DNA of 64,000 bases, taken from assembly GCA_937928545.1 (NCBI GenBank), contig CALGJQ010000011.1, forward strand, positions 1 through 64,000. Direction: 5' to 3'. The notes under the pieces are model-generated. The model was not told the DNA's origin. It made no database searches and saw only the letters and a list, made by a program, of their open reading frames with translations. This DNA is from an uncultured Verrucomicrobiales bacterium (GTDB lineage Bacteria; Verrucomicrobiota; Verrucomicrobiia; Verrucomicrobiales; Akkermansiaceae). Positions 1-64,000 of this stretch are shown one piece after another; position 1 is the stretch's first letter, and the number at the start of each line of letters is the position of its first letter. The position numbers and the translations under genes were made by a program.

Positions 1-1041
1 AGATTCCTCACCGATTCTGACCATATTGACGAGCATGGGCGGGAAGTATCCGCATGAGCCGAGCGGACCGGAAATACCGTGGCCTTCTTCCATCAACTCA
101 GTGATTTCTTTAAATTCGGCCGCAATTGCAGCATTGCCGACTGTCTTCTCAAGGATTCTCAGGGATTCAAGAACGAGGACGCCGCTCGATTGAAGGAGCG
201 AGAAAATACTGGCGAAACGGGACATCGCCGCCTTGACCAAGACGGGTCCAATTAGCGGGACTTTGAGGAGAAAGCGATCACGAGTTAAGATTCCCCGTTC
301 AGTCTTGTTAAAGTGGCGATGATAGAGCCAGCCGCTGAGGATGACGCCGAGAAGGATGAAGATCCCGTAACTCATTAGGATATGGCTCATCCACATGCAC
401 AGTCGAGTTGGCGCAGGCAACTCAAGGTCCGCTCCAGCGAAAAAAGCCGCAAATCGAGGAATGACGAAGCCCACCATGACGAGGAAAGCGATTCCGAGAA
501 CTACGACGACGATCTGGGGATAGCGCATGGCTGACTTAATCTCCCCTTCCACCTTCGCCTCGTGCTCAATGAGGTAGAGCAATCGGTCGAGAACCTCTGG
601 AAGAGTTCCGGCCGTCTCCCCTGCTTCGACCATGCTACAAAAGAGGGCCGAGAATACTTCTTGGTGCTTCGAGGAAGCTGCGGAAAGACTCATCCCGCTT
701 TCAATGTCATCTTTGATGATGCCAGCCAGTCTTCGAAGGCGGGGTTGTTCCGTCTGCTCTTTTAGAATTCCAAAGGCCTGCGTCATTGGAATACCGACCC
801 GAATCATCGTCACGAGTTGCTTGATGAAGACGATGAGTTCCGTAGGAGGAACCTTGGCGTAGTTAGTCTTATAGCGAGTGTAGAAGCCCCCCTCCGAGCC
901 AGCTCCGACCGCCTTTAAATCGATTGGGATGAGATCCGATTCGGCAAGACTGCCCATCGCCTCTTCAAGAGTTTCCGCAGTCAGCGTGCCTTTCTTGATT
1001 TTTCCTGCAGTATCGGATGCTTGGTAACTAAATTCAGGCAT
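1..1041 (-). CDS. pilC: PilC/GspF-family inner-membrane platform protein (3' end outside window)
   Basis: Reading from the ATG complement at 1041, an open frame of 347 codons runs to the window edge. It starts MPEFSYQASDTAGKIKKG, as GspF/PilC proteins do. The first T2SSF helical domain (about residues 60-185) contains ELIVFIKQLVTMIRVGIP and the motif VEAGETAGTLPEVLDRL. A hydrophobic segment follows (about 195-215), then a second T2SSF repeat with FASIFSLLQSSGVLVLESL. The family forms the membrane platform that couples the assembly ATPase to pilin extraction. The gene is last in the pil operon, 68 bases after the PilB-like gene. The C-terminus is not visible. The family is certain; pilus versus secretion role is inferred from the pilMNOPQ order upstream. 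Confidence 0.9.
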   Translation of the reverse strand, partial: MPEFSYQASDTAGKIKKGTLTAETLEEAMGSLAESDLIPIDLKAVGAGSEGGFYTRYKTNYAKVPPTELIVFIKQLVTMIRVGIPMTQAFGILKEQTEQPRLRRLAGIIKDDIESGMSLSAASSKHQEVFSALFCSMVEAGETAGTLPEVLDRLLYLIEHEAKVEGEIKSAMRYPQIVVVVLGIAFLVMVGFVIPRFAAFFAGADLELPAPTRLCMWMSHILMSYGIFILLGVILSGWLYHRHFNKTERGILTRDRFLLKVPLIGPVLVKAAMSRFASIFSLLQSSGVLVLESLRILEKTVGNAAIAAEFKEITELMEEGHGISGPLGSCGYFPPMLVNMVRIGEES

Positions 1042-1109
1042 GGTAAAGAAGTCTTCTTCGCCGCATAATCACCTAAAAGAGAAAGAAAGGCTACCTGAAT
1101 TATCAATTT

Positions 1110-2819
1110 TTATAAAGCAACGTTCGCGGCGGCTTCTTCAAGGGTCGTGAGACCCATCTGAGCCTTGATAGCGGCGTCATCCCGCATCGTCGTAAAATTC
1201 CCTTCCGCCCGAGCGGCTGTTAGGAGTTCGCCTTCGGTGGCACTTGCGGTGATCAGCTCTTGGAGCTTCTCGCCAATCAGTAACACTTCATAAACGCCGA
1301 CGCGGCCCTTATAACCGGTATTTCGACAACGCGAGCACCCTTTTGCTTTGAGGAACTTAGACTCGGGGTCGGCTTGCAGGCCCCAGAAGCCCATGACCTC
1401 GGGGGGCGGAGACCAAGGTTCGGCGCAGGCGTCGCAGACCCGACGCAGCAGGCGTTGGCCGATGACGCAGGCAATGGTTGAAGAGATGAGAAAAGGCTCG
1501 ATGCCCATGTCAACGAGGCGGGCAACCGTGCCAATTGCCGTATTCGTGTGGATGGTGCTGAGGACGAGGTGACCGGTCAGCGCCGCCTGAATTCCGATGA
1601 GGGCAGTTTCGCCATCTCGGATCTCTCCGATCATTGCGATATCGGGATCCTGACGAAGGATGGCCTTCAGGCTACTGGCAAATGACATCCCGGCTTGAAT
1701 GTTGAGCTCGACTTGGCGGATGCGAGGAATCTGGTATTCGACAGGGTCCTCAACCGTAATGATGTTCACCTCCGGGCGATTGAGCATCCCGAGCACTGAG
1801 TAAAGCGTGGTGGTCTTTCCGCTTCCTGTTGGCCCCGTATTGAGGATCATGCCGTGTGGCTTATGGATGACCTCTTCAATCTTAGTAATATCAGCCTCGC
1901 GCATCCCGAGCTGATCGAGCTTGAATACGAGGGAGTTCATGTCGAGAAGACGCATCACGATATTCTCGCCATGGATCGTAGGCATCGCCGAAACCCGGAC
2001 ATTGATCTCCCGACCGCTAACTCTGGCACTAAATCGACCATCCTGAGGGATACGGGTTACTGAGATATCCATTCGTCCAAGGATTTTCAAGCGGGATACG
2101 ATTGAAAGCAGTAGCGACTTGGGGATCGAGGGGAGGTCTTTGAGCTGACCATCCACTCGGAAGCGGACTTGAACATGAGTCTTCTCTGGGCAGACGTGAA
2201 CATCACTCGCTCCTTCACGAACGGCGCGTGTAATGATCCAATCGACTGTTTTTACGGCGGTTGAGCCTTCAGCCATATCCTTCAAGGCTGCAACTTGTGA
2301 TGCTTGGCCTTCTTCGTCTTCTTCTTCCTCTTCGTCCTTCTTCGAACCGTATTCGACTTCCTCGACATCCTCCATCTGCGAACCGACTCCAGAGGCCAGA
2401 CCATAGAGGCCGTTCATCAATTCATTAAACTCGGTCTCGGTGCAGATGACCGGCTCTAGCTCCATCTTAATTTGACGCTGAACCGTATCCATCTCGAGCA
2501 CCTCGGTGGGATAAGGCATCGCAACGAGGAGCAATTTTCCTTCTCGCCGCAGCGGAATCATGCGGTGTTTACCGGCCATGGACGCAGGTAAAATCTCAGT
2601 AAGCTCCGGCAATAAAGGATAGAGATCCTGTTCAAATTTGGGGATATGTAGGCGACGACTAAGAACGCTGACCATATCCGTGTCCGCCACCATCCCTTCG
2701 CGCAGGATAAACTCTTCTACCTTGAGCCCAGGTGGCCTAGAGGTGCTTTGCACCTTTTCGAACTGCTCCTCAGTGAGGAAACCTTCCTCGAGAAGCATTT
2801 TTTCGAGCCTAATATTCAT
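1110..2819 (-). CDS. pilB: PilB/GspE-family type IV pilus/type II secretion assembly ATPase
   Basis: The 569-residue cytoplasmic ATPase drives pilin polymerisation. An N-terminal GspE-N-like domain (about 1-140) is followed by a very acidic linker near 155-172 (KKDEEEEEDEEG) and the ATPase core. Walker A GPTGSGKTT lies near 329-337, the Asp-box ITVEDPVEYQ near 354, and Walker B DPDIAMIGEIRDGE near 391-404. The His-box region contains LTGHLVLSTIHTN. A four-cysteine zinc site is present: CDAC, then CSRC before RNTGYKGRVGVYEV. Length is typical of the family. The gene lies 16 bases after the secretin gene and is probably co-transcribed. No clear Shine-Dalgarno sequence precedes the ATG. PilB and GspE cannot be separated by sequence alone. 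Confidence 0.93.
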   Translation of the reverse strand: MNIRLEKMLLEEGFLTEEQFEKVQSTSRPPGLKVEEFILREGMVADTDMVSVLSRRLHIPKFEQDLYPLLPELTEILPASMAGKHRMIPLRREGKLLLVAMPYPTEVLEMDTVQRQIKMELEPVICTETEFNELMNGLYGLASGVGSQMEDVEEVEYGSKKDEEEEEDEEGQASQVAALKDMAEGSTAVKTVDWIITRAVREGASDVHVCPEKTHVQVRFRVDGQLKDLPSIPKSLLLSIVSRLKILGRMDISVTRIPQDGRFSARVSGREINVRVSAMPTIHGENIVMRLLDMNSLVFKLDQLGMREADITKIEEVIHKPHGMILNTGPTGSGKTTTLYSVLGMLNRPEVNIITVEDPVEYQIPRIRQVELNIQAGMSFASSLKAILRQDPDIAMIGEIRDGETALIGIQAALTGHLVLSTIHTNTAIGTVARLVDMGIEPFLISSTIACVIGQRLLRRVCDACAEPWSPPPEVMGFWGLQADPESKFLKAKGCSRCRNTGYKGRVGVYEVLLIGEKLQELITASATEGELLTAARAEGNFTTMRDDAAIKAQMGLTTLEEAAANVAL

Positions 2820-2835
2820 GGTGTAGAGCGGCCAC

Positions 2836-4464
2836 TTACTTCCCCTCGAACCTCACTCGCTTATCACCTCTAGGAAGAATGTGAGGAGTGAGGAAAATCA
2901 GGGTGTCGCTGAAAGAGTCCCTGTCTGAACTACTCCGGAACATGGCACCTAAACCGGGAATATTCTTAAGAAACGGAACTCCCTCCTCTTGAAGGCTTGT
3001 GCTTTCAGAAGACAAGCCTCCAATGACAGTTGTTTGTCCAGTCGCTAGATAAAGCGATGTAATTGCTGATCGGGTTAAGATCGGCGTCTGCACATTTCCA
3101 TCAACCACGACTGATCGAGTGTCATCAAATTCATCCTTACTCGTATTGATGTCTAGCTTGACCCAATTTGTATCAATGACGTGAGGAGTGACTTCGAGGC
3201 GCAATGTCGCCTTTTTAAATTCGACTTGGGAAACTGCCGCTACTCCACTTCCAGCGGAAGAAGAGAAAGGTCTTTCTTCACCACTTTCGATGATTGCGGT
3301 CAACTGATCGAGGGTCGTGATCGAGGGTCTAGAGACGATATTGAGTCGCCCGTCCCTCTGTAAGGCTGACAGTTGAGCTTGCAGGAGATGACTTCCTCTC
3401 AAACGACTCAAGCCGTATAGCAGTCCACTCCCGCCTGTATCAAAGCCGGCGGGGAAATTGGAGCTAGCACCATCTGTAAATGGCGGGAAACCTGTCGCGA
3501 GATCATCCGAGTTGGCGGCATCAAAGACCCCCCACTGAACTCCAAGTTGGCGAGCCATTTCATTACTCGCTTGCACAATACTCGCTTCGATCAGAATCTG
3601 ATACGAAGGTTGGTCTAAGCCAGCGATAAGCTTACGAGCTTGGGCAAGATCAGAGGGAATTCCGTGGAGGATGACTTGGCCTGTGTCTTTGGAAGCCTTG
3701 ATGGTGAAACGAGCAGCCTGCTCTCCAGTTTCCCCTGGGGTTGCCGTCTCAGTTGATGCTTCATCATCCGCGACAACGGCCCTCATGGTTTCGCTGACTG
3801 AAGCAACCAGATTATCAATATCGGCATAGTGAATTCTCACCATCTCAACCGCCATCGGCTCGGAGCGCATTCTTTTCTCAGCCACTACGCTTTGATCATG
3901 CAACGCCTGCTCCATCGCGATTTTCCCCTGGATATCCTGAACTGAAAAGAGACTCAAAAGATCGTCCTTAAGATCATAATGAATTCCCCGAGCTTCGGTA
4001 ATCGCTAAAAAGAGCCGATCCCAGCGAGTTTCGTGCCTCAAGCTCACATGAACTGGGCCAGTCACATTGTTGCTAATGATTACGTTTAAATCAGCGGCAT
4101 CAGCGAGAGTGCGGAGCAGAACACCCACATCCATCTCACGACTTAAGACAATATTCTTAATCGGAATCTGAGGCAAAGGCTCCGGCTGTGATGCCTTAAG
4201 GGTCGTATCTGCTTCTCCGTGAAAATCACGCATTGCTGAAAAATTCGGAGCCGGCGGAGCCGTCATTGCTGAATTTGCGGCAGCATGCTTCCATGCTCTG
4301 TAAGTAGAATTCTCACTCGCAGATTCCCACTTTTTTTGTATTGGCATGCTGCAGCCTCCTAGGAGGACACTCACCCCAAAGACACCGCAAAACTTACGGA
4401 AAAGCAGATTCGGCATGGAGCGATTGAATTTCTTATTAAAGATTTTGGTCATTGTTTTTTTCAT
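2836..4464 (-). CDS. pilQ: PilQ/MshL/GspD-family secretin, predicted lipoprotein
   Basis: This 542-residue protein is an outer-membrane secretin channel subunit. A basic N-region leads to a hydrophobic stretch and lipobox LLGGC with Cys38, which suggests lipid anchoring. An STN/short N-domain (about 100-170, NIVLSREMDVGVLLRTLADAADLNVI) and a NolW-like N1 domain (about 205-290, ending in LIAGLDQPSYQILIEASIV) precede the C-terminal secretin domain. That domain ends in VPFLKNIPGLGAMFRSS and FLTPHIL, hallmarks of the family. It is shorter than most PilQ proteins and has no AMIN domains, which is more MshL-like. The ATG overlaps the upstream stop as ATGA (4461-4464), indicating translational coupling. 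Family certain; exact role inferred from neighbours. Confidence 0.9.
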   Translation of the reverse strand: MKKTMTKIFNKKFNRSMPNLLFRKFCGVFGVSVLLGGCSMPIQKKWESASENSTYRAWKHAAANSAMTAPPAPNFSAMRDFHGEADTTLKASQPEPLPQIPIKNIVLSREMDVGVLLRTLADAADLNVIISNNVTGPVHVSLRHETRWDRLFLAITEARGIHYDLKDDLLSLFSVQDIQGKIAMEQALHDQSVVAEKRMRSEPMAVEMVRIHYADIDNLVASVSETMRAVVADDEASTETATPGETGEQAARFTIKASKDTGQVILHGIPSDLAQARKLIAGLDQPSYQILIEASIVQASNEMARQLGVQWGVFDAANSDDLATGFPPFTDGASSNFPAGFDTGGSGLLYGLSRLRGSHLLQAQLSALQRDGRLNIVSRPSITTLDQLTAIIESGEERPFSSSAGSGVAAVSQVEFKKATLRLEVTPHVIDTNWVKLDINTSKDEFDDTRSVVVDGNVQTPILTRSAITSLYLATGQTTVIGGLSSESTSLQEEGVPFLKNIPGLGAMFRSSSDRDSFSDTLIFLTPHILPRGDKRVRFEGK

Positions 4465-5186
4465 TGCGGCTCTCTTGTGCTTGGGACTTCTTGTGTGCTT
4501 GGAGCACCTTCTATTACTTGAACTGGAAGAGGGACAATTTCGACACCAGGAACTAGAGCTGGAGCTGGGGGAACTTCAGCGCCCTGAACTGGAGGGGGTG
4601 CAAGCCCTCCAGCCGGTTCAGCTCCTGTTCCGGATCCAGAAGCACCTTCGCTCGCTTGCAATTTTGCAGCGCCCTCGGATTTCCCTGTGACAAAGGGCTT
4701 TTCAAGCGGGACATTGACCGGATCGCTTGCCCCACGACGAAGCAATTTAATATGATCTGGGAGAATTTTCATGAGTTGAAATTCCCCGCCTTCGATCGTT
4801 TCCCCAGGACGATAATCTTGGCCATTGATGATTGCGATCACATGCTCACCGATGTTGAGAAAACCAATATATTCAGGGAGAGGTGTGAGATACTCCGCCG
4901 GAGGAGCATCGACTGGCTCAGGCTGCTCCTCGATGACCAAAGGGCGACTTCGGAGAGGATTGCTTAGCCATTTCGTAGATACCGCAGCCAAGATTTGCTT
5001 TTCGCGATCCGTTGATTCTCCCTCTTTCAGACTTAGCTGCACCTTACTAATCAAAGTTGGGAAATCAATTGAGGCGCGGGTAGAAGCTTCAACTGATGGA
5101 TTGAATAACGCGGGCGCGTAGACTACCCCCGCACCCACTGCGGCAACACCCACCAGACCAAGTAGTATTTTTTCTCGAAGTATCAT
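4461..5186 (-). CDS. PilP/GspC-like periplasmic pilus/secretion protein
   Basis: A longer reading begins at 5201, but the ATG at 5186 overlaps the preceding stop as ATGA (5183-5186) and is preferred; the product is then 241 residues. One N-terminal membrane segment (LLGLVGVAAVGAGVVYAPAL) is followed by a helical linker. A small beta-rich domain lies near 90-165 (YIGFLNIGEHVIAIINGQ, ending LLRRGASDPVNVPL) and resembles the homology region of PilP/GspC. The last ~70 residues are rich in Pro, Ala, Gly and Glu and look disordered. In the operon it sits exactly where pilP sits in pilMNOPQ. Sequence similarity to PilP is weak by eye, so the assignment leans on position. Confidence 0.7.
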   Translation of the reverse strand: MILREKILLGLVGVAAVGAGVVYAPALFNPSVEASTRASIDFPTLISKVQLSLKEGESTDREKQILAAVSTKWLSNPLRSRPLVIEEQPEPVDAPPAEYLTPLPEYIGFLNIGEHVIAIINGQDYRPGETIEGGEFQLMKILPDHIKLLRRGASDPVNVPLEKPFVTGKSEGAAKLQASEGASGSGTGAEPAGGLAPPPVQGAEVPPAPALVPGVEIVPLPVQVIEGAPSTQEVPSTREPQ

Positions 5187-5716
5187 TGGATTGCTAGCCA
5201 AACGGAAAGGTTCATCTCATGCCCCAAATCGGTGACTTTGATCGAAAAAGAATCAATAGAATCGACAGATTTCATTTCATTGAGGCCATTTAAAAGTTTG
5301 TTAAAAGTCAAAAACTCACCACGCATACGAGTATCCACCCTGAGCATCTCCCGCCCTCCTTGGAGTGACCGAACCTGTGGGGTTACGGAAACAAGCTCAA
5401 CCTGCGACTCACGCGCTAGAGCTTCAAAGACATCTGGTAATTCGGCGAGATCTTCGATCTTGAGCGGCTGAAGCTCATTGACAGAGATCTCTTCAGGCAA
5501 TGACTCTTGAAGACGTCGCTGCATCGGAATGAAAATTGGAATGAAGGCTTTCTGGTCCTTAATATCAGCTTGTAACTCTACAATAGAAGCTCGGGTCTTC
5601 GTAATCCCCCGAGAAACTGGAATTACCCCAAAGAAAAGGATTACGAGCAATGCGATGATCAAAATCGCTGGGAAAGCCAGTTTTGAACCAGCCGATGTAC
5701 GTGCGTTTTTTGCCAC
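5183..5716 (-). CDS. pilO: PilO/GspM-like inner-membrane alignment-complex protein
   Basis: The 177-residue protein begins at a GTG (5716). It has a short basic cytoplasmic tail, one membrane helix (LAFPAILIIALLVILFFGVIPV), then a coiled-coil region (TKTRASIVELQADIKDQ) and a periplasmic ferredoxin-like domain with the pattern DVFEALARESQVELVSVTPQ and FLTFNKLLNGLNEMKSVDSI. This architecture is that of PilO, which dimerises with PilN to link the cytoplasmic PilM to the secretin through PilP. It lies 4 bases after the PilM-N gene and overlaps the PilP-like gene by 4 bases. Confidence 0.8.
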   Translation of the reverse strand: MAKNARTSAGSKLAFPAILIIALLVILFFGVIPVSRGITKTRASIVELQADIKDQKAFIPIFIPMQRRLQESLPEEISVNELQPLKIEDLAELPDVFEALARESQVELVSVTPQVRSLQGGREMLRVDTRMRGEFLTFNKLLNGLNEMKSVDSIDSFSIKVTDLGHEMNLSVWLAIQ

Positions 5717-5720
5717 TGGT

Positions 5721-7502
5721 TTATTCTAGATTAATGATTTCAACTTCTGCAATCGTCTCAACGTTCAAAGTGAAAGTTAGACGTAACTTCCCTTCACTTT
5801 GGACGAGTTCGGTCGAATCCACTTCGATTCCACCAAATAAACGAGACTGATCTAAACGAGCAATATAAATGGTTAGGGACGTCTCCAGCGAGGTCCGCTC
5901 GCCTGTCACGACTCCTTTCAGAAGAAGGGTCCCCTTCTCGTCTGCCGATGTTTCCCCTAGTTTCAAATTCGCGCTTTCTGCGGCAGGGTCCAAGAAAGTA
6001 ATCGTACTTCCCATGGCCGCTGATACATGTAACAGCGAAACATTTTCAGGAGTCAGCCTTGTGATTTCCGACAATAGAGCCAGCCCCTCATAGCGATTAA
6101 TCGCAGCCTTCCGCCTCTCCCCAACTAATCGCACCTCCTCACGAGTTTTCGTGATCATTGATTCAGTTAGTCGAGGACCCAAGCTGCTGAACTCCTCTTC
6201 AAGCCCCCCTTTCTCAGCTTCCAAATCCCGTAATTTTAAGCGTTGAGTATTGTAAAACAGCGCGGCGGCTAGGGCCAAAAGAAGCAACAATATTGAGGCG
6301 ACGGTCGCTAGCTTATTTTGTTTTCCCTCCTTTTGCCGTGCTTTGTAGGTGTGGGCTAGATTGATTCCCGCCTGACTCCCTTCAAGGGCCAAACCAAAAG
6401 CGGTGCCATAAACGACTCGATCCGCAATTTCGCCCGGAAGAGAAGACTTTGTTTGTAGCCCAGGAAGGTCAAACGGATCAACTGCGACGACCTCAGGAGA
6501 AAGTTGCTTGGCAAAGAAATCTAACAACTGACCCCTCGCGGCAATTTCGCCTCCAAGAAAAATTGTCGTGATTGGATCTGTATCGAAATTACTCTGAAAG
6601 TAATCAATCGTGCGCTCGATCTGGCGCACCGTGCGATCCAAAACTGGCTGTAGCAAGGCAAAGGCCTTCCTATGATTTTCGCGTTCGTCGGACGAGAACT
6701 GACCTTCCTCAAGACCGAGATTCAGAATGATTTCGCAAGCTTCCTTTTGACTCACCTTTGGGTCGAGTTCTTTGACGAGCGTATCCGCCAGACTTTCAAG
6801 TCCAGACGGGATATTCCTCGTAAACACGAGCTGCCCCTCGAGAAGTACACTCACGCTGGTCGAAAGTCGTCCAAGTTGGCAAATCAATACGGGGCCTTCA
6901 GAATCCTGATCCCTATTGAGTTCGACTAATTTTTTTAAGGCCAGGAGAGGCAGCCCAATCCCTGACAAAGAATAACCTGCTTGAGAAAATGCCTTCTTAA
7001 CACTGTCAACACATCCACGTTCAATGATTGCACCGGTAACATCGAGAACAGCCTTGGGCTCGTCACTCTCATCAATCTGAAAATCAACGACCGTCTCGTC
7101 CTCAAGGAATGAATCTTCTCGTTGCAACGCCCAATAAACAGCTCCAAGAATTCGGCCTGGACCCACTTTGGGGACCTTAATATGATGAAGGCGAGCTCGA
7201 TCTAATTGGGGCGCAGCCCACACCACAAGCTCCTTCGAGGGGCTAGAAAATTGCTTGAGTGCCTTCCTCAAGATTGAGGCAAACTCAGACGACTCTAAAT
7301 CCAGACTTAGATCGAATTCAAATGTCCCACATTTCTCAAATACGACTCCTCCTGCCGGGGACCATTTCAGCTGAACGATATAAATACTCTTATATCCAAT
7401 TTCAACGCCCACGGTCGCGCTGCGACGTCTTTGGCGATTTGACCGCTTAGGACTTCTTGACGAATTTCGTTTTGAAATAGCTGTGTTACTAGAATCTGCC
7501 AT
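5721..7502 (-). CDS. pilM: PilM-PilN fusion protein (actin-like ATPase plus membrane PilN domain)
   Basis: The 593-residue product joins two proteins that are usually separate. Residues about 28-370 form a PilM-type actin-like ATPase: it starts VGVEIGYKSIYIVQLKW, has LVICQLGRLSTSVSVLL-like phosphate-1/2 segments and a C-terminal IFLGGEIAARGQL. After a linker (KARQKEGKQNKLA) a membrane helix at about 398-415 (VASILLLLLALAAALFY) is followed by a coiled coil and a PilN-like periplasmic domain (LALLSEITRLTPENVSLLHV). In split systems the PilN tail docks into PilM, so fusion would fix the stoichiometry at 1:1. It is the first gene of the pil operon. A basic, Ser/Arg-rich N-terminus of about 28 residues is unusual. 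Confidence 0.85.
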   Translation of the reverse strand: MADSSNTAISKRNSSRSPKRSNRQRRRSATVGVEIGYKSIYIVQLKWSPAGGVVFEKCGTFEFDLSLDLESSEFASILRKALKQFSSPSKELVVWAAPQLDRARLHHIKVPKVGPGRILGAVYWALQREDSFLEDETVVDFQIDESDEPKAVLDVTGAIIERGCVDSVKKAFSQAGYSLSGIGLPLLALKKLVELNRDQDSEGPVLICQLGRLSTSVSVLLEGQLVFTRNIPSGLESLADTLVKELDPKVSQKEACEIILNLGLEEGQFSSDERENHRKAFALLQPVLDRTVRQIERTIDYFQSNFDTDPITTIFLGGEIAARGQLLDFFAKQLSPEVVAVDPFDLPGLQTKSSLPGEIADRVVYGTAFGLALEGSQAGINLAHTYKARQKEGKQNKLATVASILLLLLALAAALFYNTQRLKLRDLEAEKGGLEEEFSSLGPRLTESMITKTREEVRLVGERRKAAINRYEGLALLSEITRLTPENVSLLHVSAAMGSTITFLDPAAESANLKLGETSADEKGTLLLKGVVTGERTSLETSLTIYIARLDQSRLFGGIEVDSTELVQSEGKLRLTFTLNVETIAEVEIINLE

Positions 7503-7540
7503 CCTGTGGGAAGGCCTGTAGGTAGCTAATGCTCAGACGA

Positions 7541-7558
7541 TTGCAAAGCCAATTCCTT
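7541..7558 (-). promoter_or_regulatory. Weak candidate sigma-54-like -24/-12 element upstream of the pil operon
   Basis: On the minus strand the sequence AAGGAATTGGCTTTGCAA has GG and GC dinucleotides separated by 10 bases, with a good -12 half (TTTGCAA) but a poor -24 half (GGAA rather than GGCA). It lies about 40 bases upstream of the PilM-N start. Pilus genes are often sigma-54 dependent and rpoN is in this window, but the match is weak and may be chance. Confidence 0.2.
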
Positions 7559-7676
7559 GCGCGAAGCTGGTGCCTGAAAACTTGATCAAAGCATCCAATA
7601 AAAATTACTTTGCAATAGATTACCACGCCTTACATTTTTCTTAAAAAAAGCGATTTGATCCACTCAGCTTTAGAGT

Positions 7677-7730
7677 TTATTTAAATAAAAATAGAGTCGG
7701 GCACAAAGTCTTAGACAGCTTTTTTCTCAT
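7677..7730 (-). CDS. Possible 17-residue micropeptide with a consensus ribosome-binding site
   Basis: On the minus strand AGGAGG followed 8 bases later by ATG (7730) opens a 17-codon frame ending in TAA at 7677. The predicted peptide starts MRKKLSKTLC, basic at its N-terminus and hydrophobic at its C-terminus (PTLFLFK). The strong ribosome-binding site is notable because most genes in the window have weak or no such site. It could be a leader peptide, a small membrane peptide or chance. There is no evidence of conservation within the window. Confidence 0.25.
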   Translation of the reverse strand: MRKKLSKTLCPTLFLFK

Positions 7731-7894
7731 AATCTCTCCTCCTTTGATCGCGCCTAGTTAAGTCGATCTAAATAATCTGGAGCACCCCCAAAAAATAGGC
7801 CACCGGATCCTAAATATCGACCGGACAACTCGTCCCAGATGATCTGCTTTATCCTACGAGAGAAATTTTAGCACTCCTCCCCCTTTTTTGGGCT

Positions 7895-8071
7895 CTACTT
7901 CTCCTCCTCTTGCCCCTCTTCGGGCGTCTCCGACTTTTCACCGGAATGATCCTCATGCTTAAAAAGGTTGTTGGTATCGCTCGATTTAGGAGGATCAGAT
8001 TCCCACTCGTGACGCTCACAAGAGCACAAGCCAAGACCGATCACTGCCAAAAGAACCGTAAACTTTTTCAT
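7895..8071 (-). CDS. Small hypothetical lipoprotein (58 aa)
   Basis: A 58-residue protein reads from the ATG at 8071 to a TAG at 7895. A basic, hydrophobic signal (MKKFTVLLAVIGLGLCSC) carries a lipobox ending LCSC. The mature part is short, polar and acidic at its C-terminus (ETPEEGQEEEK), with no recognisable domain. It lies 58 bases downstream of the DUF58 gene in the same direction, so it may be the last gene of the MoxR operon. Codon use and the signal peptide argue that it is real, although it is below usual ORF length limits. Function unknown. Confidence 0.7.
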   Translation of the reverse strand: MKKFTVLLAVIGLGLCSCERHEWESDPPKSSDTNNLFKHEDHSGEKSETPEEGQEEEK

Positions 8072-8129
8072 CGCGCCCGTTGGATAAGTGACCCACGCAA
8101 AAAAGGCAACTCCTCTTTGCCTGTGCTCC

Positions 8130-9434
8130 TTAAATGCTCTGACGGCGATCTAGATAGGTATTCGCCAGTGCCACCGGGAATCGCTGGGCTGTTTCATCGA
8201 GAGTCACGATGCCATCTCCCTGTAGGCCAGCCAAGACCCCCGCCCTCTCCGCTGCGTAATCTTCCGCCGCAAGGTATCCCAAGGCGTCGTCAAAGCTGTG
8301 CAGATCCTTCTCCAACATCTCCCCAATCCCCGATTCCCTCAAACTCGCCAGAACGACCACATGCTTTTCTCGCAATTTTCGCAGTGGTTCCCGAATCTCC
8401 TCAGCATCCTCGCCCCGAAGGTTCGTCATCAACACAACCATCGACCTCCGCCGCTGGTGCTTCAACAGGCGCTCCGCCGCTTCACTAAAATCACTTGGGA
8501 AAGGAGAGGTCTCGTAGTCGTAAAGATGATTCAAAACCGTCGTCATCGCACTCGCCCCCTTCACGGGTGGCAGCCAGCGTTCGGTCCCACCAAAACTCAA
8601 AACCCCAACCTGGTCTCCTTGGCGCAAAGCCACGTAAGAAAGGAGCAACATCGAATTAAGACAGTGATCAAATTGACTAATCTCCCCGTCGAGCGTCCGC
8701 ATTCTCCGTCCGCAATCCAGCATCAGAATCACCGACTGATCGAGTTGCTCCTGAAAATCGCGGCTAATGAGCGATTGCCTTTTCGAACTCGCCTTCCAAT
8801 CAATCTGAGTCAGTGAATCCCCCATTTGGTAGTCCCGCAATTGATGGAAATCTCGACTCAACCCGGCCCGATTCTTCCGGACAATTCCGGTGTGCTCCTG
8901 CCGGTGAGCCATCGCCATCAGGGCGTAACTCAAAACCGGCTGATAATTCGGATACACCCTAACATCTGAATTCTCCCCCAAAAGATGCCTCCGCGACCAA
9001 AGCCCCAGCAAGGAAGTCAGGAGCACATGAGTTTCCCCGAATTCGATTTCACCACGGTCATGAACCGTGATCGGATAGTTAAGATCCAAATAGCCCTTCT
9101 TACGGATCCAACCTTTCCAAGGGAAGATCTCACAATCACTCCGCGCCGGAACGCCATCATAAACCGACAAATGCAAATGCCGCCTTGAGTCATTGACGAG
9201 CCGCAATCGCACTTCCGACTCAATCCCTACCGCCATTCGCCCCGGCAAAGTCCGCTCCACCTTGGGCGCCTTTAATAGAAACACGACAAGAGCGTCAAAT
9301 AAGGCAACCACTGCAATCAGCACCCCCAACGATGCCCACCACTTCGAAGCAGGCGCCCACAAGGAGGCAGCCAAACCAAGAGCGGTCCAGAGAATCAAGA
9401 GCGCAAGCAGCGCACGTGTCGGGCGGAGCGGCAT
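8130..9434 (-). CDS. DUF58 domain-containing protein of the MoxR operon
   Basis: This 434-residue protein has two N-terminal membrane helices (RALLALLILWTALGLAASLW and SLGVLIAVVALFDALVVFLL). A DUF58 domain follows, with the signature FHQLRDYQMGDSLTQIDWKASSKRQ near 200-225. A von Willebrand A-like fold comes next, with the metal-site pattern VILMLDCGRRM. DUF58 proteins are regularly encoded beside MoxR AAA+ ATPases and may be their substrate or adaptor. I chose the ATG at 9434, 7 bases after the moxR stop; a TTG at 9458 overlapping moxR is an alternative. The gene is cotranscribed with moxR. Confidence 0.88.
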   Translation of the reverse strand: MPLRPTRALLALLILWTALGLAASLWAPASKWWASLGVLIAVVALFDALVVFLLKAPKVERTLPGRMAVGIESEVRLRLVNDSRRHLHLSVYDGVPARSDCEIFPWKGWIRKKGYLDLNYPITVHDRGEIEFGETHVLLTSLLGLWSRRHLLGENSDVRVYPNYQPVLSYALMAMAHRQEHTGIVRKNRAGLSRDFHQLRDYQMGDSLTQIDWKASSKRQSLISRDFQEQLDQSVILMLDCGRRMRTLDGEISQFDHCLNSMLLLSYVALRQGDQVGVLSFGGTERWLPPVKGASAMTTVLNHLYDYETSPFPSDFSEAAERLLKHQRRRSMVVLMTNLRGEDAEEIREPLRKLREKHVVVLASLRESGIGEMLEKDLHSFDDALGYLAAEDYAAERAGVLAGLQGDGIVTLDETAQRFPVALANTYLDRRQSI

Positions 9435-9441
9435 GAAGATT

Positions 9442-10464
9442 CTAAATTCGCGGAGCAACTATCGACTCCAAAGCCGACTTCAGTAGATCATCAACATTCT
9501 GCCCGCTGATCGCAACCTCGGGCGTGATTTGCACTCGATGACGGAAGACCGGTAAAGAAGCCTGCTGCACATCATCCGGAATGACATAGTCCCTCCCCCC
9601 AATCACCGCATAAGCTTTCGCAACCTGGACCAAGCTAATCGCTCCCCGTGTTCCAGCTCCCAAACTCATTCCCTGCGCCTCCCGGGTATGGCGGGTCAAA
9701 CGAAGTGCATAGTCGATCACTTCAGGCACCACCCTCACCGTCGCAGTGAGGCGCTGGGCTTCGATGATCACCGCAGAGTCACACACTTGTTCGACTTTGC
9801 GCGGATCTAGCCCTCGACCTCCCGCCGCCGCAGTCACATTTGAGACCACCTGCAATTCATCCTCCATGGTCGGGTAGTCAATGATGACCTTCATCAAAAA
9901 GCGATCCAGTTGGGCCTCCGGGAGTGGATAGGTCCCCTCTTGTTCAATCGGATTTTGGGTCGCAAAACACATGAAAGGAGGTGCCACCGGAAGAGACTCA
10001 CCATCGATTGTCACCTGCTGTTCCTGCATCACTTCCAACAAAGCAGCCTGGGTCTTGGCTGGGGCGCGATTGATCTCATCAGCGAGGAGAAGGTTCGTAA
10101 AGACTGGGCCTCGGCGAGTCTGAAAGGACTGACTCTTCATATCGAAAAGGGTGAAGCCCGTGATATCGGAAGGCATCATGTCCGGAGTAAACTGCAAGCG
10201 CCCAAAGTCACCGCCAAAGGTGCTCGCGAGCGCTAGGACCATATGAGTTTTTCCCAGCCCAGGTTTTCCCTCTAGCAGGACATGACCACCGGCCAAGAAC
10301 GCTGCTAAAACTTGGTCAATCGTCTCATCCTGCCCATAAACCACTTTCTTTATTTCACCCCGTAAGGTCTCCGCAAGGCGCGTCACACTGGCTAGCTCAG
10401 TCGAGGGAGCCGAGGCATCTGTCTCCGCAGTGGGAGCCGGGGCATAAGGATCATTTTCTGTCAT
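9442..10464 (-). CDS. moxR: MoxR-family AAA+ ATPase
   Basis: The 340-residue protein is a MoxR-type AAA+ chaperone ATPase. Walker A GKPGLGKTHM lies near 67-76, Walker B LLADEINRAPAKTQAALLEVMQE near 126-148, sensor 1 is MCFATQNPIEQEGTYPLPEAQLDRF, and a C-terminal lid carries GTRGAISLVQVAKA. The N-terminal 30 residues are polar and variable. MoxR ATPases are thought to activate or mature von Willebrand A-domain proteins, which suits the adjacent DUF58 protein. The start overlaps the preceding stop as ATGA (10461-10464). Confidence 0.95.
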   Translation of the reverse strand: MTENDPYAPAPTAETDASAPSTELASVTRLAETLRGEIKKVVYGQDETIDQVLAAFLAGGHVLLEGKPGLGKTHMVLALASTFGGDFGRLQFTPDMMPSDITGFTLFDMKSQSFQTRRGPVFTNLLLADEINRAPAKTQAALLEVMQEQQVTIDGESLPVAPPFMCFATQNPIEQEGTYPLPEAQLDRFLMKVIIDYPTMEDELQVVSNVTAAAGGRGLDPRKVEQVCDSAVIIEAQRLTATVRVVPEVIDYALRLTRHTREAQGMSLGAGTRGAISLVQVAKAYAVIGGRDYVIPDDVQQASLPVFRHRVQITPEVAISGQNVDDLLKSALESIVAPRI

Positions 10465-11618
10465 CGTTTCAGGAGTGATTGAAGTTTTTGGACCACCTTT
10501 AAGACGTGGCCGGGATCTTTGTTGGGTTGAATCGTAAGCGCTTGCGCCACGTCTTCTCGCGATAAATCTGAACTTTCCGCAAGGCGATCATAAAGAGTTT
10601 CTGGATCTCCTTCATTCTCTCTCTCAATACGAGAACGCAAAGGACGAAGGTAATGTTCAATCTGCCCTCTTCGCCAAAGAAATCGCGCCGATGCTTTCAG
10701 AGATTCCCCATAGGGTTTGGGCTTCTTGAATGAGTCATTCAGCATCGGACCAAATCTCGGAATCCTTTTCCAAAGCCAAAACAGCAACAGGAAGCCCCCT
10801 GCCACCACGACCATCCATCCCTCTTTCCAAATGAGCCCAAAAAACGACGACCCCGAACCATAGAGGAAAACCATCTCCCCCGTCCCATAGTGCTCAGCAA
10901 TCATTTCGAGGAATTCCGCGTGGTCAGCGCGAGCCAAATAAGCACTCCTCAACGGCCGCGCATGCGCCATCACCATCACCTCCCCCGAGCCATAGCCAGC
11001 CCCAACCACTCGCGAAGCTCCCTCATCTTCAAAGTCCCAACTCCAACCATTTTTGACCGACAAGCCCACATCACCTTCCTGCTCAAGATGAAATGAGCCA
11101 AAACCAAATTGCCCGTCAATTTTGGTTAAATGCCACGAACGCCCCAAATGCCCATCTTCCTCTACCTCACCATCTGTAAATTCACTCCAGTCCGAGTCCC
11201 ATAACTCAATACCAAGTTCCTCGAAAAGGTAATCCATCCCGCTAAACTCTCCCTCCAAGGGCACGCCCGCACCAGCAGATGATGTTCGGAAATCGTTCCG
11301 CTCACGCTCTCCGCCTTCAACAGTCAGAATTAGAGTCCCACCTTCGTCCACCCAGCTCAGCGCACGAATCCCCATTCCTTTGCTCTGCAAAAACGAAACA
11401 GGCATAAAGATTACACTCGTCTCCCAGTCATAGTTCAACCATGTCCGAGAACTCTTCGCCGACCAGCCCTTCTCTTTCAAATAAAGCTCCGCAGCTAAGT
11501 AAGGATTCAACCTCGCTTCCCCAACATAGCCGGTGGGCTTTTCCCCAATTTTTTCCCTTTGATCTGAAGGCTGGCAAGCAGTCAAAAGGAAAGCCAAAAT
11601 CACGTAGGAGAACCTCAC
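10461..11618 (-). CDS. DUF4350-like lipoprotein/membrane protein of the MoxR operon
   Basis: I place the start at the GTG at 11618, which overlaps the upstream stop as GTGA and follows a strong AGGAGGAAGTT site; the product is 385 residues. The N-terminus VRFSYVILAFLLTACQPS is a lipoprotein-like signal. The periplasmic part (about 25-240) includes an ALSWVDEGGTLILTVEGGE segment typical of the DUF4350 GATase-like fold. A membrane helix (GWMVVVAGGFLLLFWLW) leads to a C-terminal cytoplasmic helical region (LKASARFLWRRGQIEHYLRPLR). Such proteins recur beside MoxR-DUF58 genes; the biochemical role is unknown. Confidence 0.75.
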   Translation of the reverse strand: MRFSYVILAFLLTACQPSDQREKIGEKPTGYVGEARLNPYLAAELYLKEKGWSAKSSRTWLNYDWETSVIFMPVSFLQSKGMGIRALSWVDEGGTLILTVEGGERERNDFRTSSAGAGVPLEGEFSGMDYLFEELGIELWDSDWSEFTDGEVEEDGHLGRSWHLTKIDGQFGFGSFHLEQEGDVGLSVKNGWSWDFEDEGASRVVGAGYGSGEVMVMAHARPLRSAYLARADHAEFLEMIAEHYGTGEMVFLYGSGSSFFGLIWKEGWMVVVAGGFLLLFWLWKRIPRFGPMLNDSFKKPKPYGESLKASARFLWRRGQIEHYLRPLRSRIERENEGDPETLYDRLAESSDLSREDVAQALTIQPNKDPGHVLKVVQKLQSLLKR

Positions 11619-13144
11619 AACTTCCTCCTCTCTCGAAAGGGCCACTTGGACCACAGGACCGCCAAAGTTTCCTCATCAGGCAAACGCCTTGCGTAAGCCT
11701 GCCCCATCCATGCTCTCGTCAAAACTTTGAAATAAGAAGCATGCGCCGACTCCCCCTTTTTATCAACTCGTCGCAAACAAGTCATCTCGGTATCACTTTC
11801 CTCGATCTCCACCACTCGATCACTGACCAGCGAAGAGATTGCCCCTCGATACAAGAGACCGAGCGATTCTTGATATTTTCCATCCTCCCAAAGTCGCCGA
11901 GCTGTCTCCAGAAGGTTAGACGGCAAATTCTCTGGCTCCACATTCAATCCCGCTACCGTCGTCACTTTCTTTTTGTCTTCCGCCGGTTCACTGATCCCAT
12001 CTTTTCTAAAGAGATGCGCATTTGCCACAATTACCCAAATAACCCAGACCACCAAAACGCAGACAATGATCCAAAAAAGGAGGTTCCCAATTGCCCCGAA
12101 GGCTCCCGTCCCCACTTCGGCCGAGAAACTCGATCCGCTATCGGAAGAATCCTTCTTCTTTCCTCGGTAAATGTCCCTCGTCTGAACCTGAAACTCCTCT
12201 CTTTCTAGAATCTGCTGAGCGTCTTGATTTGCCGCCAATTTCGGAGCGCTCCCAAAGAATCCTAATGCCAAAATTAGAATCCCGATCCGCTGCCCCAGTC
12301 CCTTAAATTTCAATTCAATATCCCATCCCTCAGTCCAAGTCCGCGTGTTAACATAAAGTCCGAATCCTCCCCCAGTGTAAAACCAGGCGACAATGCTGAG
12401 CGCGTTGAGGTAGAAGATCGCAAGCATCATGATCATCCATTTCGGAATCATCTCAAATTCATCGCCATAAAACCCATCAAGAGGGAACATCCCCCAAAGA
12501 TCGATTCCTTCGGGCATCATCATAAAGAAGAACCAAAGCTGGCTCACAAAAAGACAAAGCTCCATCAAGAGGCAAATGAAAGTCAGTCCCACTGCCGAAC
12601 TCGAACTCCGACTCGAGAGCACTTGGATTCGAGCCTTCCCCTGAGTTCCGCTCAGCCCTTCCAAATACCTCACAGGAAGAACCAAACTCCGACTCAATCC
12701 AGAACGATAAAAGAGCAGCCCGATGATGCTCAGCCACAAGAGCGCGGTCAATCCCGCCACATCATTACGATCCTCGAGCGACCCGATGAACGCCCCACAA
12801 AGCGCTAGCGACAGGCCAATGATCACCAAGCCTTTGCTCTTAAGAAGCTCAGACGGGAGCACCTTCATCGTCTCTCGCCACGTTGGATGTTCGCCAAACA
12901 GGCTGCGACTCAAGGGATGCAGCGCCACCCGTTCCCACACCGGCTTCAGCCACCAAATCAAAAAAACACCCCAGCCAATCGAGTTCCAACTCAGGGCCAA
13001 AATCAGAAGACAGATCGGATACACCGAAGCCATCCACCCTTTTAAAAGAGCACCCGCATGGGCCCGAACCAAGCTCACTCCCAAGTCAATGGCCTCCCAA
13101 GAAGTCCGAGGGCGAATTTCCGCCGTCACTTTCTCAAGCTCCAC
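11615..13144 (-). CDS. Multi-pass membrane protein with DUF4129-like C-terminus
   Basis: From the GTG at 13144 (VELEKVTAEIRP) the product is 509 residues; this start overlaps the SpoIIM gene by 11 bases and follows GGAAGGGGGC. An in-frame start at 13198 also exists. Several hydrophobic segments fill the first ~300 residues. A long polar loop is followed by a further helix (NLLFWIIVCVLVVWVIWVIVA). The cytoplasmic C-terminal ~130 residues match the DUF4129 pattern (LLETARRLWEDGKYQESLGLLYRG, then DTEMTCLRRV). DUF4129 domains are usual partners of MoxR/DUF58. It is translationally coupled to the next gene. The specific function is unknown. Confidence 0.75.
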   Translation of the reverse strand: MELEKVTAEIRPRTSWEAIDLGVSLVRAHAGALLKGWMASVYPICLLILALSWNSIGWGVFLIWWLKPVWERVALHPLSRSLFGEHPTWRETMKVLPSELLKSKGLVIIGLSLALCGAFIGSLEDRNDVAGLTALLWLSIIGLLFYRSGLSRSLVLPVRYLEGLSGTQGKARIQVLSSRSSSSAVGLTFICLLMELCLFVSQLWFFFMMMPEGIDLWGMFPLDGFYGDEFEMIPKWMIMMLAIFYLNALSIVAWFYTGGGFGLYVNTRTWTEGWDIELKFKGLGQRIGILILALGFFGSAPKLAANQDAQQILEREEFQVQTRDIYRGKKKDSSDSGSSFSAEVGTGAFGAIGNLLFWIIVCVLVVWVIWVIVANAHLFRKDGISEPAEDKKKVTTVAGLNVEPENLPSNLLETARRLWEDGKYQESLGLLYRGAISSLVSDRVVEIEESDTEMTCLRRVDKKGESAHASYFKVLTRAWMGQAYARRLPDEETLAVLWSKWPFRERRKL

Positions 13145-14102
13145 GATGCCCCCTTCCCACAAAGGTGAAGTAAAAAAGATGCAAAACCCAAAAAGCAATC
13201 CCCACGGTGTATTTCACGTTCGCCTCAATCGGTTGCGCCGACCAAAATCCTTCCACAACCGCCGCCAAAACCGTCATCAGAGATCCTCCGATGAGAAGCG
13301 GCAATCCCTCACGTCCCGCTTTTGAAAGAGCATCTCCTCGGCTCAACTGCCCCGGCGCGAGCAGGGCAAAACCCATCTTCAATCCCGCCATTCCCACCAC
13401 CAGCATCCCAAGAAGCTCGAAAGACGAGTGCCCCGCCACAAACCGCCAGAGCAATTCTGGTTCTCCCGCGTACTCCACATACCCCACAACTGCTCCAAAA
13501 AAGAGCCCATTCATCACGAGGTAAAAGAGAGTCCCAATTCCAAAAAAGATCCCCCCCGCGAAAAGTCGAAAATCAATCCCGACATTATTGTTAATGTAAA
13601 ACGCGAACATCATGAAGTTGGATCCATGTTCCTGTCTCAAATGCTCTACCGTGTCGGCATCCTTCCCATACATCCCATCGATGCTTGCCATTTGCTCAGC
13701 TCCGAGAAGCGCCTGCACCCATTCGATTTCTCGATCAGCCGACCACCACATCGCAAAAAACGGCCCCCAAAAGACCATTGAAACCACCAGGAAGAGCTTC
13801 CATTCCCGTCGAAAGGCTTGAGGAAAGGTTCCCAAGGCAAAACGAATTGCTCCTTCGCCGAATGCCCCTCGTTTCCGATGAATCGCTCGGTAACCTCGAA
13901 TCGCAAGTCCATTCAATTTATCGCAAATCTGATGACCAAACATGCGATACTGCGCTAAGGAAAGATCATAACAAATTTTCCGAAACTTCGAAGGAATCCC
14001 GACATCGCTCGCGCTCTCTTTCCCCTTCTCAGATGCCTCCAGCTCTTCTTCAAAAGCCTTCCACTCTTCGCGGTTCTTCGATTCAAATTCTTGCCGATTC
14101 AT
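13134..14102 (-). CDS. SpoIIM-family (stage II sporulation protein M-like) membrane protein
   Basis: The ATG at 14102 overlaps the upstream stop as ATGA and is preceded by GGAGGAA, which favours it over an in-frame start at 14120. The 322-residue protein has a charged cytoplasmic N-terminus of about 110 residues, then five or so membrane helices, among them FLVVSMVFWGPFFAMWW, GGIFFGIGTLFYLVMNGLFFG and LLGMLVVGMAGLKMGFALL. The pattern FIAGHSSFELLG-like (FVAGHSSFELLGM here) is typical of SpoIIM-family proteins, which are widespread in non-sporulating bacteria and often sit with RDD and MoxR genes. Nothing suggests sporulation here. Confidence 0.85.
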   Translation of the reverse strand: MNRQEFESKNREEWKAFEEELEASEKGKESASDVGIPSKFRKICYDLSLAQYRMFGHQICDKLNGLAIRGYRAIHRKRGAFGEGAIRFALGTFPQAFRREWKLFLVVSMVFWGPFFAMWWSADREIEWVQALLGAEQMASIDGMYGKDADTVEHLRQEHGSNFMMFAFYINNNVGIDFRLFAGGIFFGIGTLFYLVMNGLFFGAVVGYVEYAGEPELLWRFVAGHSSFELLGMLVVGMAGLKMGFALLAPGQLSRGDALSKAGREGLPLLIGGSLMTVLAAVVEGFWSAQPIEANVKYTVGIAFWVLHLFYFTFVGRGHRGA

Positions 14103-14809
14103 CGTTGTTCCTCCAGCCAATGCGCCATTCCCAAAATTCGCGATACACCTTTCGGTCCGACTTCTCCCGTAATTTTACTCAAGTGATTCGCCAACTCCAT
14201 TTGCCTCGCTTCCGACCACCCCCCGCTTCGATATCGGAAAGACAATATCGCAGCCTCTTCTTCACGCGTCAGAGTCATATTCACTGGAATCCCAGCTAAG
14301 GGCGGAGGCCCTGCAATCACCGGGTCAATTCGTGGTCGAGAATAGACCACCAAGGTCCCCGCTGCCAAATCACCTAATCGCTGAAACCGAGGATGGAAAA
14401 AAGCCATCAACGGAAGGAAAGGGAGCATGAACTCCACCCCACGAATAAAATTGCGAATCATCGACTGCCCCATCGTCACGCCGCCGCCTGCCTCGTTCAC
14501 CACCCGCATCCCTAGCGCTCTCTTACCAACGGTCGCCCCCCAAGGACTGATCTCGAAAATAACATGGTAAAACCACCAGATAAAAAAGATCGAGAGAAGG
14601 TAGAACGCGTTTCCGACGTTCTCTCCCAAAATCGGGAAGACGAGGTTGATCAGAAAGCCAATAGAAGTAATCGCAGCAGCTTCGACCAAAAGGTCTAACA
14701 AATAGGCCATCAAACGAAGAAATGGACCCGCAGCCCGAAGATGAATCTCCATGCCCTCGGCCAGTTCAACCGTTTGTAATGTATCTATGCGCTGAACCGA
14801 AAAAGCCAT
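14099..14809 (-). CDS. RDD family membrane protein, first gene of the MoxR operon
   Basis: The 236-residue protein has an N-terminal beta-rich segment (VELAEGMEIHLRAAGP) followed by the RDD core. The first helix carries RLMAYLLDLLVEAAAITSIGFLI and the second YLLSIFFIWWFYHVIFE. The conserved GATVGKRALGMRVV motif and SMIRNFIRGVEFMLPFLP follow. The C-terminal ~70 residues are soluble and helical (TREEEAAILSFRYRSGGWSE). RDD proteins are membrane proteins of mostly unknown function, sometimes linked to ion exchange. It overlaps the SpoIIM gene by 4 bases and appears to lead this operon. Confidence 0.88.
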   Translation of the reverse strand: MAFSVQRIDTLQTVELAEGMEIHLRAAGPFLRLMAYLLDLLVEAAAITSIGFLINLVFPILGENVGNAFYLLSIFFIWWFYHVIFEISPWGATVGKRALGMRVVNEAGGGVTMGQSMIRNFIRGVEFMLPFLPLMAFFHPRFQRLGDLAAGTLVVYSRPRIDPVIAGPPPLAGIPVNMTLTREEEAAILSFRYRSGGWSEARQMELANHLSKITGEVGPKGVSRILGMAHWLEEQR

Positions 14810-14861
14810 CGTCTGTTCCAGCTAACGCTAACTGGCAGACTCAGTAGGTAAAGCATCCAAT

Positions 14862-15716
14862 TTAGTCCGGAAAAACAATCGCGCGCCGTCCGTCCACAAT
14901 TGTCCGATCATGCACGTGGTATCGAATCCCCTTCGCCAAGGCCGAACGTTCGCAATCTCTTCCCAGGCGAACGAGATCCTGCACATTGTGATGATGCTGA
15001 ACCCGCTTAACTTCTTGTTCAATAATTGGCCCTGCATCTAGTTCTCCCGTCACATAGTGACAAGTCGCCCCAATCAACTTCACTCCTCGCTCGTAAGCTT
15101 GACGATAAGGATTTGCCCCGATGAAAGCCGGCAGGAAACTATGATGAATGTTAATCATCTTCCCTGAGTATTTCTCGCACATCCACTCAGGCATGATTTG
15201 CATGAATCGGGCGAGCACCACGAGCTGCACCTCCTGTTCTTCGAGTAAGGCCTCGATCTTGCGGAAGCCAGCTTCCTTGTCCTTCTTCATTTCAATATGA
15301 TGGAAGGGAATCTTGGCATTCTCGGCAATCTCCCGACAGTCGTCGCGATTCCCAATGATCGAAGTAATCTCAATCGGCATCTCGCCCAAGCCCGTGCGCC
15401 ACAAAATTTCGTTAAGACAATGATCCGTTTTCGTCACAAGAACCGCAGTCTTCATTCGGTAAGGAAGCCTCCGGAAATGCCAATCAGCTTCAATCTCACG
15501 GCCCAATTCCTCAAAGCTCGCGATGAAATCGTCTACCGAAATTTCCAAACTCCCGGTATCGATCTCTAATCTCGCATAGAAAGTCTCCCGATCACGGTCG
15601 ATGAACTGAGTCAGCTCAACCAAGTTCGCCTGATACTTTGAAGCATGGTTTGCAATCTTTGCGACCAATCCTGATTTATCCGGACAGGTGATTTTAAGAA
15701 TAAGCCCCTCGTGCAT
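14862..15716 (-). CDS. purU: Formyltetrahydrofolate deformylase
   Basis: The 284-residue enzyme hydrolyses 10-formyl-tetrahydrofolate to formate and tetrahydrofolate, balancing one-carbon pools and feeding formate to PurT. An N-terminal ACT domain (LILKITCPDKSGLVAKIANHA, about 5-85) is joined to a formyltransferase fold. The latter has VLVTKTDHCLNEILWR, the catalytic region INIHHSFLPAFIGANPY and HYVTGELDAGPIIEQEV, with the expected catalytic His and Asp. A strong AAGGAGGAG precedes the ATG. Length matches the family. Neighbours do not belong to the same pathway. Confidence 0.95.
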   Translation of the reverse strand: MHEGLILKITCPDKSGLVAKIANHASKYQANLVELTQFIDRDRETFYARLEIDTGSLEISVDDFIASFEELGREIEADWHFRRLPYRMKTAVLVTKTDHCLNEILWRTGLGEMPIEITSIIGNRDDCREIAENAKIPFHHIEMKKDKEAGFRKIEALLEEQEVQLVVLARFMQIMPEWMCEKYSGKMINIHHSFLPAFIGANPYRQAYERGVKLIGATCHYVTGELDAGPIIEQEVKRVQHHHNVQDLVRLGRDCERSALAKGIRYHVHDRTIVDGRRAIVFPD

Positions 15717-15748
15717 GGTCTCCTCCTTGCCCTAGTCCTTCAAAAAGT

Positions 15749-16642
15749 TCAAGCAAGACCCTTGCTATGCTCCTGAGCGATTCGCAGGAAGTCCGTCACC
15801 ACGCCCTTCGGCCTCCCTTGATACATCGCCCCAATCACCAAGGGCGGAAAGCTCTGCATCGGAAGCGCCTTCACTCCCTTTGGCGGCTGTAGCCCGGGGA
15901 TGAAAATCCCGATTCCCACTCCAAAACCACGTCCCACAAAATCACGCACCACATCTGTCGAATTCACCTCCACCGAAACTGGCCAATTCACTTCCATTCG
16001 ATCAAATTCACGTTGGAAAAGTTGCTGCAGGACTTCGTTCGGAGGCAGGCCAATGAGAGGCTCTTTCCCAATCATCCCTTTTTTTGAATAAGGATCTTTT
16101 TCAAGATAGTCCTTCCATGACTTTGCCTTCGAACGGGCCGGAACCCACAAAACACTCGGAATCTCTAAAAGCGGCTCACTCTTCAGTCCCTCCGACATCT
16201 TTCCTCCCAAAACTCCGATCGCCACATCGACTTGCTGAGAGGTCACCAGTCCGTGAACGTCTGACGGAGCAACCTCTCGAAGCGAAAGCTTAAGATGAGG
16301 CTCTTCCTTCTTCAGCCGCTCCAAGACATCGGGAAGGTGATTTCGTAAGGCCGATCCCGTCGCCGCCAATCGCAAATGCCGACCTTCTTCACCCCGCAAC
16401 TTTTCTTCCAAATCTCCTAACCTAGAAAAGAAGGGGTAAATATAATCATAAAGCTCTTCACCCGCCGGAGTCAGCGCAAAGGGCCTCCGATTAAAAAGCT
16501 TCACGCCCAACTTCTCCTCTAGCTGCAAAATTTGCCCACTCACCGCCGGTTGCTGAATCCCATAGGGCATCTTACGAACCGCAGCGGTGATCCCCTCAAA
16601 TTTGGCGACAAAGTAGAAAAGCTCGAGATGGTGAATGTTCAT
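15749..16642 (-). CDS. LysR-family transcriptional regulator
   Basis: I take the ATG at 16642, three bases inside a TTG, after an AGAGG; the product is 297 residues. The N-terminal winged helix-turn-helix is clear (HHLELFYFVAKFEGITAAVRK, then QPAVSGQILQLEEKLGVKLFNR). A LysR substrate-binding domain follows (about 90-290; LRLAATGSALRNHLPDVLERL). It sits divergently from dtd with about 230 bases between them and directly upstream of purU in the same direction. The inducer and targets are unknown; purU or dtd are possible by position only. Confidence 0.9.
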   Translation of the reverse strand: MNIHHLELFYFVAKFEGITAAVRKMPYGIQQPAVSGQILQLEEKLGVKLFNRRPFALTPAGEELYDYIYPFFSRLGDLEEKLRGEEGRHLRLAATGSALRNHLPDVLERLKKEEPHLKLSLREVAPSDVHGLVTSQQVDVAIGVLGGKMSEGLKSEPLLEIPSVLWVPARSKAKSWKDYLEKDPYSKKGMIGKEPLIGLPPNEVLQQLFQREFDRMEVNWPVSVEVNSTDVVRDFVGRGFGVGIGIFIPGLQPPKGVKALPMQSFPPLVIGAMYQGRPKGVVTDFLRIAQEHSKGLA

Positions 16643-16870
16643 CAACCTCTATGATACAGACTCAATTCATCGTTTCAATCAATGTTTCTAGTAATCCTAT
16701 CACTGCGGCAAAGATCCCCCTTTCCCCCACCTTGCTTGCATGAATCATCTCTTGCAGCGCCTTTCCTCAGTCGAACATGAGCTCGCATAACTTCAGAAAG
16801 AAACCCAACGATTATTTCAAACGCTTGCCAAGAGCACTTGAAAGAAATCATCTAATAGCGACTCTCCCGC

Positions 16871-17323
16871 ATGCGCGTCATCCTCCAAAGAGTCAGTCAG
16901 GCCTCCGTAAGCGTTGAGGACAAAGTCATCTCTCAAATTGCTCACGGCTTTCTAATTCTCCTAGGCATCGAGGAAGCGGATGGCCCCGAAGACATCGACT
17001 GGCTCGTCGCTAAAATCACCAAAATGCGCGTTTTCGATGACTCCGATGGCAAAATGAATCTCTCCGTCCAAGATCGAGACGGCGAGGCCCTTGTTGTGAG
17101 TCAATTTACCCTTCACGCATCCACCAAAAAGGGGAATCGGCCCAGCTTCATTAAAGCAGCCCGCCCAGAACATGCCGAACCTCTCTATCAACAATTCTGC
17201 GAAGCTCTTTCCACTCAGCTTTCCAAGCCCGCGAAACAAGGATCATTTGGAGCGACGATGGAGGTCGCCTTAGTCAACGATGGCCCAGTGACCATCTCCA
17301 TCGATTCAAGAAATCGCGAATGA
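16871..17323 (+). CDS. dtd: D-aminoacyl-tRNA deacylase
   Basis: The 150-residue enzyme removes D-amino acids (and glycine) mis-attached to tRNA. It begins MRVILQRVSQASVSVEDK, carries the catalytic SQFTLHAST loop near residues 78-86 and the cis-Pro specificity loop NDGPVTI near 138-144, both diagnostic of DTD. Length matches the family exactly. Its stop lies two bases from the stop of the convergent DUF4332-like gene (TGAaaTCA), leaving no room for a terminator. Confidence 0.96.
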   Translation: MRVILQRVSQASVSVEDKVISQIAHGFLILLGIEEADGPEDIDWLVAKITKMRVFDDSDGKMNLSVQDRDGEALVVSQFTLHASTKKGNRPSFIKAARPEHAEPLYQQFCEALSTQLSKPAKQGSFGATMEVALVNDGPVTISIDSRNRE

Positions 17324-17325
17324 AA

Positions 17326-18429
17326 TCATTCCTTAAGCCGAACCGAAGTTCCACAGTAGATACACCGGAACCAATGAAAGAGGAGCATGTGCATGCTTGT
17401 TGGGAAAATGTAACCTAACAAGGGCATCCGGTGGGCTTTCACATGCTTGAAACAGGCCTTTCGACTCAGGAGAGGCTGACCACAAATCCGACACTTCAGA
17501 GGCTTCGCAATCGTGAGATAGAGAAACCCAAAGAACAAAAATGCGACCGGCACCATCAAGAGCCAGAGCGGTTCTTCAATGGGGAGTGAATCCCTAGCAA
17601 TCACCATGACTGCTGCCACAATACTCGCAGGAAAGAGCAGAAAAGAAATGAACGACACCAAGGCGGCTAATTTCACCCGCCTCGGCTGTGGGTGTAAAAC
17701 GCCACGGACATACCTTCGAGAATGAAGCTTCCTTCCTTCATTTAACTCAGGACTTGCCGTCTTCCGAATGTCAAAGCCCGCATTCCGTTTTAAAGGCTCG
17801 ACCACAGGGCGATCTTCCAATTTTTTGCTGCTCGAACTCAAAGCCAAGGGATCCGATTTCTGCGGAGGAATTCCACCCAGGGCGCTTTCACGAATCGTTT
17901 TACTTTCTTCGACCGGAACTTCTGTTCTTTTCCGGGTCGAGCGCCTCTTCTTCTGAACAGACTTTTTTTTCCGTTTCACTTCTCCCTTGTGATCAACAGG
18001 CGAATGCACCTTGCTCGCAAAATTAGCTTCCTGTTTCACTTCCACCTCCTTTGCGCTCACCTCGACAAATTCCTCCATCACGGGCACATCACTGACCGCA
18101 ATTTTATTGCCAACGATTTGCTCCTTTTTAACCGCTATCGCAATCGGAAGTGGCGTGACTTTAAGAGAAGGTTCACGAGTCGGCTCGGGGACAATGATCG
18201 TCTCTTCTCCGACGATCCCTCGCGCCTCCTTAATCCAAGCAATCACATCATCCTCAACGGGCACCTTCTTTCCCAATCCAAGATGCTTATTTGCATTAAA
18301 TATCTCTTCTTGCAGAGCAAATGCTTCGCTTTGGGCCAAAGAGCTAAGGCCCTCGACCCCAACCGCGCTGAGCAACTCAATTGCATCGTCGGTGAGTCCT
18401 TTGACCTGATTTAAATTACCTGCCGCCAT
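17326..18429 (-). CDS. Membrane protein with N-terminal DUF4332-like helix-hairpin-helix and C-terminal zinc ribbon
   Basis: This 367-residue protein combines unrelated parts. Residues about 5-75 (LTDDAIELLSAVGVEGLSSLA, ending IAWIKEARG) resemble the DUF4332 helix-hairpin-helix domain. A basic low-complexity stretch follows (KRKKKSVQKKRRSTRKR). Two membrane helices (AALVSFISFLLFPASIVAAVM, then PLWLLMVPVAFLFFGFLYL-like) precede a C-terminal zinc-ribbon pattern, CRIC with a partner CIYC, plus CFKHVKAHR between them. No known protein with this exact build comes to mind. It is transcribed downstream of valS. Function unknown; the basic linker could bind nucleic acid. Confidence 0.7.
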   Translation of the reverse strand: MAAGNLNQVKGLTDDAIELLSAVGVEGLSSLAQSEAFALQEEIFNANKHLGLGKKVPVEDDVIAWIKEARGIVGEETIIVPEPTREPSLKVTPLPIAIAVKKEQIVGNKIAVSDVPVMEEFVEVSAKEVEVKQEANFASKVHSPVDHKGEVKRKKKSVQKKRRSTRKRTEVPVEESKTIRESALGGIPPQKSDPLALSSSSKKLEDRPVVEPLKRNAGFDIRKTASPELNEGRKLHSRRYVRGVLHPQPRRVKLAALVSFISFLLFPASIVAAVMVIARDSLPIEEPLWLLMVPVAFLFFGFLYLTIAKPLKCRICGQPLLSRKACFKHVKAHRMPLLGYIFPTSMHMLLFHWFRCIYCGTSVRLKE

Positions 18430-18481
18430 TCTCGTTTTAAATTGAACATCATTTCCACGAGGCCTCCAATCAAAGATTCAA

Positions 18482-21178
18482 CTAACTCAAACTTCCGCGC
18501 ATCTCTTGCAATTGAGAAAGTTTCCCTTCCCACTCTGCAAGACGCTCTCGTTCAGCAGCTACAACCTCCGCTTTCGCGTTCGCAACAAACTTTTCGTTAC
18601 CTAACTTACCCTTTGATTTTCCAACCTCTTTCTGAATTTTTTCTATTTCCTTATCAAGGCGGGCTTTCTCAGCCTCGACATCAATCAAGCCATCAAGAGG
18701 CATGAATAGTTCCCCAGCAGGAGTCACCGCTCCCGGAGTCCCTTGCTCCGGAGCATAGGCCTCATCTCGCGTAACTTCCTCAGCACCAGCTAATAGCGCC
18801 AAAATATCCGCTTCTTGTTCTAACCACGATGGCCCACTCTTCGCGACAAAGCGCACGTCTTTTCTCGCTGCCAAACGATACTCCGCCTTCAAGTTCCTCA
18901 ACTTGGCTGCGGTCTCGTAAACAGCCGATGCTTCTTCGCAACCAGCGGTCACGACTCCAGCATCGACGCCCTCAAGAAGCGCCGTCTTAGGCAATTCCTT
19001 CTCCATGACAAACTCCCCCTCGGCAATGTAACCCATCCGAGAACTCAGTTCCTCGGTCATATGAGGCATGTAGGGATGCAAAAACTGCAAGTATCGAGCC
19101 ATCACCACATCAAAGACGCCCAAAGTTGTATCCCGCTGGGCTTCGCTCGCTTCTTCCCGCAAATCTCCTTTCACCGCCTCTAGGAACTTGTCGCAGAACT
19201 CACCCCAAAGGAAATCGTAGAGCTGCTGCCCCACTTCATTGAAACGATACTCGCCATAAGCCGCCTCCTGCGTCACCGCCAGTTGGTCACATTTCGCTAA
19301 AATATCGAGGTGGTAGGGCCTCAACGTTTCACACTCCGCAGGCACAAAGTCCACCTTAGGATCACTCCCAGCCATGCGTCGGAATCGACAAGCATTATAG
19401 ATCTTATTGGCAAAATTTCGACCTTCCTCAACCTGCGCCTCATCAAAGCGCAAGTCCGCCCCAATCGGCGCCGTCCGCATCAAGCCAAAGCGCAAGCCAT
19501 CCGCGCCATACTTATCCATGAGATCGATCGGATCAGGCGAATTGCCCAAGGACTTACTCATCTTCCGCCCCTGAATGTCGCGAATGATCGAAGTGAAGAA
19601 GACGTTCTTAAAGGGCAGTTCTCCCTTAAATCGATACCCCGCCATGATCATGCGAGCGACCCAGAAGAAGATGATATCCGGCCCCGTCACCAAGTCTGTC
19701 GTTGGGTAAAATTTCTTCACCAAGTCAGACTCTTCATCAACATTCTGCATCGTCGCAAAGGGCCACAACCAAGAACTAAACCAAGTGTCCAAAACATCGT
19801 TGTCCTGCACCCAGTTCTCAGGGTCCGCTGGTGGCTCCGCACTGACATGCAAATCACCTGCCGACAAATCATCCAGCGTCAGCGACTCCGCTTCCTGCAG
19901 GGCCTCCACTTTTTCTTTGCGATACCAAACCGGAATCCGATGTCCCCACCACAGCTGTCTCGAAACACACCAATCCTGAATCCCATCCATCCAGCTCCCA
20001 TGCGTCTTCGCCCAGCGCGCCGGACGATAAGAAATCTCTCCTTCACCAACCGCTTTCGCAGTCTCTTCGGTCGCAGGATACTTCAAGAACCACTGCATCG
20101 AAATCCGCGGCTCGATCGGCACATCCGCGCGCTCTGAAAAACCCACGTTGTTCTCGTGCTCTTCCACCTTAATCAGCAGCCCCATCTCATCGAGCATCTC
20201 CGTCGCCTTCTTACGAGCCACAAAGCGATCCAGACCATCCAGCTCAGGCACCTCCGGACAATTCACCGTCGCATCGGCATGGAAAACATCGATGATTTCC
20301 AAGTCATTCCGCATCCCGATCTCAAAGTCCGCTTTGTCATGAGCAGGCGTAATTTTCAAAGCCCCCGTTCCAAATTCCGGATCGACATGATCGTCCGCAA
20401 CCACCGGAATCTCCGCATGTGGGAAGGGTCGTTTCACCATTTGCCCAACATACTTCCCATAGCGTTCATCCTTCGGATTCACCGCCACCGCCACGTCACC
20501 CATCAAGGTCTCCGGACGAGTCGTCGCAACCTCCAAAAACTTCCCAGGCTCCTCCACCAACTCATACTTCATATAGAAGAGCTTCGAGTTCTGCTTCTTA
20601 GGAATCACCTCTTCATCCGAAAGCGCAGTCAGCGACACCGGACACCAATTCACCATCCTCTTCCCGCGATAAACCAGCCCGTCATTAAAAAGATCCGCAA
20701 AAACCTTCGAAACCCACTTCGAATAGTCCGCATCCATCGTAAAGCGCTCACGATCCCAATCACAAGAACACCCCAGCCGCTTCAGCTGCTTAATAATGAT
20801 CCCCCCATGCTTTTCCTTCCACTCCCAAACCTTCTCCAAAAACGCCTCTCGCCCAATATCGCGTCGCGTCTTCCCCTCCTCATCCCGTAACTGACGCTCG
20901 ACCTTCGTCTGCGTCGCAATCCCCGCATGATCCGTCCCCGGCAACCAAAGAACCTCACAACCCTTCTGCCGTGCCCGACGCGCCAAAATATCCTGAATCG
21001 TATTATTCAAAACGTGCCCTAAGTGCAAAATCCCCGTCACATTCGGAGGAGGAATGACAATCGAATAAGGCGGCTTCTCCGAATTCGGATCCGCTTCAAA
21101 ACACTTCCCATCCAACCAAGCCTGATACCAAGACTTCTCAACATCAGCGGGCTCATAACCTTTCGGCAACTCAGACAT
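18482..21178 (-). CDS. valS: Valine--tRNA ligase
   Basis: I choose the ATG at 21178 (MSELPKGYEP), preceded by GTAGGAGGTGGG; the product is 898 residues, a usual ValRS length. It charges tRNA-Val. The class I HIGH motif is PPPNVTGILHLGHVLN and the KMSKS loop is GRKMSKSLGNSPDP. The editing (CP1) domain lies between (for example TTRPETLMGDVAVAVNP). The C-terminal anticodon-binding domain ends in a coiled-coil arm (DVEAEKARLDKEIEKIQKEV), typical of ValRS. All catalytic landmarks are present. Confidence 0.97.
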   Translation of the reverse strand: MSELPKGYEPADVEKSWYQAWLDGKCFEADPNSEKPPYSIVIPPPNVTGILHLGHVLNNTIQDILARRARQKGCEVLWLPGTDHAGIATQTKVERQLRDEEGKTRRDIGREAFLEKVWEWKEKHGGIIIKQLKRLGCSCDWDRERFTMDADYSKWVSKVFADLFNDGLVYRGKRMVNWCPVSLTALSDEEVIPKKQNSKLFYMKYELVEEPGKFLEVATTRPETLMGDVAVAVNPKDERYGKYVGQMVKRPFPHAEIPVVADDHVDPEFGTGALKITPAHDKADFEIGMRNDLEIIDVFHADATVNCPEVPELDGLDRFVARKKATEMLDEMGLLIKVEEHENNVGFSERADVPIEPRISMQWFLKYPATEETAKAVGEGEISYRPARWAKTHGSWMDGIQDWCVSRQLWWGHRIPVWYRKEKVEALQEAESLTLDDLSAGDLHVSAEPPADPENWVQDNDVLDTWFSSWLWPFATMQNVDEESDLVKKFYPTTDLVTGPDIIFFWVARMIMAGYRFKGELPFKNVFFTSIIRDIQGRKMSKSLGNSPDPIDLMDKYGADGLRFGLMRTAPIGADLRFDEAQVEEGRNFANKIYNACRFRRMAGSDPKVDFVPAECETLRPYHLDILAKCDQLAVTQEAAYGEYRFNEVGQQLYDFLWGEFCDKFLEAVKGDLREEASEAQRDTTLGVFDVVMARYLQFLHPYMPHMTEELSSRMGYIAEGEFVMEKELPKTALLEGVDAGVVTAGCEEASAVYETAAKLRNLKAEYRLAARKDVRFVAKSGPSWLEQEADILALLAGAEEVTRDEAYAPEQGTPGAVTPAGELFMPLDGLIDVEAEKARLDKEIEKIQKEVGKSKGKLGNEKFVANAKAEVVAAERERLAEWEGKLSQLQEMRGSLS

Positions 21179-21524
21179 AAGCCCACCTCCTACCCGACTC
21201 CCCCCCCGCAAGCAAGCCTTCCAAGCCCCCAATCTCCCACGGAGGGGCTGTCTCCAGACTGCCCACCCCCCTCAGCACTCCCCCTACTCAAGCAAGTCTT
21301 AAAACTTAGCGTCTTAGCGGTTCAAAAAAAACACAACCCAAGCTCCCCCCCAGTCCCTCTGCTGCTCCGCTGCTCTGCGTGAGACTTCCCCCAACCTAGC
21401 TGGACTTACGGAGCTTGGACTTTAGTCCGAGTCACCCTCAACCTAAGTTTCGTTCATTTGTTCATTTTCATGATTGGCCCCTCCCCATCCATAATCCTAC
21501 CCTCCCCAACACAATCTTTCCCAA
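21179..21524. other. Divergent intergenic region between valS and pyc
   Basis: These 346 bases separate the divergent valS and pyc genes and must hold promoters for both. They are C-rich on the plus strand, contain a small palindrome GGACTTTAGTCC (near 21417-21428) and the word GTTCATTTGTTCATT near 21450, which recurs as TCGTTCATTTGTTCG near 63449. No RNA gene or clear -35/-10 pair was recognised. Some of this sequence resembles non-coding repeat debris. Confidence 0.5.
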
Positions 21525-24500
21525 ATGCCCACCCAACACAAACTCCTCGTAGCTAACCGTGGCGAAATCGCCATCCGTGTCTTCCGTGCCGCAACCGAAC
21601 TCGGCCTCCGCACCGTCGCCATTTACGCCGAAGAAGACCGCTTCTCCCGCCACCGTTTCAAGGCCGATGAAGCCTACCAGCTCGACAAATCAAAAGGCCC
21701 CGTCGGCGCTTACCTCGACTACGAAGGCATCGTCGCCCTCGCCAAAGCCAAAGGCGTCACTCTCATCCACCCCGGCTACGGATTCCTCTCGGAAAATGCC
21801 GACTTCGCCCGCGCCTGCGCTCGCGAAGGCATCACCTTCATCGGACCATCCTCCGATCTCCTCGGCTCCATGGGCGACAAGACCGCCGCGCGCGCTCAAG
21901 CCATCGCGGCCAACGTCCCCGTCCTCCCCGGCACCGATGACGCCATCACCGATCCCGACCAAGCCATCACCGCATCTCAAGAAGTCGGCTTCCCCCTCAT
22001 CATCAAGGCCGCCTTCGGTGGTGGCGGTCGCGGCATGCGCATCGTAGAAAAACCTTCCGAACTCCAGGCCCGCCTTAAAGAAGCCCAGGAAGAAGCCCTC
22101 AATGCTTTCGGAAATGACGCCGTCTTCCTCGAGCGCTACATCAAGCGCGCCAAGCACATCGAAGTGCAAATCCTCGGCGACCAACACGGAAACGTCGTCC
22201 ACCTGCACGAGCGCGATTGCTCCGTCCAACGTCGCTACCAGAAAGTCGTCGAAATCGCCCCCTCCATCGATCTCGAAGGCGACCTCCGCAACGAACTCTG
22301 CCTCTCCGCCGCCAACCTCGCCAAGTCCATCGGCTACGACAATGCCGGCACCGTCGAGTTCCTCTACGACATGGACTCCAAGGAATGGTTCTTCATCGAA
22401 ATGAACCCCCGCATCCAGGTCGAGCACACCGTCACCGAGTGCGTCACCGGCATCGACCTCGTCCGCTCACAAATCCTCGTCTCCCAAGGACACAAACTTC
22501 ACGAGCCTGAGATCGGCATTCCCGCTCAAGACGACATCCCCTGCAATGGCTACGCCATCCAGTGCCGCATCACCACCGAAGACCCCGAAAAAGGCTTCAT
22601 GCCCGACTACGGCCGCATCACGAACTACCGTTCCGCCGCCGGTTACGGTATCCGACTTGATTCCGGAAATGGCGACGCCGGAGCCGTCATCACCCCCTAC
22701 TACGACTCCATGCTCGTCAAACTCACCGCCATGGGCCGTGACTTCGAGACCGCCTGCCAGCGCACCGACCGCGCCCTCCGCGAATTCCGCATCCGTGGCG
22801 TCAAAACCAACATCCCCTTCCTCGAAAACGTCATCGCAGACGAGACCTTCCGCTCCGGCAACGCACACACCAAACTCATCGACTCCCAGCCCAGCCTCTT
22901 CGAGTTCACCGCCAAGCGCGACCGTGCCACCAAGCTCCTCAACTACCTCTCCGACATCACCGTAAACGGAAACCCCGGAGCCAAAAACTGGACCCCGCCC
23001 AAGCCTTTCGAAACTCCCCGCATCCCCTCTTCAAGGAGCGCGGGCGTCCCGCCCGTATCCTCAACCCAAGGCTCGCGCGAAATCCTCCTCGAAAAAGGCC
23101 CCGAAGGCTTCGCCGACTGGATCAAAAACGAAAAGCGCCTCCTCGTCACCGACACCACCATGCGCGACGCGCACCAGTCCCTCATCGCTACCCGCATGCG
23201 CACCTACGACATGCTTGCCATCGCCGAGACCTACGCCAACCGCACCCCGAATCTCTTCTCCATGGAAATGTGGGGCGGCGCCACCTTCGACACCGCGATG
23301 CGCTTCCTTAAAGAAGACCCTTGGGAACGCCTCCGTGAACTCCGCGAGCGCATCCCGAACATCTGCTTCCAGATGCTCTTCCGTGGCTCCAATGCCGTCG
23401 GCTACTCGAACTACCCGGATAACGTCGTCGCAGGCTTCGTCAAGCACGCCGCCGACTCCGGTATGGACATCTTCCGCATCTTCGACTCCCTCAACTACCT
23501 TCCCAACATGAAGGTCGCCATGGAAGCCGCCCGCGAACACGGCAAGGCCGTCTGTGAAGCTGCCGTCTGCTACACCGGCGACATCACCGACCCCAACCGC
23601 GCGAAATATTCCCTCCAATATTACGTCGATAAGGCCAAGGAACTTGAGAAAATGGGTGCCCACATCCTTTGCATCAAAGACATGGCCGGCCTCGCTCACC
23701 CCGCCGCCATTTCCAAGCTCGTCTCCACTCTCAAGCAAGAGATCGGCATTCCCATCCACTTCCACACCCACGACACCTCAGGTCTCAACGCCGCCTCCAT
23801 CATGGCCGCGTCCGATGCCGGAGTAGACATCGCCGACATGGCCCTCGCCTCCATGTCCGGGTCCACCAGTCAGCCCAACCTCAACTCGATCTGCGCAGCC
23901 ATGGGGAGCGCGGGCGTCCCGCCCGTTTCACAACCAAGCCCGTCAACCCCAGGAGACCAGACCGTCCCGCCCGTTTCACAACCCCAGCAAAGCCAAACGG
24001 GCGAGACGCCCGCGCTCCCCTCCCGCGACCCAGGCCTCGACATTCAAGCTCTCAACGAGCTCTCCGACTACTGGGAAGAAATCCTCACCCACTACGAGCC
24101 CTTCTACTCCGCTCCCCGCAGCGGCACCGCCGAGGTCTACCTCCACGAAATGCCCGGCGGCCAATACACCAACCTCAAGGAACAAGCCAACGGCATGGGC
24201 CTCGGCCATCGTTGGCAGGAAATCGCCCACACCTACGCCGACGTCAACCAGCTCTTCGGCGACATCGTCAAAGTCACCCCGTCCAGCAAAGTGGTCGGCG
24301 ACCTCACCATGCTTCTCGTCACCCAAAACCTGAAAGCAGACGACCTCCTCAACGGAAACGCCCCCGCCCTCGACTTCCCAGAATCTGTCATCGACATGCT
24401 CTCCGGAGGCCTCGGCCAACCCGATGGCGGATGGCCCAAGGAAATCCAAAAAGTCGTCCTCGGAGACAAAGTCCCCGTCACCGTCCGCCCCGGCGAACTC

Positions 24501-25094
24501 GCCGCCCCCTGCGACCTCGACGAAACCAAAGCCGAACTCAGCAAAGAGCTCGGGCGTGAAGCCACCGACGATGACCTCTACAGTCACCTCATGTATCCCC
24601 AAGTCTTCGCCGAGTTCCAGCAAAGCCTCAAAGACTACGACCGCCTCACCGTCCTCCCCACCCCCGCCTACTTCTACGGCCTCAGCGGAGCAGAGGAAAT
24701 CAACGTCGAAATCGCCCCCGGCAAAACCCTCTTCATCAAGCTCATCTCCATCGGCGAAGCCGACTCCGAAGGACGCCGTACTTTGTTTTTCGAACTCAAC
24801 GGCATGCCCCGTGAAACCGTCGTCGTCGATCGCGCTCTAGGAAAAGAAGCCGTCGCCAACCAAAAAGGCGATCCGAGCAATCCAAATCACATCAGCGCCC
24901 CCCTCCCCGGCATGATCAGCGAAGTCGCCGTAAAACCCGGCGACGAAGTTAAAGAAGGCGACAAACTCGTCGTCATCGAAGCCATGAAAATGCTCACCAC
25001 AGTAAGCGCCCCCGCCGACGGAACCGTCGGAGAAATCCCCCTCGCGAAAGGCAAGTCCGCGGATACCGGTGATCTGCTAGCTACGCTAAAATAG
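21525..25094 (+). CDS. pyc: Pyruvate carboxylase with repeat-derived in-frame insertions
   Basis: The 1189-residue single-chain enzyme makes oxaloacetate from pyruvate and bicarbonate, refilling the TCA cycle. The biotin carboxylase part (about 1-460) has KLLVANRGEIAIRVFRAA, the ATP-grasp loop FGGGGRGMRIV and EMNPRIQVEHTVTE. The carboxyltransferase domain starts near 540 (DTTMRDAHQSL, later GGATFDTAMRFL). A PYC_OADA region follows, then the biotinyl domain with EAMKM, Lys1155. Two segments are unusual: about residues 504-512 (RSAGVPPVS) and about 793-832 (MGSAGVPPVS to TGETPALPS). They replace normally short loops and are encoded by GC-rich palindromic repeats (listed separately). Reading frame and catalytic motifs remain intact, so the enzyme is probably active. 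Confidence 0.95.
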   Translation: MPTQHKLLVANRGEIAIRVFRAATELGLRTVAIYAEEDRFSRHRFKADEAYQLDKSKGPVGAYLDYEGIVALAKAKGVTLIHPGYGFLSENADFARACAREGITFIGPSSDLLGSMGDKTAARAQAIAANVPVLPGTDDAITDPDQAITASQEVGFPLIIKAAFGGGGRGMRIVEKPSELQARLKEAQEEALNAFGNDAVFLERYIKRAKHIEVQILGDQHGNVVHLHERDCSVQRRYQKVVEIAPSIDLEGDLRNELCLSAANLAKSIGYDNAGTVEFLYDMDSKEWFFIEMNPRIQVEHTVTECVTGIDLVRSQILVSQGHKLHEPEIGIPAQDDIPCNGYAIQCRITTEDPEKGFMPDYGRITNYRSAAGYGIRLDSGNGDAGAVITPYYDSMLVKLTAMGRDFETACQRTDRALREFRIRGVKTNIPFLENVIADETFRSGNAHTKLIDSQPSLFEFTAKRDRATKLLNYLSDITVNGNPGAKNWTPPKPFETPRIPSSRSAGVPPVSSTQGSREILLEKGPEGFADWIKNEKRLLVTDTTMRDAHQSLIATRMRTYDMLAIAETYANRTPNLFSMEMWGGATFDTAMRFLKEDPWERLRELRERIPNICFQMLFRGSNAVGYSNYPDNVVAGFVKHAADSGMDIFRIFDSLNYLPNMKVAMEAAREHGKAVCEAAVCYTGDITDPNRAKYSLQYYVDKAKELEKMGAHILCIKDMAGLAHPAAISKLVSTLKQEIGIPIHFHTHDTSGLNAASIMAASDAGVDIADMALASMSGSTSQPNLNSICAAMGSAGVPPVSQPSPSTPGDQTVPPVSQPQQSQTGETPALPSRDPGLDIQALNELSDYWEEILTHYEPFYSAPRSGTAEVYLHEMPGGQYTNLKEQANGMGLGHRWQEIAHTYADVNQLFGDIVKVTPSSKVVGDLTMLLVTQNLKADDLLNGNAPALDFPESVIDMLSGGLGQPDGGWPKEIQKVVLGDKVPVTVRPGELAAPCDLDETKAELSKELGREATDDDLYSHLMYPQVFAEFQQSLKDYDRLTVLPTPAYFYGLSGAEEINVEIAPGKTLFIKLISIGEADSEGRRTLFFELNGMPRETVVVDRALGKEAVANQKGDPSNPNHISAPLPGMISEVAVKPGDEVKEGDKLVVIEAMKMLTTVSAPADGTVGEIPLAKGKSADTGDLLATLK
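23035..23056 (+). repeat. Half-copy of a GC-rich palindromic repeat inside pyc (linker site)
   Basis: These 22 bases match the outer arm of the larger palindrome at 23903-24020 and are read in the same frame, giving SAGVPPVS. They fall in the linker between the biotin carboxylase and carboxyltransferase domains, a place tolerant of insertion. No matching right arm follows, so it is a single unit or a decayed copy. Confidence 0.75.
23903..24020 (+). repeat. REP-like inverted repeat inserted in-frame in pyc
   Basis: A 26-base left arm at 23903-23928 and right arm at 23995-24020 are reverse complements except for one position (GGCGTCcCGCC versus GGCGTCtCGCC). Between them lies a partial direct copy of the left arm near 23962-23984 (CGTCCCGCCCGTTTCACAAC). 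The element is translated as SAGVPPVS, VPPVSQPQQ and TGETPALPS. It interrupts the loop that in other pyruvate carboxylases joins the NSLxAA helix to the DTGLDL-like segment. The structure is that of a clustered REP palindrome; a transposase of the family known to move such repeats lies about 2.4 kb away. Confidence 0.85.
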
Positions 25095-25106
25095 CCACCA
25101 AACAAC

Positions 25107-25703
25107 ATGAAGTTATTAGCCCTATTTCTCTACTTTTTCCAACTGTTGATTTCGGAAGGGAGCTACCGTGAGCATGGTAGATTTAAGGCTTCAGAAGTCG
25201 GGGAAAAAGCTGCGGAAATTTTAAAGCAATTCGATCCTAATCCTGAGCTCAAGGGTATTTCTGTATTCTCGTCTCGGCGTATTCTCCCCAAAAAATGGAG
25301 CGGCCAAGAAGTCCGTATCACCAGAAAGAAAAATGGCAGCCTCGATTTAACTTTCCAACTTGGAGTCGAACAAATCACAAAGGGCTACATTGATTCCAAT
25401 TTTGAGAATCGTAGAGAAATACACTTATTTTCATTTCTATCAATCAAGGGAGCAAAAATTCGATGGCATCTAGATGGAAACCTCCAAGTAGCTCTCGCTA
25501 AAAAAACTGCAAATTTCTCTCCAATGGCGGGATTCACCATGAAAATTCAAAACAAAACCATTTTTGAACTAGCGACATCTAAAGCGTTAAAAAGTAGAAA
25601 AGAAGTTTCAGTTAACATCTGGCAAGATGACGCCGCCATAAAGCTCATCCAACTGTATTTTTCTAAAAACCCCAAAGATGAGCTTCTTTGGGAAGACGAT
25701 TAA
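25107..25703 (+). CDS. Hypothetical exported protein
   Basis: The 198-residue protein is not recognised. A short hydrophobic N-terminus (MKLLALFLYFFQLLISEG) suggests a signal peptide. The rest is mixed alpha/beta and basic, with beta-like segments such as GQEVRITRKKNGSLDLTFQLGV and KIRWHLDGNLQVALAKK; no catalytic motif stands out. It starts 13 bases after pyc but with clearly AT-richer codons than pyc, and it abuts the repeat region, so it may be an independently acquired gene. Its stop is 8 bases from the first MITE-like repeat. Confidence 0.6.
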   Translation: MKLLALFLYFFQLLISEGSYREHGRFKASEVGEKAAEILKQFDPNPELKGISVFSSRRILPKKWSGQEVRITRKKNGSLDLTFQLGVEQITKGYIDSNFENRREIHLFSFLSIKGAKIRWHLDGNLQVALAKKTANFSPMAGFTMKIQNKTIFELATSKALKSRKEVSVNIWQDDAAIKLIQLYFSKNPKDELLWEDD

Positions 25704-25710
25704 TCAATCT

Positions 25711-25937
25711 CCCGCCCCAAAGGGGCAAACCAACGTAACCCAGCGGCAGAGCGAAGCGCCGCCCTGGGTTCCCCGTCCGCAGATGACATGAGCCCTGTAG
25801 GGGCGATCTAACCTCCCGTGAATTCTATCACCCCGAGGTCACCCCACCATTAGACAGCCCCTACAGGGCTCCCCATTCTTCGCGTCCTGGAACCCCGGGC
25901 GATGCCCGAGGCTACGTTAGATTGCCCCCTTGGGGCA
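25711..25937. repeat. MITE-like repeat, copy 1
   Basis: The unit is about 225 bases. Its ends, 25713-25740 and 25910-25937, are imperfect inverted repeats of about 28 bases sharing the core TACGTTrGwTTGCCCC. Inside is a perfect 14-base inverted pair, AGCCCTGTAGGGGC and GCCCCTACAGGGCT, and a smaller stem CCCAGCGGC...GCCGCCCTGGG. The whole unit can fold on itself. A near-identical copy lies 368 bases downstream. No ORF is present. A degenerate further end-like sequence lies at about 25943-25969. Confidence 0.85.
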
Positions 25938-26078
25938 TGTGAACCTACGTTAATTTTCTCCGTTGGGCCCTGGCATTTTCCGAAACTGATGTGAACATTT
26001 CCGTGATCATTCAAAAATGCCCTCCGTCGCCCAACCAATGAATTCACCAGTCACCATTCCAAATTCACCATTCCTTCC

Positions 26079-26305
26079 CCCGCCCCACCGGGGCAAACCA
26101 ACGTAGCCCAGCGGCAGAGCGAAGCGCCGCCCTGGGTTCCCCGCCCGCAGATGACATGAGCCCTGTAGGGGCGATCTAACCTCCCGTGAATTCTATCACC
26201 CCGAGGTCACCCCACCATTAGACAGCCCCTACAGGGCTCCCCATTCTTCGCGTCCTGGAACCCCGGGCGATGCCCGGGGCTACATTAGATTGCCCCGTTG
26301 GGACG
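26079..26305. repeat. MITE-like repeat, copy 2
   Basis: Copy 2 matches copy 1 almost base for base with an offset of 368; I see differences at only about a dozen positions, mostly at the ends. Inverted ends are 26081-26108 and 26278-26305. The internal AGCCCTGTAGGGGC / GCCCCTACAGGGCT pair is unchanged. The close match means recent duplication or gene conversion. The transposase-like gene at 26408 follows about 100 bases later. Confidence 0.85.
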
Positions 26306-26345
26306 CAGGGACTACGTTGGATTGCCCCTTTGGGACGCGGGAACC
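26306..26345. repeat. Extra terminal-repeat unit next to copy 2
   Basis: Directly after copy 2 a second right-end unit is present (GACTACGTTGGATTGCCCC at 26310-26328, continuing TTTGGGACG). It gives a short tandem of about 32-base units adjoining the transposase gene. This could be the remains of another copy or part of the element end recognised by the enzyme. Confidence 0.6.
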
Positions 26346-26407
26346 TTTGAACTCGCGCCGCCGATTCACACTTGGCGATGCCTGCATACAATTGGTATCG
26401 TTGCCCC

Positions 26408-26860
26408 ATGCCTCAATCCCTCGCGAACATCTACATCCACCTGATCTTCTCGACCAAATCCCGGCATCCCTTCCTCACCGATTCCATCCGCCCGAATCTC
26501 CACGCCTACCTCGCCACCGTCGGCAAAACAATCGACTGGCCCATCATTCTCGTAAATTCCGTCGAGGACCACGTCCACATTCTCCACCGCCTCTCCCGAA
26601 CCACCACCATCGCCAAGGCCGTCGAAGAATTCAAAAAATCGACCTCCAAGTGGCTCAAACCTCAATCCCCCGACCTCGCCAAATTTTCATGGCAAGCCGG
26701 CTACGGCGCCTTCTCCCTCAGCGAATCCCAACTCGACTCCGTCACCGCCTACATCCAGAACCAACGCGAACACCACCGCAGCAAATCCTTCAAAGAAGAA
26801 TTCCGCGACTTCCTCACCAAAAACAATCTCACTTTCGACGAAGACCACGTCTGGGATTGA
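26408..26860 (+). CDS. IS200-like / REP-associated tyrosine transposase (RAYT-type)
   Basis: The 150-residue protein begins at the ATG at 26408 (MPQSLANIYIHLIFSTK). It carries the HUH nuclease motif as DHVHILHRL near residues 57-65 and a candidate catalytic tyrosine in AYIQNQREHH near 117-126, the two landmarks of Y1 transposases of the IS200/COG1943 type. Length suits this small family. No tnpB accessory gene is adjacent. Inverted-repeat arrays lie immediately upstream and related palindromes occur in pyc, as expected for a REP-associated enzyme. The frame looks intact, so the gene may be active. Distinguishing a stand-alone IS200 from a RAYT would need genome-wide repeat counts. Confidence 0.88.
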   Translation: MPQSLANIYIHLIFSTKSRHPFLTDSIRPNLHAYLATVGKTIDWPIILVNSVEDHVHILHRLSRTTTIAKAVEEFKKSTSKWLKPQSPDLAKFSWQAGYGAFSLSESQLDSVTAYIQNQREHHRSKSFKEEFRDFLTKNNLTFDEDHVWD

Positions 26861-26997
26861 GACAGGATTTCAAATTAAACATCAACTATTTTACTCACAT
26901 TGTATGAAGAACCGCCCTTACCTCGACCACATCATCTCCTTCGAGAAACTCCTCAAATTCCAATCACCCAAAACGAAGCGTAAACTAAAAAAAGGAA

Positions 26998-27453
26998 CTA
27001 CTCCGCGCCGCCGCCCATCAACTCCGCAGCCCGCTTCATAATCACCTCAGACGAAAGCTCCTCCGTCATCTTCCGCAGATTCCAGCGATATCCAAACGCA
27101 TCTGAAAAAATCGCCGTCCGCATCCCCCAAAATTGTTCCCGTGGGCTTTCGATTTCCACCCCACCAGCCGCGATCGCTTTCTCAAACGCAGCATCAACAT
27201 CCTCAACATTGATCCCAAAGAGACAGGGAGCCAGCGCCCCTTCCGCTAACGGTGCCGCCTTCCAGTCCGCGGAACCGACCGAAACATAAACCAAAGAATT
27301 CCCGATCATCACCTCCGCATGCACCACCGTGCCATCCGGCATCGCCATCTGAGTCACCTCCTCAGAACCAAAAGCCTTAGCATAAAAATCGAGAGCCGCT
27401 GCAACATCGGAAACAGTGAGAGAAAGAACGATAGTGGGATCTTCAATAGTCAT
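26998..27453 (-). CDS. VOC superfamily (PhnB/glyoxalase-like) protein
   Basis: The 151-residue protein has the paired beta-alpha-beta-beta-beta units of vicinal-oxygen-chelate proteins. It begins PTIVLSLTVSDVAAALDFYAKAFGSEEV and has the second half GINVEDVDAAFEKAIAAGG with a terminal FSDAFGYRWNLRKM. The pattern is closest to the PhnB/YdcJ-like subgroup annotated as glyoxalase/bleomycin-resistance-like. Substrate cannot be told. The gene stands alone between the transposase and the phosphatase-fold gene. Confidence 0.88.
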   Translation of the reverse strand: MTIEDPTIVLSLTVSDVAAALDFYAKAFGSEEVTQMAMPDGTVVHAEVMIGNSLVYVSVGSADWKAAPLAEGALAPCLFGINVEDVDAAFEKAIAAGGVEIESPREQFWGMRTAIFSDAFGYRWNLRKMTEELSSEVIMKRAAELMGGGAE

Positions 27454-27547
27454 TATTCTCTCACAAAAGCGTTCGAGTCCTTACTTGTCCAGCCACAAGC
27501 TCCATCAAATAACTTCGCATCACTTCAACGCCCCTATTTACTCCCTC

Positions 27548-28906
27548 CTAAAGCGGATTCGCCAGTGAATCCCTGATCCACCGGAAGACCACTTCAGGCG
27601 AAGTCACTCGTCCAGCCCCCTCGCCAATCGCGATGGGTTGCTCGTTTTCTGAGACGGTGTCTCGTCCATGCGAGCCTTTTACCAAATTTGCATCCAAGGG
27701 AATCACATCCATGAGCCCACGCATCCCAAGCTTCTTCTTGGCCAGAAAACCCGCGATCTTCACGAGCGGAAACTTGATCTTAGGATCCAAAAACAACTCC
27801 ACCGGATCATAGCCAGGCTTACGGTGAATATCGATGCAGCGCGCATAATCCGGAGCCTTCTGATCATCGTTCCAAAAGTAGTAAGTGAACCAAGCATCCT
27901 CTTCCGAAACCGCCACAAAATCACCTCCTCGCTCTCGGCCAATTCCCTCTCCCCAGAGATCTGATCCCTCTCGAATCTCTTCGACGCCATCCGCTTCTAA
28001 AACCACCTGTCGAGCTTCCTCCGCAATCGTAGGGTCATTGACATAGACGTGAGCAGCTTGGTGATCCGCCACCGCAAAGACCCGACAGCCTCCGCAATCT
28101 AATGTCTCCAGACCCAACTCATTCTTCACCTGAATCCAGCCCTTCTCGCGGAAGATGCGATTCAAGTGAACCGGTTTCGAGACCTTGGAGATACCATACT
28201 CCGAGAGCACTAACACCTCGACTCCCTGCTTCTCAAAAAACTCGATCAAGTCACAGGTCACCTGATCAATCGCCACGTATTCCGCAGCCATCTCCGGCGC
28301 TCCGGGGCCAAACTTCTGCAGCCCATAATCCAAATGCGGCAGATAAACCAAATTCAAAGCAGGCTTCTCCTTCTCCTCAATCCAGCGCGCACTTTTGGCG
28401 ATCCATTCCGATGAACCAATCCCCGCCTTCGGACCCCAAAATGCCGGAAAAGGAAAGTCGCCCAAGTCCGCCTTAATCTCCTCCCTCATCCCCATCGGCT
28501 GAGTATGGATATCAAAAAACTTCCGTCCATCTGCCGGATACAAAGGCCTCGGCGTTGCCGCGAAATCGGCTGAAGAATACATGTTATACCACCAGAACAT
28601 CTTGGCGCATTTCACTCCGGCCGCCTCCCAAACCTTCTCGCCCTTCACCAAGTGATTCGACTGCTTCCAGAACTTCACTTCAGCAGCCTCTCGATCATAC
28701 CAACCGTTCCCAACGATCCCGTGCTCACCAACCGGCTTCCCCGTTAGATAGGAACTTTGCGCCGTGCAAGTCACTGCCGGAAAAGCAGGCTTAAAACTCT
28801 GCACTTCACGATCCGACGCCCATTTTTGAAGCCTCGGCATTTCCGCCAAGACACTTTTGGTCAGTCCCACCACATTTAAGACCGCAGTTCGTTGTTCCAT
28901 CGCCAT
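27548..28906 (-). CDS. Alkaline-phosphatase-superfamily protein (nucleotide pyrophosphatase/phosphodiesterase-like)
   Basis: Using the ATG at 28906 (MAMEQRTAVLNVVGL) the product is 452 residues; longer in-frame starts up to 28969 lack support. It has the type I phosphodiesterase pattern: a nucleophile region FPAVTCTAQSSYLTGKPVGEHGIVGNGWYD (Thr in AVTCTAQ), a mid-domain metal site HLDYGLQKFGP, and later VLSEYGISKVSKPVHLNR and DPKIKFPLVKI. No signal peptide is seen, so it is probably cytoplasmic. Similar proteins are often called nucleotide pyrophosphatases; some belong to ebo clusters, but no other ebo gene is here. Substrate unknown. Confidence 0.82.
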   Translation of the reverse strand: MAMEQRTAVLNVVGLTKSVLAEMPRLQKWASDREVQSFKPAFPAVTCTAQSSYLTGKPVGEHGIVGNGWYDREAAEVKFWKQSNHLVKGEKVWEAAGVKCAKMFWWYNMYSSADFAATPRPLYPADGRKFFDIHTQPMGMREEIKADLGDFPFPAFWGPKAGIGSSEWIAKSARWIEEKEKPALNLVYLPHLDYGLQKFGPGAPEMAAEYVAIDQVTCDLIEFFEKQGVEVLVLSEYGISKVSKPVHLNRIFREKGWIQVKNELGLETLDCGGCRVFAVADHQAAHVYVNDPTIAEEARQVVLEADGVEEIREGSDLWGEGIGRERGGDFVAVSEEDAWFTYYFWNDDQKAPDYARCIDIHRKPGYDPVELFLDPKIKFPLVKIAGFLAKKKLGMRGLMDVIPLDANLVKGSHGRDTVSENEQPIAIGEGAGRVTSPEVVFRWIRDSLANPL

Positions 28907-29012
28907 GGGCCATAACGAAATCCCACACCGGACAAAAGCGGAATTCTCCCTCTCAAACTTGCTGAACAACTTTTCTAGCGAGATTGGGTTTATTCAATTA
29001 GACTTCTCCTAG

Positions 29013-30623
29013 ATGAATTCAAAGTTTCTGATCGCCACCCTCGCCCTCATCATCGGGCTTCTCGCTGGGTGGCTCCTCATGGGAACCCCGCCTGAGGAAG
29101 ATATTGTTGTTCAGAAACCCAAGCTGGTCACAAGTCCCATCGTTCCCGTTGCTCCGAACCCTCAAAGTGATCGAAAACTCGCTCAATCCTCTGATCGAGA
29201 TAATAACTTTGATCCCAATGCCATTCCTTACGAACGCGTCATCGCTTTCTCGAACGAAGAGGACTACCGCAACTTCCTAAAAAGGCTCTCCAATTCCAAA
29301 CTCCGTAATCTTGGCACAATCGACACCCTCCGCGCCGTCCGCCTCAGCTTTGATAACCTCCGCGATTTCGATGCCCTCGATCTCGATCCTGACGATCTTG
29401 AATTCAATTATCCCGTCATGGTTCCTGAGCTACGAGAAGTCGAACCTCAATCAGGCTTAGTCGGTTTCGGGACCTCCGCCCTCGAGTTCCTCGGCATTAC
29501 CACTGACAACTCAGAATGGGGCACAGGAGTAAGAATCGCGGTCATTGACACTGGCATCGAGTCACACCTCGCCCTCAGTGATCGCATTCAACACATTAAC
29601 CTTGTCGAGCTCGCGGAAGGCGTCGCTCCCAACAGCCATGGAACTTCAGTTGCCTCCCTCATCGCCGGAACTCACCCGAATATGAAAGGGGTTTCCCCCG
29701 GAGCTGATTTAATTTCGGTGAGAGTCGTCGATGAAACCGGTTTTTCCAGTTCCTTTCTCCTCGCCGAGGGCATCACCGCCGCCGCAGACGCCGGAGCTCA
29801 TCTCATCAACATCTCTCTCGGATCAACCGGAAACAGTCCATTGGTTCAACAAGCGGTGCAATATGCCATCGATCGGGGCGCTGTGATTTTTGCTTCCTCC
29901 GGAAATGATGGAGCTAATAGTTCCGCCTTTCCGGGAGCTGATCCAAATGTCTACTCAGTGGGAGCAGTCGACGCACTCGGACAATATGTAAATTTCTCAA
30001 ACACCGATAGCGACCTCGCCTTCACCGCTCCCGGCTACGAAGTGCGTGCAGCCGTGCCTGGCGATAATGTCACCTCCTTCACCGGGACCTCGGCGGCAGT
30101 GGCTTTCCCAGTCGGCGCGGTCGCTGCGATCATGACTCAGAGCGACCCGCCTGTTAGCGCTCAAGTGGCCACTCAAATCCTCATTGAATACGTGAATGAA
30201 GCCGGCACACCCGGAGCTGACCCGCAATATGGGAATGGCGTTCTCAACGTCGCTCGCGCTCTTCAAAGAAACACTCCAAATATCATCGACCTCGCCGTCG
30301 CCTCGCAAACTTATCTTCTTCCCGACCCCGCAGCCCAAAATTCGGGAGGCCTACAAGTCGTCGTCGAAAACCGCGGCACTGAGTCCGTTTTCCAATCCAC
30401 CGTCAATATCAACATCGCAGGTGACAACTACCCCTTCAACATTCAAGCCCTCCAACCAAATGAGGATCGGGTCGTCACCATTCCCGCAGGCTTTGGGCAA
30501 CTCCAACGAGAGGGACAATTGAGCGTGCAATCAGAAGTTAGCCTGAGCGATGGGAGTAACGATCTCATTCCCGCAAACGATCGTCGCGATGAAGTCATCC
30601 TCCTCCCCAATGACGACAATTAG
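29013..30623 (+). CDS. Subtilisin-family (S8) serine protease, membrane-anchored or exported
   Basis: The 536-residue protein has an N-terminal hydrophobic signal or anchor (FLIATLALIIGLLAGWLLM). A propeptide-like region (about 70-150) includes an ERVIAFSNEEDYRNFLKRL segment. The peptidase S8 domain contains all three catalytic blocks: IAVIDTGIES (Asp179), NSHGTSVASLIAG (His209) and FTGTSAAVAFPVGAV (Ser360), with oxyanion Asn in FASSGNDG. About 130 further residues form a CARDB-like beta domain (LQVVVENRGTESVFQSTVNI). Its last codons overlap the start of the next gene, a C39-like protein, so the two are translationally coupled. The cleavage target is unknown. Confidence 0.92.
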   Translation: MNSKFLIATLALIIGLLAGWLLMGTPPEEDIVVQKPKLVTSPIVPVAPNPQSDRKLAQSSDRDNNFDPNAIPYERVIAFSNEEDYRNFLKRLSNSKLRNLGTIDTLRAVRLSFDNLRDFDALDLDPDDLEFNYPVMVPELREVEPQSGLVGFGTSALEFLGITTDNSEWGTGVRIAVIDTGIESHLALSDRIQHINLVELAEGVAPNSHGTSVASLIAGTHPNMKGVSPGADLISVRVVDETGFSSSFLLAEGITAAADAGAHLINISLGSTGNSPLVQQAVQYAIDRGAVIFASSGNDGANSSAFPGADPNVYSVGAVDALGQYVNFSNTDSDLAFTAPGYEVRAAVPGDNVTSFTGTSAAVAFPVGAVAAIMTQSDPPVSAQVATQILIEYVNEAGTPGADPQYGNGVLNVARALQRNTPNIIDLAVASQTYLLPDPAAQNSGGLQVVVENRGTESVFQSTVNINIAGDNYPFNIQALQPNEDRVVTIPAGFGQLQREGQLSVQSEVSLSDGSNDLIPANDRRDEVILLPNDDN

Positions 30624-31398
30624 ACCCCTTCTTTTTCTCCTCTCGCTGCAGGTTCTGCAAGCAGCTCCGGATTGGCTCGCAGCTCCAGCTCCGACGTCTC
30701 CCGCTGTCAACCAGCTCCGAACCGACGGCAACGCCTGCGGTCCCGCCTGCCTCCTCGATTCCTTCCGCGCAGGCAGTGAGAAGTGGCGTGCTTCGGTGGC
30801 TAAAATCGATGGGAAAACCGACACCGCAAAGATCAAGAAAATCATCTACACTCACGGCAAACGTGGATCGAGGCTCGATCCCAAGAAAGCCCGCTGGAAT
30901 GGCCGCTACGGCGTGAACGGAATCGACCTCGCCGACATGGCCAATGAAATGCGCCGCGAACGTTGGATGGGAACAGTCCGACAGGAGATCTTTTTCAAAA
31001 CCTCCCGTGAAACAGACCTCGCCCTCCTCAAGCGGGTTCATAAACGCCTCTCCAATTCTCTCAAAAAAGGCCTCCCTCCTACCATCCGAGTGCGTCGCGT
31101 CGCCTTCAGAGCACCTTCCGGTTCTTCGACAAAAAGCTGGCTCTCCGTGAAATCTCATTTCCTCGTCCTCACCGGTCTTCCCGCAAAGCTCCCTAAAAAC
31201 GCCACTTCCTTCCCCGTCACCTACAACGACCCTTGGGGCGGTAAGAAGTTCCAAGGATCGATCAGTATTCCCGATGCTCAATCCATCGGCCTTTCAACCC
31301 TTGTCGCAAAGTTCCCCAGCACAACCGTCGGAAAAAGCCTCGTCCGTCGGGGCGAAGCCACCTGCCTTTCACTTTCTTCCGCCATTGGCCTCTTCTAA
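30610..31398 (+). CDS. Exported C39-like cysteine peptidase-fold protein coupled to the subtilase
   Basis: The ATG at 30610 lies inside the subtilase's last codons (overlap 14 bases) and gives a 262-residue protein with a signal peptide (MTTIRPLLFLLSLQVLQAAP). Earlier in-frame starts would add a non-signal extension. The mature part has a papain/C39-like pattern: DGNACGPACLLDSF with Cys43, then KSHFLVLTG with His183, then YNDPWGG with Asp near 207. This order and spacing suits the Peptidase_C39_2 group. Whether it cleaves peptides or is an inactive binding protein is unknown. Coupling with a protease suggests a shared processing job. Confidence 0.65.
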   Translation: MTTIRPLLFLLSLQVLQAAPDWLAAPAPTSPAVNQLRTDGNACGPACLLDSFRAGSEKWRASVAKIDGKTDTAKIKKIIYTHGKRGSRLDPKKARWNGRYGVNGIDLADMANEMRRERWMGTVRQEIFFKTSRETDLALLKRVHKRLSNSLKKGLPPTIRVRRVAFRAPSGSSTKSWLSVKSHFLVLTGLPAKLPKNATSFPVTYNDPWGGKKFQGSISIPDAQSIGLSTLVAKFPSTTVGKSLVRRGEATCLSLSSAIGLF

Positions 31399-31468
31399 GA
31401 ATCGTTATCATGATAAGCCGCAAATATTGGCTCTTGCCCAGTGGTCGAACACAGCTGAGGGTTCCTAA

Positions 31469-33994
31469 GTGAGGTCTATTTTAACAGTCCTGTTTGCGAC
31501 GCTCTCCTTTTTGCAAGGAGCTGAGGTCCGTGTTGCGACTTTCAATGTTCTCACTGGAATTGAAGCACCTGGCACCACCAGCCATGATGCAGTCAAAGCA
31601 GTCCTTTCCCGGATCGATGCCGATGTCGTAGGCCTGCAAGAAGTCACCGGTGCCGATATCAGTGGAAACCAAAGTCATCTCGAATCGCTCGCATCCAGCC
31701 TAGGTTACCCCCACATTTTCGTCCCTTCTGGAATTGCGCTCGATACCAATTCGCGCGTCGTTCTCATCTCAAAGTTTCCTTTTAGCGAAACTCACAGCAT
31801 CGCTTCGCCGGTCGGAGCAAAAGATGTTGTCCGCGCTCATGCCGCCGCCTTAGTCGATGTCCCCGGCACTGATGCCGACCCCATGATCATCACGCTTCAC
31901 TTGAAGTGTTGTTTTGAGGCAGACGACTTCTTCCGCCGAGCGGTTGAAATCGAGCGCATCAAGTTCTTCCTTGATGACGAGAACCTCACCGGTGACGACA
32001 ACATCATTGTCATGGGAGACTACAATCTTCTCGGCTCAGATTCATCTTACACCTCACTACCACCTGGGCTCCCCGCCACTTACGATCTAGGTTCAGACAT
32101 CAGCTTTCCCGTTTCCTACTTCCGCGATCCCGTCGATTATTTCACCACTTACCCTCTCCTAAATCCGGAGCCAAGGCAGCAAAATGGTATCGGCGCTGGA
32201 ACACATAGCAGTGGCACCACGCTTGATTACATGATCATTTCGGAGGCGCTCCTCGACAACGGACCAGTTCTTGAAATCTATACCAGCGAGCTTGAAGCAA
32301 ACCACCCCGGTCTCCCTAAAGCGGGATCACCCCTCTCCTTCGGAACCTCGGATAACGCTTCGGACCATCTCCCCGTCTTTGGTGATTTCGAACTCGATGG
32401 AACTTCGGCTCCACTTTTGATCTCAGTCTCTCCCACCTCCATCACCGAAGGAGGTTCACCCGCTCTTGTCACAGTCACGCTTCCAGCTCCCCCTGCCGCA
32501 GGAGAAACGGTCACCGTTCTTTTAAGCTCTTCCGATTGTGAAGAAGCGATGCCCGCTGATCTCACTTTGACCTTCACCGCTGGAGTGAGCTCGCAATCAA
32601 CAAATATCATTCCGCAGCCCGACTCCATCATCGACGGGTCCCAGCTTGTCACCCTATCCGCTTCTGCAAGCGGCTTTGTTCCCGCCTCGACCTCTTTCAC
32701 CGTCCTCGATCAAGATAGCTCCACCTATCTTGTCACCGCCTTCAATGAAGCCGTCACCGAGGATTTCCCCGGCTACCTCGGGGAAGTAGCTCCCGCTGGT
32801 TGGACCAGCTCCGACCCCAACTTTCAGGGACTTGATGATGGATCATCCTCAGCACGCGGCCCCCGTTCCTACGGACTCCTGCGTGATGGCTCGCTCGGGA
32901 TCCTCACAAACGACGAGCTCACCTTCACCAGTGAATTCCAAAACACCACTGGAAGCGAAATCACCTCACTCCAGATCGCTTACACCGCCGAACAATGGCA
33001 ATCCTTCCTCAATGGCGGACAAGACCAACTTGAAGTCTCTCTCATCACAAGCTCTGGGACCACTGCCATTCCTGCACTGACATTCACCGCAGCAAATAAT
33101 TTGCCCACCGGGGCCATTCAAAATGGCACCGTGAACCAACTCGAAACGACTCTCACTGGACTATCGATCCCTCCCTCGTCTCAATTTCAACTCCAGTTCC
33201 GAGCCATTCCCGGAGCAACGGGTGGCGGAGGTGGTAACACCGCCTTCATCAATGAATTCCACTACGACAATAGCGGAAGTGATCAAGATGAGTTTGTCGA
33301 AATCATCCTCGGCCCAGGATTTGCAGGGAACATCGATGACTTGAGCCTTCACTTTTACAATGGTTCCAATTCGAGCGAATATATGTCTCACGATTTCACT
33401 TCTGCGGACTTTGATCAAACCCTTCCGAGCGGTCACCGCATTTACTCCGTCGCGATCGCGGGGATCCAGAACGGCGCGCCCGACGGCATCGCACTCGTTC
33501 AAAACTCCACCGTTTTACAGTTCCTGAGCTATGAAGGTCAAATGACCGCATCCGATGGTCCCGCCGCAGGAATGACTTCAGTGCAAACCGAGGAATCTCA
33601 AAGCTCGGCACCAGCTCCCGGAACCGGAAGCATCGGACTTTCCGGTCAAGGTGGAGACTCTGCTGACTTTACCTGGATCAAGACCTTAGGCGCCTTCACC
33701 AAAGGTGCACCCAACGACAGCCAGACTTTTGGAGCCTCGATTCAGGGACAGGGTTTCGCGATTGATGACCTCAGCGTCACCGCTCTCTCTCCTGCTTTTG
33801 AAGTCTCAATCACTTCAGACTTCACTCTAACTTTCCCCACCCAGTCCGGCGCCTCTTACCTCATCCAGACCTCCACTGACCTCCTAAACTGGAGCACCTT
33901 TTCCACCCTCGCGGGTGATGGTACAGAAGCCGTGATCGATATCTCGACAAACGATCCTCGGCGCTTTTTCCGAGTGCTATATCCTTCGCCTTAG
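31469..33994 (+). CDS. Large secreted endonuclease/exonuclease/phosphatase-family protein with Calx-beta-like and lamin-tail-like domains
   Basis: A GTG start at 31469 follows GAGGGTT; the 841-residue product has a signal peptide (SILTVLFATLSFLQGA). Residues about 20-310 form an EEP phosphohydrolase domain, with ATFNVLTG, DVVGLQEV, IVMGDYNLLGSD and a C-terminal SDHLPVFGDFE. Next are a Calx-beta-like module (SVSPTSITEGGSPALVTVTL), a jelly-roll-like region, and a lamin-tail-like segment (AFINEFHYDNSGSDQDEFVEI, about 590-700). The final ~65 residues (YLIQTSTDLLNWSTF ... RRFFRVLYP) resemble a C-terminal module common on exported verrucomicrobial proteins. It may be an extracellular nuclease or phosphodiesterase. 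Its stop overlaps the convergent helicase stop. Confidence 0.82.
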   Translation: MRSILTVLFATLSFLQGAEVRVATFNVLTGIEAPGTTSHDAVKAVLSRIDADVVGLQEVTGADISGNQSHLESLASSLGYPHIFVPSGIALDTNSRVVLISKFPFSETHSIASPVGAKDVVRAHAAALVDVPGTDADPMIITLHLKCCFEADDFFRRAVEIERIKFFLDDENLTGDDNIIVMGDYNLLGSDSSYTSLPPGLPATYDLGSDISFPVSYFRDPVDYFTTYPLLNPEPRQQNGIGAGTHSSGTTLDYMIISEALLDNGPVLEIYTSELEANHPGLPKAGSPLSFGTSDNASDHLPVFGDFELDGTSAPLLISVSPTSITEGGSPALVTVTLPAPPAAGETVTVLLSSSDCEEAMPADLTLTFTAGVSSQSTNIIPQPDSIIDGSQLVTLSASASGFVPASTSFTVLDQDSSTYLVTAFNEAVTEDFPGYLGEVAPAGWTSSDPNFQGLDDGSSSARGPRSYGLLRDGSLGILTNDELTFTSEFQNTTGSEITSLQIAYTAEQWQSFLNGGQDQLEVSLITSSGTTAIPALTFTAANNLPTGAIQNGTVNQLETTLTGLSIPPSSQFQLQFRAIPGATGGGGGNTAFINEFHYDNSGSDQDEFVEIILGPGFAGNIDDLSLHFYNGSNSSEYMSHDFTSADFDQTLPSGHRIYSVAIAGIQNGAPDGIALVQNSTVLQFLSYEGQMTASDGPAAGMTSVQTEESQSSAPAPGTGSIGLSGQGGDSADFTWIKTLGAFTKGAPNDSQTFGASIQGQGFAIDDLSVTALSPAFEVSITSDFTLTFPTQSGASYLIQTSTDLLNWSTFSTLAGDGTEAVIDISTNDPRRFFRVLYPSP

Positions 33995-36900
33995 GAAAAG
34001 AGTCCCATTAACTCGTCTTCTTCTAAGGCAGGAACGAGACCCGCTCCGCCATCCAGAACACTCTCCATCATGGCCTTCTTCTCTTCTTGGAGAGCGAGGA
34101 TTTTTTCTTCCACGGTCCCACGCGTGATGAACTTGTAACTCGTGACGACATTCTTCTGTCCGATCCGGTGAGCCCGGTCCGTCGCCTGAGCTTCGACCGC
34201 GGGGTTCCACCAGGGATCAAGGTGAATCACGGTATCTGCCGCCGTAAGATTGAGTCCAACTCCCCCCGCCTTAAGCGAAATCAAAAAGACCGGCGCAGTG
34301 CCTTCTTGAAATCTCTCCACCACTTCACCTCGCTTCTGAGTTGAACCATCAAGATAACAATAGTCCCACTGATTCGCCATGAGGATCGGAACCACTCCCT
34401 GTAGAAGCTGCACAAATTGACTGAAGATCAAAACACGATGCCCTCCCGCCACCGCTTCGGTCACAAGCGACTCTAATTCATCAAGCTTCACCCCCGCATC
34501 CTTGTCCGCCACCTTCAGCCCCGGAAGCAGTCTCAGGTCACAACAAGCCTGACGAAGTCGAAGAAGCGCAGTCAACGCCACCATTCGCTTCCGCCCATCC
34601 TCAGCGGCATCGACTTGAGCTCGACTTTCCTTAAGCAGTTGGCTGTAAATTTTCTGCTGCTTCGGCGTGAGGTCACAGTAGAGAATTTGCTCGATCCGGT
34701 CCGGGAGATCCTTAGCCACTTCCGCCTTAAGACGACGCAGCACGACCGGCTTTAAGCGACGTGCAAGTCGTCGCGCTAAAGCTGGGTCCCCTCCCTTACG
34801 GAGCGGCTTCTCAAAACGTTCCAGAAAGGCTTTCCGAGGCCCAAGGTAACCCGGCAACGCGAATTGCATGATCGACCAGAGATCCTGCAAGGAATTCTCC
34901 ACTGGAGTCCCCGAAAGAGCAAAACGATGAGTCGCTTTCAAACGATGCGCCGCGACTGAGATCTGCGCTTCAGGATTCTTGATCTGTTGAGCCTCATCCA
35001 ACACCGCGATTTCAAACTCGCATCCGTCAAACTTCTCGGCATCCAATCGCAGAATCGCGTAGCTCGTAATCAATAAATCAACTTCCGGGATCTCTCCCCG
35101 CTTTGGTCCCACATACTGGACTACCTTAAGATCCGGAACCCACTTCTGCGCTTCCGCCGCCCAGTTTGAGACCAAGGAAGAAGGACAAACCACCAGCGCT
35201 CTTCCACCTTTCTTCTGAATAAAAGTGAGCGTCTGAAGGGTTTTACCTAAGCCCATATCATCGGCCAAGATCCCACCCATCCCAAGTTCACTCAAACGAT
35301 ACATCCACCGAACGCCCGTCGCTTGATAAGGTCGCAGGACTTCTGGAAGATCCAACTCAGTCTCGGCATCTTCCTCGATCGCCATCCCGAAGTCCCGCGC
35401 ACTCGTCTTAAGAAAAGCCGCTTGCTGAGCGCTCACTTCAAAGACCCCCGGCGCTTGCTGGGTCGCTTCTGAATCGGTGAGCGTTTCATTCACTTCTTCG
35501 ATGAAATCAGAATCGATCACCGCAATTTTCCCGCGTCCAAAGGCCTGCTCCGCACTTCCCATCCGGAGCATTCGCTGAACTTGGTCAGAGCTGAGTTCCT
35601 CACCTCCCGCTTGAAAGCGAGTCTCGACCGAAAACCAATCTCGACCGCTATCTGACCACTCCCACTCAGGTTTCACCGCGACCACTTGATCCGCCGCCGC
35701 TTGGAAACGCTCTCCTTTCTCAACCCGCCATTGCGGAGGCAGCTCCGCAAAAGCGTGAAACTTTAGAATCTCTTCCCGCTCCCGCAGGGCCATCCGTCCT
35801 CCCTTCGCGGGCCCTTCAAACCCCCACGCGTGGAAGAATTCGATGACTGCATTCTCTTTCGAGAGACTCGTAAGAACCTCACCCACCAACTGAGCTTCAC
35901 CATTCTCGCATGAGGCCTTTTTACCTCCGTAACGGAACTCAAGACGCGCTTCGAGATGACGCAAAGAACCTTCCAGAATCACGCTAATTTCTGGAACCCC
36001 TTCCTCGGGAAGCGATTCCCATAGGTCATCGGGGATCTCAAACCACTGCTCAAGTTTCGCGAGCGTAAAACGAGCTTCCGCCGCGCTCACTCGGATTCCA
36101 GAACCAATCACTCCTGAAAACTTTGACGGCAAACCGAGCGCAAGTGGATAAAAGGTCCCCTCGTCCAGATGCCAGCTCGCGAGACTCCCCGGACGCACCG
36201 CAACCTTTTCGCCAACCAGACGCAGTGGTGGCCGCAGTGCTTTCGGAGAGATCTCAGCCAGTTCCTTTTTCCCAAATTGCACCCGAGGATGACTTACTAA
36301 GCCTTCCAATAAGTGCGTAAACTGATCTTGCGAAAAATTGACAATCCCAGGCGCTTCGCTTGGGAAAATTTCTCGCAAAACCCGCCACAGTTCCTCGTCG
36401 TATGAATCGAGCTGATAGTCACCATCCGGCAAAGCACTTAGCAGAACCTCATCACCTTCCACCACCGCCCCAAAGCCCACCATCAGCTGACCTCTTTCCC
36501 ACGACGACTCAACTTTTAGTGGTAACATCACTTGCAGCTCCAGATGCTCACCTTCAGCAGAGATTTTTGGCCATCGATCTTCAACTGGAGCTTCAGGAGT
36601 CGTGGCAACTTTCACGCTGGGATCAATGACTTCTAGCCCGATTGCCATGATGTGAGCACAGACCCGCCCGTCTTGCCTTACCATCAAACAAGTGCAGTGA
36701 TTCTCCATATGCGTGCGCGATATCAGCTCCATGCTGATCCGCTTCACCTTCCCGCTGACGCGTGTTTCGCCCGAAAGAACCCCATCTTTATACTCGGCCG
36801 ACTTCACTCCGCCATCTCGATGAATCGCGCGCGCTTTCTTCATCTCAACATGCCCGCCCACATCCATCAGGAGGTCGCGGGTCAGTTCGAGATATGCCAT
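33991..36900 (-). CDS. SNF2-family DEAD/DEAH helicase with SWIM zinc finger
   Basis: This 969-residue protein is a Swi2/Snf2 ATPase. An N-terminal SWIM-type finger (CTC ... VCAH near residues 68-84) precedes a ~400-residue helical and beta region of the bacterial SNF2_N class. The motor domain starts near 510 (LDLPEVLRPYQATGVRWM). It includes Walker A DDMGLGKTLQTL, motif II VLDEAQQIKN, motif III ALSGTPVENSLQDLWSI, and the C-terminal helicase lobe (VLIFSQFVQLLQG, QEGTAPVFLISLKAGGVGLNLT, DRAHRIGQ). All motor motifs are intact. Related proteins act on DNA-protein complexes or sit in defence systems, but no partner of a defence cassette (e.g. DISARM, dnd) is adjacent, so a housekeeping role is equally likely. 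Confidence 0.93.
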   Translation of the reverse strand: MAYLELTRDLLMDVGGHVEMKKARAIHRDGGVKSAEYKDGVLSGETRVSGKVKRISMELISRTHMENHCTCLMVRQDGRVCAHIMAIGLEVIDPSVKVATTPEAPVEDRWPKISAEGEHLELQVMLPLKVESSWERGQLMVGFGAVVEGDEVLLSALPDGDYQLDSYDEELWRVLREIFPSEAPGIVNFSQDQFTHLLEGLVSHPRVQFGKKELAEISPKALRPPLRLVGEKVAVRPGSLASWHLDEGTFYPLALGLPSKFSGVIGSGIRVSAAEARFTLAKLEQWFEIPDDLWESLPEEGVPEISVILEGSLRHLEARLEFRYGGKKASCENGEAQLVGEVLTSLSKENAVIEFFHAWGFEGPAKGGRMALREREEILKFHAFAELPPQWRVEKGERFQAAADQVVAVKPEWEWSDSGRDWFSVETRFQAGGEELSSDQVQRMLRMGSAEQAFGRGKIAVIDSDFIEEVNETLTDSEATQQAPGVFEVSAQQAAFLKTSARDFGMAIEEDAETELDLPEVLRPYQATGVRWMYRLSELGMGGILADDMGLGKTLQTLTFIQKKGGRALVVCPSSLVSNWAAEAQKWVPDLKVVQYVGPKRGEIPEVDLLITSYAILRLDAEKFDGCEFEIAVLDEAQQIKNPEAQISVAAHRLKATHRFALSGTPVENSLQDLWSIMQFALPGYLGPRKAFLERFEKPLRKGGDPALARRLARRLKPVVLRRLKAEVAKDLPDRIEQILYCDLTPKQQKIYSQLLKESRAQVDAAEDGRKRMVALTALLRLRQACCDLRLLPGLKVADKDAGVKLDELESLVTEAVAGGHRVLIFSQFVQLLQGVVPILMANQWDYCYLDGSTQKRGEVVERFQEGTAPVFLISLKAGGVGLNLTAADTVIHLDPWWNPAVEAQATDRAHRIGQKNVVTSYKFITRGTVEEKILALQEEKKAMMESVLDGGAGLVPALEEDELMGLFS

Positions 36901-36911
36901 CGAAGTGGAGC

Positions 36912-37520
36912 CTAATCGAGATGGAGCAGAGTCGGAACAACAATCACTTCCATCCCTGCTTCGCGAGCCGCCAGGATCCCCGGGCGCGCATCTTCGTAAA
37001 CAACGCAGCTCGTTGGATCGACTTCGAGACGAGAAGCCGTCTCAAGAAAAATATCAGGTGCGGGCTTTCCATTCTGAACATCTGTCGCGGTCACGACTTC
37101 ATCAAACCAATCGGAAATCCCAAGCTTCTGCAGAGTCTTTTCCACAACCTCCCGCGTTCCTCCGCTCGCAACCGCAAGTGGGACTTTTCCACGATACTTC
37201 TGAGCGATCTCCGCCACTTCAGGAATCAACTCAATGGCATCGAGGTTTTTCAAATAGGCCTTCTTTTTCGCGTATGCCACCGCATCAGCATCTAAGTCCA
37301 ATCCCTGCTCACCATTTAAAGTCTCGACGATATCGCGAGTGGGACGACCGCCCATCGCGTAAAAAACATCCTCGGGGAAAATCCCTTTGTGCCCTTGCTT
37401 TGTCAGGGCCTCGCACCACGCCCTGAAATGGGCTGGCATCGAGTCGACCAAGGTTCCATCGAGGTCAAAAATGAGGGCTTTAAATCCGGGTGTCGGGGTC
37501 TGCAATTCCAGCTTGCTCAT
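36912..37520 (-). CDS. HAD-superfamily phosphatase/phosphomutase (beta-PGM-like subfamily)
   Basis: I prefer the ATG at 37520 over a TTG at 37559; the product is 202 residues. Motif I is ALIFDLDGTLVDSMPAHF near residue 20, motif II is VPLAVASGGTREVV, and motif IV is VYEDARPGILAAREAG. An alpha-helical cap lies between motifs I and II. The build matches the beta-phosphoglucomutase-like subfamily (IA variant 3). It lies 85 bases downstream of the UGPase gene in the same direction, so a sugar phosphate substrate is plausible. It is 12 bases upstream of the SNF2 gene. Confidence 0.88.
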   Translation of the reverse strand: MSKLELQTPTPGFKALIFDLDGTLVDSMPAHFRAWCEALTKQGHKGIFPEDVFYAMGGRPTRDIVETLNGEQGLDLDADAVAYAKKKAYLKNLDAIELIPEVAEIAQKYRGKVPLAVASGGTREVVEKTLQKLGISDWFDEVVTATDVQNGKPAPDIFLETASRLEVDPTSCVVYEDARPGILAAREAGMEVIVVPTLLHLD

Positions 37521-37604
37521 AAACGCTGGCGAAATGGCGCAAAGTGACGCTTCTGACAAGTCACAATCGGCAATCTCGTGAGATGACCATCACCCAAGCC
37601 CAGC

Positions 37605-38996
37605 TCAAAGAAGAAGCGTTTCATCTCGGTAGTCACCTGAAGGTACAGTCTTACGCTCGCTAGACTCATTCCGAATCTCAACTTCCCCTGAAATCTTGAC
37701 TCCTTCCGCAAAGCAAATCGGCCCTGAGATCGTCAAAACATCCGCATCGACGAGAGAGGCCTCCCCCAGAGAATCGAGAGCATCGACAAGCTTATACTCC
37801 TCTGAAAGTTTGACCACCGGAGGCTTTCCCTTCCGCGAAGCCACAAGCTGGACCCGACCATCTTCTCCAATGTCATAGGCGTCTGAACGAAGAGCAAAGA
37901 GGTCACTAGTCCCCTTAACCGGAGCAAAGCGCGAGCGCGGAACATTCACCGCCATTGCTCCCTCAAAGCACTCGATCGCCGATCCCATCGCCTGCTCCAA
38001 CTGGTAAACTGGAGTGCTTTCTGGATCTCTCGGATCAACTGTTTTAGCGTTACGGATCACCGGAAGAGGAAGCACGCCCTCGTTTTCTCCCATTACCTTT
38101 TTGAGCTCAACCAAGTTCACCCAAATATTATTCGTGTTAAAAAATTTGTGCCTAGAAATATCTTGGAAGCTTTCCAAATCCTCTTCCGGACATTGGGCCA
38201 CTTCCCTGAGCAATAGCCTCCCATCACTCTTCCGTGTCGCCAAATGTCCCCCCTTTTTATCAGCCTCAGTGCGCCTCGTGACCTCCATCAAGAAAGGCAC
38301 ACTTTGATCCGCAAAGTAGCTCAGTAAACTCGGGTCTAATACGGCTCCGAGATTATCACTATTCGAAATGAAAGCATACTTTACCCCGCTTTCGAGTAGC
38401 TGATCCAAGCAGCCACTTCCTTCAAGCGTCGGATAAACGTCGGCATGTCCCGGAGGACACCACTCCAAGTCTGGATTCGCAGGATGACTCACTGCTTCCA
38501 AAGTGTTGCGGTCCAATTTCGGAACCCAATTTTGAAGCAATTCGAGCTCAGCAGGGTCGCCAATTTCAGGAACTGACTTCGCGAGATAGTCCTGAGTGTC
38601 ATCGCTGCTCGCCTGACTGTTCATCAACAGAAAACGGACCTTGCTTCCGGTCGCTTTTCGCAGTGATAAAATCTGCCGAGACATGAGGTCCAAAAACGCC
38701 ACTCCCGGCCGAACCTCGAGAAGGCTCTTCACCTTTTCCAAGCCCATGCTCGTTCCCAAGCCGCCATTCAACTTAATGACCACGGTCTCCGCAAGGAGCG
38801 CGGGATCGAACTCGCAACTCATCCTTAGAGACTCATAATCAATGACCGAATCTGAAGGCTCTATCTCTTCTTCAGCAACTTCCCCCTTGCTTCCACTAGA
38901 GATCAATTCTTGAGCTCTCAAAAAGGCAAGAATTGCCGATTTCATCACTCCCTTTTCTTCCATTTTTTGGCGGATCCGTTCAGTTGCTTCAGTCAT
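37605..38996 (-). CDS. UTP--glucose-1-phosphate uridylyltransferase (UDPGP family, eukaryote-like)
   Basis: The 463-residue enzyme makes UDP-glucose. The signature VVIKLNGGLGTSMGLEKVKSL near residues 72-92 is the nucleotide-binding loop of the UDPGP/UGP1 family, distinct from bacterial GalU. Further family markers are FLLMNSQASSDDTQDYLAK, WCPPGHADVYPTL, FISNSDNLGAVLDP and FFNTNNIWVNL, and a C-terminal left-handed beta-helix-like tail (VDADVLTISGPICFAEGVKI). Length is near that of eukaryotic UGP1. UDP-glucose feeds glycan and envelope synthesis. It precedes the HAD gene and may be co-transcribed with it. Confidence 0.92.
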   Translation of the reverse strand: MTEATERIRQKMEEKGVMKSAILAFLRAQELISSGSKGEVAEEEIEPSDSVIDYESLRMSCEFDPALLAETVVIKLNGGLGTSMGLEKVKSLLEVRPGVAFLDLMSRQILSLRKATGSKVRFLLMNSQASSDDTQDYLAKSVPEIGDPAELELLQNWVPKLDRNTLEAVSHPANPDLEWCPPGHADVYPTLEGSGCLDQLLESGVKYAFISNSDNLGAVLDPSLLSYFADQSVPFLMEVTRRTEADKKGGHLATRKSDGRLLLREVAQCPEEDLESFQDISRHKFFNTNNIWVNLVELKKVMGENEGVLPLPVIRNAKTVDPRDPESTPVYQLEQAMGSAIECFEGAMAVNVPRSRFAPVKGTSDLFALRSDAYDIGEDGRVQLVASRKGKPPVVKLSEEYKLVDALDSLGEASLVDADVLTISGPICFAEGVKISGEVEIRNESSERKTVPSGDYRDETLLL

Positions 38997-39060
38997 TGCT
39001 CAGTCGATATTCAATCAAGGCCCGATTGATAGCAGTAGAATGAGCCTTTGAGAAATAAAA

Positions 39061-39079
39061 TTTGGCATGATTTCTGCTT
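39061..39079 (+). promoter_or_regulatory. Near-consensus sigma-54 (-24/-12) promoter upstream of rpoN
   Basis: The sequence TTTGGCATGATTTCTGCTT has the GG (39064-39065) and GC (39076-39077) dinucleotides with the required 10-base gap and matches TTGGCAyG-N4-yTGCT closely. It ends about 47 bases before the rpoN start, leaving a sensible leader. If used, rpoN would be at least partly self-controlled. No enhancer-binding protein gene is in the window. The match is by eye only. Confidence 0.5.
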
Positions 39080-39126
39080 CATCCTTTACATCTCGCTGGT
39101 TTGGCATATGAGTCTCAACAGCAGCC

Positions 39127-40533
39127 ATGGCCAACGCCTCCCTGAATCAGTCGCTCTCGCAGCAACAGACCCTCGCGCCACAAATGCGCCAGAGTCTCGA
39201 AATCCTTCAGGCGAACACTCTCGAGCTCGGTCAACTTCTCAATCAGGCCATGGAAGTGAACCCTGTCCTAGAAGACGCTACGGAAAGCGATTCGCTCGAC
39301 GAAATTACGGACTCTGAATTTGAGGAGAGCGACAACTTCGACGATTGGCAGGACAGCTACGATGACGACGCACGAGAGCTCGCCATTATGGAACGGCGGA
39401 ACAGTGGCATTAACAAAGATGCTGCCGACGCACGCGAGCACTTCTATAATTCAATCGTCGCGCCCTTGACCCTCCAAGAACACCTCATCGAGCAAATCCA
39501 AGAATACGGATTAAGTAAAGAAGCCCAAGCCGATGCCACCATCGTCGTCGGGAATCTCACCGAACACGGCTATCTCGATATCCCTCTCGAAGACCTCGCG
39601 ACGAGCCTTAAGATCCCAGTAAGCCGGCTCGAAGATGGTCTCGCGATCATTCAAAATTTTGATCCTTCCGGAGTAGGCGCCTCCGATCTGAGAGAGTGCC
39701 TCTTATTACAATTGGACCACTTGGGATTGGGAAATGGTCTCGAGGCCGAGATCGTCGACGAACATCTCGACGAAGTCGCTAAACATCACTTCCCACAGCT
39801 GGCAAAGAAACTCCACGTTACTCTCGACACCATCATTGAGACTGTCGAACACATCCGCAGCCTCGATCCCTCACCAGGTTCACGCTTTCAAGCGGGCGGA
39901 AACCCCTACGTGCAAGCAGATGTCGAGATTATTGAAGATGATGACGGAGAATGGATTGCCGGATTAACAGGAAGCTACCTTCCTCGGCTCCGAATCAACG
40001 ATGAGTATAAGGACATGCTCTCGGCATCTTCCGATGATCGCAAAACGCGTAATTACCTCCGCAACCAGATCCGCGATGGACGCGCTATCATCCGGGCTAT
40101 CGACCAGCGGCAGGAAACAATTCTAGCGATTGCTCGCGAAATCGTAGATCGACAAAAACCCTTCCTCGAAAAAGGAAGTCGACACCTCAAACCTCTGACC
40201 ATGAATGACATTGCCGAGGTCATCGGAGTTCATCCCACCACAGTCTCTCGGGCAGTCGCAGGCAAGTATATCGACACCCCGCATGGCCTGATGGAAATGC
40301 GTAAATTCTTTGCCACGGGCTACCAAACCTCCGACGGGAAAGACGTTTCAAACGAAGGCGTAAGAGAAGCCCTTCAGGAACTCATTCAGAGCGAAGACGG
40401 CTCCCAGCCGCTCTCCGATTCCAAACTCGAAAAGCTTCTTACCGAACAAGGAATCAAGGTGGCTCGACGCACCGTTGCTAAGTACCGGGAACAGCTAGGG
40501 ATTCTTCCGTCACACTTACGCAAGAAATACTAG
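39127..40533 (+). CDS. rpoN: RNA polymerase sigma-54 factor
   Basis: The 468-residue protein is sigma-54. Region I is glutamine- and leucine-rich (NQSLSQQQTLAPQMRQSLEIL, followed by ELGQLLNQAMEVNPVLED). An acidic region II follows. The core-binding domain is at about 120-320 (TLQEHLIEQIQEYGLS). The C-terminus has the helix-turn-helix DIAEVIGVHPTTVSRAVAGKYIDTPHG and the RpoN box RRTVAKYREQLGI near 447-459, which reads the -24 element. It needs AAA+ activators, none of which is encoded here. It lies 31 bases upstream of mrp and the two may form an operon. Confidence 0.97.
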   Translation: MANASLNQSLSQQQTLAPQMRQSLEILQANTLELGQLLNQAMEVNPVLEDATESDSLDEITDSEFEESDNFDDWQDSYDDDARELAIMERRNSGINKDAADAREHFYNSIVAPLTLQEHLIEQIQEYGLSKEAQADATIVVGNLTEHGYLDIPLEDLATSLKIPVSRLEDGLAIIQNFDPSGVGASDLRECLLLQLDHLGLGNGLEAEIVDEHLDEVAKHHFPQLAKKLHVTLDTIIETVEHIRSLDPSPGSRFQAGGNPYVQADVEIIEDDDGEWIAGLTGSYLPRLRINDEYKDMLSASSDDRKTRNYLRNQIRDGRAIIRAIDQRQETILAIAREIVDRQKPFLEKGSRHLKPLTMNDIAEVIGVHPTTVSRAVAGKYIDTPHGLMEMRKFFATGYQTSDGKDVSNEGVREALQELIQSEDGSQPLSDSKLEKLLTEQGIKVARRTVAKYREQLGILPSHLRKKY

Positions 40534-40564
40534 CGCCACAGCGCGGGGACGCTACCTTCCCGCC

Positions 40565-41611
40565 ATGACGAGCGACGATCTCCGCAACGCCCTTTCTCAA
40601 GTCAAGTATCCCGGCTTCTCGCGGGACATCGTATCCTTCGGACTCGTGAAGTCGCACGAAGTGAAAGATGGAGCCGCCTATGTGCAACTTCAGATTCAAA
40701 CCAAGGATCCCAAAATCCCGCAACAGGTCTTCCAAGACTGCCACGAGATTCTCGATCCCCTTTTGGGCGATAGCAGCAAAGTTCATATCGAAATTGATGT
40801 TCAAGATCCCCCTTCAGCTGGTGGAGCATCTACAGAGGCTCAATCCATCCCGGGCGTCAAACGCATCATCGCAGTCGGATCTGGCAAGGGCGGAGTTGGC
40901 AAATCAACGGTCTCCAGTAATCTCGCCATCGCTCTCTCACAGCAAGGCTACAAGGTCGGCCTTCTTGATTGCGATCTCTACGGCCCCTCGGTTCCTTTGA
41001 TGTTTGGCGTCACTCATCACCAACCCCATGCTGATGATCAGGACCGGATCATCCCCATCGAAGCTCACGGCCTCAAGCTCATGTCCATGGGCTTCCTTCT
41101 CGGAGATGATTCTCCCGTCATCGTCCGAGGCCCCCTTGCGAATCGCTATACCCAACAATTCCTCCAACAGGTCGCCTGGGGTGAACTCGATGTCCTCGTC
41201 ATCGACCTCCCCCCCGGCACCGGTGATATTCAGCTCACCCTCGTTCAGACCGTGTCGCTCGATGGCGCGATCATCGTCACCACGCCGCAGGAAGTTGCGA
41301 TGATCGATGCTCGAAAAGCGGTCTCCATGTTTGCCAAGGTCAATGTTCCCATTCTTGGACTCATTGAAAACATGTCCTTCTTCGAATGTGACCACGGAAC
41401 CCGCTACAACCTCTTCGGGCAGGGCGGTGCCCAGCGCGAATGCGAGCGCATTAAAGTCCCCCTTCTCGGAGAAATCCCTCTCGAGCCGATCATTGGCCAA
41501 CGCTGTGATGGCGGCGAACCAACCGCCCTCCTGAGCCCTAGTGAATCAAAAGCCTCAGCCGCTTTCCACAAGGCCGCTCAAGCTCTCATCGAACACGTTT
41601 CTTCCAAGTAA
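40565..41611 (+). CDS. mrp: Mrp/ApbC-family P-loop ATPase (Fe-S cluster carrier)
   Basis: The 348-residue protein has an N-terminal DUF59/MIP18 domain (DDLRNALSQVKYPGFSRDIVSFGLV, about 1-85), then the Mrp ATPase. The deviant Walker A is GSGKGGVGKST and the family motif GDIQLTL follows DLPPGTGD. Mrp proteins assemble or carry [4Fe-4S] clusters. The usual CPxC cluster-binding pair after NMS is here ECDHGTRYN, so only one cysteine remains at that place; such forms are seen in other phyla but the cluster-carrier role is then less certain. It lies downstream of rpoN. Confidence 0.9.
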   Translation: MTSDDLRNALSQVKYPGFSRDIVSFGLVKSHEVKDGAAYVQLQIQTKDPKIPQQVFQDCHEILDPLLGDSSKVHIEIDVQDPPSAGGASTEAQSIPGVKRIIAVGSGKGGVGKSTVSSNLAIALSQQGYKVGLLDCDLYGPSVPLMFGVTHHQPHADDQDRIIPIEAHGLKLMSMGFLLGDDSPVIVRGPLANRYTQQFLQQVAWGELDVLVIDLPPGTGDIQLTLVQTVSLDGAIIVTTPQEVAMIDARKAVSMFAKVNVPILGLIENMSFFECDHGTRYNLFGQGGAQRECERIKVPLLGEIPLEPIIGQRCDGGEPTALLSPSESKASAAFHKAAQALIEHVSSK

Positions 41612-41669
41612 AAGAATCTCTTCTTTGCTTGGCATTATTTAGAGGAAACGCCTAAATCCACCCTAGCTT

Positions 41670-42581
41670 ATGAACAGAAGAAATTTCAGCCAAGTGACCG
41701 GAGCCTCCCTCTTATCGATGATGGGTTCTTCCGCATTCGCAAAGGAAACCGCAACCGCCGCCCCTTTCAAATCCAAGTTCGCCCCTTCTCCCAATCAACT
41801 CTTTGGAGGAAAAGGTAAGAAGCTCGGATACGTCGATCAGTTAAAGCTCGCCTATGACCTCGGTTTTCGTGCTTGGGAAGATAACAAACTCAATGGCCAG
41901 AAAAATGAGCTCCTCGAACAAATCGCGGAATTCATGAAGGACAAGAAAATGGAATTTGGAGTCAGCGTGATCACCTCAGGTGCGAAAGCGATGTTCAACA
42001 AGCCCACTGACGAACAAAAAGAGAGCATCAAAAAGGACCTCATGCGAGGCATCGAGGTCGCTAAGATCACCGGACAAACCAACATGACGATGCTACCCGG
42101 CGTTCGTGACGAATCCATGACCCGCGAAGAGCAGATCAAGGCCTCCGTCGATACCATGACGATGTGCTGCGACATTGTCGAAGAACACGGCATCATTCTC
42201 GCTCAAGAACCCCTCTCACACCCTATCGGAGGAAAGCCCGTGCTCATTGAATCCTTTGAAGACGGTCACCTCCTCTGCAAATCGGTGAACCGGAAGTCAT
42301 GCAAACTCCTCGCTGACTTCTTCCACGAAGGACAGATTGGAAATGGCGAAAAGCTCATTGAGAACGCCAAGAAAGTTTGGGACCAAGTGAGCTACGTGCA
42401 ATACGGAGCCTCACCTGGCCGCAAAGAACCCGGCACCGGAAATCTCGACTACGTCGCCGTCACCAAATTCCTTCGCGAGCAAGACTTCACTGGAGTCATC
42501 GGGATGGAACATGGTCAGAGTAAGAAGGGCCAAGAAGGGCTCGATGCCCTCCTCGCTGCTTACCGTAAGATCGACGCTTAG
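41670..42581 (+). CDS. Sugar phosphate isomerase/epimerase-like TIM-barrel protein, predicted exported
   Basis: The 303-residue protein starts MNRRNFSQVTGASLLSMMGSSAFA, a twin-arginine-like signal with RRNF. The remainder fits the xylose-isomerase-like TIM barrel (AP_endonuc_2): LKLAYDLGFRAWEDNKLN, CDIVEEHGIILAQEPLSH, SCKLLADFFHEGQIGNGE and GVIGMEHGQSKKGQEG. The pattern resembles hydroxypyruvate-isomerase-like proteins, numerous in Verrucomicrobia and Planctomycetes. Metal-ligand Glu and His residues are visible. Substrate unknown. A rho-independent terminator follows. Confidence 0.85.
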   Translation: MNRRNFSQVTGASLLSMMGSSAFAKETATAAPFKSKFAPSPNQLFGGKGKKLGYVDQLKLAYDLGFRAWEDNKLNGQKNELLEQIAEFMKDKKMEFGVSVITSGAKAMFNKPTDEQKESIKKDLMRGIEVAKITGQTNMTMLPGVRDESMTREEQIKASVDTMTMCCDIVEEHGIILAQEPLSHPIGGKPVLIESFEDGHLLCKSVNRKSCKLLADFFHEGQIGNGEKLIENAKKVWDQVSYVQYGASPGRKEPGTGNLDYVAVTKFLREQDFTGVIGMEHGQSKKGQEGLDALLAAYRKIDA

Positions 42582-42607
42582 AGTTCTCGCTCCTAATCAA
42601 TCATCAC

Positions 42608-42640
42608 CCGTTTCAGCTTCTTCGCTGAAGCGGTTTTTTA
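42608..42640 (+). terminator. Intrinsic terminator after the isomerase-like gene
   Basis: A ten-pair stem (CCGTTTCAGC with GCTGAAGCGG, one G-T pair) encloses the loop TTCTTC and is followed by TTTTTTATT. It lies 27 bases after the stop at 42581 and acts on the plus strand. Its T-run overlaps the stop codon of the convergent small lipoprotein gene. Confidence 0.85.
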
Positions 42641-42964
42641 TTGGCTCTCCATTTGCTCCTTTAGCTTTGCAAGCGCATCAACTGCCGCTTTTTGCGACTC
42701 TTCTAAAAGTGCAAATTCCGCATTTAGCTTTTCAAGCTCCGCCTCTTTCTCTTCCAATTTCTTCCCAAGTTCTTCCACCGAAACTTTGGGCCCCTTCGTT
42801 TTCAGCTCGGCGGTTTTGATTCGCAAATCAATCAATTCAGCTTCCAGTGCCTCAAGCTCCACTTTTTGTTCTTCATACTTTACCACATCAGGATTCTTTT
42901 CCTTAGCACTCTTACAAGAGCTCAGAGAAAACAGCGCCAACAGAAGGATCAATATGCTTTTCAT
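42638..42964 (-). CDS. Small coiled-coil lipoprotein
   Basis: Starting at the ATG at 42964 (MKSILILLLALFSLSSC) the product is 108 residues with a lipobox LSSC at Cys17. The mature part is almost wholly a charged heptad-like coiled coil (YEEQKVELEALEAELIDLR, EELGKKLEEKEAELEKL). Such Lpp-like or spacer lipoproteins are typically envelope structural proteins. An upstream in-frame start at 42997 would bury the signal. It converges on the isomerase-like gene. Function not known. Confidence 0.8.
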   Translation of the reverse strand: MKSILILLLALFSLSSCKSAKEKNPDVVKYEEQKVELEALEAELIDLRIKTAELKTKGPKVSVEELGKKLEEKEAELEKLNAEFALLEESQKAAVDALAKLKEQMESQ

Positions 42965-43059
42965 ATCCAAGTCTTTCCACAAAAACTGTTTAGTCAATAA
43001 TCAGCTTCGATCTTCCTCTCCCAGATTGACAAGCGTCATTCTAAGGGAATGCTTTCCCC

Positions 43060-43572
43060 ATGACTTGGAACGACAAATTTCTGGAGCTTTTTCGCCGCTG
43101 CCTTTCCGCCTATCAAGAGGGAAACAAAGACTTCATGAGCTACTATAGCCCTGAGGATTTCACCTTTTTAGGGGAAGTGGGATACAAGCCGAGAGAGCTC
43201 TTCGATTTTGTCGAAGATTTTTCAGACGAAGGAGTCCCAAGCGAGTCCACCGCTCTTCTCGTTGCGGCAGTTCGACGGGATTACTTCCTCGTCGTTCAAG
43301 GCGGGCAGGCAAGCTCACAAGAAACCTCCCGTGATGACCTCCCTTCCTTCAGCGACGAATTCGAGGGCATTGCCTATCTTCCCCGCATCATCGCTAAGGC
43401 TGAGGCGAAGCTCAAAGGAGAGCTTCATCCTGATGTCATGTTCAGTTGCGGAGGTGATCGTAACTTCCTCCGCGAGAACGGTGAAATTCATCCCGCGGAT
43501 TTCCTCCGCCATGTCTGGGCATCTGAAGGCGACAGCTCGAAAGTCGCCCAATTTGTGCGCCAATCATCTTAA
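43060..43572 (+). CDS. DUF5069-like conserved hypothetical protein
   Basis: The 170-residue soluble protein begins MTWNDKFLELFRRCLSAYQEG. It has the conserved stretches GYKPRELFDFVEDFSD, ALLVAAVRRDYFLVVQ, LPRIIAKAEAKLKGELHPDVMFSCGGDRNFLRE and IHPADFLRHVW. The ending segment GxLHPDxMFxCGGDRxFL reminds me of the DUF5069 family, recalled from memory. No catalytic motif is known for it. No signal peptide. Its TAA overlaps the stop of the convergent lipoprotein gene (TTAA at 43569-43572). Confidence 0.7.
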   Translation: MTWNDKFLELFRRCLSAYQEGNKDFMSYYSPEDFTFLGEVGYKPRELFDFVEDFSDEGVPSESTALLVAAVRRDYFLVVQGGQASSQETSRDDLPSFSDEFEGIAYLPRIIAKAEAKLKGELHPDVMFSCGGDRNFLRENGEIHPADFLRHVWASEGDSSKVAQFVRQSS

Positions 43573-44501
43573 CGTCCTCCCGTCCGCTTGAGATCCTCAA
43601 GCTCGGCTTTCAGTCGCCCAACTACGATCCACGCATCTGAATTGATGAGCGAAAGCGCCTGTGCCTTATCTCGGACCAACTCTGCATGACGCATAAGCCT
43701 CGCCGCTTTCTTCTCATTCCTTTCATTGCCTGACTCAAGCTCTAGATTTGAGGCTTTGGATTTCCATCCTTTGATCTCACCGATACGAATGTTGATGGCA
43801 TCCTCCCTTTTGAAAATTTCGTCCTGTAAATCCCGGACCTTGTCCAGAAAGGCGCTTTTCGCAGCTTCCTTATTACGTTCAGCCTGACCCGCTTTCCACT
43901 CTTTCAATTTTACAGCTCGAGCGGCGGCGTCTTCACCTCTTCTTTGGAGATACTCTGCCGCTTCCTCTTCGCTCATGAGTAACATCTCGCGCACCTTGGC
44001 GGGAATATCGCGAAAGGGAATCAATTGAGGACCAGACGACATGTAAACTTTGATCGCAACCGGATTCACCCCCATAATTCGGACGTTTTCGAATCCTTCC
44101 CCCTTCGTCGCGGAGAGATCGACAGTCTTATCAATCGCTGCTTTACGAGCGCTTACCCGATAAAGGTTTCTTAGCTTCTCGAACTCAAGTTGAATTAACT
44201 CTACCGTATCCGATAATTCGGTATTTCGAGCCGAATTCTCTTCAATAGCCTCCTCTACCTTCACCAGTGCTTCTTCAAGTTCGGCTCCCTTTTTTTGATC
44301 CTCGGCAGCCTGCTGATAATTTTTCAATTTCATCTTCTCAGCTGCGACAAATTCTTTCGTTCGTCCGATGTCAAAACGCTGCCCATCAAGCTCATCTAAC
44401 AAGTTCTTAATTCCCACCCCCTCTTCTTCCTCCAAACACCCCAATAGAACAAACGGAAGCAAAAGCCCAAAAATCATCCTCGACCAGATCATTCTTTTCA
44501 T
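43569..44501 (-). CDS. Coiled-coil lipoprotein of unknown function
   Basis: The 310-residue protein has a lipoprotein signal (MIFGLLLPFVLLGC, lipobox LLGC at Cys22). A long charged coiled coil occupies about 30-110 (EKMKLKNYQQAAEDQKKGAE, LIQLEFEKLRNLY). A small globular middle domain lies near 125-175 (GFENVRIMGVNPVAIKVYMS, PFRDIPAKVREMLLMSEEEA). It resembles an SH3-like SHD1/Sla1 beta module followed by more coiled coil to the C-terminus. Similar coiled-coil exported proteins are common in this phylum. Function unknown. Its start lies close to the divergent Nudix-like gene. Confidence 0.75.
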   Translation of the reverse strand: MKRMIWSRMIFGLLLPFVLLGCLEEEEGVGIKNLLDELDGQRFDIGRTKEFVAAEKMKLKNYQQAAEDQKKGAELEEALVKVEEAIEENSARNTELSDTVELIQLEFEKLRNLYRVSARKAAIDKTVDLSATKGEGFENVRIMGVNPVAIKVYMSSGPQLIPFRDIPAKVREMLLMSEEEAAEYLQRRGEDAAARAVKLKEWKAGQAERNKEAAKSAFLDKVRDLQDEIFKREDAINIRIGEIKGWKSKASNLELESGNERNEKKAARLMRHAELVRDKAQALSLINSDAWIVVGRLKAELEDLKRTGGR

Positions 44502-44579
44502 CTTCCTAAAACTGCAATTCTAGCATTGATCTATCAAGAACTTTTAAAAAGAAATCTCATCGAAAACACCGGCCAAAGA

Positions 44580-45224
44580 ATGGACAGCGCAAGCGCGCCC
44601 TGCCAAACTCTCCATATGCGCGACTACAATGGCGAAGAGATCCTCGTAATCCCCCGCGAGCTTTTTGAGGAACTAGGTTCTTTTCAAGGGATCGAAACCA
44701 ATGTCACTCGATACTTAGAAGCTATTTTGGACCCGGGGAACAATTTCTTCATGGATCGAGGTCAGGCTGAAGAAGACCCCTCTTATAAGCAAATTATCCC
44801 CTACGCCATCTTCCATCACCAAGGGAAATACCTCCACTACACCCGTGGAAAAAGTGGGGGCGAAAGCCGTCTCCATGCCCAAGGATCGGTTGGTATCGGT
44901 GGCCACATTAATCCGATCGATGAAAGGGCCGATCCCCTCGGGCGTGAAACCTACCTCGCCGGGGTAGAACGAGAAATTGATGAAGAGTTGCTCATTGAAG
45001 GCTCTCATAAGAACCGGATCGTCGCGCTTCTAAACGATGACAGCAACGATGTCGGCAAAGTCCACCTTGGAGTCGTTCACCTTTTTGAACTCGAAAACAA
45101 TCAGGTGAAGTCAGGCGAAGATGCCCTCGCCAACCTCGCTTTCCAATCAGCGGCAGACCTAAAAGGCGAACTTCACGGAAGCTTAGAAACTTGGTCCCGC
45201 TTCTGCGTCGATGAGTTGATTTAA
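44580..45224 (+). CDS. Nudix-like phosphohydrolase/phosphoesterase
   Basis: From the ATG at 44580 the protein is 214 residues; a TTG at 44526 would extend it, and neither start has a clear ribosome site. The C-terminal half has a Nudix-like box: GSVGIGGHINPIDE, then GVEREIDEELLIE, giving the G(x5)E...REhxEE pattern with the catalytic Glu residues present. Neighbouring text (YAIFHHQGKYLHYTRGKSGGESRL) matches the group annotated as Nudix phosphoesterase. The N-terminal ~60 residues (ILVIPRELFEELGSFQGI) are family-specific. Substrate unknown. Its stop overlaps the stop of the convergent OppF gene. Confidence 0.8.
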   Translation: MDSASAPCQTLHMRDYNGEEILVIPRELFEELGSFQGIETNVTRYLEAILDPGNNFFMDRGQAEEDPSYKQIIPYAIFHHQGKYLHYTRGKSGGESRLHAQGSVGIGGHINPIDERADPLGRETYLAGVEREIDEELLIEGSHKNRIVALLNDDSNDVGKVHLGVVHLFELENNQVKSGEDALANLAFQSAADLKGELHGSLETWSRFCVDELI

Positions 45225-46204
45225 CAACAACAGGGGCATTTTTGAACCCAGTGCCCAGGAGCGACTTCTTCAAAAGGGAGATCAATCCCAATACTCTCCT
45301 CGTAACGAGGATGATTCACGCGGTGGCCGAAAGCACATCCCTCCGGCGGATTAATCGGACTCGGCACATCCCCGTCTAAGATAACCCGCTGCTTCTTTGC
45401 CGTCGGATCTGGTGTCGGAATCGCAGACAAAAGAGCCTTGGTGTAGGCGTGACGGGGATTTTGATAAATCTCATCGGCCGGAGCCAATTCGACAATCTTT
45501 CCTAGATACATCACCGCGATGCGATCACTCATGTGCTTCACCACAGCAAGGTCGTGAGCAATGAAGAGATAGGACATGTCAAAGTCCCGCTGAAGCTCAA
45601 GCAGGAGATTCATCACCTGAGATTGAACCGATACATCGAGAGCCGAGACCGGCTCATCCAAAACCAAAAGCTCCGGGTTAAGGGCGAGCGCCCTCGCGAT
45701 CCCAATCCGCTGCCGCTGCCCACCCGAAAATTCAAAGGGAAATTTCCCTGCCGCATTGGACGGTAATCCGACCCGGTCTAATAACTCTGCAACCCGTTTC
45801 TGCCGAGACTCGCGATTACCAATTCCCTGAATAATCAAAGGCTCCGCCACCAATTCCCCGACAGCCATTCGCGCATCGAGCGATTCCGCAGGATCTTGAA
45901 AGACCATTTGAAAGTCTTGCCGCAGCGGACGGATATTCCTTTGGCTCATCCGCGTGATATCCTGTCCTTTAAACAAAACTCGACCACTCGTCGGTTCTAA
46001 CAAGCGGACCACCGCTTTCCCGAGGGTCGATTTACCACAACCTGATTCCCCCACCAAGCCGAGGGTCTCGCCCTTCTTAATGTGAAAGCTCAGCCCATCG
46101 ACCGCTTTCACGGCCGCGATCTGACGCATCAAAACGCCACCACGAATGGGAAAGTGCTGACGCAGATTCTCAATTTCTAGAAGAGTGGGATTATCAGTAT
46201 TCAT
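45221..46204 (-). CDS. oppF: Peptide ABC transporter ATP-binding protein (OppF-type)
   Basis: The ATG at 46204 overlaps the OppD stop as ATGA; the product is 327 residues. Walker A GESGCGKSTLGKA, Q-loop MVFQDPAESLDARM, signature FSGGQRQRIGIARAL and Walker B LLVLDEPVSALD are intact. The C-terminal oligopeptide-ABC extension has GCAFGHRVNHPRYEESIG and ends HWVQKCPCCC, a cysteine-rich tail. It is the last gene of the left transporter operon and its stop overlaps the convergent Nudix-like gene. With OppD it powers peptide import. Confidence 0.93.
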   Translation of the reverse strand: MNTDNPTLLEIENLRQHFPIRGGVLMRQIAAVKAVDGLSFHIKKGETLGLVGESGCGKSTLGKAVVRLLEPTSGRVLFKGQDITRMSQRNIRPLRQDFQMVFQDPAESLDARMAVGELVAEPLIIQGIGNRESRQKRVAELLDRVGLPSNAAGKFPFEFSGGQRQRIGIARALALNPELLVLDEPVSALDVSVQSQVMNLLLELQRDFDMSYLFIAHDLAVVKHMSDRIAVMYLGKIVELAPADEIYQNPRHAYTKALLSAIPTPDPTAKKQRVILDGDVPSPINPPEGCAFGHRVNHPRYEESIGIDLPFEEVAPGHWVQKCPCCC

Positions 46205-47178
46205 GCCTGGAAACATTCGGGGCAGGTTTCAACCCAGTGATTAGGAGCGATTTCACGAAACTCAGGACGTTGGCGAAGAAGGACAGAGTCTTGCCGATCG
46301 ACTCGCTGGCAAAAGCGACAACCTGAAACGAAATCTTGAATAGAAGCGACTTGCCCCGGAATAGTCGTTAGCTCGCTTTTGCGCTCACTATCGATCCGTG
46401 GGATCGAACTCAAAAGCCCTTTGGTGTAGGCGTGGCGAGGATTTGCGAAAATCTCATATACCGATGCTCTCTCCACAATCCGACCCGCATACATCACGAC
46501 GACCTCATCGCAGTTCTGCGCAATCACCCCTAAATCATGCGTAATCATCAAAACTGCCATTCCCAATTTCTCCTGCATCGCCTCGATGAGTTCTAGAATT
46601 TGAGCCTGAACCGTAACATCCAACGCGGTGGTCGGTTCGTCAGCGATCAATAAATCGGGTTCACAAGCCAGCGCGATGGCAATCATGACCCGCTGACGCA
46701 TCCCACCTGAAAGTTGGTGCGGATAATTTGAAATCCTCTTTTCTGGGGCTGGGATCCCAACCGCATCGAGAAGCTGAACTGCTTTTTGCAAGGCCGCACG
46801 CGAGGACATGTTTTCGTGGAGTTTTAAAATCTCAACGATTTGCTTCCCGATCCGATGAACTGGATTCAGGGCTGCCATGGGTTCCTGAAAAATCACCCCA
46901 ATCTCTCCTCCGCGAATTCGGCGCATTTCCGCATGATCCATTTTGCGAAGATCCTTCCCTTTGAAATTAATCTCTCCATCAAGAACATGACCCGAAGGCT
47001 TTGGCAGGAGATCGATAATCGACATCGCCGTTACCGTCTTTCCACAACCAGACTCTCCCACAAGTCCAACCGTCTTCCCCTTCTCCACTGAAAAAGAAAT
47101 ACCATCAACCGCCCGGACCCAACCGGAATCGGTTTCAAAGCTGGTGACCAGCCCATTAATATCTAACAAGCTACTCAT
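46201..47178 (-). CDS. oppD: Peptide ABC transporter ATP-binding protein (OppD-type)
   Basis: The 325-residue ATPase has Walker A GESGCGKTVTAM, Q-loop VIFQEPMAALNPVHRIG, signature LSGGMRQRVMIAIAL and Walker B LLIADEPTTALD. The C-terminal OppD/F extension holds CRFCQRV and ends WVETCPEC; these four cysteines resemble those that bind Fe-S in some peptide-ABC ATPases. The start overlaps the substrate-binding protein's stop as ATGA (47175-47178). In many YejABEF systems this and OppF are one fused protein (YejF); here they are separate. Confidence 0.93.
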   Translation of the reverse strand: MSSLLDINGLVTSFETDSGWVRAVDGISFSVEKGKTVGLVGESGCGKTVTAMSIIDLLPKPSGHVLDGEINFKGKDLRKMDHAEMRRIRGGEIGVIFQEPMAALNPVHRIGKQIVEILKLHENMSSRAALQKAVQLLDAVGIPAPEKRISNYPHQLSGGMRQRVMIAIALACEPDLLIADEPTTALDVTVQAQILELIEAMQEKLGMAVLMITHDLGVIAQNCDEVVVMYAGRIVERASVYEIFANPRHAYTKGLLSSIPRIDSERKSELTTIPGQVASIQDFVSGCRFCQRVDRQDSVLLRQRPEFREIAPNHWVETCPECFQA

Positions 47179-49214
47179 TTGATTCGATAATCTTCCACGA
47201 TGTTTTGAACCTCAGGAAAAACCTTTCCTGAGCGGATTGCTTCGATTGTTTCCTCCTGCATCTCCACATCGATCCAGAAGCTGTAGTGCTCATAGGGATA
47301 AGAGACAATGGGGGGGCAAAACTTCACCGTCTCGGTGTTCGGCCATCGCAGCCATCGCCAGCAGGCCACTCGCTCGAAGTCCCTCTTCCAGCCGGGAACA
47401 AAGACACAGCGATCGTAAACCTGTTGCTGGATTTTATGGGCGAGGGATCTCTTTAAATCGTTGTCAGAAGTTTGCCGATATTCGGAGACCCACTTATCCA
47501 TCTGAGGATCCTTGTAGGCAAAAACGTTGTTGGTCTTCTCCTTTATATTCCCCTGCTCATCGTAAGCGTTTCTCGAGTGAAAATACTCGTAGAAGGCGAA
47601 GTATGGCGGCTGCACCGACCAAGCCACCGCAGTCAGTTCAAACTTCTTATCCATCGCACTGGTGAAAACAATGCTGGGATCGCTTCCATCGAGAATGAGA
47701 TCCACCCCCGCGCTTCTCGCCTCAGTCTTAAGAATCGACATGATATCGGCATAGGTCTTCACCGCATAATGGCTCAGGGTGAACTCAAGACGCGTCCCAT
47801 CCTTCTTCCGCAGGATCCCATCGCTCCCTTCTTCGGTAAATCCCGCCTTCGCAAAATACTGCCGAGCTTTCGAGGGCGAGAATGGCCATGGCTTCACCTT
47901 GGGATTCACGAAATCTCCAAAGCCATCCACAAAGCCTGGGAGACGGTTATAGTCTCCCCAAAACTGAACCTTGATCACTTTGTCATAGTTCAAGGAGTGA
48001 GCCAGTCCTAAGCGAACATTTAGGTCCTTCAACTTCTCCCGATTCAGATTCATCTCCACCCCAAGCTGCGGGCGCGGAAAATTATTATACCACCAATGTC
48101 GCTCAATATAGCCATCATAGACTTTGGGAATTTCGGTTTTCTCATACCACGACTTAGGGGGCGAAACGAGAGCCATCTCAAGCTGTCCTGCTCGAAAAAG
48201 TTCGAAGCTTTTATTCACGTCTCGAATCACCCGCCATACAATTTTATCTGGGTTAAAGCGGTAGCGGTAAAATTTCTTATCATTCCCCCACCAATCTTTA
48301 TTCCGTGTCAGCGTAATCGAGACCCCTTTGTCAATGTCATCCTCTTTTACGAAATAAGGGCCCGTGCTAGGTTGATGCCTCCAATTGTAGCGCTCCTCAT
48401 AATCTGGCCCAAATTCCTCATAAAAATGCGGAGGCGCTGGGGTGAAATCCCCAATCTTACTATACATCCCCAACTCGGTCGCCGGCTCCGGAAAGGTCAC
48501 CGCGAAGGTGTGTTCATCAAAGATCGTAATTTGGGCCACTTCTTCGCGGAGATATTGCTTAAAGAAAGAAGCATTCCCGTAATCAGAAATTCGTAGATAG
48601 GCCGCGATCGCATAATCTCTCGCCTCAATTTCAACCCCGTCAGAATAAGCAGCATCCTCGTGGATCTGATAATACCAAGTCCGCTTATCTTCGCTATGGG
48701 CCCATTGCTTTGCCACGGCTGGGATCACCGTGCTATTCAGGCGATTCAGAGCGACAATTCCCAGTTGAATATCGTCATAGAGATTCCCCCTCATCCCATT
48801 ATTCGATGCTGTCCCAAACGCTCTGAGAGTTGGGGGGAAACTCGGGGTGAAGTAGCGAAAAACCCCACCCTTCTTTGCTGCAGGGTCCGAGTCCTCGGGC
48901 TCATCAAGTCCATCCTTCCAGACTAAATCGCTTGGCAGTTCCTCAATTGATTTAAAACTAAAGTAGTCCCCCAGTGCAATTCGGCGTTGAAAGCGATCGA
49001 CCACCTTCTGGGCATCCTTAGCGGCAGGTGATTGTGGTTCCGCTTTGGCAAACTCTTCCTGAGCTTCCTGCAACTTCCCTTCGCACCAATTTTTATTATA
49101 CGCGTTGTAGGTCGGGTAGTATTCTTCAAATCCCAAGCCTCCAACATAGGGATCCTCATCCTTCTGACAGGAGAGAAACAGCAGTGGTAAAATGAGAAGC
49201 AAATAACGCATCAT
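47175..49214 (-). CDS. Peptide ABC transporter substrate-binding lipoprotein (family 5, YejA-like)
   Basis: The 679-residue lipoprotein has the signal MMRYLLLILPLLFLSC with lipobox LLFLSC. The SBP_bac_5 body contains TWYYQIHEDAAYSDGVEIEARDY, TGPYFVKEDDIDKGVSITLTRN and LAHSLNYDKVIKVQFWGDYNRLPG, typical of large YejA-type binding proteins. A helical N-terminal extension (NKNWCEGKLQEAQEEFAKAE, about 30-85) precedes it. It likely captures peptides in the periplasm. Unusually, the gene lies between the permease genes and the ATPase genes, 4 bases after the YejE-like gene. Confidence 0.9.
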   Translation of the reverse strand: MMRYLLLILPLLFLSCQKDEDPYVGGLGFEEYYPTYNAYNKNWCEGKLQEAQEEFAKAEPQSPAAKDAQKVVDRFQRRIALGDYFSFKSIEELPSDLVWKDGLDEPEDSDPAAKKGGVFRYFTPSFPPTLRAFGTASNNGMRGNLYDDIQLGIVALNRLNSTVIPAVAKQWAHSEDKRTWYYQIHEDAAYSDGVEIEARDYAIAAYLRISDYGNASFFKQYLREEVAQITIFDEHTFAVTFPEPATELGMYSKIGDFTPAPPHFYEEFGPDYEERYNWRHQPSTGPYFVKEDDIDKGVSITLTRNKDWWGNDKKFYRYRFNPDKIVWRVIRDVNKSFELFRAGQLEMALVSPPKSWYEKTEIPKVYDGYIERHWWYNNFPRPQLGVEMNLNREKLKDLNVRLGLAHSLNYDKVIKVQFWGDYNRLPGFVDGFGDFVNPKVKPWPFSPSKARQYFAKAGFTEEGSDGILRKKDGTRLEFTLSHYAVKTYADIMSILKTEARSAGVDLILDGSDPSIVFTSAMDKKFELTAVAWSVQPPYFAFYEYFHSRNAYDEQGNIKEKTNNVFAYKDPQMDKWVSEYRQTSDNDLKRSLAHKIQQQVYDRCVFVPGWKRDFERVACWRWLRWPNTETVKFCPPIVSYPYEHYSFWIDVEMQEETIEAIRSGKVFPEVQNIVEDYRIK

Positions 49215-49217
49215 CTT

Positions 49218-50786
49218 CTAGCGATAGTAGGTGTATTTTTTAGGATCAAAAGCCTCACGAATGGCCTCACCAACGAAGGTCACAAGAACCAGCATCGTGA
49301 CTAAACAAAAGAAGGCGGAGCTCACCAAAAGTGGCGAAGAAAGTGAGCTCAAACCGTCTTTGAGCAACTTCCCCCAACTTGCATATTGAACCGGCAAACC
49401 GAATCCGAGGTAGTCTAGCGCAGTGAGTGAGAGCACGAGGCCTGAAATCGAAAAAGGAATCAAGGTAACCAAAATCGCGACCGAATTTGGCAGGAGATGA
49501 CGGAATAAAATCCGCGGAACTCCTGCTCCAATCACTCGGCTGGCCGCGATATAATCCCGTGCCTTCTCTTTAAGCGCCGAAGTCCGCATCAGGTAAGTCA
49601 TTGCCATCCAACCAAAGAGAGCTAGAATTCCTAGAATGAGGTAAAAACCAAGGCGATCCTTGTATTGAGCTGGAACCCCCAAAGTGATGATGATGACAAG
49701 AAAGAGGAAAGGAATATTGGAGAGGACCTCGATCAAGCGCTGGACGACAAGATCAAACCATCCGCCAAAGAAGCCCATCAAAAGCCCCACCGTGATTCCA
49801 ATAAGATAGACGATGGGAATATAGAAAATGGCGGCCTGAAAATTAACCTGCAAGCCTCCGTAAAGATAAGCAATGACATCATCACCTTGGGAGTTCGTTC
49901 CTAGAGGATGACTCCATTGTGGCTCGGAAGGTGGATAACTCACGTCGTATTCCTGCTCGTCACTCTCTTTTAGAAAGTCGGCGAGTTCCCCTTCGCCCTC
50001 CCACTCTACGGAATCTTCCACAAGCTTTCCCTCAAGATACTTCGCCTTGTAGACTCGGTCACCTTCGGCATTCCAACCTTGCACATCTCCCGTTCTCATT
50101 CCCTTACGATAGGTGTAGCGCAAATGTTGATCGGCAGGCCGTTCAGCATCTCGAAGCCGCGTCCCTAATCCACTATAATCTATTTCCTCGGGATCGATCT
50201 CCTTCGCGAGGGCGTTGATCGTGTCCTGTGTCGGAGCATAGGGCCAAAGAGGGAGAATCACCTTTCCCTTCCCTGTCTCTTTCAAGGTCTTCTTAAGCTC
50301 TCGGTAGTCAGGCTCCAAATCGGCTACTTGTTCGTCCCCTATTCCGAAATCCTTATTCTTTTCGAGAGCCTTGCTAAAGGCAGGAAAGTGCCAAGCCCCC
50401 TCATACTTAACTGCAAGCGCTTCCTTCCCCACCACAAGTTGATCGAGAGCCGCCAGACCAGCCAAACCAAGAAGAATCAGGAAAGAATAGTAGCCCCGTT
50501 TGATCGCTTTGAAGCGCTGAATTTTTCGCAAGGTGACCGGGTTTGCCGGACCGCTGTTGAGCTTCGTCACGATGAGCCAAATCCCGCTCAACCCCATGAT
50601 CACAGCGGTGATTCCGCCAGCGCGCTTCACCAACCAAGTTAAAAAATCCAAAGGCAAGTTCAACTCCCCCGCTGACTCTGAAAAATTGTAACCCCAACTG
50701 ATCGTGGGGAGCTTAAAGCCATAGCGATCTGCGACCACACTAAGCACGGCGGAGATGATGAGAAAAAATCCAATGAAGAGCTTCAT
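49218..50786 (-). CDS. Peptide ABC transporter permease, YejE-like, with an extended N-terminus
   Basis: The 522-residue permease has three N-terminal helices (MKLFIGFFLIISAVLSVVA, ITAVIMGLSGIWLIV, FLILLGLAGLAALDQL) before a large periplasmic region. That region has the YejE hallmark YEGAWHFPAFSKAL and PLWPYAPTQDTINAL. It also contains a MORN-like stretch near 225-265 (YTYRKGMRTGDVQGWN, YKAKYLEGKLVEDSVEW) not expected in YejE. The BPD_transp core follows, with PLGTNSQGDDVIAYLYGG and the EAA loop AASRVIGAGVPRILFRHLLPN. Length is well above typical YejE (about 340). It lies 3 bases downstream of the YejB-like gene. Confidence 0.88.
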   Translation of the reverse strand: MKLFIGFFLIISAVLSVVADRYGFKLPTISWGYNFSESAGELNLPLDFLTWLVKRAGGITAVIMGLSGIWLIVTKLNSGPANPVTLRKIQRFKAIKRGYYSFLILLGLAGLAALDQLVVGKEALAVKYEGAWHFPAFSKALEKNKDFGIGDEQVADLEPDYRELKKTLKETGKGKVILPLWPYAPTQDTINALAKEIDPEEIDYSGLGTRLRDAERPADQHLRYTYRKGMRTGDVQGWNAEGDRVYKAKYLEGKLVEDSVEWEGEGELADFLKESDEQEYDVSYPPSEPQWSHPLGTNSQGDDVIAYLYGGLQVNFQAAIFYIPIVYLIGITVGLLMGFFGGWFDLVVQRLIEVLSNIPFLFLVIIITLGVPAQYKDRLGFYLILGILALFGWMAMTYLMRTSALKEKARDYIAASRVIGAGVPRILFRHLLPNSVAILVTLIPFSISGLVLSLTALDYLGFGLPVQYASWGKLLKDGLSSLSSPLLVSSAFFCLVTMLVLVTFVGEAIREAFDPKKYTYYR

Positions 50787-50789
50787 GAC

Positions 50790-52178
50790 TTACTGGAATT
50801 TCACCCGTGGATCGATCAGGGCGACGATGATATCTGATAAAATATTCCCCATGATCATGAGGAATGAGGCAATGGTTAACGTGCCCATGATAAGCATTTG
50901 ATCTGGACCGGTGATGGCTCGAAATTGAAGCAGTCCGAAACCTTGAATATCAAAGACGGTTTCAATCAAAAGACTCCCCGACACAATCATCGTGATGAGC
51001 GAACCAAGGCTCGTCGCAATTGGGATAAAGGAATTTCGGAACGCATGGCGAAACACCGCCCGATTAAAGCTCACCCCTTTGGACACCGCTGTTCTCACAT
51101 AATCTGCGGCGAGATTATCCATGAGGTTATTTTTCATCATCATGGTCATGAAGGCGAATGACCCGACGACATACGAGAGAAGTGGGAGCACGGTGTGCCA
51201 CGCCAGATCCTTGATCTTCCCGAAGGTGCTCATCGACTCGAAGTCTTGCGAAGTCAAACCCACCATTGGGAAAATCGGAATCGTGGCGCCGAGATAGACT
51301 AAGAGCAAAGCCCCTAAGGCAAAGCCCGGAACGGCATAACCGACAAAAATTAAAACCGAGCTGAGATTATCCAACATTGTTCGGTGCTTGATGGCCTTTA
51401 CGATGCCGAGAGGCAGACAAATTCCGTAAGTTAATATCGTCGTAAGAATCCCAAAATAGAGAGCCACCGGCATGCGCGACTTAATCAAATCCCAAACCGG
51501 CTCACCAAAGACGGAGGACTTACCCATGTCTCCTTGCAGAAGGCCAGATGTCCGTGACTTAAAAAGAACTGCGCGCGGGAGATAATTCTCAACCGTTCGA
51601 TTGGTCTCCCCTTTTTCACGCTCCAAATGAGTCTCAAATCTTTCCGCCGCCGTTTCATAGCGATATTGCCAACCATCCTTGGCAATATCCTCCCACTCAG
51701 ACATCGCTTTGGAAGAATCGGCATAACGAGCCCATTCAATTTTCCCGCCCTCCTTTTGCACCACCACCGGCCGGCCAGTCCCCGCTAAACTAATCAAAAC
51801 CTGCTTATCAGGGTCTTGAATAAAATTCGTTCCCACCGTCTCCTCACTTACCTGATCTCCCTGAGTCGCCGGCTTAAATTCCGCCTCACTGTAAAGTCGT
51901 TCACGTGGATAAAGTCCCAGCCATGTCATATAGGCCAAAACCACGGGCTTGTCGTAAAGGTACTCCCGCTCAAAAGCTTCCACTTGCTCCTCCGACAATG
52001 CCCCACTCTTACCTCCACTTCCACCGCCACCACCCTCTGACGTCCCAGCTGCTGCCGCTTGAAGTTCGCGCTCTAAAGGACTTCCAGGCATCACTCGTGT
52101 GATCGCAAAAACGAGAAAAGTCACCCCCAAAACGGTCAACGGAACAAGTAGCAGGCGTCGGAGGAAGTAGACTTTCAT
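50790..52178 (-). CDS. Peptide ABC transporter permease, YejB-like
   Basis: The ATG at 52178 (MKVYFLRRLLLVPLTVLGV) starts the usual permease N-terminus; a longer start at 52238 adds nothing family-like. The 462-residue protein has TM1, the MPGSPLERE motif, a glycine-rich loop (GGGGGSGG) and a long periplasmic insert (about 90-220) before the remaining helices. The EAA loop is VRTAVSKGVSFNRAVFRHAFRN. The C-terminus (SGSLLIETVFDIQGFGLLQF, LIDPRVKFQ) is very close to YejB. It heads the left operon, divergent from the second transporter with about 120 bases between. Confidence 0.9.
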   Translation of the reverse strand: MKVYFLRRLLLVPLTVLGVTFLVFAITRVMPGSPLERELQAAAAGTSEGGGGGSGGKSGALSEEQVEAFEREYLYDKPVVLAYMTWLGLYPRERLYSEAEFKPATQGDQVSEETVGTNFIQDPDKQVLISLAGTGRPVVVQKEGGKIEWARYADSSKAMSEWEDIAKDGWQYRYETAAERFETHLEREKGETNRTVENYLPRAVLFKSRTSGLLQGDMGKSSVFGEPVWDLIKSRMPVALYFGILTTILTYGICLPLGIVKAIKHRTMLDNLSSVLIFVGYAVPGFALGALLLVYLGATIPIFPMVGLTSQDFESMSTFGKIKDLAWHTVLPLLSYVVGSFAFMTMMMKNNLMDNLAADYVRTAVSKGVSFNRAVFRHAFRNSFIPIATSLGSLITMIVSGSLLIETVFDIQGFGLLQFRAITGPDQMLIMGTLTIASFLMIMGNILSDIIVALIDPRVKFQ

Positions 52179-52299
52179 GCAGAGGCAAATGCGTCTTAAA
52201 CGCGGGGGAACTTCCTTCCATTCGCCCCCTCTTGTCAAATCAAAGTCGTTGAAAGCAAAAATTCATTCCCTTTTCCGCTGATTTGTCCAAAGTTCTGCC

Positions 52300-54324
52300 G
52301 TGCTTCGAACCACATCCTTACTCACCCTCGCAAGCCTCGCATTTGTCTCCTGCGAGACCCGATCTGATGTCGAGATTGCCAATGAGGAAAACATCCTGAT
52401 TGTTGGCAATAGTAACGAGCCTAAGGGCCTCGATCCTCACCTCGTTTCCGGAGTTCTCGAATCCAATATCATCCGAGCACTCTTCGAAGGCCTCTGCGTC
52501 GAAGACCCCGCCAAAGACAGCTCCTCCCTCCCCGGAGCAGCCATTCGCTGGGAACCCTCTGAAGACTTCACCGAGTGGATCTTTCACCTCAATCCTAAGG
52601 CCAAGTGGTCCGACGGTGTGCCCGTGACGGCTCACGATTTCACCTTTTCTTACCAACGTCTCCTCTCCCCAGATCCTAATTGGCCCGCAAAGTACGCCGA
52701 GATGCTCTACTTCCTAGACAACGGCGAGGCCTACCATCGGAGCCAGTTCGGCAAGATCTTCTGTAAAAACGATCCCGACTTCCCCCTCGATTGGGAAATT
52801 CTTAAAGAGGCCAATTTCACTGGGGATAAAAAAATCAAGCTCGACAGTTTTGCCGATAAAAAATTTTCAGACCTAAAAGAAGCTGAGCTTGAAAAAATCA
52901 AACCCTACCTCAAGGAAGGTGAAACCGTCGATCTCACTAAGCTGAGCGCTGAAGAAATTAAACTTGCCGACCTCAGCGATCCCGAAAAGCGGATCTACTT
53001 AAACTCCATCGGCATCGACAAACTCGACAAGGACCAACTCGTCTTTCTCAAAACACAACCCGATCTCATTGATTGGACCGATGCCGTTCCCGCCGATGTC
53101 CGTCAACTCGTGATCGATCGCATCATTGCTCATCACGAAGCTGGAAAGCCCAACCTTTGGGAAAAAGCAAAAGTTGGTGTCACCGCAGTCGATGACTTCA
53201 CCCTCAAGTTAAACCTCCGTGGCCCCGTCCCGTTTCTAGCCGAGATTACCAAACACTACACCTGGTATCCCGTTCCAAAACACGTTGTTCTCAGTCATGG
53301 CGAAATGAACACCGCTTTCTCTTCTCCTTGGACTCGCCCCGGAAACATCGTCTCCAACGGCCCATTTCAACTGAAAACCTGGCGCACCAACCACCTCATT
53401 GAAGTCGAAAAAAACCCACACTACTGGGATCACGATACCGTTTCCCTCAGCGGCATTCGCTACATCCCCATTAAGAACTACTACACTGAGACCCGCATGT
53501 TTGGTGATGATCAACTCCACCTTACCTACACTGTTCCCTCCGAGCTCATTCCGATGGCCAAGGAAAAATATCCTAACGAGCTCCGTCAGGAAGACTACGT
53601 TGGGGTGAGATTCCTCCGCGTCAACACCAAGAACTCTCCCTTTGATAACCCAAAGGTTCGCCGCGCCTTCGCCCTCGCCATTGATCAAAAATCGATCTGC
53701 GAAAAAATCCTCCAAGGGGGCCAAAAGCCCGCCTCTGGAATCGTCCCTCCTTTTGGAGAATATGAACCTCCTGGCGTCATTCACTTTGATCCCGAAAAAG
53801 CAAAAGCCCTCCTTGCCGAATCAGGTTATGAATCGACTTCCTCCTTCCCTGACATCGACCTACTCACCACCAACTCAGACTCTGGTCTTCGCGAAGCAGA
53901 AGCACTCCAAGCAATGTGGCAAGAAAACCTCGGCATCAAGGTCCGCATCATGCAGCGGGAATGGACAACTTACCTGCAAAAACAATACGACAAGGACTAC
54001 GACCTTTGCGTAGGAGGTTGGATTGGCGATTACCTTGACCCCACCACCTTCCTCGAAATGTGGGTCACCGATGGCGGAAACAATAACACCGGCTGGGGAT
54101 CCGATGAATTTGAAGACCTCCTCACCAAAGCTGAAAATACCGCTGATGTTCCCACTCGCATGAAGATTCTTTCGCAAGCCGAGCGACGCTTGCTCCAAGA
54201 CACCCCCGTTCTTCCCATCTACTGGTACACCACCAACTACCTCATCCGTCCTGAGGTCAAAAACTGGTCTCCCCTCCTTCTCAATAATCATCCTTTCAAG
54301 TTCGTGAAAATCGAAAAACCCTGA
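52300..54324 (+). CDS. oppA: Peptide ABC transporter substrate-binding lipoprotein (family 5, OppA-like) with internal insert
   Basis: A GTG start at 52300 gives 674 residues with lipoprotein signal LLTLASLAFVSC. The SBP_bac_5 fold is clear: PKGLDPHLVSGVLESNIIRALFEGL, AKWSDGVPVTAHDFTFSYQRLL, SNGPFQLKTWRTNHLIEVEKNPHYWD and ALAIDQKSICEKILQGG. Between about residues 160 and 300 there is a helical, lysine-rich insert (KLDSFADKKFSDLKEAELEKIK, LTKLSAEEIKLADL) that lengthens it beyond ordinary OppA (about 540). It leads the right operon (oppA-oppB-oppC). Confidence 0.92.
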   Translation: MLRTTSLLTLASLAFVSCETRSDVEIANEENILIVGNSNEPKGLDPHLVSGVLESNIIRALFEGLCVEDPAKDSSSLPGAAIRWEPSEDFTEWIFHLNPKAKWSDGVPVTAHDFTFSYQRLLSPDPNWPAKYAEMLYFLDNGEAYHRSQFGKIFCKNDPDFPLDWEILKEANFTGDKKIKLDSFADKKFSDLKEAELEKIKPYLKEGETVDLTKLSAEEIKLADLSDPEKRIYLNSIGIDKLDKDQLVFLKTQPDLIDWTDAVPADVRQLVIDRIIAHHEAGKPNLWEKAKVGVTAVDDFTLKLNLRGPVPFLAEITKHYTWYPVPKHVVLSHGEMNTAFSSPWTRPGNIVSNGPFQLKTWRTNHLIEVEKNPHYWDHDTVSLSGIRYIPIKNYYTETRMFGDDQLHLTYTVPSELIPMAKEKYPNELRQEDYVGVRFLRVNTKNSPFDNPKVRRAFALAIDQKSICEKILQGGQKPASGIVPPFGEYEPPGVIHFDPEKAKALLAESGYESTSSFPDIDLLTTNSDSGLREAEALQAMWQENLGIKVRIMQREWTTYLQKQYDKDYDLCVGGWIGDYLDPTTFLEMWVTDGGNNNTGWGSDEFEDLLTKAENTADVPTRMKILSQAERRLLQDTPVLPIYWYTTNYLIRPEVKNWSPLLLNNHPFKFVKIEKP

Positions 54325-54336
54325 TCCCAACGAACC

Positions 54337-55254
54337 ATGCTCCGCGTCATTCTTAGCCGTCTTCTCCAAACCATTGTGGTGGTCTTCCTTCTGGTGACTT
54401 TCACCTTCTTCGCCGTCCGCGCGATTCCCGGAAACCCCTTCGCCGCCGAAAAAGCGACCTCGCCGGAAGAGCAAGCTGCCCTCGAAGCCTACTATGGTCT
54501 CGATAAACCTCTTCCCATTCAATATCTCAACTACTGGGGAAATGTCATTCAGGGGGACTTTGGTGATTCCCTCGCCATGAAGGGTCGCAAAGTCTCCACC
54601 TTAATCTCCGAGTCTTTTCCAGTCTCACTTAAGCTCGGGATTCTCTCCCTCTTCCTCGGAATGGGCATCGGGATTCCTTTGGGTATCATCGCAGCTCTTT
54701 TCCACAACAAATGGCAAGACTACTCCGCCATGGTGATTGCCATGGCCGGTATTTGTATCGTGGCTTTTGTTCTAGGTCCCATCTTTCAACTCCTAATCGC
54801 CAAGCCCCTCTCTCTCCTCAACGTTGCGGGTTGGAATCGAGGTTCTGACATTATCCTCCCAGCCATCACCCTTTGTTTTGGCGTTGCCGCTTACCTCGCC
54901 CGACTCACTCGCGGGGGCATGCTCGATGTCCTCTCCCAAGACTACATCCGCACCGCTCGCGCCAAAGGCGTTCCCACAATGCAGATCATCACCAAGCACG
55001 CCATGCGCCCTGCGCTCATGCCTGCCGTGACCTTCCTCGGGCCAGCCTTTGCTGCCATCATCACCGGATCCTTTGTCGTTGAGAACATCTTCCTCGTCCC
55101 CGGAATGGGACAGCACTTCGTTCTCGGCATTACCTCAAAGGACTACAATCTCGTCCTCGGGTTGGTCCTCTTTTACGGCATCCTTATGGGCATCGCTAAT
55201 CTGCTCTCAGACATCGCCCTCATCTTCATGGACCCCAAACTTCGCAATTCCTAA
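54337..55254 (+). CDS. oppB: Peptide ABC transporter permease (OppB/DppB-type)
   Basis: The 305-residue permease starts MLRVILSRLLQTIVVVFLLVTFTFF and contains RAIPGNPFAAEKATSPE, the conserved GDFGDSLAMKGRKVSTLI stretch, six helices and the EAA loop RTARAKGVPTMQIITKHAMRP. It ends with LSDIALIFMDPKLRNS. Length and motifs are standard, without the insertions seen in the YejB-like protein of the left cluster. It follows the binding-protein gene by 12 bases. Confidence 0.94.
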   Translation: MLRVILSRLLQTIVVVFLLVTFTFFAVRAIPGNPFAAEKATSPEEQAALEAYYGLDKPLPIQYLNYWGNVIQGDFGDSLAMKGRKVSTLISESFPVSLKLGILSLFLGMGIGIPLGIIAALFHNKWQDYSAMVIAMAGICIVAFVLGPIFQLLIAKPLSLLNVAGWNRGSDIILPAITLCFGVAAYLARLTRGGMLDVLSQDYIRTARAKGVPTMQIITKHAMRPALMPAVTFLGPAFAAIITGSFVVENIFLVPGMGQHFVLGITSKDYNLVLGLVLFYGILMGIANLLSDIALIFMDPKLRNS

Positions 55255-55260
55255 TTCACC

Positions 55261-56241
55261 ATGACCTCCACTGCGAAAACTCTTCCGGCTGATGCCGCTT
55301 CCATTGAGAAAGGCTCCAGCCTCTGGGCCGATGCCTTCCTGCGCCTCAAGCAAAACAAGCTCGCGATGCTTGGTGGGATCATTGTCATTTTGATCCTCAT
55401 TCTCTGCTTTATCGTCGCTCCCATCCTCGCCATGACAGGCATGGATGCGAACGCGCAAGACCTCACCAATCGCTTCGCCCCCATCGGCGAAGGAAAAGGA
55501 GGTCTCGGAACCGACCAACTCGGTCGCGACCTCCTCATGCGTGTTCTTGAAGGTGGCCAAATCTCTCTTCTCGTCGCCATTCTCGCCACTCTGATGACGG
55601 TCACCATCGGTGTGATCTACGGAGGTATTGCCGGCTACGTCGGCGGCCGAACCGGAAACATCATGATGCGTATTGTCGATGGCCTCCTCGCCATGCCCTT
55701 CCTCATCATTGTCATTCTCTTCCGTGAAATCATCAGTGGGCATGTTGATGACCTTGCCAAAATCCTCATCGATGACTGGGGTTGGAATGACAACACCGTC
55801 CTCCGCTTTGCCAATCTCATCCCCCTGACCATCGCCATCGCGGGCTTCGGCTGGCTCTCGATGGGGCGCATCGTCCGCTCCTCAGCTGCCTCACTTTCTC
55901 AGCAAGAATTTGTCGAAGCCGCTCGCTCGCTGGGCCTGAGCCATCGTCGTATTCTGTTCCGTCACATCCTGCCAAACATGCTCGGCCCCGTGATCATTTA
56001 CGCGACCCTCACCATCCCCAGCTTCATTCTTTACGAGGCTACCCTGAGCTTCATCGGACTCGGAATCGAGCCTCCTAATTCCTCTTGGGGAAAACTCATT
56101 CAAGAAGGAGCGAACTTCCTAGAGACAAATCTCACCGTCCTCGCCATACCAGCCGTGATGTTCTCACTCACCCTCTTCGCCTTCAACTTCCTTGGCGATG
56201 GCCTCCGCGATGCTCTCGATCCGCGAGCTTCGAAAGACTAA
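55261..56241 (+). CDS. oppC: Peptide ABC transporter permease (OppC/DppC-type)
   Basis: The 326-residue permease has an N-terminal cytoplasmic segment (SLWADAFLRLKQNKLAMLGGI), the GTDQLGRDLLMRVLEGGQISLLV motif, and the EAA loop EAARSLGLSHRRILFRHILPN. It ends FNFLGDGLRDALDPRASKD, typical of OppC. Six membrane helices are predicted. It follows oppB by 6 bases and ends the right operon; no oppD/oppF follow. The OppD/OppF of the left cluster are the nearest candidates to energise it. Confidence 0.94.
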   Translation: MTSTAKTLPADAASIEKGSSLWADAFLRLKQNKLAMLGGIIVILILILCFIVAPILAMTGMDANAQDLTNRFAPIGEGKGGLGTDQLGRDLLMRVLEGGQISLLVAILATLMTVTIGVIYGGIAGYVGGRTGNIMMRIVDGLLAMPFLIIVILFREIISGHVDDLAKILIDDWGWNDNTVLRFANLIPLTIAIAGFGWLSMGRIVRSSAASLSQQEFVEAARSLGLSHRRILFRHILPNMLGPVIIYATLTIPSFILYEATLSFIGLGIEPPNSSWGKLIQEGANFLETNLTVLAIPAVMFSLTLFAFNFLGDGLRDALDPRASKD

Positions 56242-56258
56242 ATTCCTTTCCTCCAAAC

Positions 56259-56297
56259 GCAAAAAAGGACCGGAAGCAGAATCGCCACCGGTCCTTT
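56259..56297 (-). terminator. Intrinsic terminator between oppC and the PEP-CTERM gene
   Basis: AAAGGACCGG (56264-56273) and CCGGTCCTTT (56288-56297) form a perfect ten-pair stem with a 14-base loop. On the minus strand it is followed by a run of six T residues, ending transcription of the PEP-CTERM gene. On the plus strand only three T residues follow, so its effect on the opp operon may be partial. Confidence 0.85.
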
Positions 56298-56316
56298 GAG
56301 AAATTATGAATCGCGT

Positions 56317-57177
56317 CTAGCGCTTCCTGCGAGAAATCCCTGCAAGTCCAGCCAAGAGGAGCAGAACCGAACTCGAAGGCTCTGGAACACTGACAACATA
56401 AGTCGCGCTATAGGAATCAACTCCGTCGTTGAGAACCACTCCACTATTTACAGCTGCGAAACTGTAGACCTCCTGATCGTTCACTTTCACGACCTCGCTG
56501 ATTTCGATCCCATTTGGGAAAAACTGACCCAGGATGAAGGTGCTAACATCAAGAAGACCAGCCACTCGTGGAGTGGCATCTTCAAATCCTCCCAATCCAA
56601 CACTCACAAAAGAATCTGAAGTGTCGATGTAACTAATATTCGGGTCGGACATCTGAGCAAAACCGCCATTGTCTCGAAAAGAATCAAAAAGAGTTCCCTC
56701 GTTTCCAACAATGAAGGCGTTCGCGGCTCCACTGCTTTGGCTATTCATCGCAGAGAGAAAATCGCCGAACCATTGATTCGCAAGGTTATCCGCTCCGTAT
56801 GCCGTGTCGTAAACACTTCCAGAATCAACAAACCAATCCTGCCCGTTGAGACCACTCACCGTCACACTTGATGAATCCGAAAAACCAGCCGTAAGAACCG
56901 TAGGGTTCGCCATTGCGAAAGCTCCTGTTGCCGAAGCGTCATCGTAGCTTGGGCTATCACTGGATGCAAAAAGCTCCACATTGCCTCCCGCTGCATTTGC
57001 GGATCCTTGCATAGCTAACACTGGGTCATACGAGCTATTCGCCGTAAGAACGCCAGGAGAACTCTCCTCGTAAATCGTGATATCAGAATCCGAGAAAAAA
57101 GCGGAATTCAGCGTCTGCGATTGAGCACCAGTTAAGGTCGCAGCTGTAACTAGGGCATAGCCTTTTAGAGTTTTCAT
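56317..57177 (-). CDS. PEP-CTERM sorting-domain exported protein
   Basis: The ATG at 57177 (MKTLKGYALVTAATLTGAQSQ) starts a signal peptide; an upstream in-frame start at 57210 is less suitable. The 286-residue product ends with VPEPSSSVLLLLAGLAGISRRKR: the PEP motif, a membrane helix and a basic tail that mark a substrate of an exosortase. The mature part is Ser/Ala/Asn-rich and beta-like (SDITIYEESSPGVLTANSSY, NDQEVYSFAAVNSGVVL) with no enzyme motif. Such proteins are linked to exopolysaccharide and surface structures. The exosortase gene must lie elsewhere. It is divergent from the sulfatase gene. Confidence 0.9.
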   Translation of the reverse strand: MKTLKGYALVTAATLTGAQSQTLNSAFFSDSDITIYEESSPGVLTANSSYDPVLAMQGSANAAGGNVELFASSDSPSYDDASATGAFAMANPTVLTAGFSDSSSVTVSGLNGQDWFVDSGSVYDTAYGADNLANQWFGDFLSAMNSQSSGAANAFIVGNEGTLFDSFRDNGGFAQMSDPNISYIDTSDSFVSVGLGGFEDATPRVAGLLDVSTFILGQFFPNGIEISEVVKVNDQEVYSFAAVNSGVVLNDGVDSYSATYVVSVPEPSSSVLLLLAGLAGISRRKR

Positions 57178-57308
57178 AATGTAAGGGATGATTAAACGTG
57201 CCAGATTCACAGATATTCACAATTTTTTTCTAAAATTTATTTGCACCGTATTCCCCCATTTTCCTCTTCTTCTGGTAAGCACCTCTCCTTTAGTGTTCTA
57301 AACAAACT

Positions 57309-59504
57309 ATGAACCCTTTCTTTATCGCCTTTTTAAGCATCCTAGCTGCCATCGCCTCGCCTTCAATCTCTGCCAAACAGCCAAATATCGTCTTTTTCTT
57401 CACTGATGATCAAACGATCAACACTATCGGTTGCTACGGAAACCCTATCGTCAAAACCCCTAATATCGACGCCCTCGCCAAACGAGGCACCCGCTTTCAA
57501 AAAGCCTTCGTCAGCCACCCCATTTGCTGGGCCAGCCGTGCCTCGATTCTCTCCGGCCTCACTGCCCGCAGCTACCGCACCCCCGGAAACGAGGAACAAG
57601 CCAATCCCGATGCCGCCAAGGAACTCTATTCCGATCTTCTCCGCAAAAAGAACTTCCGCACCGGCTACTTCGGTAAATGGCATGCCAAATTCCCAAAAGG
57701 CTTTAAACGCGAAGAGCATTTCGATGAATTCGAAGCCATCGGCCGAAATCCCTTTTTCAAGAAACAAGCCGATGGCTCACTCCGACACGAAACTGACCTC
57801 ATCGTCGATCGCGGCATTGAATTCCTAAAATCGCAACCAAAGGACAAACCCTTCGCTCTCAACATGTGGTTCAATGCCTGCCACGCCGAAGACGGAGATA
57901 AACGGCCCGGCATTGGCCACTTCGCGTGGCCCCAGTCTGCCAATGACCTCTACAAGGATACCTACATCGGACCACCTCGTCTTGCCGATCCCGCCATCTT
58001 TGAAGCTCTCCCCAACTTCTTAAAAACCACTATCACTCGTGAACGCTTCTTTTGGCGCTGGAACACTCCCGAAAAATATCAAAGCAACATGCGCGGCTAC
58101 TACCGCATGGTCACGGGGATCGACAACGCCATCGGCCGCTTCCTAAAAGCCCTCGACGAAGCAGGGCTCACTGAAAACACCATCATCGTTTACTCCGCCG
58201 ACAATGGCTACCACATGGCAAATCGTGGCCTCGCCGGCAAGTGGTCGCACTACGAAGAATCCATTCAAGTCCCCCTCATCATCGCCGACCCACGCATCCC
58301 CAAAGATAAACAAGGACAAGTCACCAACGCATCAGCCCTCAATATCGACCTCCCCGCCACCTTCCTCGACTGGGCCGGGATCGATCCCCCAAAGCGCTAC
58401 AATGGCCGCAGCCTCAAATCCATCGTAGACGGTGAAACGCCCAAAGATTGGCGAAAAGAAACCTTCCACGAACACTTCGCCGTGCGACACCGCATCCCAG
58501 CGTACGAAGGAATTCGTACTCCCACTCATAAATACGTGCGCTACATCGATCACAATACCGAGTTCCTTCACGATCTCGAAAAGGATCCCGACGAACTCAT
58601 CAACCTCGCCCAAGACCCAAATCATCGTGCTAAACTCGATGAAATGCGCGCGCGCACTGACGCTCGTGTCAAAGAACTCGGCGGGCCTCTCGCTCCTCCC
58701 ACCAAAGCATTCACCGCCTCCACCGTCCCTCACCCCGAAGCCTCCGCCTCGGTTGGTCTCGCGAAAGACAAAGACGGCTTCATCCGGATCTTCAATGGTC
58801 AAAACCTCCGCAATTGGACCGGCAATTCCAAATACTGGTCTGTCAAAGATGAGGCTATCACTGGCGTTGCCGATGGCTCCTTAAAGATGAATCGCTTCAT
58901 TACCTGGAATGGCTCCACCATCAGAAACTTCGAACTCAAACTCAAAGTCAGATTCAGCGATCAAGCCAACAGCGGCATCCAGTATCGCAGCAAGATGCTC
59001 CCCGAAGTCGACCTCGACATCGTCACCGGCTACCAATGCGATGTCATTTCGAAAATCCCCGACATGACCGGCAATCTCTACGAAGAACGAGGACGCCGCA
59101 TCCTCTCCTACACCGGCCAAAAAGTGGTCATCGACGAAAAAGGCCAATCGTGGATCGTCGGAGAAATGCCCGTCAAAAAGTTCGAGCCAAACGTCTGGCA
59201 CGACTACCGCATCCTCGTTCGGGGCAACCATCATCAACATTGGATCAACGAACACCAAACCGCCGACCTCATCGATCTTGATCCCAAAGGCCGCTCCCTC
59301 GAAGGCGTCCTAGGCTTTCAAGTCCACGTCGGCCCCGCCATGGAAATCCAGTTCCGTGATATCCTCCTCAAGAACCTCCCCGACGAGCTCCCGCTACGCA
59401 CATCGAGAGATACGAAAGTCGCCGACGGTTCCCCTCAAGTCCGCCCCCAAGGCACGCCCACCAAAAACTGGAATCCCCCGTTTTACCGAAAAAAAACGAG
59501 GTAG
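57309..59504 (+). CDS. Sulfatase fused to a DUF1080 (3-keto-disaccharide hydrolase-like) domain
   Basis: The 731-residue protein has a signal peptide (FFIAFLSILAAIASPSISA). The sulfatase domain (about 24-460) carries NIVFFFTDDQTINTIGCYGNP with the metal Asp pair and the formylglycine site HPICWASRASILSG: Cys73 followed by W-A-S-R, a CxAxR form rather than the common C-S/T-P-S-R. Further markers are GYFGKWHAKFPKG and VYSADNGYHMANRGLAGKWS. After an Ala/Ser/Pro-rich linker the C-terminal ~230 residues form a DUF1080 domain (FIRIFNGQNLRNWTG, FELKLKVRFSDQANSGIQYRS, QCDVISKIPDMTG). It probably acts on sulfated polysaccharides in the periplasm or outside. The two domains are usually separate proteins. 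Confidence 0.93.
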   Translation: MNPFFIAFLSILAAIASPSISAKQPNIVFFFTDDQTINTIGCYGNPIVKTPNIDALAKRGTRFQKAFVSHPICWASRASILSGLTARSYRTPGNEEQANPDAAKELYSDLLRKKNFRTGYFGKWHAKFPKGFKREEHFDEFEAIGRNPFFKKQADGSLRHETDLIVDRGIEFLKSQPKDKPFALNMWFNACHAEDGDKRPGIGHFAWPQSANDLYKDTYIGPPRLADPAIFEALPNFLKTTITRERFFWRWNTPEKYQSNMRGYYRMVTGIDNAIGRFLKALDEAGLTENTIIVYSADNGYHMANRGLAGKWSHYEESIQVPLIIADPRIPKDKQGQVTNASALNIDLPATFLDWAGIDPPKRYNGRSLKSIVDGETPKDWRKETFHEHFAVRHRIPAYEGIRTPTHKYVRYIDHNTEFLHDLEKDPDELINLAQDPNHRAKLDEMRARTDARVKELGGPLAPPTKAFTASTVPHPEASASVGLAKDKDGFIRIFNGQNLRNWTGNSKYWSVKDEAITGVADGSLKMNRFITWNGSTIRNFELKLKVRFSDQANSGIQYRSKMLPEVDLDIVTGYQCDVISKIPDMTGNLYEERGRRILSYTGQKVVIDEKGQSWIVGEMPVKKFEPNVWHDYRILVRGNHHQHWINEHQTADLIDLDPKGRSLEGVLGFQVHVGPAMEIQFRDILLKNLPDELPLRTSRDTKVADGSPQVRPQGTPTKNWNPPFYRKKTR

Positions 59505-59574
59505 AAAAACTTTCACCCTCCAATTTTTCCATTTTTCTTTTGACTCCACATCAATTTCGGCATCAAATGATGGC

Positions 59575-59817
59575 ATGAGAACGACCATCAATATTGATGA
59601 TTCCTTGTTGGAAAGTGCGGCGGCCTTCACAGGCATCCATGAGCGCTCCAAGTTGGTCAATGCTGTTTTTGAGTGTTTCGTTGCCGCAGAATCAGCCAAG
59701 CGTCTTCGTTCACTTGCGGGCAAAGCCCCTGATTTCACAGTCGCAGATCGCCCAAAACGTCAAAACTCTGATGCCGCTCCTGCTTCTTATCTCAACGAGC
59801 CTTCTTCCCCAGATTAA
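59575..59817 (+). CDS. vapB: VapB-like antitoxin (DUF2191-type)
   Basis: The 80-residue protein starts at the ATG at 59575 (MRTTINIDDSLLESAAAFTGI), a ribbon-helix-helix-like N-terminus typical of DUF2191/VapB antitoxins, followed by RSKLVNAVFECFVAAESAKRL. The C-terminus is Pro/Ser/Ala-rich and likely unfolded, to wrap around the toxin. It overlaps the toxin gene by one base (TAATG). Such pairs usually autorepress their own promoter. An in-frame upstream extension to 59356 runs into the sulfatase gene and is not real. Confidence 0.85.
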   Translation: MRTTINIDDSLLESAAAFTGIHERSKLVNAVFECFVAAESAKRLRSLAGKAPDFTVADRPKRQNSDAAPASYLNEPSSPD

Positions 59818-60185
59818 TGCCTGTTCTTGTCGATACGAATCTCTGGATCAAGCATTTCCGGCAAGGCAATGATCTCCTCAATGCCCTCTTGGAGGAAAAT
59901 GAGGTTCTTTGCCATCGCGTGATCATTGGCGAACTCTCGATGGGGAATCTCCCCCGTCGTGAGCAGACCATCATTGATTTTGAAAGACTCGCTAAGACCA
60001 AAGAGGTGTCATGGTCTGAAACTCGCCACCTCGTCGAATCCCGCCACCTCTACGGAAAGGGGCTCCAATGGAATGATATGATCATTTTAGCATCCTGCGT
60101 GGTTTCGAGGGTCCCCCTCTGGACTCTCGATATGAGGTTGGCGAGAGCAGCCAGTGAACTCGGAGTGGTTTATCTTGGTCAATAG
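59817..60185 (+). CDS. vapC: VapC-like PIN-domain ribonuclease toxin
   Basis: The 122-residue PIN protein has the acidic residues of the active site: LVDTNLWIKHF (Asp6), VIIGELSMGN (Glu near 39), QWNDMIILASC (Asp near 86) and TLDMRLARAA (Asp near 104). Length and order match VapC, a Mg-dependent RNase that usually cuts tRNA or rRNA and is neutralised by VapB. Its start overlaps the antitoxin stop. The gene is intact. Confidence 0.93.
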   Translation: MPVLVDTNLWIKHFRQGNDLLNALLEENEVLCHRVIIGELSMGNLPRREQTIIDFERLAKTKEVSWSETRHLVESRHLYGKGLQWNDMIILASCVVSRVPLWTLDMRLARAASELGVVYLGQ

Positions 60186-60267
60186 CCATCAGATACCGGC
60201 GTCTTCACCTCTCCCGACGTCAACCCACTGCCAGCTAGCCCTTCCATAATCAGGAACGCTACAACCT

Positions 60268-60924
60268 TCACGACCCCACCCCTACAATTTCCTGCCGAAT
60301 CTCCCCAATTCCCTCCACCCCCATCTCCACCACATCCCCAACTTTGAGAAAACACGGCGGCTTCATCCCCGCTCCCACTCCTCCCGGCGTCCCCGTCGCG
60401 ATCACATCTCCCGGTAGCAGGGTCATAAACTGCGAGATGTAACTGATCACTTCCTTTACCCCGAAAATCATATCGCTCGTCGAGCTATCTTGCCGGATCT
60501 CCCCATTCACCTTCGACCAAATCCGTAAATCTTGCGGATCCTCGATCTCTCCCTCCGGCACAATCTTTGGCCCCGCCGGACAGAATCCATCGTGACTTTT
60601 CCCCTTATTCCACTGCCCACCCCGTTCCTTCTGCCACGCCCGCTCGGAATAATCACAAAGCACCACGTAGCCCTTCACATAGTCCATCGCCTCCTCTTCA
60701 CTAACCCGCTTCGCCTTTGTCCCAATGACCAGTCCAAGCTCGACTTCATAGTCCAACTTCTCAGCTCCTGGCGGCAACTCGAGCGGATCAAAAGGCCCCG
60801 CCCAACTACTCGGCGCTTTTTGAAAAAGCACCGGCTCACTCGGGAGATCATTCCCCAACTCCCGCGCATGCGCCGCATAATTTTGCCCGACACAAACGAT
60901 CTTGGATGGCTGAGGAAGAATCAC
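60268..60924 (-). CDS. Fumarylacetoacetate hydrolase family protein
   Basis: The 218-residue protein begins at a GTG overlapping the RDD gene's stop as GTGA (60921-60924). It has the FAH fold landmarks: KIVCVGQNYAAHARELG, LFQKAPSSWAGPF, the metal site LDYEVELGLVIG (two Glu), YVVLCDYSERAWQ and a C-terminal LLPGDVIATGTPGGVG. This short form includes 2-hydroxyhepta-2,4-diene-1,7-dioate isomerases and acylpyruvases; substrate unknown. The link to a membrane RDD gene is unusual. Confidence 0.92.
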   Translation of the reverse strand: MILPQPSKIVCVGQNYAAHARELGNDLPSEPVLFQKAPSSWAGPFDPLELPPGAEKLDYEVELGLVIGTKAKRVSEEEAMDYVKGYVVLCDYSERAWQKERGGQWNKGKSHDGFCPAGPKIVPEGEIEDPQDLRIWSKVNGEIRQDSSTSDMIFGVKEVISYISQFMTLLPGDVIATGTPGGVGAGMKPPCFLKVGDVVEMGVEGIGEIRQEIVGVGS

Positions 60925-61487
60925 GCCTGAGGAGGTGCCAACTTAATCACGCGAGTTTTCGCGATATCATCATGCAAGCAGTTGCGTTCTCCCCGGAAAA
61001 CAAGGAGCGCGTCAACGAGAGCGATGAACTGCCCTGCAACAGGAATTGCGGAGATCGCCGCCATGATTCCATAACGGTTGAAAGCAATTGTTTTCACATC
61101 CGCCGGACTTCCATCGAGATTCACAATTTGCGTCTTCATCACCTTCTTCCCAATACTCTGAGAAGTTCCTTTCCAAAAAGTCCACTGGATCGCGATGTAG
61201 ATGGCAATCGCTACCAATGAGAAGAGGAGATCTCCAACAATTCCAAAGCCGGCCCCTTCTTGTAAGGTCTCAAGAAAACCTGCCTCTTCATTAACAACCG
61301 GCGTGAAGACCATCCCAAAAATAAAACCAAGCACCACCGCAACTGGGATCAAAATCACTACATCAATGATAGCCCCCACCAATCTCTCGCCTAAACCCGC
61401 GTAATTGTGAGGTCCCGGAGGCCCACCAATCACAGAAGCATTTTGTACATCCTCTTTCGGCGCGGCATAAATATTCTCCTCAGACAT
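60921..61487 (-). CDS. RDD family membrane protein
   Basis: The 188-residue protein has an N-terminal polar tail, then HNYAGLGERLVGAIIDVVILIPVAVVLGFIFG, the second helix LLFSLVAIAIYIAIQWTF and the RDD motif GTSQSIGKKVMKTQIVNLDG, ending AVPVAGQFIALVDALLVFRGERNCLHDDIAKTRVI. This is a standard RDD layout, unlike the longer protein at 14099. It is translationally coupled with the FAH-family gene. Function unknown. Confidence 0.88.
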   Translation of the reverse strand: MSEENIYAAPKEDVQNASVIGGPPGPHNYAGLGERLVGAIIDVVILIPVAVVLGFIFGMVFTPVVNEEAGFLETLQEGAGFGIVGDLLFSLVAIAIYIAIQWTFWKGTSQSIGKKVMKTQIVNLDGSPADVKTIAFNRYGIMAAISAIPVAGQFIALVDALLVFRGERNCLHDDIAKTRVIKLAPPQA

Positions 61488-61610
61488 ATCTCTTGCTTAT
61501 CAGGGATTTCTGCTGACTCAAGCAGAGATGCCCCTCCAAAACCCTGTGACACTCAATAGAAAAAGGAAAACCCTTTGCGACTGCGCCTCGAATTGATAAA
61601 GTTTGAAGGT

Positions 61611-61952
61611 ATGAGAACGCTCCCAGCTCCTGAGGAAGTCGCCACTTCACTCGTTGAAGAAAGACTCAAGAACGCCCTCATTCGACAAATATATTTGAAT
61701 CGCGAGAGAGGAGGCCAAATCTCCCTTCTTCTCATTCACCTGATAGGAACGGAGACCGAGAGATTCGCCGCTGAACCGGTTTACGCGGTTCGAGGAAAGG
61801 GCTTACTAAAGAGTAAGGGCGTCGAGGGACTTCGTGAAGAAGCCGAATTGGAGGAATTTCTTCGCGGAGACGATGGCCGGAACTACGTAGATGAAACATT
61901 AAGTCTGGTGCGCCGAAAGATTGGACAAATATCCGAAAGCTCGGAGCGATGA
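61611..61952 (+). CDS. Hypothetical protein, first of a coupled pair
   Basis: The ATG at 61611 follows GAAGGT closely; an in-frame TTG at 61575 is an alternative. The 113-residue protein is mostly helical and charged (EEVATSLVEERLKNALIRQIYLNRERGG, GLREEAELEEFLRGDDGRNYVDETLSLVRRKIG). It has no recognised motif and no signal peptide. Its stop overlaps the next start as ATGA (61949-61952). The size, coupling and charge pattern recall small two-gene modules, but no known toxin or antitoxin fold is seen. Confidence 0.6.
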   Translation: MRTLPAPEEVATSLVEERLKNALIRQIYLNRERGGQISLLLIHLIGTETERFAAEPVYAVRGKGLLKSKGVEGLREEAELEEFLRGDDGRNYVDETLSLVRRKIGQISESSER

Positions 61953-62209
61953 AGAACCCGCTTAAAGCCTTCGATTGGGATGTCGTCGTCGCTACAAATA
62001 AGGACCTGTGCCAGAAGTCTGGGTACCAACACGGCACGACCTCCGACGCGCTCGAAATTTTCGAGAAAGCTTCAGCTCTTCCCGAGATGGAGATGCCCAA
62101 AGTCGCCGGAACTCTTCGCAAACTCCACCGCGTAGCACCATTTCTTTTCCTGAATGGAAACACCTTCGCTGAGATTGGAAAAAGCATTCGAAGACGAAAG
62201 AGAGAATAA
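61949..62209 (+). CDS. Hypothetical small basic protein, second of a coupled pair
   Basis: The 86-residue protein begins MKNPLKAFDWDVVVATNKDLC and ends in a strongly basic tail (IGKSIRRRKRE). The middle is helical (GTTSDALEIFEKASALPEM, VAGTLRKLHRVAPFLFLNGN). No family is recognised. It is translationally coupled to the preceding gene and 54 bases upstream of tgt. The basic tail would allow binding to nucleic acid or acidic partner surfaces; this is inference only. Confidence 0.55.
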   Translation: MKNPLKAFDWDVVVATNKDLCQKSGYQHGTTSDALEIFEKASALPEMEMPKVAGTLRKLHRVAPFLFLNGNTFAEIGKSIRRRKRE

Positions 62210-62263
62210 TCAAGATCTCTAATTTTCAATTTGCCCATCCTAGGCTAACACCCGCCCGCGCCC

Positions 62264-63391
62264 ATGTTCGAACTCCTCCACAGCGACTCTGACTCCAAGG
62301 CCCGCCGCGGTCGCCTCACCACTCCACACGGAGTGATCGAAACCCCAATCTTTATGCCCGTCGGCACTCAGGGTTCCGTCAAAACCCTCCATCCCGATGA
62401 CCTCGTCATGATGGATGCTCAGATCATCCTCGGAAACACCTACCACCTCTGGCTCCGCCCCGGCACTGAAGTCATCGAACAACTCGGCGGCCTCCACTCC
62501 TTCACCACCTGGGACCGTCCCATGCTCACCGATTCCGGCGGCTTCCAAGTCTGGTCCCTTTCCAAAATTCGCAAGATCACCGAAGAAGGCGTGCAATTCC
62601 AAAGCCACCTCGACGGCACCCGCATGATGCTCAGCCCCGAGAAGAGCATGGAAATCCAAGCGATCTTCGGCTCTGACATCGCGATGCTTTTCGACGAATG
62701 CCCGCCCTATCCCTGCGAGCGCAAATACGCCGAAGATTCCACCGCGCTTACCACCCGCTGGGGAAAACGATGCAAGGACTGGATCGAAGCCAACAAGCCC
62801 ACCAGCGGCACCGGACGCCAACTCCACTTCGGCATCGTGCAAGGCAGCTCCTACCCCGACCTCCGCGAGCTTTCCGCCCGTCAACTCGTCGATCTCGATC
62901 TCGACGGCTACGCCATCGGCGGCGTCTCCGTCGGCGAACCCGAACACGAAATGTTCGCCGCCATCCAAAATGCCGAACCCTTTCTCCCAAAAGACAAGCC
63001 TCGCTACGCCATGGGCCTCGGCACCCCCACCCAGCTGCTCGAAATGATCGGCCAAGGCGTCGACATGTTCGACTGCGTTCACCCCACCCGCTGCGCTCGT
63101 CATGGTCAGGCCTTCACTCCCGATGGCCCCATCCACATTAAGAACAAGCAATTCGAATTCGACGCCAAGCCGCTCTCCGAAGACGCCCACCCCCACGTCG
63201 CCCGCTTCTCCCGTGCCTTCCTCCGCCACAGCTTCCGAGCCGGAGAAATCATCGCCCAGCGGGTCCTTTCCTTCCATAACCTCCACTTTTACCTCGGCCT
63301 CATGGAAGGAGCCCGCAAGGCCATCTCCGAAGACCGCTTTCGCGAATTCCAACGCGAATTTGTGGCCCGCTATACCGCCGGACAAAAATAA
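62264..63391 (+). CDS. tgt: tRNA-guanine transglycosylase with altered zinc site
   Basis: The 375-residue enzyme exchanges guanine-34 for preQ1 in queuosine tRNAs. It begins with FELLHSDSDSKARRGRLTTPHG and has ETPIFMPVGTQGSVK, the active-site loop MLTDSGGFQVWSL, GYAIGGVSVGEPEHEM and the nucleophile region MFDCVHPTRCARHG. The C-terminal FSRAFLRHSFRAGEI and SFHNLHFYLGLM are conserved. However, the zinc-ligand block, CxCxxC in standard Tgt, reads A-H-P-H-V-A at residues 308-313, so all three cysteines are absent; only the later His of FHNL remains. Otherwise length and motifs are normal. It precedes yajC and probably secD, a common gene order. Confidence 0.95.
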   Translation: MFELLHSDSDSKARRGRLTTPHGVIETPIFMPVGTQGSVKTLHPDDLVMMDAQIILGNTYHLWLRPGTEVIEQLGGLHSFTTWDRPMLTDSGGFQVWSLSKIRKITEEGVQFQSHLDGTRMMLSPEKSMEIQAIFGSDIAMLFDECPPYPCERKYAEDSTALTTRWGKRCKDWIEANKPTSGTGRQLHFGIVQGSSYPDLRELSARQLVDLDLDGYAIGGVSVGEPEHEMFAAIQNAEPFLPKDKPRYAMGLGTPTQLLEMIGQGVDMFDCVHPTRCARHGQAFTPDGPIHIKNKQFEFDAKPLSEDAHPHVARFSRAFLRHSFRAGEIIAQRVLSFHNLHFYLGLMEGARKAISEDRFREFQREFVARYTAGQK

Positions 63392-63578
63392 AGAACATCC
63401 CCCTCTTGCGATTCCCAATTCTCAAGCTCCATTTGTTCATTCCTAAATCGTTCATTTGTTCGTTCCAGAGGCGGTTTAGGATTGCTTTCCTTAGCTAATC
63501 CTAGTTTTTTCCCCGTCTTCGCTCGTTTTGCCAAATTTGGCGTAGCGGTCCTCACAATTCTACATACCTTCCACTCCA

Positions 63579-63941
63579 GTGACTTCGACATTCTCAATTC
63601 TCGCTCAACAACCTGCCGGTGGCGGCATCCTCGGAAACCCTCTCGTCATGATCGGTCTCATGATCGTGATGTTCTACTTCCTTCTCATCCGCCCGCAGAA
63701 GAAGCAGCGCCAAGAGCTCGAAGCCCGCATCGCCTCAATGGCCAAAGGAGACAAAATCATAACGATCGGTGGAATGCACGGCATCGTTCACCACATCTCT
63801 CCCGAGACGGTGACCATCAAAATCTCCGAAGGCGTCTTCGTCCCTTTCAATAAGTCCTCCATCGCCACCGTCGACAAGACCGGCAAGGGCGACAAGAAAG
63901 CCCCTGAAGTGATTGAGGCTGACGAAGTCACCAAAGGCTAA
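63579..63941 (+). CDS. yajC: Preprotein translocase accessory subunit YajC
   Basis: The 120-residue product from a GTG at 63579 has a single membrane helix (PLVMIGLMIVMFYFLLIRPQKKQRQELE) followed by the YajC core KGDKIITIGGMHGIVHHISPETVTIKI and FVPFNKSSIATV. The tail is acidic/lysine-rich. YajC associates with SecDF-YidC. The start is approximate because the N-terminus is poorly conserved; the region between tgt and this gene holds no other gene. Confidence 0.93.
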   Translation: MTSTFSILAQQPAGGGILGNPLVMIGLMIVMFYFLLIRPQKKQRQELEARIASMAKGDKIITIGGMHGIVHHISPETVTIKISEGVFVPFNKSSIATVDKTGKGDKKAPEVIEADEVTKG

Positions 63942-63979
63942 TCCTGCTCTCTCCCTAAATTTCTCAAATCAACTCATTC

Positions 63980-64000
63980 ATGGATCTCCAAGATTATCCT
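63980..64000 (+). CDS. First codons of the next gene, probably secD (cut by window)
   Basis: An ATG at 63980 begins MDLQDYP in the window's last 21 bases, 38 bases after yajC in the same direction. The usual tgt-yajC-secD order suggests SecD. Too little is visible to confirm by sequence. Confidence 0.35.

Follow-up and report, generated by a model that had tools for sequence, protein, structure and literature searches.

Mirrored three-hairpin repeats beside a Y1 transposase gene in a Verrucomicrobiales genome: probable gene-less forms of a REPIN-like HUH element

In an uncultured Verrucomicrobiales bacterium, two near-identical stretches without a gene of their own lie just upstream of a transposase gene, and they raise the question of what they are and which enzyme, if any, would move them. 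The window analysed here is a stretch of 64,000 nucleotides in which an earlier, sequence-only reading had taken the two stretches for MITE-like elements moved by an enzyme acting in trans. Comparison with related genes and genomes indicates that the window copies are most probably gene-less, REPIN-like forms of a three-hairpin HUH/Y1 element, presumably mobilised by the neighbouring Y1 enzyme or a relative of it.

Anatomy of the window elements and the adjoining gene

The repeat search of the window returned a direct repeat (D1) at 25708-25934 and 26076-26302, 227 nt each, 96% identical and at a spacing of 368, in agreement with the two units of about 225 bp and the extra end unit described earlier; repeats and end unit together are a real feature, far beyond chance. 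On close reading, each copy opens with a series of three hairpins (a-b-c), which its second half repeats in mirror order (c'-b'-a'), so that the nested symmetry reported before stands as a mirrored arrangement, with the refinement that each half is made of three separate small hairpins. The imperfect inverted ends and the internal inverted pair were likewise recovered, the former as the outer arms of each copy, which are imperfect inverted repeats, and the latter, GAGCCCTGTAGGGGC...GCCCCTACAGGGCTC, as part of a 22-nt inverted pair of 91%. Hairpin a is GCCCC, a 3-nt loop and GGGGC; hairpin b is built around CCCAG...CTGGG, its 5' foot being GTAG or GTAA; hairpin c is GCCCT, a 3-nt loop and GGGGC, followed by GATCTAA. 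The end unit pairs with 26075-26109 at 83% (inverted pair I1, repeat family D2). The features are as follows, with arm scores from R1, a covariance model trained on three-hairpin arms at other loci.

25708-25943, no strand: element copy 1, gene-less mirrored pair a-b-c / c'-b'-a' (direct and inverted repeats; arms by R1)
25711-25814, plus: copy 1 left arm a-b-c (R1 42.9 bits, E 1.7e-9)
25714-25726, plus: copy 1 hairpin a, GCCCC-AAA-GGGGC (sequence)
25739-25768, plus: copy 1 hairpin b, long form, 5' foot GTAA, with GTAG in the other three window arms (sequence, alignment)
25792-25804, plus: copy 1 hairpin c, GCCCT-GTA-GGGGC then GATCTAA (sequence)
25847-25939, minus: copy 1 right arm c'-b'-a' (R1 51.2 bits, E 1.3e-11)
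25857-25869, 25893-25911 and 25924-25936, minus: copy 1 right-arm hairpins c', b' and a'
26076-26307, no strand: element copy 2, 96% identical to copy 1 (repeat search)
26079-26182, plus: copy 2 left arm (R1 43.5 bits, E 1.2e-9)
26082-26094, 26107-26136 and 26160-26172, plus: copy 2 left-arm hairpins a, b and c
26215-26307, minus: copy 2 right arm (R1 53 bits, E 4.2e-12)
26225-26237, 26261-26279 and 26292-26304, minus: copy 2 right-arm hairpins c', b' and a'
26309-26343, minus: extra end unit, a lone a'-type hairpin (26324-26336) plus an ACGTAG-like side (D2, I1)
26408-26860, plus: Y1 (HUH) transposase, IS200-like, 150 aa (PF01797 E 5.3e-26; NF033573 E 3.9e-18)

Across the 64-kb window, R1 at E<=0.01 marks the four element arms only, the end unit scoring weakly (12.5 bits), and an Rfam scan of the window gave no match. 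The proposal that a unit folds as one large hairpin holds at the level of predicted folding: copy 2 with the end unit, folded as DNA, reaches -80.7 kcal/mol against -45.8 +/- 3.9 in shuffles (z -9.0), and copy 1 folded as RNA gives z -9.2 against shuffles. Neither copy contains a convincing ORF, as had been stated, and the two could stem from local duplication. The interval separating pyc from the elements holds a 198-aa open frame (25107-25703) that matches nothing in Pfam or NCBIfam.

The transposase gene begins 64 nt beyond the end unit. Its protein carries the motifs DHVH, WQ and YIQNQREHH, and H55, H57, Y115, Q119, H122 and H123 are invariant in 14 aligned sequences, an alignment from which one locus (L056) was left out. 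By motif and length it fits TnpA_Y1 subclass 1.2 as set out in the motif table of the Y1 survey (Quentin 2018, PMC6006769): DH[IV]H, WQ, Y---Q--HH and about 148 aa, together with few copies per genome and low identity between them. The Y1 family has 18 matches in this genome; at E<=1e-20 the window protein has three copies, the other two 46% and 39% identical to it, and at the same threshold a match is present in 64 of 145 genomes of the host's family. In a profile comparison, the solved structures closest to it are those of IS200-type transposases, that of IS608 among them.

The three-hairpin arm at related Y1 genes

The flanks of related Y1 genes were taken at 91 gene loci as part of all matches (30 loci from the genome-wide protein search and 60 more stretches were fetched); 90 had flank enough for pairing and parsing, the partial gene L106 being kept out. 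A locus's own upstream flank, compared with the reverse complement of its own downstream flank, scores a median of 67, against a median of 19 and a 99th percentile of 53 for mismatched pairs, and the own pair ranks first in 53 of the 90 loci. With a strict parser for three hairpins, 39 of the 90 upstream flanks and 37 of the 90 downstream ones show the pattern, as compared with 42 of 3600 shuffled sequences and 3 of 165 distant stretches.

The hairpins are maintained by compensatory change. In alignment A1, which comprises 42 arms hand-picked from 78 parsed with irregular or doubtful ones left out, 98.3% of cells are paired, a percentage biased by the pre-selection of arms for hairpins; the variety of pair types is less biased by it. 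Changes on both sides occur in 16 of 18 stem pairs, and the covariation score is 0.704 versus 0.194 in shuffled and at most 0.115 in slid alignments. Stem sequences vary between loci, yet change as Watson-Crick pairs (723 Watson-Crick versus 20 G-T cells), and the scarcity of G-T cells hints that the folded molecule may be DNA rather than RNA. Among the constant bases, AG at the foot of hairpin b is present in 42/42 arms and an A at a fixed place after hairpins a and c in 36/42 and 40/42, respectively; GTAG at the b foot occurs in three of the four window arms but in only 4 of the 42, so that a REP-type GT[AG]G foot is not a feature of the family.

The association was then measured with R1 at 80 named loci, the best 80 of 569 confirmed stretches from a species-genome scan, a sample that leans to close relatives of the window protein because the best were taken; one of the 80 was also a training locus, so the set is largely independent. 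Among these best 80 of 569, an inward-facing arm lies within 200 nt upstream in 65, downstream in 63 and on both sides in 56; 24 lack one or both inward arms within that distance, and one has no arm at all in that range. Reverse-facing arms were found upstream in 18 and downstream in 17 of the same best 80 of 569. Going by their record labels, the 56 two-arm loci within this best-80 sample comprise 25 from Verrucomicrobiota, 17 from Planctomycetota, 3 from Acidobacteriota, 2 each from Hydrogenedentota and 'Deltaproteobacteria', 3 unlabelled, and one each from Lentisphaerae, Fibrobacteres, Kiritimatiellota and the proteobacterium Nitrotoga. Further afield, R1 matches the upstream flank of a Bacteroidota plasmid gene of Persicobacter (44% identity), whose downstream flank contains an arm of similar form, and Bernardetia (35% identity) gave no R1 match. 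On the Bernardetia plasmid (L313), short inverted tandem hairpins stand on both sides of this more distant Y1 gene in place of three-hairpin arms and are perhaps a two-hairpin variant. R1 found nothing at 15 stretches (43 kb) around other Y1 matches of the host genome. At one locus, L045, a single Y1 gene is flanked by an array of four arms upstream and four downstream, about 223 nt apart; the arm search that showed this array gave 278 matches, and these were kept out of the by-position tallies.

The window gene, by contrast with most of these, is without inward arms: the comparison of its two flanks gives a score of 17, rank 63 among the 90, and upstream of it stand only complete gene-less pairs and the reverse-facing end unit. 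The arms most like the window elements belong to the five genes whose proteins are closest to that of the window (mean 50.6 versus 25.1 for the rest, permutation p 5e-5, with the cut at five set after the ranking was seen). Over all loci, apart from two set aside for a stop or a short frame, protein and arm similarity are correlated (Spearman 0.28, permutation p 0.001); for the window protein against all others, identity shows no correlation with the likeness of the arms to copy 1 (rho 0.08, p 0.48). Given the missing inward arms and the missing correlation for the window protein, the neighbouring enzyme is the likely, rather than the proven, mover of the window elements in trans; the earlier call for an enzyme in trans thus gains a plausible Y1 gene next door, and we infer its action.

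Dispersal, empty sites and target duplications

The prospect of further copies in the genome, raised by the sequence-only reading, was borne out by 13 BLAST matches and by R1, which gave at least 37 matches at E<=1 and at least 23 below 1e-3 with 150 of 452 candidates scored. Gene-less mirrored pairs found by R1 outside the window lie at C55:9314-9543, C11:109689-109878 and C43:1634-1843, with one more inside the 370-bp family described below, and two mirrored pairs, on contigs C2 and C31, enclose a gene. Among the best 80 of 569 loci, 19 hold 24 gene-less pairs; two loci, L259 and L291, resemble that of the window gene in having such a pair on the upstream side and lacking an arm downstream. 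In a complete genome (G131), R1 gave at least 59 matches at E<=1e-3 with 150 of 1924 candidates scored, and nine of 11 fetched gene-less pairs form one family at nine places with 72-92% pairwise identity; the same search gave 4 matches in genome G098. A second arm type, with TTGGCC stems, is dispersed in the host genome at C1:46679, C48:37518, C66:3929, C14:5257, C44:34522 and C11:109689, and also flanks a Y1 gene (L078) in a genome of the same genus (G121).

Each of the 15 arm sites looked at in the host genome has, no more than 75 nt away, the 3' end of an open frame of 80 codons or longer, a count given with no null model, and several stand between converging frames. Such placement, together with strong predicted folding, would suit static structured elements that serve gene expression, for example as terminators, attenuators or stabilisers of mRNA, and take no part in mobility. 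We consider this very unlikely, given that stem sequences change wholesale between loci, that the arms are placed inward on both sides of one transposase class, that their presence is lineage-specific, and that G-T pairs are few and an Rfam match is lacking.

The lineage-specific presence is seen in the occupancy of sites in relatives, although absence may also reflect loss. The element at C11:109689 is absent in G065, where the flanks are 84-85% identical and 9 nt lie between them against 224 here, and in G072, where 2 nt lie between; the flanks align only up to 6-27 nt from the element, so the exact boundary bases cannot be fixed. At the C55 site, both flanks with a shorter interval occur in five of ten relatives (G086, G102, G121, G008, G021), and the right flank was not found in the other five. 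The empty sites envisaged earlier were therefore found for these two sister elements. For the window copies no single-copy empty site can be drawn, because G072 lacks the whole block, with pyc almost adjoining the glyoxalase gene, and G121 and G147 hold remnants: in the former a decayed c-centre-c' and a decayed Y1 gene in the same place, in the latter decayed remnants. No excision or insertion event was seen, and the evidence of movement consists of the empty sites in relatives.

The lack of target duplications speaks against the original label of MITE in its usual sense, in which a DDE insertion sequence shortened by deletion retains its terminal inverted repeats and duplicates its target on moving. 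Mirrored ends, the missing gene and two near-identical copies would all accord with it, and a family of this kind does exist in the same genome. That family is gene-less, 370 bp long and 90-98% identical between copies (L161:797-1166, equivalent to G000:C13:93796-94165, and on C5, C17, C24, C42, C52, C57 and C75), with ends CAGGGC...GCCCTG that look like those of the ISAs1 family; junctions of the family found at separate contig ends match up as 10-bp duplications, in four pairs. It holds a-b...b'-a' arm parts inside, and its internal C13 copy seems to be two sites joined in assembly. The window copies, however, lack CAGGGC ends, the arms are common to Y1 genes and not to a DDE gene, and a check for target-site duplications found none beyond chance at 14 of 14 three-hairpin elements. 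A DDE-MITE reading of the window type was rejected on these missing duplications, and the label is, in our estimation, highly improbable.

Relation to known systems and proposed mechanism

The closest analogues of a gene-less, three-hairpin Y1 element are the REPIN/RAYT (TnpA_REP) systems (Nunvar 2010, PMC2817692; Bertels and Rainey 2011, PMC3116915). As those papers describe them, the two share a Y1 gene between inverted palindromes, a likeness that holds here for 56 relatives among the best 80 of 569 and not for the window gene, as well as dispersed, intergenic, gene-less inverted doublets, clusters beside the gene and a palindrome kept by compensatory change. They differ in that an arm here has three hairpins instead of one REP, the constant foot is AG instead of GTAG/GTGG, the tyrosine motif is of class 1 type without NP, and arm counts are at least in the tens, incompletely counted, versus over 100. 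That the window copies are canonical REPINs of a class 2 RAYT is accordingly the least probable of the readings: the inverted palindrome pair, GTAG at the b foot in three of four window arms, the nearby Y1 gene and the dispersed gene-less pairs speak for it, but the protein has Y---Q--HH (Y115-IQN-Q119, the Q invariant in 14/14) and not Y---NP, its nearest solved relatives are IS200-type transposases, and the arms have three hairpins and share AG.

Other Y1 systems offer partial matches. In its account of subclass 1.2, the survey of Quentin (2018, PMC6006769) lists these enzymes, mainly from Cyanobacteria and Bacteroidetes, without REP and generally without terminal IS200-like structures. In contrast, most loci sampled here are from Verrucomicrobiota and Planctomycetota, and arms flank most of the genes (both among the best 80 of 569); the two-sided arms contradict the listing, and the absence of terminal structures is a listed observation on the subclass rather than a defining protein trait. 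TIRtrons (TIRYT) share Y1 genes flanked by inverted repeats, some of them double-palindromic and some in dispersed families, though the TIRtron account drawn on here (Di Nocera 2013, PMC3733652) describes no three-hairpin arm, and their proteins are placed in class 2 subclasses by the survey (PMC6006769). With IS200/IS605 elements such as IS608 and ISDra2, the window system has in common a class 1 Y1 enzyme, hairpin ends and no target duplication; those insertion sequences are described as being without terminal inverted repeats (PMC2817692), unlike the mirrored three-hairpin arms and gene-less pairs seen here, and the low identity of the genome copies likewise departs from class 1.1. The literature consulted, mostly listings and abstracts with few subscription papers, yielded neither three-hairpin arms at Y1 genes nor partner repeats of subclass 1.2.

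On this basis, a mechanism can be proposed for the three-hairpin element. In the full form, a TnpA_Y1 gene like those of subclass 1.2 stands between inward-facing a-b-c arms; the short form would have lost the gene and kept both arms with a short centre. In single-stranded DNA the arms would fold, the Y1 enzyme next door or a related one would recognise their hairpins and cut near them through its tyrosine, and the short element would be moved or copied and rejoined without target duplication. A candidate guide is the AG that never varies at the foot of hairpin b, on its 5' side, and a candidate cut site is the YYAT-like motif after hairpins a and c. Work on IS608 and REP provides the analogy for folding, hairpin recognition, foot-guided tyrosine cutting and duplication-free rejoining, as outlined in PMC8266576. 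The mechanism class is known; the three-hairpin architecture and the enzyme partner are new.

The role of Y1 subclass 1.2 had been left open, with no partner DNA listed. The three-hairpin arm, which stands beside most of the genes sampled (the best 80 of 569), provides a specific candidate substrate, so that rules of binding, cutting and guiding become directly testable. We lean slightly towards a broader view, in which subclass-1.2-type Y1 enzymes would constitute a second, independent REPIN-like world across several phyla, with a three-hairpin code particular to each enzyme, stems diverging with the enzyme, dispersed gene-less copies being maintained, an AG foot as guide and a YYAT-like tail as cut site. 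The findings suggest that REPIN-like gene-less populations extend beyond class 2 (RAYT) enzymes, and they supply a structural signature by which a repeat found in genomes of Verrucomicrobiota and Planctomycetota can be annotated.
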